Below, one piece after another: positions 1 to 35,788 of a stretch of 35,788 nt of DNA (positions within the stretch are counted from its first letter, which is position 1; each line of letters opens with the position of its first letter). Position numbers and translations under genes: made by a program. Source of the DNA: Clostridia bacterium (GTDB lineage: Bacteria > Bacillota > Clostridia > Christensenellales > Borkfalkiaceae); assembly GCA_029062045.1 (NCBI GenBank), contig JAIDQV010000140.1, positions 1 through 35,788 of the forward strand. The letters run 5' to 3'. A model generated the notes under the pieces. The model saw nothing but the letters and a program-made list of their open reading frames with translations, did not search any database and was not told the DNA's origin.

Positions 1-119
1 GTACTATTTGTACTTCAAAGTTAATTGACAGAAACTTTTTTATATTCGTTTCCTTCTATTCAATTTTTAAACTGCGTAAACGGCAAAAAAGCCGTGCTGC
101 CTTTTGCGGTAGCTTGTCT

Positions 120-149
120 ATAATATCATACCATTTATTATAGTGTCAA
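120..149 (-). promoter_or_regulatory. sigma70-type promoter reading out of the left window edge (TTGACA - 18 bp - TATTAT)
   Basis: Reverse complement reads TTGACACTATAATAAATGGTATGATATTAT; followed by a leader with two small hairpins. Confidence 0.55.
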
Positions 150-455
150 GCGAATTTCAAAACTTTTTTAAAAAATTTTTATGCATTTTTTATCGAATTT
201 TGACTTGTTTTGAAGAATTTTGCGGGGTTACCTCCGCACCTCTTCCTGACAGCTTAAATAAAATAACACACGGCATTTTTAAAGTCAAATGCTTTTTTAA
301 TTTTTCAAAAAAATTTCAGTCTAGTTAATTTTTTACATTTTTTAGATAATTTTATTCAAATGTATATTTAATCATATGCCGACGCGCACTTACATTATAT
401 ATTACGCGCGCACGCGCGCGAGAATTGTTGCGGGATATGAATTTATACGTTTATC

Positions 456-484
456 TTGCAAACCTGTTGTAAATAATATATAAT
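456..484 (+). promoter_or_regulatory. promoter of LRR lipoprotein (TTGCAA - 17 - TATAAT)
   Basis: TTGCAA 456-461, TATAAT 479-484, followed by SD AGAGGTG. Confidence 0.6.
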
Positions 485-500
485 GAATATACAGAGGTGA

Positions 501-1430
501 ATGATGAAAAATAAGTTTTTAGCTACGTTTGCCGCGGCTTGCGCGTTTGCGTGCGCGGTCGGGCTTTCCGGTTGCAGCTGCATAGACGGCGGAAGCAGCG
601 GGCTGATTTATAATTTAAGCAAAGACAAGACTTATTACACCGTCAGAGGGGCGGATGCGTTTACAGGGAAAAAAGTAAAAATCCCCGCAACGCACAATAA
701 ACTGCCGGTCAAGGAGATTGAAAAGTACGCCTTTGAAAACTGTGAAATTACCAGCGTTACAGTGCCGGACAGTGTAACATTTATCGACAACGGTGCTTTC
801 AAAGGCTGCGAAAGTCTTACCACCGTAACTATTCCCGATTCCGTAACCCAAATGGGCGAAAGGGTTTTTTACGGCTGTAAAAAATTAAGCAGTTTAAAAA
901 TGCCCGCTAATTTGGAAGCGCTTGGCAACAACGCTTTCAACGGCTGCACAGCCTTGACCGAAGTAAAAGTTGCGGGAACGTATACAGCTATCGGTGAAAA
1001 AACCTTTTATGGCTGTACCGCACTTAAAAAAGTTACCCTGCCCGACGGTTTGCTTACGATAGGAATGGACGCGTTTAACGGCTGCCGCGCGCTTACGGAA
1101 ATCAATATCCCCGATACGCTTACAAAACTTGAGAATCGCGCCTTCTACGAATGTAGCTCGATTAAATCGGTTTATCTGCCCGACGGCATAACGGAACTTA
1201 GCCTGAGCGTATTCGAGCATTGCGATGCGCTTGAAAGTTTATCCATAGGGAAAGGCGTTACCGATATTAGAAAATACGCTTTAGTAAACTGCAGCTTTCT
1301 TGAAGAAATTACTTTCAGAGGCACTATCGCCGAATGGGAAAGCGTGCGCATTAACCAAGACAACAAGTATATGACAGTCCGCTGCACGGACGGAGAAACT
1401 ACGACTTTCCCCCCGATCGTAGTCGAATAG
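501..1430 (+). CDS. leucine-rich repeat (BspA/LRR_5 type) lipoprotein; start may be ATG at 504
   Basis: Lipobox LSGCSC after signal peptide; repeated ~23-aa units such as I.NGAFKGCESLTTVTIPDSVT. Confidence 0.85.
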   Translation: MMKNKFLATFAAACAFACAVGLSGCSCIDGGSSGLIYNLSKDKTYYTVRGADAFTGKKVKIPATHNKLPVKEIEKYAFENCEITSVTVPDSVTFIDNGAFKGCESLTTVTIPDSVTQMGERVFYGCKKLSSLKMPANLEALGNNAFNGCTALTEVKVAGTYTAIGEKTFYGCTALKKVTLPDGLLTIGMDAFNGCRALTEINIPDTLTKLENRAFYECSSIKSVYLPDGITELSLSVFEHCDALESLSIGKGVTDIRKYALVNCSFLEEITFRGTIAEWESVRINQDNKYMTVRCTDGETTTFPPIVVE

Positions 1431-1454
1431 TTATACCCCGCCGCCGTATATAAC

Positions 1455-1483
1455 TTGACATTTGCGGACATATTAAGTAATAT
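1455..1483 (+). promoter_or_regulatory. promoter TTGACA - 17 - TAATAT, -10 ends 6 nt before ATG
   Basis: TTGACA 1455-1460, TAATAT 1478-1483, ATG at 1490. Confidence 0.7.
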
Positions 1484-1489
1484 AGAAAT

Positions 1490-1732
1490 ATGTTTAAGAA
1501 TTTAAGAATTATATTTTGTATACTTTCGGTAGCGTGCGTTGCCGCAACCATTTTCATTTTTGTATATTATTTGTGGTGGGGCTTTGTGCCGCTTGGCGGC
1601 GCATTGGCGTTTGCCGCGCTTATGTTCCTTTTCAAAGGCATGCAAGAGCGCGCGGATAAAGCCGCTAATCCCCCTCCCCCTTCGGGCGATTTTATAACAG
1701 GTAAAGTTGAAAAGAAAGAAGATAAAGAATAA
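1490..1732 (+). CDS. small membrane protein, unknown function
   Basis: ORF with two TM segments, promoter upstream, terminator downstream. Confidence 0.6.
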   Translation: MFKNLRIIFCILSVACVAATIFIFVYYLWWGFVPLGGALAFAALMFLFKGMQERADKAANPPPPSGDFITGKVEKKEDKE

Positions 1733-1766
1733 AAAAGGCGGACTGCTAAATGCAGTCCGCTTTTTT
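1731..1766. terminator. bidirectional hairpin terminator
   Basis: A6-GGCGGACTGC-TAAAT-GCAGTCCGC-T6 between convergent genes. Confidence 0.85.
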
Positions 1767-1770
1767 ATAG

Positions 1771-1977
1771 CTAATCCTCCAAACCAACCAAATAGTCTAT
1801 TGTAACGTCAAAAAATTTAGACAACAGTATTAAACTGCTCATTGACGGCTCGCGCAAGCCGTTCTCCCAAAGGCTTATAATACCCTTGCTTACGTCAAGC
1901 CGTTTAGCTAATTCAATTTGACCCAACTTCTTTTCTTGCCTTAATTCTTTAAGACGCTCACAAAACAAATTTTCCAT
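1771..1977 (-). CDS. XRE-family HTH regulator (68 aa)
   Basis: LKELRQEKKLGQIELAKRLDVSKGIISLWENGLREPS...LLSKFFDVTIDYLVG HTH_3 signature. Confidence 0.9.
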   Translation of the reverse strand: MENLFCERLKELRQEKKLGQIELAKRLDVSKGIISLWENGLREPSMSSLILLSKFFDVTIDYLVGLED

Positions 1978-1989
1978 TCCAATATTATT

Positions 1990-2007
1990 TTCTCACTTTT
2001 GTAAGAA
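1990..2007. promoter_or_regulatory. probable XRE operator copy 1 (TTCTCACTTTTGTAAGAA)
   Basis: 18-bp imperfect inverted repeat matching copy 2 except around two positions. Confidence 0.55.
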
Positions 2008-2018
2008 AAACATTTGAC

Positions 2019-2036
2019 TTCTTACAGTTGTAAGAA
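2019..2036. promoter_or_regulatory. probable XRE operator copy 2 (TTCTTACAGTTGTAAGAA)
   Basis: 8-bp perfect arms with 2-nt centre, lying directly after TTGACT (2014-2019) and before TATAAT (2038-2043). Confidence 0.65.
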
Positions 2037-2068
2037 TTATAATTATTATATGCAAAGGAGAAAATGAA

Positions 2069-2674
2069 ATGAGCAATTATTTTGAAAACAATTTAAATGA
2101 GGGCGAGCGCATTGAAATAGAAATCAAGCATAACCGCCTGTTTATAGCGCAAGAGTTTATAAAATTCGTTATTTGGTTGGCCGTTGCAATTACGTTGCAT
2201 ATATTGGGAAATCTTTTAGTAGATTGGCTGTGCGGTTTGATGAGCGACGTTTCGGGATTAGACGGGCTTGCTAAAGCCATACCGATAGTTTTATACGTGG
2301 TTGTTTGGGGCGGCTTTGCTTTCTTAGGTATTATTTTGCGGGTGGCAAGTATTATGAGCGTTTACGGCACGAAACTTGCAATTACCAACAGAAGAATTAT
2401 AGGTAAAAGCGGCGTGTTCAGTTCCTACTCACTTGATTATCCGATAGAAAAAATCGACAGTGTATCTGTCAACACTCCTTTCTTCGGTAAAATTTTTCAC
2501 TATGCTGATATTGAAATCAAAAGCACAAACGCCGAAACCGCTATAACTTTCGAAGGCGTTACGAACGCAAACGAATTCCGAAACGCTTTAACAGCAGCAA
2601 TCGCAAAAAATGCAGACGAGGCACGAAAAGCGCAAGCCAACGAAATTGCAAACGCAATGAAAGGTGCTCATTAA
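2069..2674 (+). CDS. PH domain-containing membrane protein (bPH_2 / YdbS-like)
   Basis: Two TM segments then YGTKLAITNRRIIGKSGVFSSYSLDYPIEKIDSVSV; SD AAGGAG. Confidence 0.8.
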   Translation: MSNYFENNLNEGERIEIEIKHNRLFIAQEFIKFVIWLAVAITLHILGNLLVDWLCGLMSDVSGLDGLAKAIPIVLYVVVWGGFAFLGIILRVASIMSVYGTKLAITNRRIIGKSGVFSSYSLDYPIEKIDSVSVNTPFFGKIFHYADIEIKSTNAETAITFEGVTNANEFRNALTAAIAKNADEARKAQANEIANAMKGAH

Positions 2675-2707
2675 AAACGACCCGTGCAACAGCACGGGTC
2701 GTTTTTT
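2673..2707. terminator. rho-independent terminator
   Basis: AAAAACGACCCGTGC-aaca-GCACGGGTCGTTTTTT. Confidence 0.85.
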
Positions 2708-3533
2708 ATATTACTCTTTGTCCCTGTATGAAGTAACTCCACCTTGTAGTGGATATTTGTTCGATTTTGGCGTAGTCGCTTGCGGTGTGCAGTATCCAGT
2801 TGTCACCGAGATACAGAGCAACATGCCCCACGCGTTCAACGCCAGAAAGGTTCTTGCGCGATGCGTTGGTGAAGAACATTAAGTCACCGCGTTTAAGCTC
2901 TGACTTTTTAACCGTCTTTCCCTGATAAATTTGCGTGCGGGTGTTCATTTGCAAATTGACGTTCGCGCCCGTATAGAATATGTACTGCATAAGCGACGAA
3001 CAGTCAAACGAGTTTATGTTGAAGCCCGATAGCTTGTGCCCGTTTCCGTCGTGGTATCTGACAGCGCCGTAAACGTAAGTCGTGCCAAGAAGTTTAGTTC
3101 CTTCTTTTATAACCGCCTCTACCCTTTTGTCGTCGCTGGCTTTCATTTCAACCACTTCGCAATACTTTGAAGATATGTACGCCGAATTGTTTTTGTAGCC
3201 CGTTTTGTACCAACCGCCCAAACTGTCGTTCAAGGCGTACATCGTTGATTTTTCGGCAGTGCCTCGCGACGAATAATTCGTGCCTGCACCCGAACGGATA
3301 TTTACTCCGTCCGACGTAACGTTAAGATATGAAACCGTAAGAGCTTTTGGCACTACCACGGGAATTTCGTTGCCCTTGTTCTCTTCGGGCTGTTGTATTT
3401 CATTGGGGATTTGTTCGGTTATCCCCGCCTGGTTTTTGGTATCGTAATCGTCGTTCGCCGCCGCACAACCCGCGAAAGTCGCGCCCGTTGCAAGCGCGGC
3501 CGCAATGACGGCAACAGTTTTAAACTTGTTCAT
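2706..3533 (-). CDS. SH3b + NlpC/P60 family lipoprotein (cell-wall endopeptidase)
   Basis: Lipobox FAGCAA; SH3 segment VNIRSGAGTNYSSRGTAEKSTMY; catalytic segment FDCSSLMQYIF / VGHVALYLG. Confidence 0.85.
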   Translation of the reverse strand: MNKFKTVAVIAAALATGATFAGCAAANDDYDTKNQAGITEQIPNEIQQPEENKGNEIPVVVPKALTVSYLNVTSDGVNIRSGAGTNYSSRGTAEKSTMYALNDSLGGWYKTGYKNNSAYISSKYCEVVEMKASDDKRVEAVIKEGTKLLGTTYVYGAVRYHDGNGHKLSGFNINSFDCSSLMQYIFYTGANVNLQMNTRTQIYQGKTVKKSELKRGDLMFFTNASRKNLSGVERVGHVALYLGDNWILHTASDYAKIEQISTTRWSYFIQGQRVI

Positions 3534-3628
3534 TTATACCTCCGTTTTTCTACGGTTATATTATACCAAGATTTATACCGCCCCGCAATGCAAAGATTTT
3601 ACCAGCACTGCCAGCTATTAACAACAAT

Positions 3629-3724
3629 AAAAAAGCCCGTCCGCAAGCGTTCCGCTTGACCAAGTATCTTAATTACATTACTGCAATTAGAGCTTAGCAC
3701 AAGTCAACGCTGCGGGCGGGCTTA
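3629..3724 (-). terminator. long branched terminator/structured RNA downstream of 3735-4652
   Basis: Outer stem AAGCCCGTCCGCA / TGCGGGCGGGCTT (one G-U), inner hairpin CAAGCG-TTC-CGCTTG, run of U on the minus transcript. Confidence 0.5.
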
Positions 3725-3734
3725 TTATGTAATT

Positions 3735-4652
3735 TTATTCGTCTATTGCCGTCCATTTTGCATAGAGGGTGAGAGGGCGGTCTACATACAGGTAATATAA
3801 AAATGCCTTGGTGTATTCGGCATCGAGATACCAGTCTTCAAAAACGTAGCCCTCGCGAACGGGCTGGGGCAAGCTGCTTTTTAAAACTTCACTGCCGCCT
3901 TCAAACTCAACCGTAGGCGTGTCAACCGTACCGCCGCAAGGGTCGAATGTAACGGTCAACGGGTCTTTGTGGAGAAGGTAAATGTCAAACTCTTCGGGCT
4001 GAAAATGATAGGTTACGGTTGCGCCTGTGCTGAATATCATCGTTTTATCGATAAACTGCATACCGCCTGCCTTGAAGCGCCTATCACCTTCGACAGTGAA
4101 TGCATGTTCTTCGCCTATCCAACTGCCGAGTTTGGGCGTTGCCGAAAATTCAATGCTTACCGTGGTTTTGACGGGGTCAATGTTCCACTTCGGCGAAACC
4201 TCGTACTGCACACCGGCGGCAGGGATATAGTTGTAGCCGTTCCATTTTGCGGAAACAAAAAAGTAGTCTTCAAAATTTTCCGCGGTTACGGTAATTTTGT
4301 CGTTCCACTTGGCGTACAAATGCACCTCTTCGCTGTCTTGCGGCAAGCCCACACCAACGAAGGGTTCGGTCAACTGCTCGTCGTAATACCAGCCGTCGAA
4401 AATCCAGGTGTCCCTTCTGGCGTTGATGGGTTTGAAGTTCGGTTTGCTACTGTTATAAACTTCGCGGCTGTAAGTGCCGTCGTCATCTACTTTGTAATCA
4501 ACAAAATAGCCGCCGTTCAAATGGTAGGTTACGGTTGTCGGTTTATTTTCCGGCGGACTGTCTTCTCCCCGCGGCGTGAAAAAACACCCCGCCGCGAATA
4601 CCGCACAGCCTGCGGCAAGGCAGAGGGATATTAAAACTGCTGACTTTTTCAT
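3735..4652 (-). CDS. InlB B-repeat (Listeria-Bacteroides repeat) lipoprotein
   Basis: Signal peptide with lipobox FAAGCF; WIFDGWYYDEQLTEPF...LYAKW and YVFEDWYLDAEYTKAF...LYAKWT repeats. Confidence 0.8.
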   Translation of the reverse strand: MKKSAVLISLCLAAGCAVFAAGCFFTPRGEDSPPENKPTTVTYHLNGGYFVDYKVDDDGTYSREVYNSSKPNFKPINARRDTWIFDGWYYDEQLTEPFVGVGLPQDSEEVHLYAKWNDKITVTAENFEDYFFVSAKWNGYNYIPAAGVQYEVSPKWNIDPVKTTVSIEFSATPKLGSWIGEEHAFTVEGDRRFKAGGMQFIDKTMIFSTGATVTYHFQPEEFDIYLLHKDPLTVTFDPCGGTVDTPTVEFEGGSEVLKSSLPQPVREGYVFEDWYLDAEYTKAFLYYLYVDRPLTLYAKWTAIDE

Positions 4653-4664
4653 ACTGCCGATATC

Positions 4665-4865
4665 TTAGTCTTCTACGCCTTCGTTTAATTTTTCAAGAAC
4701 CTTATCCAAATCGTTGCCGTGAACGTAAACGGCTTGCTCGATGGTCTCGCCGTGAGCCATAGCGCAACCCAGGCAGTGCATACCTACCGCCTGTAAAATT
4801 TCAGCGCTGTTGGGGTTTATTCTGAGGCAATCTGCAATTAAAGTGTCCTTAGTTATCTTTGCCAT
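4665..4865 (-). CDS. DUF1858 domain protein (HCP-associated redox-disulfide type)
   Basis: MAKITKDTLIADCLRINPNSAEILQAVGMHCLGCAMAHGETIEQA. Confidence 0.85.
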   Translation of the reverse strand: MAKITKDTLIADCLRINPNSAEILQAVGMHCLGCAMAHGETIEQAVYVHGNDLDKVLEKLNEGVED

Positions 4866-4968
4866 AATATTTCTCCGTTAAATTTATTATAAAGTTAGTA
4901 TACCACTCTTTAAACTGTTTTACAAACGATTTGCCGGATTTTTTAGGGTTTGGCGGCAAAACTTTCCA

Positions 4969-4997
4969 TTGACACAAAGCCGTATATATTTTATAAT
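4969..4997 (+). promoter_or_regulatory. promoter TTGACA - 17 - TATAAT, -10 ends 6 nt before ATG 5004
   Basis: TTGACA 4969-4974, TATAAT 4992-4997. Confidence 0.75.
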
Positions 4998-5003
4998 GTT
5001 TAT

Positions 5004-6521
5004 ATGAAAATCCAAAGAATAAACGACGTGGCGCTAAAGGTCTGTACAGGGCTGTACCTTGCGGTATCGCTTGTGCTTACCTTCACCGTATCCGATTATT
5101 ACATATTTAACCGAATAGGGGAATTCAACTTTTTCTTCGTTCTATGCCAGTGGATAAAGAAGTGCGGACTTCTATTACTTCCGCTTGCTGTGTGGTATAA
5201 GAAGAAATGCTGTGCGGATATAGCAAAGTACGTTTTGCCGTTATTCATAATAGTAAGCTGTTGTACCTTCGGGTCGTTCTTCGATATAACGATGATGACG
5301 GAAGGTATAACCCACGAGCAGCAAGTACAAAACGTTTTTGCAAGCATAAACGAGTTTATGCCCAAAGCGGCAAATATGGCGCTGTTCTTCATCGCTTGCG
5401 TATTAGAGCTTTTCTGCTGCGCCTCGCTTTTTTTGCGGGACGGCTGGAAGGTAAACGCAAAAAGTTTTATCTATCTTCCGCTTGCAATAGTTGCGGTTAT
5501 GCCGCTGAACATCTTTGAAAACTTCTTCGATATAAACGTCGTAAGAGAAACCTCACCGTTTTTATTGTTTAAAAACTTCACCCTTTGGCACTTTTTAGCC
5601 CTTGCGATTCTAGTCGGTTTTACCGTAGGTTGCTACTACGTTTTAAAAAGGTTCGATAAAAAGAAACAGCAGGACTTCCTCGTTGCGGGTGCGATAGTTC
5701 TTCTTATACAGTACCACTGCAAAGACTCGATGCTACTCGGCGACGGGTACAACGTTTATAACAACGTGTTCGCCGCCCTACCCCTGTTCATCTGCAATAT
5801 CGGCGTTTACGTTGCCTGCCTTTCGGTAATTTTGAAAAAACGCATACTGTATGCGATTTCGTTCTTCGTACACGCGGCGGGCGCGCTGACGGTGTTCATA
5901 TACTTCGGCAAGGACGAAATGTCCAACTACGGAATATTCTGCAGCTACTCCATCTTATACTTCTGCTTGACACATTGCCTTCTGTTCGGACTGTGCGTTC
6001 TGCCTTCTGCGGTGGGACACTATAAGTTCAAATTAAAGGACTGCGTAATACCTATTATCTACTACTGTTTGGTGATAGTGGTTGCAACCGTTGCAAGCGG
6101 ACTTGTAAGCACCTTCCTTACCACTTACAGCTACGACGGCTATACGCTTGCCATCGGCGATTACGGCGCACCCGGCGTCGATATGTCTCCGCCCAACTAT
6201 GCGTTTACGCAAGTCAACCCTTTGCCTATTCCTTTCGATTACATACCTTTCACTATCGGAAATTACACTTTCTATCTTTCCTACATTATTGCGCTGTACG
6301 TAGCATATGTCGGATTGTTCTGGATATTTACGGGCGGTTATTACGCCTTTCTTGCCGTTCGTCGGCGCATATTCGGGGGGCAATCGCAAAAAACAACCCA
6401 AAAAACCGAAGAAATACCCATTCCCCTTACCCTTTCGGAAGCAGCTTTGGCTGATACGGGCGATTTAGAGGGTAAAAATGCGGAAATAACCGAAGAAAAC
6501 GATGAAGAAAAAGTCAATTAA
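5004..6521 (+). CDS. polytopic membrane protein, unknown function
   Basis: Many TM helices; the ATG at 4950 lies upstream of the promoter, so the start is placed at 5004 (MKIQRINDVALKV). Confidence 0.65.
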   Translation: MKIQRINDVALKVCTGLYLAVSLVLTFTVSDYYIFNRIGEFNFFFVLCQWIKKCGLLLLPLAVWYKKKCCADIAKYVLPLFIIVSCCTFGSFFDITMMTEGITHEQQVQNVFASINEFMPKAANMALFFIACVLELFCCASLFLRDGWKVNAKSFIYLPLAIVAVMPLNIFENFFDINVVRETSPFLLFKNFTLWHFLALAILVGFTVGCYYVLKRFDKKKQQDFLVAGAIVLLIQYHCKDSMLLGDGYNVYNNVFAALPLFICNIGVYVACLSVILKKRILYAISFFVHAAGALTVFIYFGKDEMSNYGIFCSYSILYFCLTHCLLFGLCVLPSAVGHYKFKLKDCVIPIIYYCLVIVVATVASGLVSTFLTTYSYDGYTLAIGDYGAPGVDMSPPNYAFTQVNPLPIPFDYIPFTIGNYTFYLSYIIALYVAYVGLFWIFTGGYYAFLAVRRRIFGGQSQKTTQKTEEIPIPLTLSEAALADTGDLEGKNAEITEENDEEKVN

Positions 6522-6554
6522 CCCCCATATATGCTTAAAATAACGCAATTTTAA

Positions 6555-6582
6555 AGCCCGCGGCGCATATGCGCCGCGGGCT
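6555..6582. terminator. 28-bp perfect palindrome between convergent genes, probable bidirectional terminator
   Basis: AGCCCGCGGCGCATATGCGCCGCGGGCT. Confidence 0.6.
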
Positions 6583-6597
6583 ATTAATTTTAACTTG

Positions 6598-8328
6598 TTA
6601 ATTATGTGGATGATAAGATTTTGTTGAGTTGGAAATATTGTGCATATGGTCTGCAATTCTTTCCATATTTATTGCCAGCTGTAAGTAAATAGCGCCTGCC
6701 TCGGGGTTACAGCTGTTTTCAGTTGCGCGCTTTAAGTGTGCCGCCTGCATCTTAGAACAGCAGTCGTCCGTTGCCGCTTCTTCACGCTCTACCGCAGGCA
6801 AGTAGGTTGCGTCAAGCTCGCTGAAAACTTTTTCAACGCAATTGTAAAGCTCGGTAATGTGCGAATCCATTTCCATAATTTCCGCCTTAGCGGCATCTGA
6901 AAACTGTGCTTTATCCTCCACCATTTTAGTTGCGTATTCGACTATGTTTTCCGCGTAGTCGCCTATTCTTTCGGTGTCGGACGCAACGTGGTAGAATGAG
7001 CTTACCTTCTTTTCATCTTTTTCGGCCAAATCTTCCAATGAAAGTTTAACGAGGAATGAAGATATGAAACTGTTATAATCGTTAATGTTCTTTTCGACTG
7101 CGGCAAACTCGTCCGCGCTACTTAAATCACCATTCAGAAGCATATCGAGGGCGCGCTTGTAATTTTCAAAGGCAAGTTTGCCCATATGAGTAAGCTCTTT
7201 TCTCACTTGACCCACGGCGATTGCGGGGGTCTTTAAAAGACGCTTATCAAGAACGCCGTACTCTTCCGCATTGTCCGCCTTTGACTTTTTATCGGGAACG
7301 ATAAGACACGCAAGCTTTACAAGAACTTTAATAAACGGCAGTAAAACCGCAGTTGTTAAAAGGTTGAATACCATATGGAAAATCGCAATCTGCCACTCCA
7401 TATCAGCGATAAAACTGTTGAGGAAGCTTGCGATATATTTACCAGCGAAGGCAACCGGCCAGATAAATATAAGACAGCCCGCCACGTTGAACAGAAGATG
7501 CACTATCGCCGTGCGCTTTGCGTTCACGCTTGCACCCATTGAAGATATAAGCGAGGTTAAGCACGTACCCACATTGGCGCCGAGGATTATGCACATAGCC
7601 ATTTGCAAGGATATAAGCCCTTTGCTGGCAAGGGAAATTACGATAGCCGTAAGCGCCGCGGACGACTGCATTGCCGCAGTCAACAGCGCGCCGAGGATAA
7701 ACAGAACGGGGATTTGCCAGGTTAAAGTATCCACCCCGTTGCCGAGGGCGATGAACATTTTTGCAACCGCCTGCCCTACTTCGTTGCCTTCGTCCATAAG
7801 CTCGCCAACGGCGCCGCTCATGACGTGCAAACCTATGAAAATAAGCCCGATTCCCTCGAAAATGTTACCTATACGCTTGATTTTGTCCTTTTTCCCGACG
7901 AGGGTTAAGACGAAGCCGACGAAAGCCAACAGTGCAAACACAGCCGCGACGGAAAACTGTCCGCCAGCCGCAGAAAGCGCCATAATGAACGCCGAGATGG
8001 TCGTTCCTATATTCGCGCCCATTATTACGGAAGTTGCCTGTGCAAGGGTCATAAGACCGACGTTAACGAAGCCGACTATCATGACGGTCGTTGCCGCGGA
8101 ACTGTTGACTATTGCGGTGATTGCCGCGCCCGTTCCTACGCCGATAAAGCGGTTTTTGGTTGCCTTACCCATAAGTTTACGCATGGATTTGCCCGCCGCC
8201 GTTTCAAGGCTGGCACCCATCATATTCATTCCGACCATAAACACTGCTATGCCGCCGAGAATGAAGAACGCGCTACTGATTATAGAAAGGACGTCGCCTG
8301 TTGATAAACTCAACAAAGAATGTATCAT
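6598..8328 (-). CDS. Na/Pi cotransporter family protein with C-terminal PhoU-like domain
   Basis: GVGTGAAITAIVNSSAATTVMIVGFVNVG and AAMQSSAALTAIVISLAS (QSSSA-type repeats), PhoU-like helical tail. Confidence 0.9.
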   Translation of the reverse strand: MIHSLLSLSTGDVLSIISSAFFILGGIAVFMVGMNMMGASLETAAGKSMRKLMGKATKNRFIGVGTGAAITAIVNSSAATTVMIVGFVNVGLMTLAQATSVIMGANIGTTISAFIMALSAAGGQFSVAAVFALLAFVGFVLTLVGKKDKIKRIGNIFEGIGLIFIGLHVMSGAVGELMDEGNEVGQAVAKMFIALGNGVDTLTWQIPVLFILGALLTAAMQSSAALTAIVISLASKGLISLQMAMCIILGANVGTCLTSLISSMGASVNAKRTAIVHLLFNVAGCLIFIWPVAFAGKYIASFLNSFIADMEWQIAIFHMVFNLLTTAVLLPFIKVLVKLACLIVPDKKSKADNAEEYGVLDKRLLKTPAIAVGQVRKELTHMGKLAFENYKRALDMLLNGDLSSADEFAAVEKNINDYNSFISSFLVKLSLEDLAEKDEKKVSSFYHVASDTERIGDYAENIVEYATKMVEDKAQFSDAAKAEIMEMDSHITELYNCVEKVFSELDATYLPAVEREEAATDDCCSKMQAAHLKRATENSCNPEAGAIYLQLAINMERIADHMHNISNSTKSYHPHN

Positions 8329-8426
8329 ATTCTAATAATTTTCTCCGAATTTCTACCGATTAATATTTTAACTTATACTGTCAATCATTGTCAAATGAAA
8401 TTTTAACTTTGCACGCGCGTAACGGT

Positions 8427-8455
8427 TTGCAAATTCCAATAAATTGTATTACAAT
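8427..8455 (+). promoter_or_regulatory. promoter TTGCAA - 17 - TACAAT, -10 ends 6 nt before ATG 8462
   Basis: Spacing read directly. Confidence 0.6.
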
Positions 8456-8461
8456 ACGGGT

Positions 8462-8956
8462 ATGTTCAATATAGTTTTGGTAGAGCCCGAAATTCCGCAA
8501 AATACGGGCAATATAGTAAGAACGTGCGCCGCAACGGGATGCAAACTTCACCTTGTACGCCCGCTTGGATTCGAAGTTACGGATAAATATTTAAAGCGCG
8601 CGGGCCTCGATTACTGGAAGGATGCAGAAATTTTCTATTACGACGGCTTTGACGAGGTTTTGAAGAAATTCCCCGCATCTTCCTTCTACTTTTTTACCAC
8701 GAAAGCGCGGAAAAACTATTCTTCCGTATCATTTAAAGAAGGCGACTTCTTAGTTTTCGGCAAGGAAACGCGCGGGCTTCCCGAAGAGCTTTTAAAAGCA
8801 AATAAAGAAAGCTGCGTGCGCATACCCATGCTGAACGACACGAGAAGTTTAAACCTTTCAAACTCGGTTGCGATAGCCGTTTACGAAGGGCTTAGGCAAC
8901 AAAACTTTGAAGGTTTCAACTGCAAAGGCGAGCTTCACAGGCTTAGTTGGGATTGA
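8462..8956 (+). CDS. trmL: tRNA (cytidine(34)-2'-O)-methyltransferase
   Basis: MFNIVLVEPEIPQNTGNIVRTCAATGCKLHLVRPLGF...FGKETRGLPEELL...SLNLSNSVAIAVYE (SPOUT). Confidence 0.93.
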   Translation: MFNIVLVEPEIPQNTGNIVRTCAATGCKLHLVRPLGFEVTDKYLKRAGLDYWKDAEIFYYDGFDEVLKKFPASSFYFFTTKARKNYSSVSFKEGDFLVFGKETRGLPEELLKANKESCVRIPMLNDTRSLNLSNSVAIAVYEGLRQQNFEGFNCKGELHRLSWD

Positions 8957-8981
8957 CTTTTAATATTATATATACTATAAT
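8953..8981 (+). promoter_or_regulatory. promoter TTGACT - 17 - TATAAT, -10 ends 6 nt before ATG 8988
   Basis: -35 overlaps the trmL stop codon. Confidence 0.75.
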
Positions 8982-8987
8982 TTATAT

Positions 8988-9557
8988 ATGGAATTGAAGA
9001 AAATCGTAGTTGCAAGCAGCAACGAAGGCAAAATTGCCGAAATAAAGTCCATTTTCACCGACGTAGAGATTGTTTCTATGCACGAACTCGGCTTTACCGA
9101 CGAGATTGAGGAAACGGGCAAATCCTTCAAGGAAAACGCAAAAATCAAGGCTGAAACTGTTGCAAAGAAGTTTAACCTTCCTGCACTTTCGGACGATTCC
9201 GGGCTGTGCGTTGAAAGCCTGCACGGCGCGCCGGGGATTTATTCTGCACGTTTTTCAGGAGAAGGTCCTGCGGGAAACAGAAAACTTTTACTTAAAAGAA
9301 TGGAAAACGTTTCGGACAGGCGCGCGCACTTTGAAAGCGCGGTTTGCCTGTGTCTGCCGAGCGGCAAAACCTACTTCGGACAGGGCAAAACTTACGGCAA
9401 GATTTTGTATGAAGAAATAGGCACTAACGGCTTCGGCTACGACTGCCTTTTTTACTCTGACGATTTGAAAAAGTCTTTCGGTCTTGCAACCGAAGAAGAA
9501 AAGAACGAAGTTTCCCACCGCTACCGCGCGCTTGCGGATTTGCGCTCTAAATTATGA
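8988..9557 (+). CDS. rdgB: XTP/dITP diphosphatase (RdgB/HAM1 family)
   Basis: KIVVASSNEGKIAEIKSIF...ETGKSFKENAKIKAE...ALSDDSGLCVESLHGAPGIYSARFSG. Confidence 0.93.
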   Translation: MELKKIVVASSNEGKIAEIKSIFTDVEIVSMHELGFTDEIEETGKSFKENAKIKAETVAKKFNLPALSDDSGLCVESLHGAPGIYSARFSGEGPAGNRKLLLKRMENVSDRRAHFESAVCLCLPSGKTYFGQGKTYGKILYEEIGTNGFGYDCLFYSDDLKKSFGLATEEEKNEVSHRYRALADLRSKL

Positions 9558-10021
9558 AAACAGCGGTTGTAATTTCCGATTCGCACGGGAATATACCTAA
9601 AATAAATACACTTTACGGTATTTTTAAAGAGTGCGATTATATAATTCATTTGGGCGATACTTCGGGCGACGGGGCACGGATAAAAAAAGAATTCGGTGAC
9701 AAAACAATTCTTGTAAACGGCAACTGCGACCCTGTAAAGCTCGGCGACGACGAAGTGTTTTTGGATATAGAGGGCGTGAAGATTTTTGCAACACACGGGC
9801 ATCTTTATTCGGCAAAAACCACGTTAAACAGGCTATATATGCGGGGCAATGAGGGAAATTGCAAATTAGTTCTGTACGGGCACACCCACCGCGCCCGCGA
9901 GGACGAAATAGACGGCATTACACTGATAAACCCCGGTAATTTATCAAGATATTCGCAAAACAGCTACTGCTATTTAGTAATAAACGGCGATAAATTTACA
10001 AGCAAAATTGTCGTTATTTGA
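9554..10021 (+). CDS. YfcE/MJ0936-family metallophosphoesterase
   Basis: VVISDSHGNIPKI...IIHLGD...VNGNCD...ATHGH...LYGHTHRA...LINPGNLSRYSQ; ATGA overlap with rdgB. Confidence 0.92.
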   Translation: MKTAVVISDSHGNIPKINTLYGIFKECDYIIHLGDTSGDGARIKKEFGDKTILVNGNCDPVKLGDDEVFLDIEGVKIFATHGHLYSAKTTLNRLYMRGNEGNCKLVLYGHTHRAREDEIDGITLINPGNLSRYSQNSYCYLVINGDKFTSKIVVI

Positions 10022-10061
10022 GGCATATGTGGGGGCTAATCGAAAATTAGGGTAAAATTGT

Positions 10062-11027
10062 ATGAAGTTTAAACACACATTCCACGTCTTCGTGGACAAC
10101 TTTTCGGTAATATACAAACAGCTTTTATTTAGGCTGGTTGTGCTTTTAATTTCGGGTCTTATTTGTTGGGCGGGCGTTTATCCGTTTATAAAAACCTTTA
10201 TCGACTCGGAACAGTTAAACACGATTATCGAAGGTGCAAAAGGATTCATAACCAGCCTTTTAAACGGACAGACGGGTGAGCTTCAATCCCTTTCCGAAAA
10301 GGTGCAAACTGCTTACGCCGAGCTTAACGAACTTTTAAACACCAAACTTACGGAAGCCGTTTTAAGCGGGCTGTTAATTCTTCTTATAACCGTAGTATCC
10401 AAATGGTTTATGGGTTTGGGTAACTATGCCACCGCTTCTGTCATCAACGACAAAATGGCGTTGAGAGCAAAACAGCCTTTCCTGGGAACTCTTATACGGA
10501 ATTTAAAGAACGCTTCTATCTACAACGCAATTTACGTGCCCCTTTCTGTATTGTACGACGTGCTTGTAGTGGTTGCGATGTTCTTCCTGTTCTTCACCCT
10601 GTTGAACAGCGTTGTGTACTTCTTTATATGCCTGTTCCTCTTCGTGCTTGCCGTTGTGGTTGCAATCACCTTTAAAATGACCGTAACGAGCGACTGGCTT
10701 CCCGCACTTATCCGCGGAAAGATGAAGCACGGCGCGGCAATTAAGTACACCTTCTCCCGCAAGAATAAAAACACGTTAAACGTTATGTCGAACTTCGCGG
10801 TAATAGTTCTTATCGTGTTTGCGCTGAATATGGCTGCCCTAATTTTAACGCTTGGCGTCGGACTGCTGCTTACCGTCCCTTCAAGCTATGTGATAATTAT
10901 CAGCTTCGAATTTGTGAACTATTACGACCGTGAAGAGATAAAGTATTCCGTAGACAAAAACACTATTATTTCCCCCGAGAAGGAACGCCCCTTGTCGCGT
11001 GAAGAATTTTTCCGCGGCGACGACTAA
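10062..11027 (+). CDS. polytopic membrane protein, unknown function
   Basis: About 6 TM helices, full ORF followed by terminator. Confidence 0.65.
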   Translation: MKFKHTFHVFVDNFSVIYKQLLFRLVVLLISGLICWAGVYPFIKTFIDSEQLNTIIEGAKGFITSLLNGQTGELQSLSEKVQTAYAELNELLNTKLTEAVLSGLLILLITVVSKWFMGLGNYATASVINDKMALRAKQPFLGTLIRNLKNASIYNAIYVPLSVLYDVLVVVAMFFLFFTLLNSVVYFFICLFLFVLAVVVAITFKMTVTSDWLPALIRGKMKHGAAIKYTFSRKNKNTLNVMSNFAVIVLIVFALNMAALILTLGVGLLLTVPSSYVIIISFEFVNYYDREEIKYSVDKNTIISPEKERPLSREEFFRGDD

Positions 11028-11059
11028 GCGTTTCATTTAACCGAAAATAAAACTGAATA

Positions 11060-11092
11060 AAGGCAGGATAAACCGACTATCCTGCTTTTTTT
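11060..11092 (+). terminator. rho-independent terminator
   Basis: GCAGGATA-aaccgac-TATCCTGC-T7. Confidence 0.85.
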
Positions 11093-11233
11093 GTATGAAT
11101 TTATTAATTTTTTATAACTTTTTTTAAAATCACTCTTTACAACGCAAATATTTTTTTATATAATCATATAGTGACAAACCGTTAAAAGTAATACGGCTTG
11201 TCCTTACGTAATATGATAATTGAGGAGGAAATT

Positions 11234-12955
11234 ATGGGTTATAAAGAAACATACGAAAGCTGGCTTTCAGACGAGCGCCTTGCGCCCGATGCCAAAGCCG
11301 AGCTTGAAGCCATAAAAGATAATAAAGAAGATATAGAATACCGCTTCGGTGCGGAATTGGAATTCGGCACTGCCGGCATGCGCGGAATTATAGGCTACGG
11401 TACCAATATGATGAACGTCTACACCGTAAAGCGCGCAACCCAAGGACTTGCGGAATTTATTAAAACCAAGGGCGAGGACGCTATGAAGAGGGGCGTTGCA
11501 ATCTCTTACGACACCCGTCTTAAGAGCGACGAGTTTGCTACCGCCGCTGCCGAAGTTCTTGCGGCGAACGGAATTAACGCGTACAAGTTCAGCGACGTTC
11601 ACCCCGTACCTATGCTCTCATTTGCGGTGCGCGCACTGAACGCGTTTGCGGGAATTATGGTTACCGCATCCCACAACCCCAAGCAGTACAACGGTTATAA
11701 AGTTTACGGCGAGGACGGCGCGCAGATGTCACCCGACGACACTGCGGTAGTTGTTGAATACATACAGAAAATTACCGACTACCTCGGCGCACCCGCACCC
11801 ACTGCGGAACAGGCTAAAAAGCATATTAAAGCCGTGCCCTCGAAGGTTGACAAAAAATATTATAAAGAGCTTAAAAAGCTGACCATTTCCAAAAAGGCAA
11901 TTAAATCCTGCGGAAAAAATTTAAAACTTGTTTATACCCCCGTTCACGGTTCGGGCTACGTCCCCGTTACCACCATCCTCAAAAAGATAGGCATTAACGC
12001 GACGGTTGTTGAAGAACAGGTTAAGAAAGACCCCGAGTTTTCAACGGTTGAAGTTCCTAACCCCGAATTTAAAGAAACGTTATCCCTCGGCATTAAACTT
12101 GCGCAGAAGATTGACGCAACCGTAGTATTCGGCACCGACCCCGACAGCGACCGCCTCGGCGTTGCCGTTAAGAACAAGGAAGGCGAGTTTGAAGCGCTTT
12201 CAGGCAACCAGGTAGGCATACTTCTTTTAGACTACATTTTGACAAGACTTAAAGAGGACGGCAATTTGCCCGCAAACGCAGCTGTTGTTAAATCCTTCGT
12301 AACCACGGGTATGGCAAGACCCATTTGCCAGAAGTACGGCGTAACGCTTTTCGAAGTGCCCGTCGGCTTCAAGTTCATCGGTGAAAAAATCAAGGAATGG
12401 GAAAAAGACCACTCCCACACCTACGTATTCGGCTTTGAAGAAAGCTGCGGTTACCTTCGCGGAACGCATGCGCGCGACAAGGATGCAGTTGTTGCTTCGA
12501 TGCTGTGCGCGGAAATGGTTTGCTATTACGAGTCCGTCAGCAAAACCGTTTATCAGCGCTTGCAGGAAATTTACAGCGAGTACGGATACGTTCTCGATTG
12601 CAACATCTCTATCCCCTTCAAGGGCTTGAACGCTATGAAGGAAATGAACGCCGTAGTTGACGGACTTAAAGAAAAGCCTGCAACCGAGTTCGATATTTAC
12701 AAGGTTGCGACGGTAAGAGATTATTCCAAGAACGTTAAAACGGATATTGCAACCGGCGCGACCAGCGAGATAGGCTCTCCCCTCACCAACTGCGTATATT
12801 ACGAATTGGAAAACGGCAGCTTTATCTGCGTGCGTCCTTCGGGCACCGAACCCAAGCTGAAAATTTACTTCTCTGTAAAGGCGAACAACAAGTCCGACGC
12901 CGAGGCTGCGCTTGAAAAGATGCAGGCAGCCGTTAAGAAACTTTTGAAAGTTTAA
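11234..12955 (+). CDS. phospho-sugar mutase (phosphoglucomutase/phosphomannomutase)
   Basis: FGTAGMRGIIGYG, TASHNPKQYNGYK, GTDPDSDRLG, GFEESCGYL, RPSGTEPKLKIYF; SD GAGGAGG before ATG 11234 (ORF track starts at 11198). Confidence 0.93.
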   Translation: MGYKETYESWLSDERLAPDAKAELEAIKDNKEDIEYRFGAELEFGTAGMRGIIGYGTNMMNVYTVKRATQGLAEFIKTKGEDAMKRGVAISYDTRLKSDEFATAAAEVLAANGINAYKFSDVHPVPMLSFAVRALNAFAGIMVTASHNPKQYNGYKVYGEDGAQMSPDDTAVVVEYIQKITDYLGAPAPTAEQAKKHIKAVPSKVDKKYYKELKKLTISKKAIKSCGKNLKLVYTPVHGSGYVPVTTILKKIGINATVVEEQVKKDPEFSTVEVPNPEFKETLSLGIKLAQKIDATVVFGTDPDSDRLGVAVKNKEGEFEALSGNQVGILLLDYILTRLKEDGNLPANAAVVKSFVTTGMARPICQKYGVTLFEVPVGFKFIGEKIKEWEKDHSHTYVFGFEESCGYLRGTHARDKDAVVASMLCAEMVCYYESVSKTVYQRLQEIYSEYGYVLDCNISIPFKGLNAMKEMNAVVDGLKEKPATEFDIYKVATVRDYSKNVKTDIATGATSEIGSPLTNCVYYELENGSFICVRPSGTEPKLKIYFSVKANNKSDAEAALEKMQAAVKKLLKV

Positions 12956-12966
12956 TTGTAAAGAAT

Positions 12967-12994
12967 AAGCGCCCCGCGAATTGCGGGGCGCTTT
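12967..12994. terminator. hairpin terminator between convergent genes
   Basis: AAGCGCCCCGC-gaatt-GCGGGGCGCTTT. Confidence 0.75.
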
Positions 12995-13002
12995 AATTAT
13001 TA

Positions 13003-14373
13003 TTATTTAATTTCTATTTCGCCCAGTTTGTTGGCTTTTAATGTTGCATTCCAAATATCCTTGTTGGCAAACTGCAATGCGTAAGTGGGCTTTCCGTCGA
13101 CTTCCTCGCCGTACAGGCAAAGGTAAACTTCGTACTTGCCGCCCGCCAAATTCAAATCGGCGGAATAGCTTACACTTTCGGCGCCCGTAAAATCTTCAAC
13201 CTGCTTGGTAAGTTTGACTTCGCCGCTTCCGTCGACAAACAGAAGTTTTGCATACTTAGTTTTATTTAAGTTGCCGAAGCCCAGATTTTTCAAGGTTAGA
13301 TTTGCTGTAAATTTATCTTTGTATTGAAGTTTTGAATTAGTTACGACGAATCTGTACCCCATTCGGTTTTGAATATATTCGAACGCGGTCTTGCCGTAAT
13401 AAATTTTTTCGTCCCCGCACTTCGCTGTGTAGACGGTACTTTTCCACTTGTCTATAACCTGGTTGTTCCACTCTATATTCAAATAGCTTAAATTAATTTT
13501 GAACATTTCGGGCAGGCAGGTTTCGATGTCGTGCAAGGGGCTGTTCGGGATAACTACTTCGCCGCCGTAGGGCAAGTGGTTTGTCTGTTTGCTTAAAAAT
13601 TCTATTTCCCTTTCGCGGTCGGTGTAAGTTCCCAGGTCGCTGTCAGAGCCGAGGTAGCCGTCGTTATAAAGCCCAAGCCTGTACGCCTTGTCGGTTGCGG
13701 ATATTTCGTAACCGTCGATGTCGGCAAGTTTAATTCCCAAATAGTTGTAAATCATTTTGGGCGTTCGCACCAAAACGGGCAAGTTTGCGGTGTTTGTTAA
13801 AAAGGTTTCTATAATGGGCGAGATGTACTCGGCATTGGCAATTTTGCTTGAATGCATTTCTCCCCACGGACCTATTAAGCCGGCCTCGATTGCGGTTACC
13901 GTCGCTTGATACTTGTTTAAAATCGGGCACACCTGCTGAATATGCTTTAAAATAATTTCCTTTGCCGGCTCTTTATCCTTCGCGCCGCCGTAAGACGGGT
14001 CGTATGCAAACCGCACCACGGCGTTCTTTTCTTTTTCTTTAAGATAGGAAAGCAAACTGTTTAAATCTTCTAAAGATTTGTCCGTCAACGGTTTATCTGC
14101 CGAGCCGTTCACCGCCGCGGAAAAGTCGCTTATATCTATGCGCAGGTGATAAAGCTGAGTTGATGCGTTTACGATATTTTTGTTGTAGGTTGCGCCGTCC
14201 TCTTTTACCCTAACGTAAATGGGGCGGTAAAAGCCCTGGTCTGGGTTATTGATAGCCTCGGTGCTTTCCTCGTAAGGAAGCGCGCTTTTCGGCAAAAAAC
14301 AGCACAGCGTAATTATTGCAATAACCGAAGCGACAAGCACGCACACCGCCGCAATTAAAATCTTTTTAGTCAT
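13003..14373 (-). CDS. DUF4874/DUF4832 domain protein with N-terminal membrane anchor
   Basis: INNPDQGFYRPIYV...LYHLRIDISDFS...VRFAYD...IEAGLIGPWGEMHSS...LPVLVRTPKM; C-terminal beta-rich domain. Confidence 0.75.
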   Translation of the reverse strand: MTKKILIAAVCVLVASVIAIITLCCFLPKSALPYEESTEAINNPDQGFYRPIYVRVKEDGATYNKNIVNASTQLYHLRIDISDFSAAVNGSADKPLTDKSLEDLNSLLSYLKEKEKNAVVRFAYDPSYGGAKDKEPAKEIILKHIQQVCPILNKYQATVTAIEAGLIGPWGEMHSSKIANAEYISPIIETFLTNTANLPVLVRTPKMIYNYLGIKLADIDGYEISATDKAYRLGLYNDGYLGSDSDLGTYTDREREIEFLSKQTNHLPYGGEVVIPNSPLHDIETCLPEMFKINLSYLNIEWNNQVIDKWKSTVYTAKCGDEKIYYGKTAFEYIQNRMGYRFVVTNSKLQYKDKFTANLTLKNLGFGNLNKTKYAKLLFVDGSGEVKLTKQVEDFTGAESVSYSADLNLAGGKYEVYLCLYGEEVDGKPTYALQFANKDIWNATLKANKLGEIEIK

Positions 14374-14407
14374 ACGCTAGAATAATAACACTTTGTACGA
14401 AAATTGT

Positions 14408-14440
14408 AAAGCGCCGCGCACTTGAAGTGTGCGGCGCTTT
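14408..14440. terminator. hairpin, possible terminator
   Basis: AAAGCGCCGCGCACTT-GA-AGTGTGCGGCGCTTT. Confidence 0.5.
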
Positions 14441-14476
14441 AATAATATAAAAACCATTTTGGGGCAAAATTTTTTT

Positions 14477-14686
14477 ATGGCGTATTTTAATTATCACGCG
14501 AAAGCGCAAAATTTGATTAAGAACGGACATTGCGTTAAAGCCGAGTTCGTAGAAAAATATAAAGATATCAGCCCTGCGCTTATTCTTTACTTTGACAATC
14601 ACATTCCAATGCCCATTCGCTTACACAGGTTTGACGAATATTTTGAATTACTGAAACGCTATGACGTTAAAGTAGAATGTAAATAA
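14477..14686 (+). CDS. small hypothetical protein
   Basis: 69-aa ORF MAYFNYHAKAQNLIKNGHCVKAEFV...; weak initiation signals. Confidence 0.45.
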   Translation: MAYFNYHAKAQNLIKNGHCVKAEFVEKYKDISPALILYFDNHIPMPIRLHRFDEYFELLKRYDVKVECK

Positions 14687-14717
14687 AAAACCTAAATCAA
14701 CTGATTTAGGTCTCTAT

Positions 14718-14805
<88 letters not shown>

Positions 14806-14821
14806 ATTTATTTAGTTTTTT

Positions 14822-14889
14822 AGAGAGCGGGCGAATGCGGGCATTCGTCGTACCGAAGTACGCAGTACTTCCCGCTTCTCCGTCTCTCC
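14822..14889 (-). other. structured tRNA-Ser leader (three-way-junction-like) with tRNA-Ser-derived sequence
   Basis: Hairpins CGAATGC-GG-GCATTCG (14832-14847) and GAAGTAC-GCA-GTACTTC (14855-14871); outer GCGGG/CCCGC; 16/17 inverted match to the tRNA D-arm region. Confidence 0.6.
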
Positions 14890-14952
14890 ACATAAAAAGC
14901 ATACCCATTTTAACAAACTTGCGGGCGGCTGTCAATCAAATTCGTTTACAGG

Positions 14953-15696
14953 TTATTTTTTATCTTCCCTTTCTTCGGCGCGCATCTTTAAACGCTCGTC
15001 AACGAGCCCTTTGTAAGAAAATTCCTTTCTTATTTCGTCTATCCTGCCTGCGGCGAAATAACTGTAAACGTTTGTATCAGAAGCGTAAATACAGTGGTCG
15101 TACAAAGCGACGTTATTAAAACTGCACATAAGTTGCAATTCGCTTGTAAATCTGTCATCATTGGCGGACGGGTTGGAATTGCCGCTTAAATGGTTGTGCG
15201 CAACCAAAACGCCGTGGGGCTTTTCTTTGGCGAGAATTTCGGATATTTTGTCCGTGCTTACTTCCACTTTGCTTGTATCCGTATTCGTAAAAGAAAAAAT
15301 CCTTTTAACCTTTCCGTTCTTTTCAATACAATAAAGTTCAAGTATTTCTTCAGTTCTGCCGCGCATTCTGACGGTTGCAAACTTTTTAAAGTCATCGTAA
15401 GTTTTCAAAACGGCAACGCCCGCGTTCACGGGGTTTATGCGGCGCATAATCTCGGCATTGCATTTGATATACAGCGCAACGCTTCTACCTACGCCTTTAA
15501 CCGTCATAAGACTGTCGACGTCGGCGTCAAACACGCCCGCAAGCGAGCCGAAGTCATTCAAAAGGTCGTGCGCAATAGGGTTGGTATTTATTCTGGGAAA
15601 AGCGTTGAAAAGAAACATTTCCAAAATCTCGTGGTCATAAAGCCCGCTACCGCTAGTCAGCTTTTCGTACATTCTTTGTCTGTGTCCTTCGTGCAT
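14953..15696 (-). CDS. radC: RadC/JAB-domain family protein
   Basis: HEGHRQRMYEKL...LMTVKGVGRSVALYIK...LVAHNHLSGNSNPSANDDRFT. Confidence 0.9.
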   Translation of the reverse strand: MHEGHRQRMYEKLTSGSGLYDHEILEMFLFNAFPRINTNPIAHDLLNDFGSLAGVFDADVDSLMTVKGVGRSVALYIKCNAEIMRRINPVNAGVAVLKTYDDFKKFATVRMRGRTEEILELYCIEKNGKVKRIFSFTNTDTSKVEVSTDKISEILAKEKPHGVLVAHNHLSGNSNPSANDDRFTSELQLMCSFNNVALYDHCIYASDTNVYSYFAAGRIDEIRKEFSYKGLVDERLKMRAEEREDKK

Positions 15697-15860
15697 AAAT
15701 CCCTCTTATAAGCGCTGATTTTTACAAATTTATTCTATCACACGCGGCGGGCTTTGGCAAAGAAAATACGGGTTGAAGCCAAAATAGCTTGCAATTTTGT
15801 ACAGTATACTTTAAAATGTTTCTACTATACAAAACACCGTACCCGCGGCAACAAACAGTT

Positions 15861-16604
15861 ATGAAATTTAAATTACCCAAAAGCGTCGCCTTTTACGTTT
15901 TTAGCGCGTTCGCTTTAATAGAAAGCATAATCTACATAATATTCCAGATATACGATTTTGCTTTTAACCAAAACTTAATTTATCTTAAATACGCGGGTAT
16001 TTTGACTTGTCTTGTATTCGCCGCAGTCGGTATTTATTTTTACGGAAAAGACGGAATTGCCGTAACGGTTGCGCTTGTTTTCACTGCGATAAGCGATTTG
16101 TTTATACTTGTTTTGAACAATTACTTTGAAGTAGGCATTTGCACTTTTACTGTTACCCAGGCAATTCACTTTGCAAGAATTTATCTTATAAACGGCAAAA
16201 AACCGTGGATATCGTTAGGCGTGCGCGCCGGCGTTGTTGCGGTTGGGCTTGCCGTTCTCGGCGGGCTTGGTATGCTTAATTCCGCGGTGGTAGTGCTTGC
16301 GGTTATATACTTCCCCCAGCTTTTAATTAACGCCGTTGAAAGCGCACTGCTAATTAAAATCGACAAAAAGTACATACTGTTATTCGTCGGGCTTGTGCTT
16401 TTCACCATTTGCGATATTTGCGTAGGCATTGACAATATGGGCGGCATTAACGGCAACGCAAGCGACGCGACTATCGGCGTAAGTATATCGGATGGGCTTA
16501 AAAACTTTGTACATTCTACTATTTGGACGGTATACCTTCCCGCGCAGGTGTGCATAGTTCTTTCCGAGAAAAAGACGGAATACCACCCCTTCTTTAAAAA
16601 ATAA
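15861..16604 (+). CDS. polytopic membrane protein (possibly YhhN-like)
   Basis: About 8 TM helices; ORF track start 15789 lies inside the promoter region TTGCAA-17-TAAAAT, so ATG 15861 is preferred. Confidence 0.5.
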   Translation: MKFKLPKSVAFYVFSAFALIESIIYIIFQIYDFAFNQNLIYLKYAGILTCLVFAAVGIYFYGKDGIAVTVALVFTAISDLFILVLNNYFEVGICTFTVTQAIHFARIYLINGKKPWISLGVRAGVVAVGLAVLGGLGMLNSAVVVLAVIYFPQLLINAVESALLIKIDKKYILLFVGLVLFTICDICVGIDNMGGINGNASDATIGVSISDGLKNFVHSTIWTVYLPAQVCIVLSEKKTEYHPFFKK

Positions 16605-16619
16605 ACTATCGAGAGCGCA

Positions 16620-17417
16620 ATGGATATTCAAAGGCTGAAACTTCAAAAACTGAATAACACGCGCGATTTGGGCGGATTCCCCGTAGCGGACGGACGGCAT
16701 ATAAAATACTGCAGACTTATAAGAAGCGGAAGGCTTTACAAGCTGCCCAAGCTCACACGTTCGTATCTGGAAAATATAGGCGTTACCACGGTTATAGATA
16801 TGCGCATAGAGCGCGAACGGCTTGACTACCCCGACAGCAAATTAAACGGCGCAAAGCACGTTGTTCTTCCCCTTGTAATTGCGGAGGCGGCAGGCATAAC
16901 TTACACCAAGAGCCTTACGACGGTTTGGCGCGAAGAGAGCAAGCGCATTGAAAAAGAGTTCGGCACGGCGGACAGATATATGCACGACGTTTACGAACGC
17001 ATACTGTTTGACCCCCGCTCGCAAAAAACGCTTAAAGAGTTCTTCGACCTTGTTATTGCCGACGAAAACTGCATTTTATGGCATTGCAGTGCGGGCAAGG
17101 ACAGAACGGGAATTGCCGCCATGCTTTTGGAAGCGGTGCTTGGCGTTGACGAAGAGCTTATTATAGAGGACTACGTTGTCACTAACGTATTTCAGCGTAA
17201 AAAGCGCACGTTGCAAAAAGCGGGGCTTCTTGTCCTGCCCGTATCCAGGGATTTTAAAAGAGTGCTTTACGCGCTTATGATTGCAAAGCCCGAATATATA
17301 AAGCATGCGATAGCCACCGTTAAAGAGCGTTACGGCAATATAGTCGAATACTGCAAGCAAGCGTTGGGCTTAACCGACGAAAATATAGAATTTTTAAAAG
17401 ACAAATATTTAGAGTGA
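16620..17417 (+). CDS. tyrosine-protein phosphatase (Y_phosphatase3 type)
   Basis: NTRDLGGFPVADGRHIKYCRLIRSGRL...WHCSAGKDRTGIAAMLLE (HCXXGKDRT active site). Confidence 0.92.
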   Translation: MDIQRLKLQKLNNTRDLGGFPVADGRHIKYCRLIRSGRLYKLPKLTRSYLENIGVTTVIDMRIERERLDYPDSKLNGAKHVVLPLVIAEAAGITYTKSLTTVWREESKRIEKEFGTADRYMHDVYERILFDPRSQKTLKEFFDLVIADENCILWHCSAGKDRTGIAAMLLEAVLGVDEELIIEDYVVTNVFQRKKRTLQKAGLLVLPVSRDFKRVLYALMIAKPEYIKHAIATVKERYGNIVEYCKQALGLTDENIEFLKDKYLE

Positions 17418-17418
17418 T

Positions 17419-17469
17419 AAAAAGCCCGCTGTCTTCGTAAACGAAGCACAGCGGGCTTTAATTTTTTTG
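17419..17469. terminator. hairpin terminator between convergent genes
   Basis: AAAGCCCGCTGT-CTTCG-taaa-CGAAG-c-ACAGCGGGCTTT. Confidence 0.8.
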
Positions 17470-17476
17470 AATTTTA

Positions 17477-17896
17477 TTACTCTGCTTTCTCTAATTCAAA
17501 CGAAAAACTACCTACGTTGCATTTACCGTCTGACTCGATTATTATGTAAATGGTTTTATTGCTTGTAAACTTTTCGGTTTGTCCTTCAACAGAACCGTCG
17601 GTTCCAATTTCGAATAAGTCCAGTTTTTCATCATTATAGTCATAGTAAACTTTTATAGTTCCTTTTTCCAACGTTGCATTATAAGATATCGATACTTCTT
17701 CATCACCCGTGTTTTTTAATTTCATGACGTATGTTCCACTAAAAGTGTCAAATGAAACGGACGCTTCGCTTGAAGTGTTTGAACTCGTCATCATTGTAGT
17801 AACATAATTACTTGCGTATTTGCTCCCGCAAGCAGATAACGTAAAACATAAAACCAACGCCATCGTTGCAATGATTAAGCCTGCAATCTTTTTCAT
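17477..17896 (-). CDS. small lipoprotein, unknown function
   Basis: Signal peptide and lipobox LSACGS; SD GGAGCG. Confidence 0.7.
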   Translation of the reverse strand: MKKIAGLIIATMALVLCFTLSACGSKYASNYVTTMMTSSNTSSEASVSFDTFSGTYVMKLKNTGDEEVSISYNATLEKGTIKVYYDYNDEKLDLFEIGTDGSVEGQTEKFTSNKTIYIIIESDGKCNVGSFSFELEKAE

Positions 17897-17952
17897 ATAA
17901 TCGCTCCTTAAATTTTAGTTTATTGTAATTCAAATATATCATACTAAAACAG

Positions 17953-17988
17953 AAAAAGCAAGGACTATGCGTCTAATCCTTGCTTTTT
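17953..17988 (-). terminator. rho-independent terminator of glmS (orientation ambiguous)
   Basis: AAAAAGCAAGGA-n12-TCCTTGCTTTTT. Confidence 0.65.
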
Positions 17989-18000
17989 GATTGCTTTATT

Positions 18001-19770
18001 CTACTCTACCGTTACGCTTTTGGCTAAGTTGCGGGGTTTGTCGATTTCCCGCCCCAACACTGCCGCCGCTTTGTATGCAAGCATTTGAACCGCAACTGCG
18101 GAAAGCAGCGGCGATAAAAACTTGTCGCACTTCGGCAAACAGGTCAACGGTAGCTTGCCCGAAAACCTTTCCTTTACTTCATCTATATTGGTAATTACCG
18201 CAACCTTGCCCCCGCGGGATAAGACCTGCTCGACAGCGTTCTCGCTTTTGCCTGCAAGCTCTTCGTCGGTGATTATCACAACGGAAGTCGTAGCGACGTC
18301 TACAAGCGCAAGCGTGCCGTGCTTTAGCTCTCCCGAAGGATACCCCTCCCCCGGCACGTAGGAAACCTCTTTAAGTTTGAGGCTTCCTTCAAGCGCAACC
18401 GCGTAATCCAAATCCCTGCCCAAAAAGTATACCCCGCTGCTTGAAGCGCAAACGTGCGCAAGTGAACGCATATCCAAGCCTTCAAGCGTTTGGGCTATTA
18501 GGGCGGGGATTTCATTTATTTTTCGAGCGCACCCGGCGTAAAAATTTTCACCCGCAAGCACTGCCGCCGCAAGGTACAGCGCGGCAATTTGACCCGTGTA
18601 GCTTTTGGTTGCCGCAACGCAAATTTCGGGGCCCGCCGCAACGGGCACAACGACCGTGGCAAGCCTTGTAAGCTCCGAGCGGTGGGAATTTGTAACGGCG
18701 ATGACCTTCGCCCCCAAAGAAAGCGCAAGCCGGGCCGCTTCGACCGTGTCCGCCGTCTCCCCACTTTGACTTACGGCAATGACCGCAGTCTTATTATTGA
18801 TTACGGGATTTTTATAGCGGAACTCGCCCGCCGTTTCGCACTCGGCAGGGATACGCGCAAAGCACTCAATATACCGCTTGCCGCAAATTGCGGCGTGATA
18901 AGCCGTTCCGCACCCCGTTAAAATTATCCGCTCTATTCCGTCAAGCTCTGCGCCGAGTTTGTCTTTTACCCCTGCGAAAGCACGTGCCGTTGCCTCGACG
19001 GAAAGGGGAGTTTCGCGCAGCTCTTTAAGCATGTAATGAGGGCACCCGTCCAAACCCAGGCTTGCCGACACCGCAAGATTTGGCTCTTTCAAACGCGAAA
19101 CGGGTTTAAAAAATTTGTCGAAAATTTTCACGCCGTCCGCGGTGATTTCGGCAACGTCGCCGTCCTCTAAAATGGTGATGTTTTCGCAAAGGCCGGCAAG
19201 GGCGGGCTCGTCGCTGGCGCAATAATTTCCGTCTTTGCCGTAGCCGATGATAAGCGGGCTTTTGTGGCGGGCGACGGCTATTTTTTGTTCACCTTCGCAT
19301 ATCGCCATAAGCGCATATGACCCTTTAAGCAACTTAACCGTTTCATACAAGGCGCAAACCAAATCGCCGTTATAGTTTTTTTGAAGAAGGTGGGCGACGA
19401 CTTCGCTGTCGGTATCCGAAAGAAATTTCGCGCCGCCCGCAATAAGCTGAGCTTTAAGTTCGGCGTAATTTTCGATAATGCCGTTATGCACGATGGCGAT
19501 ACCGCCCGCGCGGTGGGGGTGCGCGTTAATATCCGACGGCACGCCGTGGGTAGCCCAGCGGGTATGACCTATGCCGACGCGCGCTTGAACGCCTTTAAGT
19601 AGAGGCGCAAGTTTTTCCACCCTGCCCTGCTTTTTCATTATCTGAATTTTTCCGTCCGAAAGAAAAGCCGCACCCGCCGAATCGTATCCGCGGTATTCAA
19701 GACGTTTAAGCCCGCCCAAAACTGTTTCGGCGGCATCACCGCCGCCTATGTAACCGATTATCCCGCACAT
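18001..19770 (-). CDS. glmS: glutamine-fructose-6-phosphate transaminase (isomerizing)
   Basis: MCGIIGYIGGGDAAETVLGGLKRLEYRGYDSAG (GATase type 2) and two SIS domains; C-term KPRNLAKSVTVE. Confidence 0.97.
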   Translation of the reverse strand: MCGIIGYIGGGDAAETVLGGLKRLEYRGYDSAGAAFLSDGKIQIMKKQGRVEKLAPLLKGVQARVGIGHTRWATHGVPSDINAHPHRAGGIAIVHNGIIENYAELKAQLIAGGAKFLSDTDSEVVAHLLQKNYNGDLVCALYETVKLLKGSYALMAICEGEQKIAVARHKSPLIIGYGKDGNYCASDEPALAGLCENITILEDGDVAEITADGVKIFDKFFKPVSRLKEPNLAVSASLGLDGCPHYMLKELRETPLSVEATARAFAGVKDKLGAELDGIERIILTGCGTAYHAAICGKRYIECFARIPAECETAGEFRYKNPVINNKTAVIAVSQSGETADTVEAARLALSLGAKVIAVTNSHRSELTRLATVVVPVAAGPEICVAATKSYTGQIAALYLAAAVLAGENFYAGCARKINEIPALIAQTLEGLDMRSLAHVCASSSGVYFLGRDLDYAVALEGSLKLKEVSYVPGEGYPSGELKHGTLALVDVATTSVVIITDEELAGKSENAVEQVLSRGGKVAVITNIDEVKERFSGKLPLTCLPKCDKFLSPLLSAVAVQMLAYKAAAVLGREIDKPRNLAKSVTVE

Positions 19771-19777
19771 AAATACC

Positions 19778-21118
19778 TCAACCGTTTTCTTGTATTTTGC
19801 CGCTTATTATTTTGCAAGCCAAGGCGCACAGCTCTTCGCTTTCACCCTCAGCGGTAATACGGATTAACCGCTCGGTACCAGAAGGGCGGACGATTAAACG
19901 GACCTTAAGCTCTTCCCTCAGTTTTTCGGCAAGAGCGTCCACGCCCGTCATGGCGCGTTTTTTATCTACGACGGGGATATTCAAAGATACCTGAGGTAAA
20001 GTTTTGTATCCCTTCAAAAGCCCGTCGAAGCCGCGGTTTTCGACTACGGCTTCCATAAGCATAACCGCCGTAACAAGCCCGTCGCCCGTGGTTTCGTACT
20101 TTGAAAAAACTATGTGCCCGCTGCGCTCGCCGCCTAGCACCGCGCCCGTTTTAGCCATAGTGTCGCAAACGGTTTTATCGCCGACGTCGCACACTTCGCA
20201 CTTTATGCCCCGCGCGGCAAGGCTACCTATAAACCCGCCGTTGGACAGGACGGTGCAAACCACTTTGCCGTGCGCAAGCTCGCCGCGGGTTTTTAAATAG
20301 TTGGCAAGAATATACATTTCTTCGTCGCCGGTGATGACGTTGCCGCTTGAATCAACCGCGATGCATCTGTCGGCGTCGCCGTCGAACGCAAAACCTATAT
20401 CGAGCGAATTTTTAACGACTAAATCGCACAGTGCTTCGATGTGGGTAGAGCCCACGCCGTCGTTCACGTTGGTGCCGTTGGGGGTATCGCCTATCATATA
20501 GGTTTTTGCACCCAAAGCCTCGAACACGCTGCGCGCAATCTGGAAGGCGCTTCCGTTAGCCCCGTCAAGCCCTATGCGCATACCCTTGTAAGAACAGGTT
20601 GCAAGGGAAATAAGATGCCCTATGTAACGGTTTCTTCCCGCAAAGAAGTCCACCGTGCGCCCTATATCCTGCCCGCGCGCAAATGGAATATCTTTACCGC
20701 CGAAAGATGTAAAATCGCCGTCCAGATAGCTTTCGATAACAGAAATAACGCTGTCTTCCATCTTTTCGCCGCGCTCGTTTAACAGCTTTATGCCGTTATC
20801 GTAATAGGGGTTGTGGCTTGCCGAAACCATTATTCCGCAGTCGAACCCGTCGCACCTTGTGACGTAAGATACGGAAGGGGTGGTGGTAACGTGCAGTATG
20901 TGCGCGTCCGCGCCAACCGAAGTGAGCCCCGATGCAAGTGAGTATTCAAGCATATATGAGGAAAGGCGCGTATCCTTGCCGATGACCGCGCGGCACTTGC
21001 GCCCCAGGCGCGCACCGAAGTACCAACCGAGAACTTTGCCAACCTTAAAAGCCTGTTCGGCGGTAATGGTGGTACCCGCCTCGCCCCTGAAACCGTCTGT
21101 TCCGAAGTATTTACCCGT
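19778..21118 (-). CDS. glmM: phosphoglucosamine mutase, apparent ACG start
   Basis: Extension of ORF 19778-20953 upstream in frame gives (M)GKYFGTDGFRGEAGTTITAEQAFKVGKVLGWYFGARLGRKCRAVIGKDTRLSSYMLEYS, the conserved GlmM N-terminus; SD AAGGAGG at 6 nt; in-frame TAA two codons upstream; TASxSHNP-type motif VSASHNPYYDNGIK. Confidence 0.9.
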   Translation of the reverse strand, partial: TGKYFGTDGFRGEAGTTITAEQAFKVGKVLGWYFGARLGRKCRAVIGKDTRLSSYMLEYSLASGLTSVGADAHILHVTTTPSVSYVTRCDGFDCGIMVSASHNPYYDNGIKLLNERGEKMEDSVISVIESYLDGDFTSFGGKDIPFARGQDIGRTVDFFAGRNRYIGHLISLATCSYKGMRIGLDGANGSAFQIARSVFEALGAKTYMIGDTPNGTNVNDGVGSTHIEALCDLVVKNSLDIGFAFDGDADRCIAVDSSGNVITGDEEMYILANYLKTRGELAHGKVVCTVLSNGGFIGSLAARGIKCEVCDVGDKTVCDTMAKTGAVLGGERSGHIVFSKYETTGDGLVTAVMLMEAVVENRGFDGLLKGYKTLPQVSLNIPVVDKKRAMTGVDALAEKLREELKVRLIVRPSGTERLIRITAEGESEELCALACKIISGKIQENG

Positions 21119-21564
21119 ATTTTACCTCCTTCACGCATATAAGCGGGAATTCATATCAGCTTTAAAACAAATAAGCGAGGGCACATTTCAGCGGGGATGC
21201 ATATGAAAAGGAGGAAGCAACTCCCTCCACTTTCGTAAAAAAATCGGTGAAGACGGGATTTTTTTCCGTCGACAAATTTCGCCTTTTAACCTCTTCTTCC
21301 CCCGCCACCCGACATTTATCTGCCCGCACGGTGCATATGTTTTAAAATTTATATGAAAAAAATTACAAGTGCGGCTAAAACGCTTGAACGGCGAAAAATC
21401 TGAGCCGCCGTAAATATGTGCGCCGCCGCAAAATCCGTATTAAAGCATATGCCTTGAAAATAATTTGTGTTACGGCGCATACGGGACTGTTTTTTGTATT
21501 TTTGCCGCCTTGGTGCATATATTCAAACTGTCGTTAATTGTGGCATATATGGCACTCAATTAAA

Positions 21565-21593
21565 TTGACAACGGTTTTTGCATATGTTAAAAT
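21565..21593 (+). promoter_or_regulatory. promoter of K+ transporter (TTGACA - 17 - TAAAAT) with GCATATG in the spacer
   Basis: Spacing read directly. Confidence 0.75.
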
Positions 21594-21616
21594 GAAGCCG
21601 ATTTCGGACAACGTAA

Positions 21617-22966
21617 ATGAAGAAAAAATTCAAGATTAAACTTACCGTTTGGCGATTGCTTGCTTTGGCATATCTTGCGGGAATGATTTTGGGAAGTATC
21701 CTTCTGATACTCCCCTTCGCCACTCGGGAAGGACAGCAAACTTCATATCTAAACGCGCTGTTCACCGCAACTTCGGCAGTTTGCATCACGGGACTTTCCC
21801 CCTACGATATTGCAACCCACTGGTCGCTTTTCGGGCAAATAGTTATACTGCTGCTTGTTCAGATGAGCGGCCTCGGCTTTATGACTTTGGTTTCCGCCGC
21901 GTTCCTTATCTTTAAACACGGAATGGGTTTAGGTAGCCGCAATGCGTTTATGCTTGACTCGCGCGGGAACTATACCGGCATAAAGACCCTTTTAAAACGC
22001 ATAGTTGCAGGAACTTTGATTTGCGAAACCGTGGGCGCGCTTCTGTTAATGATACAGTTCATACCAGAATTCGGCGCAGGGAAAGGAATTTATTATTCCG
22101 TTTGGCACTCGATTTCGGCGTTTTGCAACGCAGGCTTTGATTTGCTGGGCACGGCGGAAAACGGCGGCTTCGTTTCACTAACGTCTTATGCCACAAACCC
22201 TTTGGTTAACCTTACTGTTTCCGCCCTGGTAATTTTAGGCGGTTTGGGCTTTGCCGTTTGGGGCGACGTTATAGACTGCAGGTTCAAGTACAAAAAGTTC
22301 CAGCTTAACACCAAAGTAGTGCTTATCATGACGGGCATACTGTTAGTTTTGGGCACGGCTCTGTTTATGATTTTCGAGCGCAACGATACCCAAGCGGATA
22401 TGAACTTCGGGCAAAGGCTTTTAGTTTCTTTCTTTGAATCCGTAACCCCCCGTTCTGCGGGCTTTGCTACTACCCATTGTACTTCACTTTCAAACAGCGG
22501 GTATTTACTTACGGTTTTACTTATGTTCGTAGGCGGAGGCTCAGGCTCTACCGCGGGCGGTATAAGAATAGGCACGTTTGCCGTTCTTCTAGTCGGTATG
22601 ACGGCGGCTTGCCTCGGTCGCAGAGATATAAACATAGGCAAAAGGCGCATAGAGTATTCCCTTCTGTGGCAGGCGCTTGCGATTTTGGCTTCTTTCCTTA
22701 CGGGAATTGTCTTATCCACCCTTGTCATAGGAACCATTCAGCCCGAAGCCGATTTTAAAGAAGTGGTATTCGAATGTGTTTCCGCGCTAACCAATACGGG
22801 GCTTACTATGGACTTTACCCCGAAGCTCGGAATTGCTTCAAGTTTGATAATAATATTTTTAATGTACGCAGGTAGGATAGGCGTGTTCACCCTTACGCTT
22901 GCGCTCGGCAAAAAGAGAAACGCGGCGGAAATCCGCAAACCGATAGATACGCTTTTAATCGGTTAA
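21617..22966 (+). CDS. TrkH/KtrB-family potassium uptake protein
   Basis: SAVCITGLSPYDIATHWS, SISAFCNAGFDLLG, SVTPRSAGFATT, VGGGSGSTAGGIR, SALTNTGLTMDF selectivity-filter repeats. Confidence 0.93.
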   Translation: MKKKFKIKLTVWRLLALAYLAGMILGSILLILPFATREGQQTSYLNALFTATSAVCITGLSPYDIATHWSLFGQIVILLLVQMSGLGFMTLVSAAFLIFKHGMGLGSRNAFMLDSRGNYTGIKTLLKRIVAGTLICETVGALLLMIQFIPEFGAGKGIYYSVWHSISAFCNAGFDLLGTAENGGFVSLTSYATNPLVNLTVSALVILGGLGFAVWGDVIDCRFKYKKFQLNTKVVLIMTGILLVLGTALFMIFERNDTQADMNFGQRLLVSFFESVTPRSAGFATTHCTSLSNSGYLLTVLLMFVGGGSGSTAGGIRIGTFAVLLVGMTAACLGRRDINIGKRRIEYSLLWQALAILASFLTGIVLSTLVIGTIQPEADFKEVVFECVSALTNTGLTMDFTPKLGIASSLIIIFLMYAGRIGVFTLTLALGKKRNAAEIRKPIDTLLIG

Positions 22967-22987
22967 ACAAATTAGTAGAGGTTTAAT

Positions 22988-23641
22988 ATGAAATCTGTTT
23001 TAGTAATTGGAATGGGTCAGTTCGGTCAGCTTGTAGGCGATAAACTTATGAAGCTGGGCAACGAAGTAATGATAGTTGACAGGGATGAAAATATCATCAA
23101 CGCGCTTGCACCCAAATACACGAATGCGGTTATCACAAACTGTATTAACCCCGACAACGTTAAAAGCCTTGACGTGGCATCTTACGACGCGTGCGTGGTT
23201 ACCATTGCGGACGACTTCCAAAGCTCTTTGGAAATAACCTCCGTCCTTAAAGATTTGGGTGCGAAATACGTCGTATCGAAAGCGAATACGGATATTCAAA
23301 GAAAGTTCCTTTTCCGCGTGGGCGCAGACGAAGTTCTTTACCCCAACCGCGACGTTGCCGAAAAACTTGCGGTTCGCCTCAACGCCGAAAAGGTTTACGA
23401 CTATATCGAGCTGGACGCAACTTGTTCCATTTTCGAAATTGCCGTTCCCGACAAGTGGATTGGCAAAACCATTCGCGAGGCAAACCCCCGCGCCGATTAC
23501 GATTTGAATATTCTTACCATTAAGAAGGACAACAAAATTGTGCCCTCCATCACTCCCGATACAGTGTTTGAGGTGGGCGATAAAATGGTAGTTTTCGGCG
23601 ATACCGAAAAAATACTTGCATTTACTAATAAGAAGAAATAA
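22988..23641 (+). CDS. TrkA/KtrA-family potassium channel regulatory subunit
   Basis: KSVLVIGMGQFGQLVGDKLMKLGNEVMIVDRDENII Rossmann RCK_N; RCK_C at C-terminus. Confidence 0.93.
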   Translation: MKSVLVIGMGQFGQLVGDKLMKLGNEVMIVDRDENIINALAPKYTNAVITNCINPDNVKSLDVASYDACVVTIADDFQSSLEITSVLKDLGAKYVVSKANTDIQRKFLFRVGADEVLYPNRDVAEKLAVRLNAEKVYDYIELDATCSIFEIAVPDKWIGKTIREANPRADYDLNILTIKKDNKIVPSITPDTVFEVGDKMVVFGDTEKILAFTNKKK

Positions 23642-23643
23642 GT

Positions 23644-23676
23644 GAAAGCCCCGCGCAAAATTGCGCGGGGCTTTTC
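23644..23676. terminator. hairpin terminator
   Basis: GAAAGCCCCGCGCAA-AA-TTGCGCGGGGCTTTTC. Confidence 0.8.
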
Positions 23677-24383
23677 TATTTAATTTTATATTCAACCGAG
23701 GCGACCGTTGCAAGGTACACATCCTTTGCGCCGGCCTTTAAAAGCGATTTCGCCATTTCGTCGGCGGTTGCGCCCGTTGTCAGAATATCGTCAACCACAA
23801 GAACGCGTTTACCCTTCACCTCTTCCCTCTTTACTGTGCGAAAGATGCCCGACAAATTTTTACTGCGCTCTTTGCGGGAAAGGTTTTTCTGTTCGCCTGT
23901 TTCCTTGCGCTTTTCAACCGCACCTTTTATATGGGGCTTGCCTGCCCTTTCGGATACTGCCTTTGCAAGAAGTTCGCTTTGATTGAACCCGCGTTTGTAT
24001 TTGGCGCGGCGGGTCATCGGGACGCAAACTATACAATCGTATTCGGGTAAATCTTTCAGCTTTTTGCAAATTTCGTCCGCAAAATATTCCTTTAAATAGC
24101 CCGCGCCTTCCTTGAACTTTTTTACGAGTATTACCGCGCCGCCTTCATACACGAACGCCGATACCGCCATTTCAAACACGGGCGGTTTTTCTTTACACTC
24201 GGCGCAAAACTCCGAACGCACCGTTCTTCTTCCGCATACGGGGCAAACTTCTTTATCGTTATAAATTAAAGTTTTGGCGCAGTCTTCACAGATATTCGCG
24301 CCGAAGGTTTCCCGCCCGCAAATATCGCAAGTCAAGTCTGTCGGGAACAATTCTTCCCGCACAGCCTTTAAAAACTTTTTCAT
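23676..24383 (-). CDS. comF: ComF-family phosphoribosyltransferase-like protein
   Basis: CDICGRETFGANICEDC...CPVCGRR zinc ribbon; RRAKYKRGFNQSELLAKAVSE; VLVVDDILTTGATADEMAKSL. Confidence 0.9.
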   Translation of the reverse strand: MKKFLKAVREELFPTDLTCDICGRETFGANICEDCAKTLIYNDKEVCPVCGRRTVRSEFCAECKEKPPVFEMAVSAFVYEGGAVILVKKFKEGAGYLKEYFADEICKKLKDLPEYDCIVCVPMTRRAKYKRGFNQSELLAKAVSERAGKPHIKGAVEKRKETGEQKNLSRKERSKNLSGIFRTVKREEVKGKRVLVVDDILTTGATADEMAKSLLKAGAKDVYLATVASVEYKIK

Positions 24384-24384
24384 T

Positions 24385-24606
24385 TCAATACTCGCGCCTA
24401 CCTATTAAAACGTCGATATCTTCGCCGAAGTAATCGGCAATTTTACAAAGATATTCAAGCGTTACTTCGCGCTTGCACGTGACGTAGCGGGAAATAGTCT
24501 GCTGGGGTACGTTTATTGCCCGCGCAAGGTCGCCCTGGGTCATACCGTTCTCTTTCATTAACGAATTTAAATTTTGCGCAAACGCTTGCGCATACCTACT
24601 TGCCAT
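24385..24606 (-). CDS. XRE-family HTH regulator (73 aa)
   Basis: NLNSLMKENGMTQGDLARAINVPQQTISRYVTCKREVTLEYLCKIADYFGEDIDVLIG. Confidence 0.92.
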   Translation of the reverse strand: MASRYAQAFAQNLNSLMKENGMTQGDLARAINVPQQTISRYVTCKREVTLEYLCKIADYFGEDIDVLIGRREY

Positions 24607-24612
24607 ACCTAA

Positions 24613-24641
24613 ACTTTACACCAAACGGTGTATAAATGCAA
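24613..24641 (-). promoter_or_regulatory. promoter TTGCAT - 17 - TAAAGT with spacer operator TACACC-AAAC-GGTGTA; -10 ends 6 nt before ATG
   Basis: Inverted repeat 24617-24632 lies in the core promoter. Confidence 0.6.
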
Positions 24642-24647
24642 GCGTTT

Positions 24648-25448
24648 TTATATAGCGTAATACACCGATACTTCTTTGCATTCAAGGCAAATTCTGCAAC
24701 CGTGCAACCGCACGTAAATATGACCGTTGACCATGCGCGCAATTTCAATATCCGTATTTAATTTTCCTTGCCCTAGGCACATGTAAAAGCTGTGAATTTT
24801 GCAGTCTTTAAAGAAAAATTCAACATCGCTAACAGGGCTATCCCGGTTGTAAACTTCAAACCCGATGGCTATACCGTCTTCCTTTATTTTAAGATAGTTA
24901 GCGCCTACTTTCAAAATATCCGGACAGTATTTTTTATCCATAATAAAGTCCCAATTTTCACAAACGTCACTGCAAATCAGTTTTTCCCTTTGGGGACTTT
25001 TTGAAGATTTTCCGACACATATGCGTAAAGTGCCGTCGGGCAATATTTCAAACGAGGGACAGTTTGAACTTTCTACGACGCGCCCGATACAGTCGGTCAA
25101 AGGGTCGCAAGGAAGATATACCGTCAATTCCTTTTCGCGTGAAGTGAAGCAAACTTTGCTTATATCCGTCCCCTTTTCAAGCCCCGATAAAATAGGTTCG
25201 GTAATATACTCCATGTCGAGTAAACCGGTTTCGTCAACAAATTCACCGGGGGCGTCCAACGCTTCGGGCGCAAGCTCGATAAAGCCGTCTGTCGCTTTTA
25301 AGTCTGCCGAGCGTTTTACGGGCGTAACTTCAAAATTAACGTCCGCTACTGCGCCTATATCAAAATCGTAACGGCTGCGCCCGAGATAAATCTTTACCTC
25401 GTCAAATTCCTTGATGCTTTCTTTATCGATAATAATTTTATCTTTCAT
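24648..25448 (-). CDS. hypothetical protein
   Basis: ORF; start moved from 25598 to the ATG with SD AGAGG at 25448 (MKDKIIIDKESIKEF). Confidence 0.6.
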   Translation of the reverse strand: MKDKIIIDKESIKEFDEVKIYLGRSRYDFDIGAVADVNFEVTPVKRSADLKATDGFIELAPEALDAPGEFVDETGLLDMEYITEPILSGLEKGTDISKVCFTSREKELTVYLPCDPLTDCIGRVVESSNCPSFEILPDGTLRICVGKSSKSPQREKLICSDVCENWDFIMDKKYCPDILKVGANYLKIKEDGIAIGFEVYNRDSPVSDVEFFFKDCKIHSFYMCLGQGKLNTDIEIARMVNGHIYVRLHGCRICLECKEVSVYYAI

Positions 25449-25740
25449 ACTTTGCCTCTTTGGCATTAAAATTTGGCGGATATAACCCTCTACTTCTCCG
25501 CACCGCCGCCGAAGCCCCCAGGCTCCGATTGCCAGGCAACTTAGCAACACAAAGTTTTTGCACGCATTTCGGCCTGTTATGTGTATGCTTTTAAGCAAAA
25601 TATCAGTAAAATAACCTTAAACTTTAACCAAAAACAAACAACAGGAAAACTTTAACCTATGCGATAAACCGCAACTTTAACACAACGAGGATTTTAAGTC
25701 CTAATATGATTTGTGCCAAAACTGCGTGCGGGAAATAAAA

Positions 25741-26226
25741 TTAAACCTCTATGTAATTCGTCAAATTCGCCCTGTCAATTGCAACCTGCAATTTGCATAT
25801 TTTGGAGTGCAACGCCTCTGCTTGCCTTGTTGCTTCGTCGGGGTCGTAAAGGCACTCGGTGTATTCTAGAACGCCGTTCGCAGTAATGCGCCTTGAAAGT
25901 TTGCAGTTTGCGCCCAATGCGTTTATTTGCCTGTATTCGGCGTTAAGCTGTGCCAGGTACACAAGGGCTTCGCCTATGGTTATACAGAAGTCGTCCACCA
26001 CTGCGGTGCAGTTGCAAATGGCAAGCGCGTGCTTTATTTTCCTTATTTTCCCGTCTATTTCCGCAAGCGCACTGCGGGTGGTTAAGTAGTCGTATTCGGT
26101 AATCAACATTTCCTCGCCCTCTTTGTAAGAAACTCTGCTTTGAGTGTTCTCAACATAGATAATGTTTTTCCTCTTTTCTTCAAGCTCTTTAACGGCTTTC
26201 ATTGCTTCACTGTTACACATCTTCAT
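25741..26226 (-). CDS. hypothetical coiled-coil protein (C-terminus weakly resembles DIP1984-like proteins)
   Basis: ORF with SD AGGAGG; KICKLQVAIDRANLTNYIEV tail. Confidence 0.55.
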   Translation of the reverse strand: MKMCNSEAMKAVKELEEKRKNIIYVENTQSRVSYKEGEEMLITEYDYLTTRSALAEIDGKIRKIKHALAICNCTAVVDDFCITIGEALVYLAQLNAEYRQINALGANCKLSRRITANGVLEYTECLYDPDEATRQAEALHSKICKLQVAIDRANLTNYIEV

Positions 26227-26446
26227 AACTTATTTCCTCCTGGATTTTGTTTGCAAGCCAATTTTATCACGGAAAAAACTTGTCTGTAAATACGCAGTTT
26301 TGAGAATTTTTTCGCCCCCTAATTTGGTGACAATTTAGGACAAATTTGTTATAAAATATATAGAATTACCGTGAAAATACAAATTAAATAATATTGCATT
26401 TGCCCCCTTTTTATGGTATAATCTGGAAACCGAGGAAAAATTTATT

Positions 26447-27487
26447 ATGGAAAAAATCAAAATCTACGTAACCGAACATATTGCAAGCGTGCTTGAAAAG
26501 GACGCCGAAGGATTCGAGTTCTTCAAAAAAGACGGGCGAACGGTAAACAAGAACGCGCTTCTAACAAATTTGGTCGTCAACTATTACAAGAATTTCGCTG
26601 GGCAGCAAACGGATTTGCTCGACTTTTTGAAAAACAAAATTTCGGCAACCGCGAAGGTAGCCGAAAACTCGTTGAACGGTCTTTGTTTTGATTTGTGCGA
26701 AAAGCTGAACGAGCGGAGCGCCGCGCCCAACGGTGAAAAGTTCGATAAATTGGTTTCCTTTAAACCTACCAAAGAGTCCGAACCCATAATAGACTATATA
26801 GAAAGTTACTGTCTTATGGGGCGCACCCTTTCGGAATATTTCAGAAGCATGTTCGCCTCCTACGTCGCCCTTCCGCAAGACAAGCGCGAGATTATCATCT
26901 TCAAGCCGCAGTACGACGCAATTACCAAAGCTATAAAAGAGCAAAAGCGCATTTTCTTCACCACCCGTAGGGGACACACCAAAAAAACCGAGTGCGCGCC
27001 GTACGCCATAGCGACTTCCAAAGAAGAGATGCACTGTTACGTTCTTAACGCAAACAAAACCTGCACGCCGGTAAGACTTTCGAGAATAGTGAGCGTAACC
27101 CAGCTTGCCGCCGACGCCACCTTCACGCCAACCCAAATTGCTTTGTTCGAGAAGATGAAAACGTACGGGCCGCAATTCATTTACAGAACGGACGACAGCG
27201 AAGTGCTTGTTGAACTTACCGCAAAGGGCATTGATAAGTTCAAAAGAATTTACGTCCACCGCCCTATCCCCACCAAGGTTGAAAACAACTATTATTATTT
27301 TAACTGCTCCCGCTCCCAGATAGTACAGTACTTTATAAGACTGGGCGCCGACGCTAAAATCATCTATCCGCAAAACGTGCGCGACGAAGTTTTCAATTAT
27401 CATCGGCGCGCTTGCAACCGCTACTACAACCGCGGGCGTAAACCCGCCACTCCCGAACAAAGTACAAATACAGAGAAAAAGGGATAA
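26447..27487 (+). CDS. WYL-domain regulator with an N-terminal RHH-like segment
   Basis: IFFTTRRGHTKKTECAPYAIATSKEEMHCYVLNANKTCTPVRLSRIVSV (WYL) and WCX-like C-terminus; N-term IKIYVTEHIASVLEK...NKNALLTNLVVNYY. Confidence 0.7.
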   Translation: MEKIKIYVTEHIASVLEKDAEGFEFFKKDGRTVNKNALLTNLVVNYYKNFAGQQTDLLDFLKNKISATAKVAENSLNGLCFDLCEKLNERSAAPNGEKFDKLVSFKPTKESEPIIDYIESYCLMGRTLSEYFRSMFASYVALPQDKREIIIFKPQYDAITKAIKEQKRIFFTTRRGHTKKTECAPYAIATSKEEMHCYVLNANKTCTPVRLSRIVSVTQLAADATFTPTQIALFEKMKTYGPQFIYRTDDSEVLVELTAKGIDKFKRIYVHRPIPTKVENNYYYFNCSRSQIVQYFIRLGADAKIIYPQNVRDEVFNYHRRACNRYYNRGRKPATPEQSTNTEKKG

Positions 27488-27590
27488 AAAATCGGGACAA
27501 GAACTGAGATTATTTTCTGTGCGCAAATGTTATAGTTATGTCGAGAAAGCGCGAAAAATGTAGAGCGCAATTCCTTACAAGGAGAAAAAC

Positions 27591-27851
27591 ATGCATAACA
27601 AAATGTCTGCCACGGGAGTATTGGCACACTTAATTTACATATTGGAATCCAACTTGTCAGAACTAACTTCCTCCGCGCATAAAGACGACTATATTATGGG
27701 CAGTTGGGAAGCCTGCATAGAATGTCTTGAAATTATCGGCTGTTGGACACAGGCGAAAGACTACGGTTTGAATTACAACCCCGAAATTAAGTTTAATATG
27801 GAAACGGCGCAGTGTTGCTGCCCGTCAACAACACTGCGCCGCAAAAAATAA
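27591..27851 (+). CDS. small hypothetical protein
   Basis: 86-aa ORF with SD AAGGAG; last 17 residues encoded in a hairpin. Confidence 0.5.
   Translation: MHNKMSATGVLAHLIYILESNLSELTSSAHKDDYIMGSWEACIECLEIIGCWTQAKDYGLNYNPEIKFNMETAQCCCPSTTLRRKK
27805..27841. terminator. 13-bp hairpin overlapping the 3' end of ORF 27591-27851
   Basis: CGGCGCAGTGTTG-n11-CAACACTGCGCCG. Confidence 0.5.
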
Positions 27852-27864
27852 AATTTTAACCGTT

Positions 27865-29340
27865 TTACGCCAAGCGCAAAGTTTCCTCTTCAATGAGTTC
27901 AACGGTAATTCCCTTGCGTGCGGCACATACCGCAACCACACTTTCACGGAAGGTGCGCACCGTAACCGAGCGCCGCCCGTCGAAAGCAATTTCTATAAAC
28001 TTTGTAAACCCGAAGCTCTGCGGATCTTCGTCAAGCGTAAAACTTGCGCCGTACTTTGACAAAATTTCAAAAACCGTAAAAAGTCCTATACCGCTACCGC
28101 CGCTGCCCGCGCGTGTAGTAACCTGTTCCGAGCCAAGCCTTTTAAGCACTTCTTCATCGAACTGTTCGCCGCTGTCGTAAATACGTAAAAGCGGCTTTTT
28201 GTTTGCCGTTTCACTAAGCTCTACGCGCACTTTTGCATCTTGCGAGCCTAGTGCGGAAATAATTGCGTTATCGCATAAATAGCTAAGCAAAATATGTATA
28301 TCTTCTTTGTCTAACTTGAATTCCGTAAACCAGCCTTCAACGTCTGCGGAGACGTTTGCGCTTACTCTTAATTTTGAGCGTTCCGCCGCGGCAAACAGCT
28401 GAATTATAGGAACGTCTATTACTCTTACGCCCGTTTGCGGAATGTTTTGCAAACTGCACTTTTCGTTTGCGAGGTTCATCTCGCGCAAAATACGGTGTAA
28501 CGCATCCCCAGCTGCACACGCGTCCGCGCAACCCGTTTGTGCCGCGGCGCTTTCCGCAAGGAGGGCGCAATCCGGCACGGCTTTATTCAGATAGTGAAAA
28601 AGTTTAGCGTAAACGGCAACCTGCAAATCATTTTCAGCGGAGTTTAATTTATATTCCTCTACCGTATCTTCCAGACGTTTAACGTTCTGCTGTTCACCCG
28701 CCTCGCGGTAAGTATAAGTAATATGCCTCCGCCACCAAACGATGAGCAACAGCCCGCATAACCCTATTACGAGAAGAACGACTTTTACCAAATAATATTT
28801 TACTTCTTCTGCATATAGTAGCATCATAGTAAAAATGCAAATTACGCTTAGGTACAATAAAATATCAAAGGTTGCGTTTTTGTTTTTAGGATTGATACCG
28901 CTTTGCAACCGCTTAGCCTTGAACAAACCAAATACACCGACAATTTGTACTGCGCCAATAATTAATTGTAAAATAATTGCTCTGACTGTTTCAACTTCTA
29001 TTTGGTACACAGCCAGCGCCGCTAGAAAACCTATAAGAAAAGCCGGCAACATTAATACTATTGAAATGCCCAGCGCAATAGTGCCTACCGCAACCGTTTC
29101 GTAAAATGATTTTCTAAACCGCACAAACAAAAATGCAACACCGAAAACAAGTAAGCCTACCGGCACAAGTATTTTTACATAGACTTTTACAAAGTGTAAA
29201 GCTACGGATAAAGCCATAAACAGTAGAATATCAAACAAGTCCCAAACCTTCAGCTTTATACGCAGCAATTTGGTATAAGCGTACAACATGCAAATAAATA
29301 TTGCAGTGTATTTAATAAAAGAATTAATAAACTCATTCAT
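27865..29340 (-). CDS. membrane sensor histidine kinase with GHKL ATPase (AgrC-like architecture)
   Basis: About 7 N-terminal TM helices; N box ILLSYLCDNAIISA, G1 LRIYDSGEQF, G2 GSGGSGIGLFTVFEI; divergent DHp-like KLFHYLNK. Confidence 0.75.
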   Translation of the reverse strand: MNEFINSFIKYTAIFICMLYAYTKLLRIKLKVWDLFDILLFMALSVALHFVKVYVKILVPVGLLVFGVAFLFVRFRKSFYETVAVGTIALGISIVLMLPAFLIGFLAALAVYQIEVETVRAIILQLIIGAVQIVGVFGLFKAKRLQSGINPKNKNATFDILLYLSVICIFTMMLLYAEEVKYYLVKVVLLVIGLCGLLLIVWWRRHITYTYREAGEQQNVKRLEDTVEEYKLNSAENDLQVAVYAKLFHYLNKAVPDCALLAESAAAQTGCADACAAGDALHRILREMNLANEKCSLQNIPQTGVRVIDVPIIQLFAAAERSKLRVSANVSADVEGWFTEFKLDKEDIHILLSYLCDNAIISALGSQDAKVRVELSETANKKPLLRIYDSGEQFDEEVLKRLGSEQVTTRAGSGGSGIGLFTVFEILSKYGASFTLDEDPQSFGFTKFIEIAFDGRRSVTVRTFRESVVAVCAARKGITVELIEEETLRLA

Positions 29341-29346
29341 AAACGT

Positions 29347-29400
29347 ATTATATCACAAAACTAGTCAAAATTCGACAAAACTTCCCAAAATTTAACAAGC
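29347..29400 (-). promoter_or_regulatory. kinase promoter (TATAAT, 29347-29352) with 10-bp-periodic tandem boxes including a perfect 0A box
   Basis: Minus strand: TTGTTAAATT TTGGGAAGTT TTGTCGAATT TTGACTAGTT TTGTGATATA AT. Confidence 0.65.
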
Positions 29401-29443
29401 GTTTATGCTTTACACTCAAAGAAAAAAGGGGGGGCGCTTACAT

Positions 29444-29503
29444 ATGTTTTGGAGCTATCTTAAAGAAGTTTGGAACTGGTGCATAAATTGGTGGTATATC
29501 TAA
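29444..29503 (+). CDS. micro-ORF, 19-aa Trp-rich peptide MFWSYLKEVWNWCINWWYI
   Basis: G-rich SD-like AAAAGGGGGGG 9 nt upstream; strong terminator 9 nt after the stop. Confidence 0.4.
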   Translation: MFWSYLKEVWNWCINWWYI

Positions 29504-29511
29504 TCAAAAAT

Positions 29512-29543
29512 AAAAGCGGGTTGCAATTTTGCAACCCGCTTTT
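29512..29543. terminator. strong bidirectional terminator
   Basis: AAAAGCGGGTTGCAA-TT-TTGCAACCCGCTTTTT. Confidence 0.9.
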
Positions 29544-29546
29544 TCA

Positions 29547-30326
29547 TTAATTAAAGTGACTTATCAGTTTTTGTTTGTAGAAAAATACAAACTCGTAAAC
29601 GGTCGGAGCGTCTTTATCTTTACGCAACGGCGCAGTATAATACTTTTGTAAGTTATTTATATCTGCGTTTTTCCAAGTATTGTTTATCGCGTATTGCATT
29701 GCGTGCGTAACGCTGTCTTCGCTTGCGCCAAACTTTTTGCCGATAATTTTACCCCAATTTTGATTTTCATCATTGGCCGCCAGTATAACAGCTTCAACCA
29801 AATAATTATAACCTTTGTTTTTGACGCTTACGCCAAGGTTGTTAAATTCGGCTTGCACGAGTTCGCGCATCTTGGTTTCCAACTGCTGTTCGTTAAGCGG
29901 GACGGCCGGTTCTTCTTCACAGCCCAAAATTTCAGGCATAACTCTAAGCAGGTGTTCAATCACCATCTTAGGCGAGTAACCTTTTTGCCATTTTGCGAAT
30001 TCGTAATCCGCACCCATCTTCTTTGCGCTACTACGCGTAACTTTACTTGCGCTATTAGTGTTGACAACAATGTACGGCTTAGGGCAAAGAACGGTTGAAC
30101 GCAGTTTATCTAAAAGGTCCATTCCGTCGCCGCTACCTTCTTGAAGCTCTAAATCCAATATTACCGCATTAGGTTTTTGGTTGCGGATAAAAGCGAACGC
30201 GTCGTCTGAAGATTTCGAAACGCCTGCAAGGCAAAGCCTATCCGTGTTTGCGTTAACCTCTGCAGCCAACGCATTTCGATCGTTTTCATCGTCTTCAACA
30301 ATAAGTACGTTAAGTTTATTTGTCAT
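29547..30326 (-). CDS. response regulator with Spo0A-type C-terminal DNA-binding domain
   Basis: REC: LIVEDDENDR...VILDLELQ...VVNTNS...FAKWQK; C-term NNLGVSVKNKGYNYLVEAVILAANDENQNWGKIIGKKFGASEDSVTHAMQYAINNTWKNADINNLQKYY...PTVYEFVFFYKQKL aligns with Spo0A_C. Confidence 0.85.
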   Translation of the reverse strand: MTNKLNVLIVEDDENDRNALAAEVNANTDRLCLAGVSKSSDDAFAFIRNQKPNAVILDLELQEGSGDGMDLLDKLRSTVLCPKPYIVVNTNSASKVTRSSAKKMGADYEFAKWQKGYSPKMVIEHLLRVMPEILGCEEEPAVPLNEQQLETKMRELVQAEFNNLGVSVKNKGYNYLVEAVILAANDENQNWGKIIGKKFGASEDSVTHAMQYAINNTWKNADINNLQKYYTAPLRKDKDAPTVYEFVFFYKQKLISHFN

Positions 30327-30426
30327 AAGTGTTCCTATACTTTTTATTCAGATGCTACACACATTCTAAATAATAGACTCGTTATAGTAACATTTTTTAC
30401 GCACAATATTATCAATAATTAGTCAG

Positions 30427-30645
30427 AGTCCGTCATTCAACCCCAAAAACAAGCAAAAAAGGGGCAAAATTGCCCCCAAAACAGCCGTTTTCGATGATTT
30501 TTTAACCTTTACTCCCCTTTTTACTCCCAAATTTTCCCCAACTTTGGGAGTAAAAACTTGTCATTCATTTTTTGTCATTAATTTTGAATGACGGACTAAA
30601 AAAGCATCATTTTTGTACTCCCAAATACTTTTGTCCGTCATTCAA
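30427..30645. repeat. nested repeat cluster A-B-B'-A'-B-A
   Basis: A=AGTCCGTCATTCAA 30427-30440, A' 30584-30597, A 30633-30645; B=TTTTTACTCCCAAA 30518-30531, B' 30543-30556, B 30616-30625. Confidence 0.75.
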
Positions 30646-30697
30646 AGTTTTTCAACTTAAAATCAGCCTGATTGAGAGTCAATCAAGTTGCAATTAT

Positions 30698-33247
30698 CTA
30701 TATGAATAGCTTTTTATTGTTATATTTAACCTGCTCTACTTCTTTAGAAATTTTCCTATACTTCATTAAATCATTATCTAAGTGCACTATTTTACCATCT
30801 TTCATCTTTATCATCTCGGCACGCTCTCTGTTTATATAAAGAGCACTTTCTCTTGAAAAGCCAATTTTCTGTAAAAGAATAACTCTATAATTATTTGATC
30901 CATATTCCACAAATTCATACCAGTCATTACCTGCAATATCTTGACCGCATTCAATCTTACGTTCTGAAAACTTAAGAAAATAATTTTTCAACTTAAATTG
31001 TATTATGTTTTCTAATGTATTTAAAACATCATTTATAATATGATTCCTTTGATCTAGCGAATCATCAAAATCAATATATTGTCCATCAATGTATATTTGT
31101 CCCTTTCTTCTATGCCAATCAATGGTAGATTCTATTATTTGTTGTACCCCAAACCCACAAATCCACTGCTGCAATATAACAGAAAAATACTTTAAACGCT
31201 CGATTTTCCCTAGTTCTGTTTTACTTTCATATTTGCCCCAATTAAAAATTCTATGTAGCTCACTCAAAAATTCAAAGGTATTTTTAAAACTAATTTCTTT
31301 AGGGTAAGTTAATTTCTTTAAATTTATATCCCTATCAACTTCTTCAATTTGATCCGCAGTCGTAACCAAGTCATCTTGTAAATATTTATTTTCTTTAAAC
31401 AATTCTTTTATTTTAGTAGCATCTTCCGTCGTAAGGACATCTTCAAAAATTTTAGAAACTTTACTCTTATTCCCGTTAACAATGTCTTTTAATAACATAT
31501 TTAGAGCATACCTGGCAAAGTTAAGTTCTTCATATGTGCCTTTCTTCTCAAGACTTGTTTTCCCCTCTAACAAAGTTTTTACAATATCTTTTTTTCGGTT
31601 AGTCGATAAATAGTATTCTATTGATAACTTTTGATCTTGAACATCTAAATTTATGGCGCGCTTATATTTTTCAAAGGTTGAATTATCCGAAATAAAAAAT
31701 ATATTCCCGAACATATTAAATTCAATTCGTCCTACTCTACCGACTAAATTTTTAAAGTCAACCCTTGATTCATCTTTAAGCCAAGGCGATGACGATTTTA
31801 ACATTAAAAACAAATTTTCAGCAGGAAAATTTACACCCTCTAATAGCGTAGATGTGCAAAAAACCGTTTGTATAATTCCTTTTTTAAATAAATCCTCTAT
31901 TTTTTCTTTTATTCGTGTTGGAATATATGCTACATGATAAGCAACTCTTCTTTTAAGAGTTTTAGCCAAATAACAATCCTCGTGTATTTCTTCCTTTACT
32001 TCTTCAATTAATTCATTCAACTCATCATTTTCTATTTCATCTAATAAAGAAGAAAATTCATTCGCCCATTGCACAGCTTCATTTTTAGTATTACAAAAAA
32101 CGATGTTACTTTTACCTTTCCCCAATTTTTGAACAATTTGTATTATATTTTCTCCCCAAGGAAAAGTTTCGGGCACATCTTCAAGCACATTAAAATCCTC
32201 ATCGACCTCTGAGTAGTAAAACAAATTATGACTATCATGATCAATAATAATTTTATTTTGGTTAACCGGAGAATATCGAATTCTTGTAGATGCTCTATTA
32301 AGATTATCGCTGACTAAATCTAAATATACTTGTGGATTGGGGATGTTCGGACAAGAGAAATAAATTCTTGCACTACTGTATTGTTTGTTAATTATACTCA
32401 TTATTTTGTAGAAAAAGGCACTTCTACCTTCACCTACAGAAATTTTATGTGCCTCGTCTATAAAAAGATAATTAACCACTTGATCTTTTACTTTCAGCAA
32501 ATGGTATAATAATCTTTCTTGCGTATATACCATTATGTAATTAAACTTATCATCCTCACCAACTATTGCAGCAGGAGATTTAACAACTTTGTAGTTATTT
32601 AAATCCAAGTTATCTTTTAAGTCATTTATAATATCGTTATAAATCTCGTTAATCAACGCATTGGTAGGAACAACAATTACAAAATTAGCCTTTTCTCCAC
32701 TAAGAATACACTCTTTGATAAACATACGAATAATAAATGTTTTCCCCAATGAAGTAGGTGCAGAGAAACTATAACTCTCACTCCTTTTCATATTATCGTA
32801 TGCAATGCTTTGTTTATTAATAAAATAACTTCCCTTTTCTCCGGGGATAGCATATTCTTCCTTAACTAAATACTCTCTTGCACATTCTACTAAATCAGAA
32901 TTAACATAATTGTCACAATTATTTGTTAGTCCAAAATAATTATTTACATTAGATAAAACGGACCCAAGATAATACTTAATTAATTCATCATTTGGATACA
33001 GTTTATTAAGTCTCGTCACAATATCTTGTGCCCAATTAAATAATTTATCTTTTTGTGCTTCATTTGTACACTTAGAAAGAATATCAGCAAAACGCAATGC
33101 ATCCATTTTCTCTTTTTGAGTAAGCGTAATGGCGTATTGATTATCTAAAATAGAATATGAATAATTTTCTACAGTCTTATTAAAAAGATAATGCAGGTAT
33201 TCATTTGATGCAATATTATTAAATAATAAATCACCGACTTTTATCAT
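30698..33247 (-). CDS. hamB: Hachiman HamB, DEAD/DEAH-box helicase
   Basis: Walker A SAPTSLGKTFI, DEAH motif LFIDEAHKIS, motif VI-like NLVGRVGRIE; directly downstream of HamA. Confidence 0.82.
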   Translation of the reverse strand: MIKVGDLLFNNIASNEYLHYLFNKTVENYSYSILDNQYAITLTQKEKMDALRFADILSKCTNEAQKDKLFNWAQDIVTRLNKLYPNDELIKYYLGSVLSNVNNYFGLTNNCDNYVNSDLVECAREYLVKEEYAIPGEKGSYFINKQSIAYDNMKRSESYSFSAPTSLGKTFIIRMFIKECILSGEKANFVIVVPTNALINEIYNDIINDLKDNLDLNNYKVVKSPAAIVGEDDKFNYIMVYTQERLLYHLLKVKDQVVNYLFIDEAHKISVGEGRSAFFYKIMSIINKQYSSARIYFSCPNIPNPQVYLDLVSDNLNRASTRIRYSPVNQNKIIIDHDSHNLFYYSEVDEDFNVLEDVPETFPWGENIIQIVQKLGKGKSNIVFCNTKNEAVQWANEFSSLLDEIENDELNELIEEVKEEIHEDCYLAKTLKRRVAYHVAYIPTRIKEKIEDLFKKGIIQTVFCTSTLLEGVNFPAENLFLMLKSSSPWLKDESRVDFKNLVGRVGRIEFNMFGNIFFISDNSTFEKYKRAINLDVQDQKLSIEYYLSTNRKKDIVKTLLEGKTSLEKKGTYEELNFARYALNMLLKDIVNGNKSKVSKIFEDVLTTEDATKIKELFKENKYLQDDLVTTADQIEEVDRDINLKKLTYPKEISFKNTFEFLSELHRIFNWGKYESKTELGKIERLKYFSVILQQWICGFGVQQIIESTIDWHRRKGQIYIDGQYIDFDDSLDQRNHIINDVLNTLENIIQFKLKNYFLKFSERKIECGQDIAGNDWYEFVEYGSNNYRVILLQKIGFSRESALYINRERAEMIKMKDGKIVHLDNDLMKYRKISKEVEQVKYNNKKLFI

Positions 33248-33251
33248 TTAT

Positions 33252-34175
33252 TCATCCCTCAAAATGATCTTTTGTTAATAACTGCTCCATAATTTTTTCT
33301 CTATCTTTATCAACATCATTAAATGGAAGAAAGTAAATATAAAAAGACATTCCTTTCAATTTTTTTTCTTCAATTTTTTCATCCAATTTTTTTACTATTT
33401 TAGGAATTTTTAATGTAATATTATTAATTGTATTTGCTCTGGTCTTCAATGAATCCCCTGTCGGTTCAATTTTTTCATCAAATCCAATAAATATACCTGC
33501 TGCAGTTTCTTTTATAACATTATTCTTAATATCTTCCGTCGTATTAGGAACAATTGAATTTATTACTTCTTGCGCCTCAGTTTCCGACATTGTTTCCTTA
33601 AAAATTTCCGTAGCAACAAGCGAAAAATCATATTCACGTTTTACAAGTGAACTAGATAGTGAATCAAACGCTTTAGAAATTGCCAGAGTACAATCGCCAA
33701 TTAATTTTGACTCACATAACACTACCTGATTATGCTTACCATAATCAGTTTCATATTGAAAATAATGTACGGCATCGGAATTATAATTATACTGATTGGG
33801 AGTTCCTTTTAACTCCATCTTACTTAACAATTTTGGGGCACCTAATACAACTTCTAAAAACAGATAAAGCAATAATTCGCCCAATTCTCCCCCCGCACCG
33901 GTTCCAGCATTCTTAACTTCATGGAATCGTGAGATCGCTTTAGAAATGGCCATTTCTAGGTCAGCTCTAAACTCTTTCCTTGACAATGCATATCTACCCA
34001 AATTTTTCTTGAGAATTTTAAATAGCTCATAATAGCTATACTGATTATTTTGAATATTTAATATAAAAAATTTAACTTGATTCTCGTTTGCTAAATCCAG
34101 TTTAACATTATGCGGAATTTCATAAAAGACCTTATCAAATTCTTCTTCCCCTATCGAAGACGTTTTAATTAACAT
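33252..34175 (-). CDS. hamA: Hachiman HamA, DUF1837 nuclease
   Basis: GGELGELLLYLFLEVVLGAPKLLSKMELKGTPNQYNYNSDAVHYFQ...VVLCESKLIGD; E...D...ExK pattern of DUF1837; SD GGGAGG. Confidence 0.85.
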   Translation of the reverse strand: MLIKTSSIGEEEFDKVFYEIPHNVKLDLANENQVKFFILNIQNNQYSYYELFKILKKNLGRYALSRKEFRADLEMAISKAISRFHEVKNAGTGAGGELGELLLYLFLEVVLGAPKLLSKMELKGTPNQYNYNSDAVHYFQYETDYGKHNQVVLCESKLIGDCTLAISKAFDSLSSSLVKREYDFSLVATEIFKETMSETEAQEVINSIVPNTTEDIKNNVIKETAAGIFIGFDEKIEPTGDSLKTRANTINNITLKIPKIVKKLDEKIEEKKLKGMSFYIYFLPFNDVDKDREKIMEQLLTKDHFEG

Positions 34176-34259
34176 TCTCTTCCTCCCTTTGAACTTTACA
34201 TTAATTAACAGAACTTTTATAAAAATTGCATAGAAAAATCAATATGATTGAAAACAGTT

Positions 34260-35372
34260 CTATTTTCTTGCCTTGCGAGTACAATCACTGCAAATGCCTA
34301 AATTTATATGATTGGGGCCACCATAACTGCTAAATTCAGCATCTTCCCCAATCTTGCCGCAAATCTCACAACGTATCCATCTTACATCGCTAGAATCTCT
34401 AACTTGTACTTTTTGCTGATCAATTCTCGCTATAATTTCGGCTTTTCTTTCCTCATACCCTTTTGCTCTTTTGATTACAACCGTATTTATGTTTATGGGC
34501 TTATAAAAAGGCTGTTCAATAGTTCTTTGTACAATGGGTTTAGATAGCTGCAATTTACATTCAGTCGCTCGCCGTTCTCGTTCTTTAATTATATTTATTT
34601 CTTCTTCGAAAGCTTCACGCTTGCGTTGTAACCATTGATTGTATCTTTCATTAAAACCTTTAATAGATAAAACGTTATTCTCAAAAATCAATAAATTTGC
34701 AGGCGTTTCTTCTGAATAAATATCATTAAATTTCCTTACATAAATACGATTTCCATTATATTCATATTTATTACAATCCCAACGCGACTGTGAAATTGCC
34801 GTCCCATCTTTTTTGATAATTAAATACTCTTTAAAATTTGTTCTATTTAGTAAATACCTTTTCAAATAGAAAAGCTCATTTTCCTTGCTTCCATAATTAG
34901 TATCACTAACAACCAACCAAAAAACATTTATGCCTAGACATTCATACTCTTCATTTAAATTATCTATAATATTAGCCGTCGTTTGCTTCGAACCAAATTC
35001 CAACGCTATTCTGCTACCATTAGGGAGCATAAAAAATAATTGACTGTAATGGTGCTTAAGAACCTTTTGCTCACATTTAACATTATATCCGAGTTCAGAA
35101 AAATACTTATATAGCTTTAAGCGAAGTAGGCGAAACACCTGATTATCGTTTTTATCAAAATCCGCATAATCACATTTATCATTAATCAGATGCGCAAAAT
35201 AAGCACCCTTAATTTCACCGTGACAATAGCGAACAACAGGATTTTTACATCCTTGATCGGGACAAAGCAATTCTTTCTGCCCACTTGCCTTGCGAACTTC
35301 ATGCTCTAATTCAAATTCATTTGCTACATCGAATGCTATTAAATTTTTACCCTTCCATTTCGCATTTTCCAT
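34260..35372 (-). CDS. CoiA-like nuclease with C-terminal zinc ribbon; start assigned to ATG at 35372
   Basis: LLCPDQGCKNPVVRYCHGEIKGAYFAH...RIALEFGSKQTTANIIDNLNEEYECLGINVFWLV; C-term CEICG...CSDC; first 10 codons of the 35402 ORF are NUDIX-derived. Confidence 0.7.
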   Translation of the reverse strand: MENAKWKGKNLIAFDVANEFELEHEVRKASGQKELLCPDQGCKNPVVRYCHGEIKGAYFAHLINDKCDYADFDKNDNQVFRLLRLKLYKYFSELGYNVKCEQKVLKHHYSQLFFMLPNGSRIALEFGSKQTTANIIDNLNEEYECLGINVFWLVVSDTNYGSKENELFYLKRYLLNRTNFKEYLIIKKDGTAISQSRWDCNKYEYNGNRIYVRKFNDIYSEETPANLLIFENNVLSIKGFNERYNQWLQRKREAFEEEINIIKERERRATECKLQLSKPIVQRTIEQPFYKPININTVVIKRAKGYEERKAEIIARIDQQKVQVRDSSDVRWIRCEICGKIGEDAEFSSYGGPNHINLGICSDCTRKARK

Positions 35373-35556
35373 AAAAACATCTTGCGATTCAACTGTAATC
35401 ATAAGTTCTTCTTAGCACTCTCTTATGAATGCCTATTTCTTTGTTTCACCTTTTAACCCTACCGTCAACAAATTTGCACAATAGCCCTCTCGCCTTATTT
35501 TCTGAACGCTGACAAATTAAAAACTTGTCTTCACTCCATATCAAAGCCGCAACTAT
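35373..35556 (-). pseudogene. decayed NUDIX (MutT-like) hydrolase remnant
   Basis: Minus-strand frames: IVAALIWSEDKFLICQRSENKARGLLCKFVDGRVK / frameshift / GETKK*AFIREC*EELMITVESQDVFME, matching LLWEFVGGKVEPGETKxxAxIRECxEEL. Confidence 0.85.
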
Positions 35557-35570
35557 TTAGACCACGGTTT

Positions 35571-35594
35571 ATTATGATTACCTACAATCATAAT
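35571..35594. repeat. 9-bp perfect inverted repeat
   Basis: ATTATGATT-ACCTAC-AATCATAAT. Confidence 0.6.
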
Positions 35595-35788
35595 CCCTCT
35601 TTATTATTTAGACTCTCCAAATACAAGTTTTTTTCGCATTTTGAAAAAACTTTTTCGACATCATTTGCGTATTTTTCGTGTTTATATAATAAGGTAAAAA
35701 TTCTTTGCGAAAAGTGTCATGTTTAAAAAAATTAATATAAGAAAGACAATAAGCATATAACTAACATTCTCGGCAGTATTGATAACCG

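Follow-up and report, generated by a model that had tools for sequence, protein, structure and literature searches.

Comparison of orthologues gives good support to ACG as the true initiation codon of one glmM lineage, here called glmM-A, in a genus of gut Clostridia. ACG is normally rejected by bacteria as a start signal, and glmM serves a step of cell-wall sugar synthesis. Taking the account as a whole, we consider it likely that this is a true ACG start read as fMet through a mismatch with the aid of an extended Shine-Dalgarno (SD) sequence, that it originated in an overlap with glmU, that its strength has not been driven to that of ATG, and that a low, IF3-sensitive output plausibly accompanies it.

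The window analyzed here is a stretch of 35,788 nucleotides from a MAG of 1.44 Mb (192 contigs, 82% complete). The same MAG carries a second glmM-glmS pair on contig C136, in which glmM has an ordinary ATG start. Throughout the text we use glmM-A for genes of the window type and glmM-B for genes of the C136 type.

The initiation site of glmM-A

Read on the minus strand, the site runs ...GCGTG AAGGAGGT AAAAT ACG GGT AAA TAC TTC GGA ACA GAC GGT (Table 1). AGGAGG occupies 21130-21125 and the A of ACG lies six bases on; in the reading frame of the gene the codons are, in order, TAA, AAT and ACG. The sequence-only reading of this DNA had proposed exactly this start, with an SD at a suitable distance and an upstream TAA that leaves no ATG, GTG or TTG alternative, and these points are borne out by the letters of the minus strand. 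It had also pointed out that the listed ATG open reading frame (ORF; start 20953, 391 aa) lacks the conserved N-terminus, and this ORF indeed begins 55 codons inside the frame that ACG opens. No canonical in-frame start that would keep the GlmM N-terminus is present in the window or in the relatives G056, G007, G009, G090, G088, G068 and G075.

Table 1. Features of the glmM-A region, in window coordinates.
Feature	Position	Strand	Remarks
glmM-A initiation codon ACG	21116..21118	minus	C at 21117; kept in 43/79 genus orthologues
Extended Shine-Dalgarno AAGGAGGT	21124..21131	minus	AGGAGG-to-ACG spacing six bases
In-frame TAA barring any start further up	21122..21124	minus	Its T is common with the SD stretch
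glmM-A, phosphoglucosamine-mutase-type gene	19778..21118	minus	446 codons counted from ACG to the stop at 19778
Leader separating glmM-A from the divergent trkH-like gene	21119..21616	minus	Four CATATG
AGGAGGTAAAATACGGG(T), resembling the 3' end of the GlmU-like gene in relatives (..AGG TAT AAA AAC GGG TAA)	21113..21130	minus	By eye
glmS	18001..19770	minus	Directly 3' of glmM-A; ATG start; TIGR01135 636.8 bits

Alignment by phmmer pairs residue 2 of the glmM-A product with the second residue of GlmM proteins of solved structure (7ojr and others), and therefore ACG stands exactly at residue 1, where the earlier reading had expected it. Furthermore, codons 2-56 have pN/pS values of 0.00-0.12, as compared with 0.12-0.29 for the remainder of the gene (five relatives), a stronger purifying selection from which we infer that the stretch is translated.

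The gene product and its neighbors

The window gene resembles the GlmM family (TIGR01455) in its full-length match, in its four Pfam PGM_PMM domains (I-IV, all above cut-offs), in the SASHNP, DGDADR and RPSGTE motifs of its translation and in having glmS as a neighbor. It differs in that its score of 432.6 bits lies under the NCBI equivalog cut-off of 447.55, whereas the C136 copy, at 533.5 bits, lies above; we hence call the window protein GlmM-type rather than a formal equivalog. Domain I spans residues 3-132, such that codons 2-56 carry much of it, and the nearest solved structures to the protein are GlmM. Domains, nearest structures and context agree in pointing to GlmM, and the predicted glucosamine-phosphate mutase activity has support from context, namely the glmS gene downstream, with which glmM-A probably forms a single operon, and the 29 relatives that yielded no glmM besides the ACG gene. 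A further phosphosugar mutase relative lies in the window at 11363-12565 on the plus strand (90.7 bits to the GlmM model).

Distribution of the ACG start

Among the 79 glmM-A orthologues of the genus, 43 start at an ACG that is not immediately preceded by a canonical codon, and another six have ATG or TTG immediately 5' of the ACG. The other starts are ATG (12), GTG (8), ATA (3) and TTG (2), and the last five genes have another codon at the start place, each with an ATG at most 10 codons upstream. One of ATG, ACG, ATA, GTG or TTG thus stands at the exact start place in 74 of 79 genes, which is beyond chance. In glmM-B the start is ATG in 32 genes and TTG in one, and ACG in none of the 33. An exact-pattern scan found ACG-glmM in 41 genomes, every one in the genus, and the same pattern gave no ACG-start glmM in 305 genomes from 17 other genera of the family. 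In a quick protein tree, in which many branches are weak and some rows long, glmM-A forms one clade confined to the genus (78 rows, SH-aLRT 93) and glmM-B clusters with copies of other genera in the family.

The sequence-only reading had asked whether relatives would show ATG, and had allowed for an assembly error or a recent mutation. Independent genomes whose proteins are 92, 89, 81, 77 and 76% identical to that of the window share the ACG, as do others far below. Dozens of separate genomes across deep glmM-A branches have ACG at this position, so that it is inherited, and both a sequence error and a recent mutation are excluded.

In 29 genomes, many of them more than 90% complete, the ACG gene is present and glmM-B is not found. 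Two of these 29, G068 and G075, have no glmM other than the ACG gene, the overlap with the upstream gene is absent, and no canonical in-frame codon lies between the upstream stop and ACG. From this pattern of gene content, it looks true that the ACG-start gene matters for viability in relatives without glmM-B. The earlier description of the gene as essential needs correcting for the window's own genome, where the ATG-start pair on C136 provides a second copy, and apparently holds for the 29 relatives.

Six genomes of the genus reported as 91-95% complete (G014, G015, G016, G017, G044 and G078) gave no clear glmM with the query used, only distant phosphosugar mutases. In G012 (L246), glmM overlaps glmU and its start place is occupied by GCG; an in-frame ATG lies eight codons further 5', inside glmU, and no SD is visible. 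One glmM match (L190; G260:C6:99439-100785) was listed with an in-frame TAG.

Probable origin in an overlap with a GlmU-like gene

In many relatives the gene 5' of glmM-A encodes a GlmU-like acetyltransferase, which matches the C-terminal part of GlmU and ends in ..GRYKNG-stop. The end of this gene, AAC GGG TAA, lies over the start of glmM, a-ACG GGT AA, in a different frame. By parsimony this adjacency is the ancestral state, and the ancestral glmM-A start was ACG or ATG. In the ancestor of the genus, the end of the GlmU-like gene probably lay inside the start of glmM, and glmM would have been translated by termination-reinitiation, under which ACG and ATG may be about equally acceptable. The operon of the window's lineage would later have shed the GlmU-like neighbor and retained the ACG. 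An acetyltransferase query against G000 returned only distant relatives, the GlmU-like neighbor having been lost in this lineage, and the window stretch GAGGTAAAATACGGGTAA looks like a relic of the former overlap.

The overlap does not force the C of the ACG codon, because a C-to-T change at the middle base would be silent in glmU in 24 of 24 overlapping ACG genes, and ATG versions of the glmU-glmM overlap exist. It does retain the mark of a functional SD: the glmU codons that make up the SD are GGG in 28/31 and AGG in 28/31 overlapping relatives, against usages of 21% and 27%.

The leaders of glmM-A genes that lack an adjacent glmU share another feature. CATATG is about 21-fold over-represented in the 450 bases 5' of these genes (108 seen against 5 by shuffling), and it is present in the window (21200-21586) and, among relatives whose glmM-A has no glmU beside it, in 38 of 41 leaders, mostly as GCATATG, at most 250 bases from the start and with some spacings of 16, 32, 48 or 64 bases. 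The 609-kb contig C1 of G019 has only two clusters of at least three CATATG, one of which (89123-89175) lies near another acetyltransferase-like gene. CATATG is thus a possible operator of amino-sugar genes. Rfam recognized no RNA element in the glmM-A leader, its sole hit in the window being a tRNA at another place. A conserved upstream mini-ORF was rejected by eye, as frames differ among the window-type leaders.

Shine-Dalgarno strength and decoding

The SD match is 6 nt or longer in 38/43 ACG genes, compared with 7/33 glmM-B genes (Fisher p = 3e-9), and an extended SD at good spacing would make a mismatched start workable. General use of ACG starts in the genus was not seen in the genes sampled. 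Among 461 genes of G019, ATG after a strong SD is tenfold enriched, whereas a strong SD followed by ACG was seen once against 5.6 expected, and that single case has an ATG directly next. A stricter scan of 547 genes from parts of two genomes gave no other ACG start, at a sensitivity of about half on known cases (22/43 caught).

Nor is there a consistent sign of a dedicated initiator tRNA with a CGU anticodon: most genomes have the CAU form of the initiator loop, and the loop GGGCTCGTAACCC was found in only three (G020, G044 and G089), two of them without an ACG-start glmM. As the genes sampled show no second clear ACG start and a CGU loop is not consistently present, glmM appears exceptional, and the normal CAU initiator tRNA is the most likely decoder. 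It would probably read ACG as fMet through a mismatch at the second position.

Selection, drift and competing explanations

For overlapping genes, silent C/T sites changed a mean of 3.9 times on the tree and the middle base of the start codon five times. In the other genes the middle base changed twice where the silent mean is 5.2; two changes are not extreme, since 10/32 silent sites are equally low. Several species have gone back to ATG. In overlapping genes, where the pace is that of a silent site, ACG may be tolerated without being selected for, and the two comparisons together neither reveal selection towards ATG nor prove selection for ACG. We put forward tentatively, as somewhat short of an even chance, the broader reading that ACG is a genus-wide natural initiator for GlmM, in many species that of the sole glmM found, that it was inherited from an overlap in which ACG and ATG were interchangeable, and that the start of an essential gene is near neutral because reinitiation and a strong SD set its rate. 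A weak start may plausibly also keep GlmM, and the coupled GlmS, low and IF3-sensitive.

Weak initiation could instead be favored in itself, with IF3 repressing the ACG start as it does that of infC and sigR and so coupling the supply of GlmM and GlmS to the state of the translation machinery. We regard this as possible, while leaning against it. The build of the site matches that of Streptomyces sigR, in which IF3 represses a non-canonical start that is found genus-wide and has an extended SD (PMC5472188). Some lineages that left ACG for ATA (3), TTG (2) or GTG (8), against 89% ATG among the starts picked in G019, hint at a preference for weak initiation, but the independent events are few. 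The region around the start is more structured in glmM-A than in glmM-B, and infC in six sampled relatives likewise lacks a canonical start at its N-terminus. Against this, the C/T pattern fits neutrality too, twelve glmM-A genes have ATG at the same place, and a reason why IF3 should control amino-sugar synthesis is not known.

In overlapping relatives the frame of glmM is +1 to that of glmU, and a protein joined at ..RYKNG/KYFGTDG would have no gap (its spanning peptide would be ..RYKNGKYFGTDG..), such that a +1 frameshift at GGG-TAA could yield a GlmU-GlmM fusion in which ACG is merely the end of glmU and glmM has no start of its own. The silent-site-like drift of the start codon in overlaps and the GCG of G012 would fit such a fusion, which we nonetheless judge improbable: it is inapplicable to the window and to other ACG genes without an overlapping glmU, and G002 and G004 retain ACG though the stop is absent at the site (GGG CAG). 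The SD, moreover, lies at initiation distance from ACG and nine bases before GGG, as compared with three bases at the prfB +1 site, and the GGG AGG codon bias in glmU marks it as a working one.

Initiation at the ATG at 20953, with the upstream part untranslated, is the start given by the mechanical ORF list; we consider it very improbable, since codons 2-56 are more constrained at the protein level than the remainder, hold much of domain I and align with solved GlmM from residue 2. A mistake in sequencing or assembly, or a mutation that arose lately in a single strain, has only the rarity of ACG starts in its favor and is refuted by the dozens of separate genomes across deep glmM-A branches that share the codon in place. 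Scarcely credible is C-to-U editing of the mRNA from ACG to AUG, as occurs in plant chloroplasts (PMC9845219), given that C and T freely interchange in the DNA at this site across the genus.

Implications

Start prediction restricted to ATG, GTG and TTG misses the glmM-A start and would cost the window's GlmM 55 residues. With dozens of natural variants (ACG, ATA, GTG, TTG and ATG, overlapping or free-standing), glmM-A makes testable both the weight of start-codon identity in a cell-wall gene and a link through IF3 between translation and wall synthesis. Among the literature matches listed, 40 of 109 from a search that covered few subscription journals, none describes a bacterial gene with a conserved ACG start, and a query combining infC, IF3 and ACG found no match.

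Comparison with known systems

ACG is also found at the start position in the DNA of chloroplast and plant mitochondrial genes. In those genes RNA editing can convert the codon to AUG, as documented for chloroplasts (PMC9845219); for glmM-A no such system is known. Two bacterial genes are closer in kind to glmM-A. The sigR gene of Streptomyces has a GTC start in 32/34 species and an extended, conserved SD, and is repressed by IF3 (PMC5472188). It shares with glmM-A a non-canonical start that is conserved through a genus, the extended SD and its escape from normal start prediction, but it differs in the codon, in encoding a sigma factor and in the demonstrated repression by IF3, and the glmM-A start is the more variable, with ATG forms occurring. 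The infC gene for IF3 is likewise a core gene with a conserved near-cognate start, ATT or ATC; there the mismatch falls on the third base, whereas in ACG it falls on the second, and infC controls itself. We know of no system that edits the start codons of bacterial mRNAs from C to U, and of no link between glmM and initiation fidelity.

In six of the sampled relatives (G090, G007, G079, G042, G034 and G068; L225-L228, L230 and L231), infC lacks ATG, GTG and TTG where its conserved N-terminus begins, which leaves ATT, ATA, ATC or a similar codon as the start; ten other sampled relatives have ATG or TTG there. Features of genes with conserved non-canonical starts such as infC and sigR, namely a conserved codon, no canonical alternative and, as in sigR, an extended SD, are found in glmM-A, which in this respect resembles these IF3-controlled genes, and by analogy with them control of glmM-A by IF3 is plausible.

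Follow-up and report, generated by a model that had tools for sequence, protein, structure and literature searches.

The gap between a histidine kinase gene and the adjacent response regulator gene in the window (the whole 35,788-nucleotide stretch of DNA analysed) contains a 10-bp-phased array that faces the kinase gene on one side and, on the other, a conserved divergent peptide gene absent from the preliminary description of this DNA. We give an even chance to the reading that this array serves as operator to an autoregulated module made up of the peptide, a 7-TM GHKL kinase and a Spo0A-type regulator; the partner regulator probably acts there to switch the kinase and peptide genes alike. 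The region is organized as follows.

27591-27851, plus strand: gene for an 86-aa protein, convergent with the kinase gene
27865-29340, minus strand: histidine kinase with 7 predicted TM helices, an invariant H249 (HYLNK) and a GHKL ATPase
29347-29352, minus strand: kinase -10 element TATAAT, separated by ACGTTT (6 nt) from the kinase ATG at 29340
29349-29398, minus strand: array of five TTG-starting units in 10-bp phase, flanked by the -10 elements of the divergent promoters
29371-29377, minus strand: exact 0A-like box TGTCGAA in the central array unit, overlapping the kinase -35 position
29391-29397, minus strand: weaker second 0A-like box TGTTAAA (5/7), 20 bp upstream of TGTCGAA
29411-29416, plus strand: peptide promoter -10 element TACACT (TATACT in several relatives)
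29428-29434, plus strand: G7 tract, the peptide RBS (GGAGG in most relatives)
29444-29503, plus strand: 19-codon peptide gene (ATG, 18 codons and TAA) encoding MFWSYLKEVWNWCINWWYI, which recurs in relatives
29512-29543: terminator hairpin, a scan match on the minus strand that also lies 3' of the peptide gene on the plus strand
29547-30326, minus strand: response regulator, REC + Spo0A_C (58 bits), with a diverged recognition helix, DSVTHAMQYAI

The preliminary description had proposed five units in exact 10-bp steps ahead of the kinase, and the minus-strand letters from 29398 to 29349 (TTGTTAAATT TTGGGAAGTT TTGTCGAATT TTGACTAGTT TTGTGATATA) bear this out, with units starting at 29398, 29388, 29378, 29368 and 29358. 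Lag-10 self-identity of the array is 0.60 versus 0.34 in dinucleotide shuffles (p=0.0005), and genome-wide pattern searches found four TTGs in 10-bp steps at one further site in the 1.44-Mb genome and zero matches to the reversed control pattern. The TATAAT placed 6 nt before the kinase ATG (29352-29347) was likewise confirmed, as was the lack of a good -35: there is no consensus -35 at 16-18 bp from the TATAAT, and the -35 position, 17 bp away, reads TCGAAT. The canonical TGTCGAA claimed for the central unit is present as a perfect core at 29377-29371, but the idea of five equivalent tandem 0A boxes was not supported. The units 10 bp to either side are poor 0A matches (TGGGAAG, 3/7, and TGACTAG, 4/7), and the central unit is the sole good 0A box among the array units of the window. 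The TGTTAAA box adjoins the site where a -35 of the peptide promoter would lie. An inverted repeat flanking the array, CATAAACG/CGTTTATG, was dropped because relatives do not have it, and a possible inverted-repeat reading of GTTAAAATT/AATTTTAAC, perfect in locus L047, fits less consistently than the direct-repeat reading.

Searches of genome contigs gave 14 loci with close relatives of the regulator (70-88% identity), some of which are truncated where the contig stops, and genus-, family- and order-wide searches added further loci. We aligned the gaps of 12 loci of this group, type A, window included, to give the consensus GTTAAATTTTGGGAGGTTTTATCGAATTTTAACTAATATTGTGATATAATnCGnTTATG. The CGAA core at the kinase -35 position is invariant in all 12, and the gap from TATAAT to ATG is 6 nt in every one of them (with TATAAA in L039 and TATACT in L041 and L048); because the -10 element lies so close to the start codon throughout, the kinase mRNA is predicted to be leaderless. 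C4 and G5 of the box are invariant and G2 is replaced by A in 8/12 loci; the commonest form is TATCGAA, and TGTCGAA occurs in 3/12 (the window, L041 and L048). Conservation is stronger in the T4 tracts, which recur every 10 bp, than in the TTGs, whose series of five belongs to the window only among the 12 aligned loci.

A sister family, type B (~38% identical), has its own 10-bp-phased arrays in different letters. Self-identity peaks at lags 10 and 20 in both families, at 0.49 and 0.51 in type A and at 0.55 and 0.57 in type B, with most other lags at roughly 0.2-0.4, and lag 10 is non-significant in two arrays of each type. The type-B array of L063 (TGTTGGATTT TGTCGAAATT TGTCAAATTA TGGTGAAATA TG) carries true tandem boxes, TGTCGAA, TGTCAAA and TGGTGAA, at exact 10-bp steps and is thus a head-to-tail 0A array; it is the only one in which a second good box clearly lies 10 bp from the first. 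TGTCGAA is found in 2/5 type-B arrays, and in two arrays of this type no 7-mer matches 0A at ≥5/7. The conservation of period and box that the preliminary description named as support holds for the 10/20-bp periodicity, which extends across both types, and for the CGAA core, but not for the TTG series or for G2.

The operator motif adjoins its own kinase in nearly all module-holding genomes and little else exceeds the control count. Pattern searches of the genome gave no wide regulon, as the motif is almost confined to its own kinase, with other 2-mismatch matches at the control level. Separately, a second exact match to the motif, TATCGAATTTTGACTTGTTTTG, lies at 191-212 of the window (plus strand) and runs on in 10-bp TTTTG steps. 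It is the sole other good operator-motif site in the genome and is located ~290 bp before a gene at 501-1430, for a repeat-containing, apparently secreted protein, and it also lies upstream of a TTGACA/TATTAT promoter on the minus strand.

The hidden peptide gene points away from the kinase, with the operator region common to both, and its -10 element at 29411-29416 means that the array sits between two divergent promoters, neither of which has a consensus -35. The ORF is present, with an RBS, in 13/13 type-A loci read (the window and 12 relatives); the stop is the same and length changes are whole-codon only. Its coding score is 2.96 against 0.77 ± 0.37 in column-permuted nulls (0/500 shuffles). 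The terminator at 29512-29543 is common to the convergent regulator and peptide genes, and its stem still pairs in L038, L042 and L047, where A-T replaces a C-G pair. A Trp attenuator was considered and rejected, since the terminator that closes the ORF also serves the antisense regulator gene, no operon lies downstream and the Trp content is variable. The G7 homopolymer also serves as the peptide RBS in L047, and strand slippage could vary it.

Similar genes extend well beyond type A. Type-B peptides are 15-16 aa long (MWKSFWNWLRNLWYCV, VWRSFWSWFRGFFFYL, MFKAFWSWFLTLLLI and others), the locus of a regulator 34% identical from another genus encodes MSFFDWIANWFNCIF, and loci in further genera carry MSAWERFLEFLRLLVSGR and MSFWERVIDFFAKLIG. 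Some 23 distinct peptides of 15-19 aa occur in the same place, in loci that span two or more families of the order. The peptide/kinase/regulator layout is kept where regulator families are 34-40% identical and elsewhere in the order, in further families. Of the regulator-kinase pairs inspected, G578 alone has no peptide gene; as a side observation, the regulator and kinase genes overlap in L130, with no peptide gene between them. The 21 peptides measured are 19% Trp and 40% aromatic, for most of them the helical hydrophobic moment ranks within the top few percent of values from shuffles of the same peptide, and they are mostly cationic. In type A, amino acid identity is 59% in the N-terminal half and 25% in the C-terminal half.

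We hypothesize that the peptide is probably either the signal of the kinase, as in a pheromone circuit, or its membrane partner. The ATPase of the kinase matches HATPase_c_5, the least conserved stretch of the protein (residues 101-125) lies in the TM domain, and the AgrC cytoplasmic domain is among the weak Foldseek matches to a moderately confident structure model (pTM 0.42). The role favoured for the module is cell-cell signalling, but as a candidate only, because no exporter was found in the module and the coevolution signal between peptide and kinase sensor is weak (mirror-tree, 13 sequences only).

Two other roles for the peptide merit attention. It could be a membrane-active effector, toxin- or bacteriocin-like, that is placed under two-component control and is not a signal, which would suit short, Trp-rich, amphipathic and mostly cationic helices and the defence genes that often adjoin the module, among them Hachiman, Pbe, restriction-modification and TIR with caspase genes. 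A Hachiman system (HamB helicase and HamA, 30698-34175, minus strand; PADLOC scores of 850 and 225 bits) lies directly upstream of the regulator in the window, and the flanks of L036, L037, L039, L047 and L073 hold PbeA/PbeC, a type I methyltransferase, a DNA methylase and a ThsB-like TIR with a caspase. This proximity, however, is a raw observation on several neighbourhoods, the peptide gene is coupled to the kinase gene and operator in nearly all loci, and no immunity gene was recognized; we regard an effector as unlikely. A role inside the cell, as a membrane partner that adjusts kinase activity without cell-cell signalling, much as MgrB acts on PhoQ, would agree with the amphipathic helix and with a module that has no leader, exporter or protease, but the fast-diverging C-terminal half is more typical of self/non-self signals, and we hold this role, too, to be improbable.

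The module itself is patchily distributed: type A occurs in 10/93 genomes of the genus and sporadically elsewhere in the order, and its flanking genes change in almost every genome. The 86-aa protein, which belongs to no Pfam or PADLOC family, has a homologue at the corresponding position in most of the type-A loci, and no conserved exporter, protease or processing gene lies beside the module in type A.

The Spo0A-type DNA-binding domain attributed to the adjacent regulator was borne out, with PF00072 and PF08769 above cut-off and the Spo0A DNA-binding domain 1lq1 as the best PDB profile match; this identity rests on profiles, as a fold search gave mainly receiver-domain matches. The protein is not a Spo0A orthologue, scoring 81.2 bits to the Spo0A equivalog TIGR02875 (cutoff 200) and carrying DSVTHAMQYAI in place of VERAIRHAI, and a separate true Spo0A with an intact recognition helix (SKVERAIRHAI) is encoded in the same genome. 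Type-A regulators have T/M/A and H/N in place of the E and R of the helix, which supports the earlier suggestion of altered specificity, and type B keeps VERA. Spo0A contacts G2, C4 and G5 of the box, and a G2A change cuts binding of C. difficile Spo0A ~10-fold (PMC3485338). A cognate regulator as reader fits with type A, in which C4 and G5 are kept and G2 is mostly replaced, and with the presence of TGTCGAA in two of five type-B arrays. Box letters and recognition helix thus appear to covary between the types, a suggestive but loose pattern that is not strict because the window pairs TGTCGAA with a TH helix. From these comparisons we infer that the phased boxes are read by the cognate regulator and not by Spo0A. 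Regulators of the same family without an adjoining kinase or peptide (L062, L064, L067 and L070-L072) adjoin a conserved ~217-aa protein (MSFFSNFQSDKCPG...).

If the master regulator Spo0A read the site, the kinase and peptide would fall within the sporulation or transition regulon. True Spo0A could bind in the window, since the box there is the canonical TGTCGAA, as it is in L041 and L048, and the genome encodes the protein with its recognition helix intact; yet G2, a Spo0A contact, is A in most of the aligned loci while the flanking motif is still conserved, and the box shifts, loosely, with the cognate helix. We judge this reading quite unlikely overall, and Spo0A is an unlikely reader in most relatives. 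It is very unlikely that the phased T-tracts are merely an intrinsically bent, UP-like promoter element with an incidental box, for although T4 tracts outlast the TTGs in conservation, the CGAA between them is invariant and type-B arrays keep 0A-like boxes amid different tracts.

Under the operator reading, the phosphorylated regulator, a Spo0A paralogue, would oligomerize head-to-tail on 0A-like boxes spaced by 10 or 20 bp along one face of the DNA and act at both -35 regions of the divergent sigma-A-type promoters that lack a -35 consensus. Binding is suggested by family knowledge and by conservation. Activation would prevail over repression, such that kinase (from a leaderless mRNA) and peptide expression would be raised together. 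The amphipathic, Trp-rich peptide, exported if it is a signal, would then contact and act on the 7-TM kinase, a step suggested by the layout of the locus, and so close a feedback loop.

Tandem 0A boxes at the B. subtilis abrB and spoIIG operators offer a close parallel, with a REC + Spo0A_C regulator, TGTCGAA-like boxes, phased direct repeats and a box over a weak -35. Unlike Spo0A, the regulator described here falls far under the equivalog cutoff and has no ER recognition residues, and its operator does not conserve G2 in type A and adjoins its own kinase and peptide gene. The module resembles Agr (AgrC/AgrA) and Com (ComD/ComE) in combining a multi-TM GHKL kinase, a regulator and a short peptide gene, with probable autoregulation, and CSPs are amphipathic peptides as well. 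It differs from them in its output domain (Spo0A_C, not LytTR), in a peptide without a leader, in having no AgrB/ComAB-like processing or export gene alongside and in a peptide gene that points away from the kinase. SHP and ComS/XIP, also tiny ORFs with aromatic residues, are short leaderless hydrophobic signals, but their receptors are cytoplasmic Rgg/ComR proteins and not a kinase. MgrB is a small membrane modulator of the kinase PhoQ; the module peptide is likewise short, predicted to interact with the membrane and linked to a sensor kinase, but it is much shorter, is encoded inside the kinase-regulator locus and has no noted sequence similarity to MgrB. Among the titles and abstracts listed by searches of an open-access library, none describes such a system.

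More tentatively, and with somewhat less than even confidence, we propose a new class of peptide-sensing two-component systems in uncultured Clostridia, in which leaderless Trp-rich pheromones of 15-19 aa, a 7-TM GHKL kinase made from a leaderless mRNA and a box-re-specifying Spo0A paralogue would achieve private autoinduction from one divergent phased operator. To our knowledge, almost no signalling systems are known from these Clostridia, in which our results indicate a family of tiny peptide genes that annotation easily misses. Spo0A-type DNA binding is familiar mainly from one master regulator; if the proposal is true, small peptide-kinase circuits of mobile appearance would have taken it up, their boxes and recognition helices shifting together.
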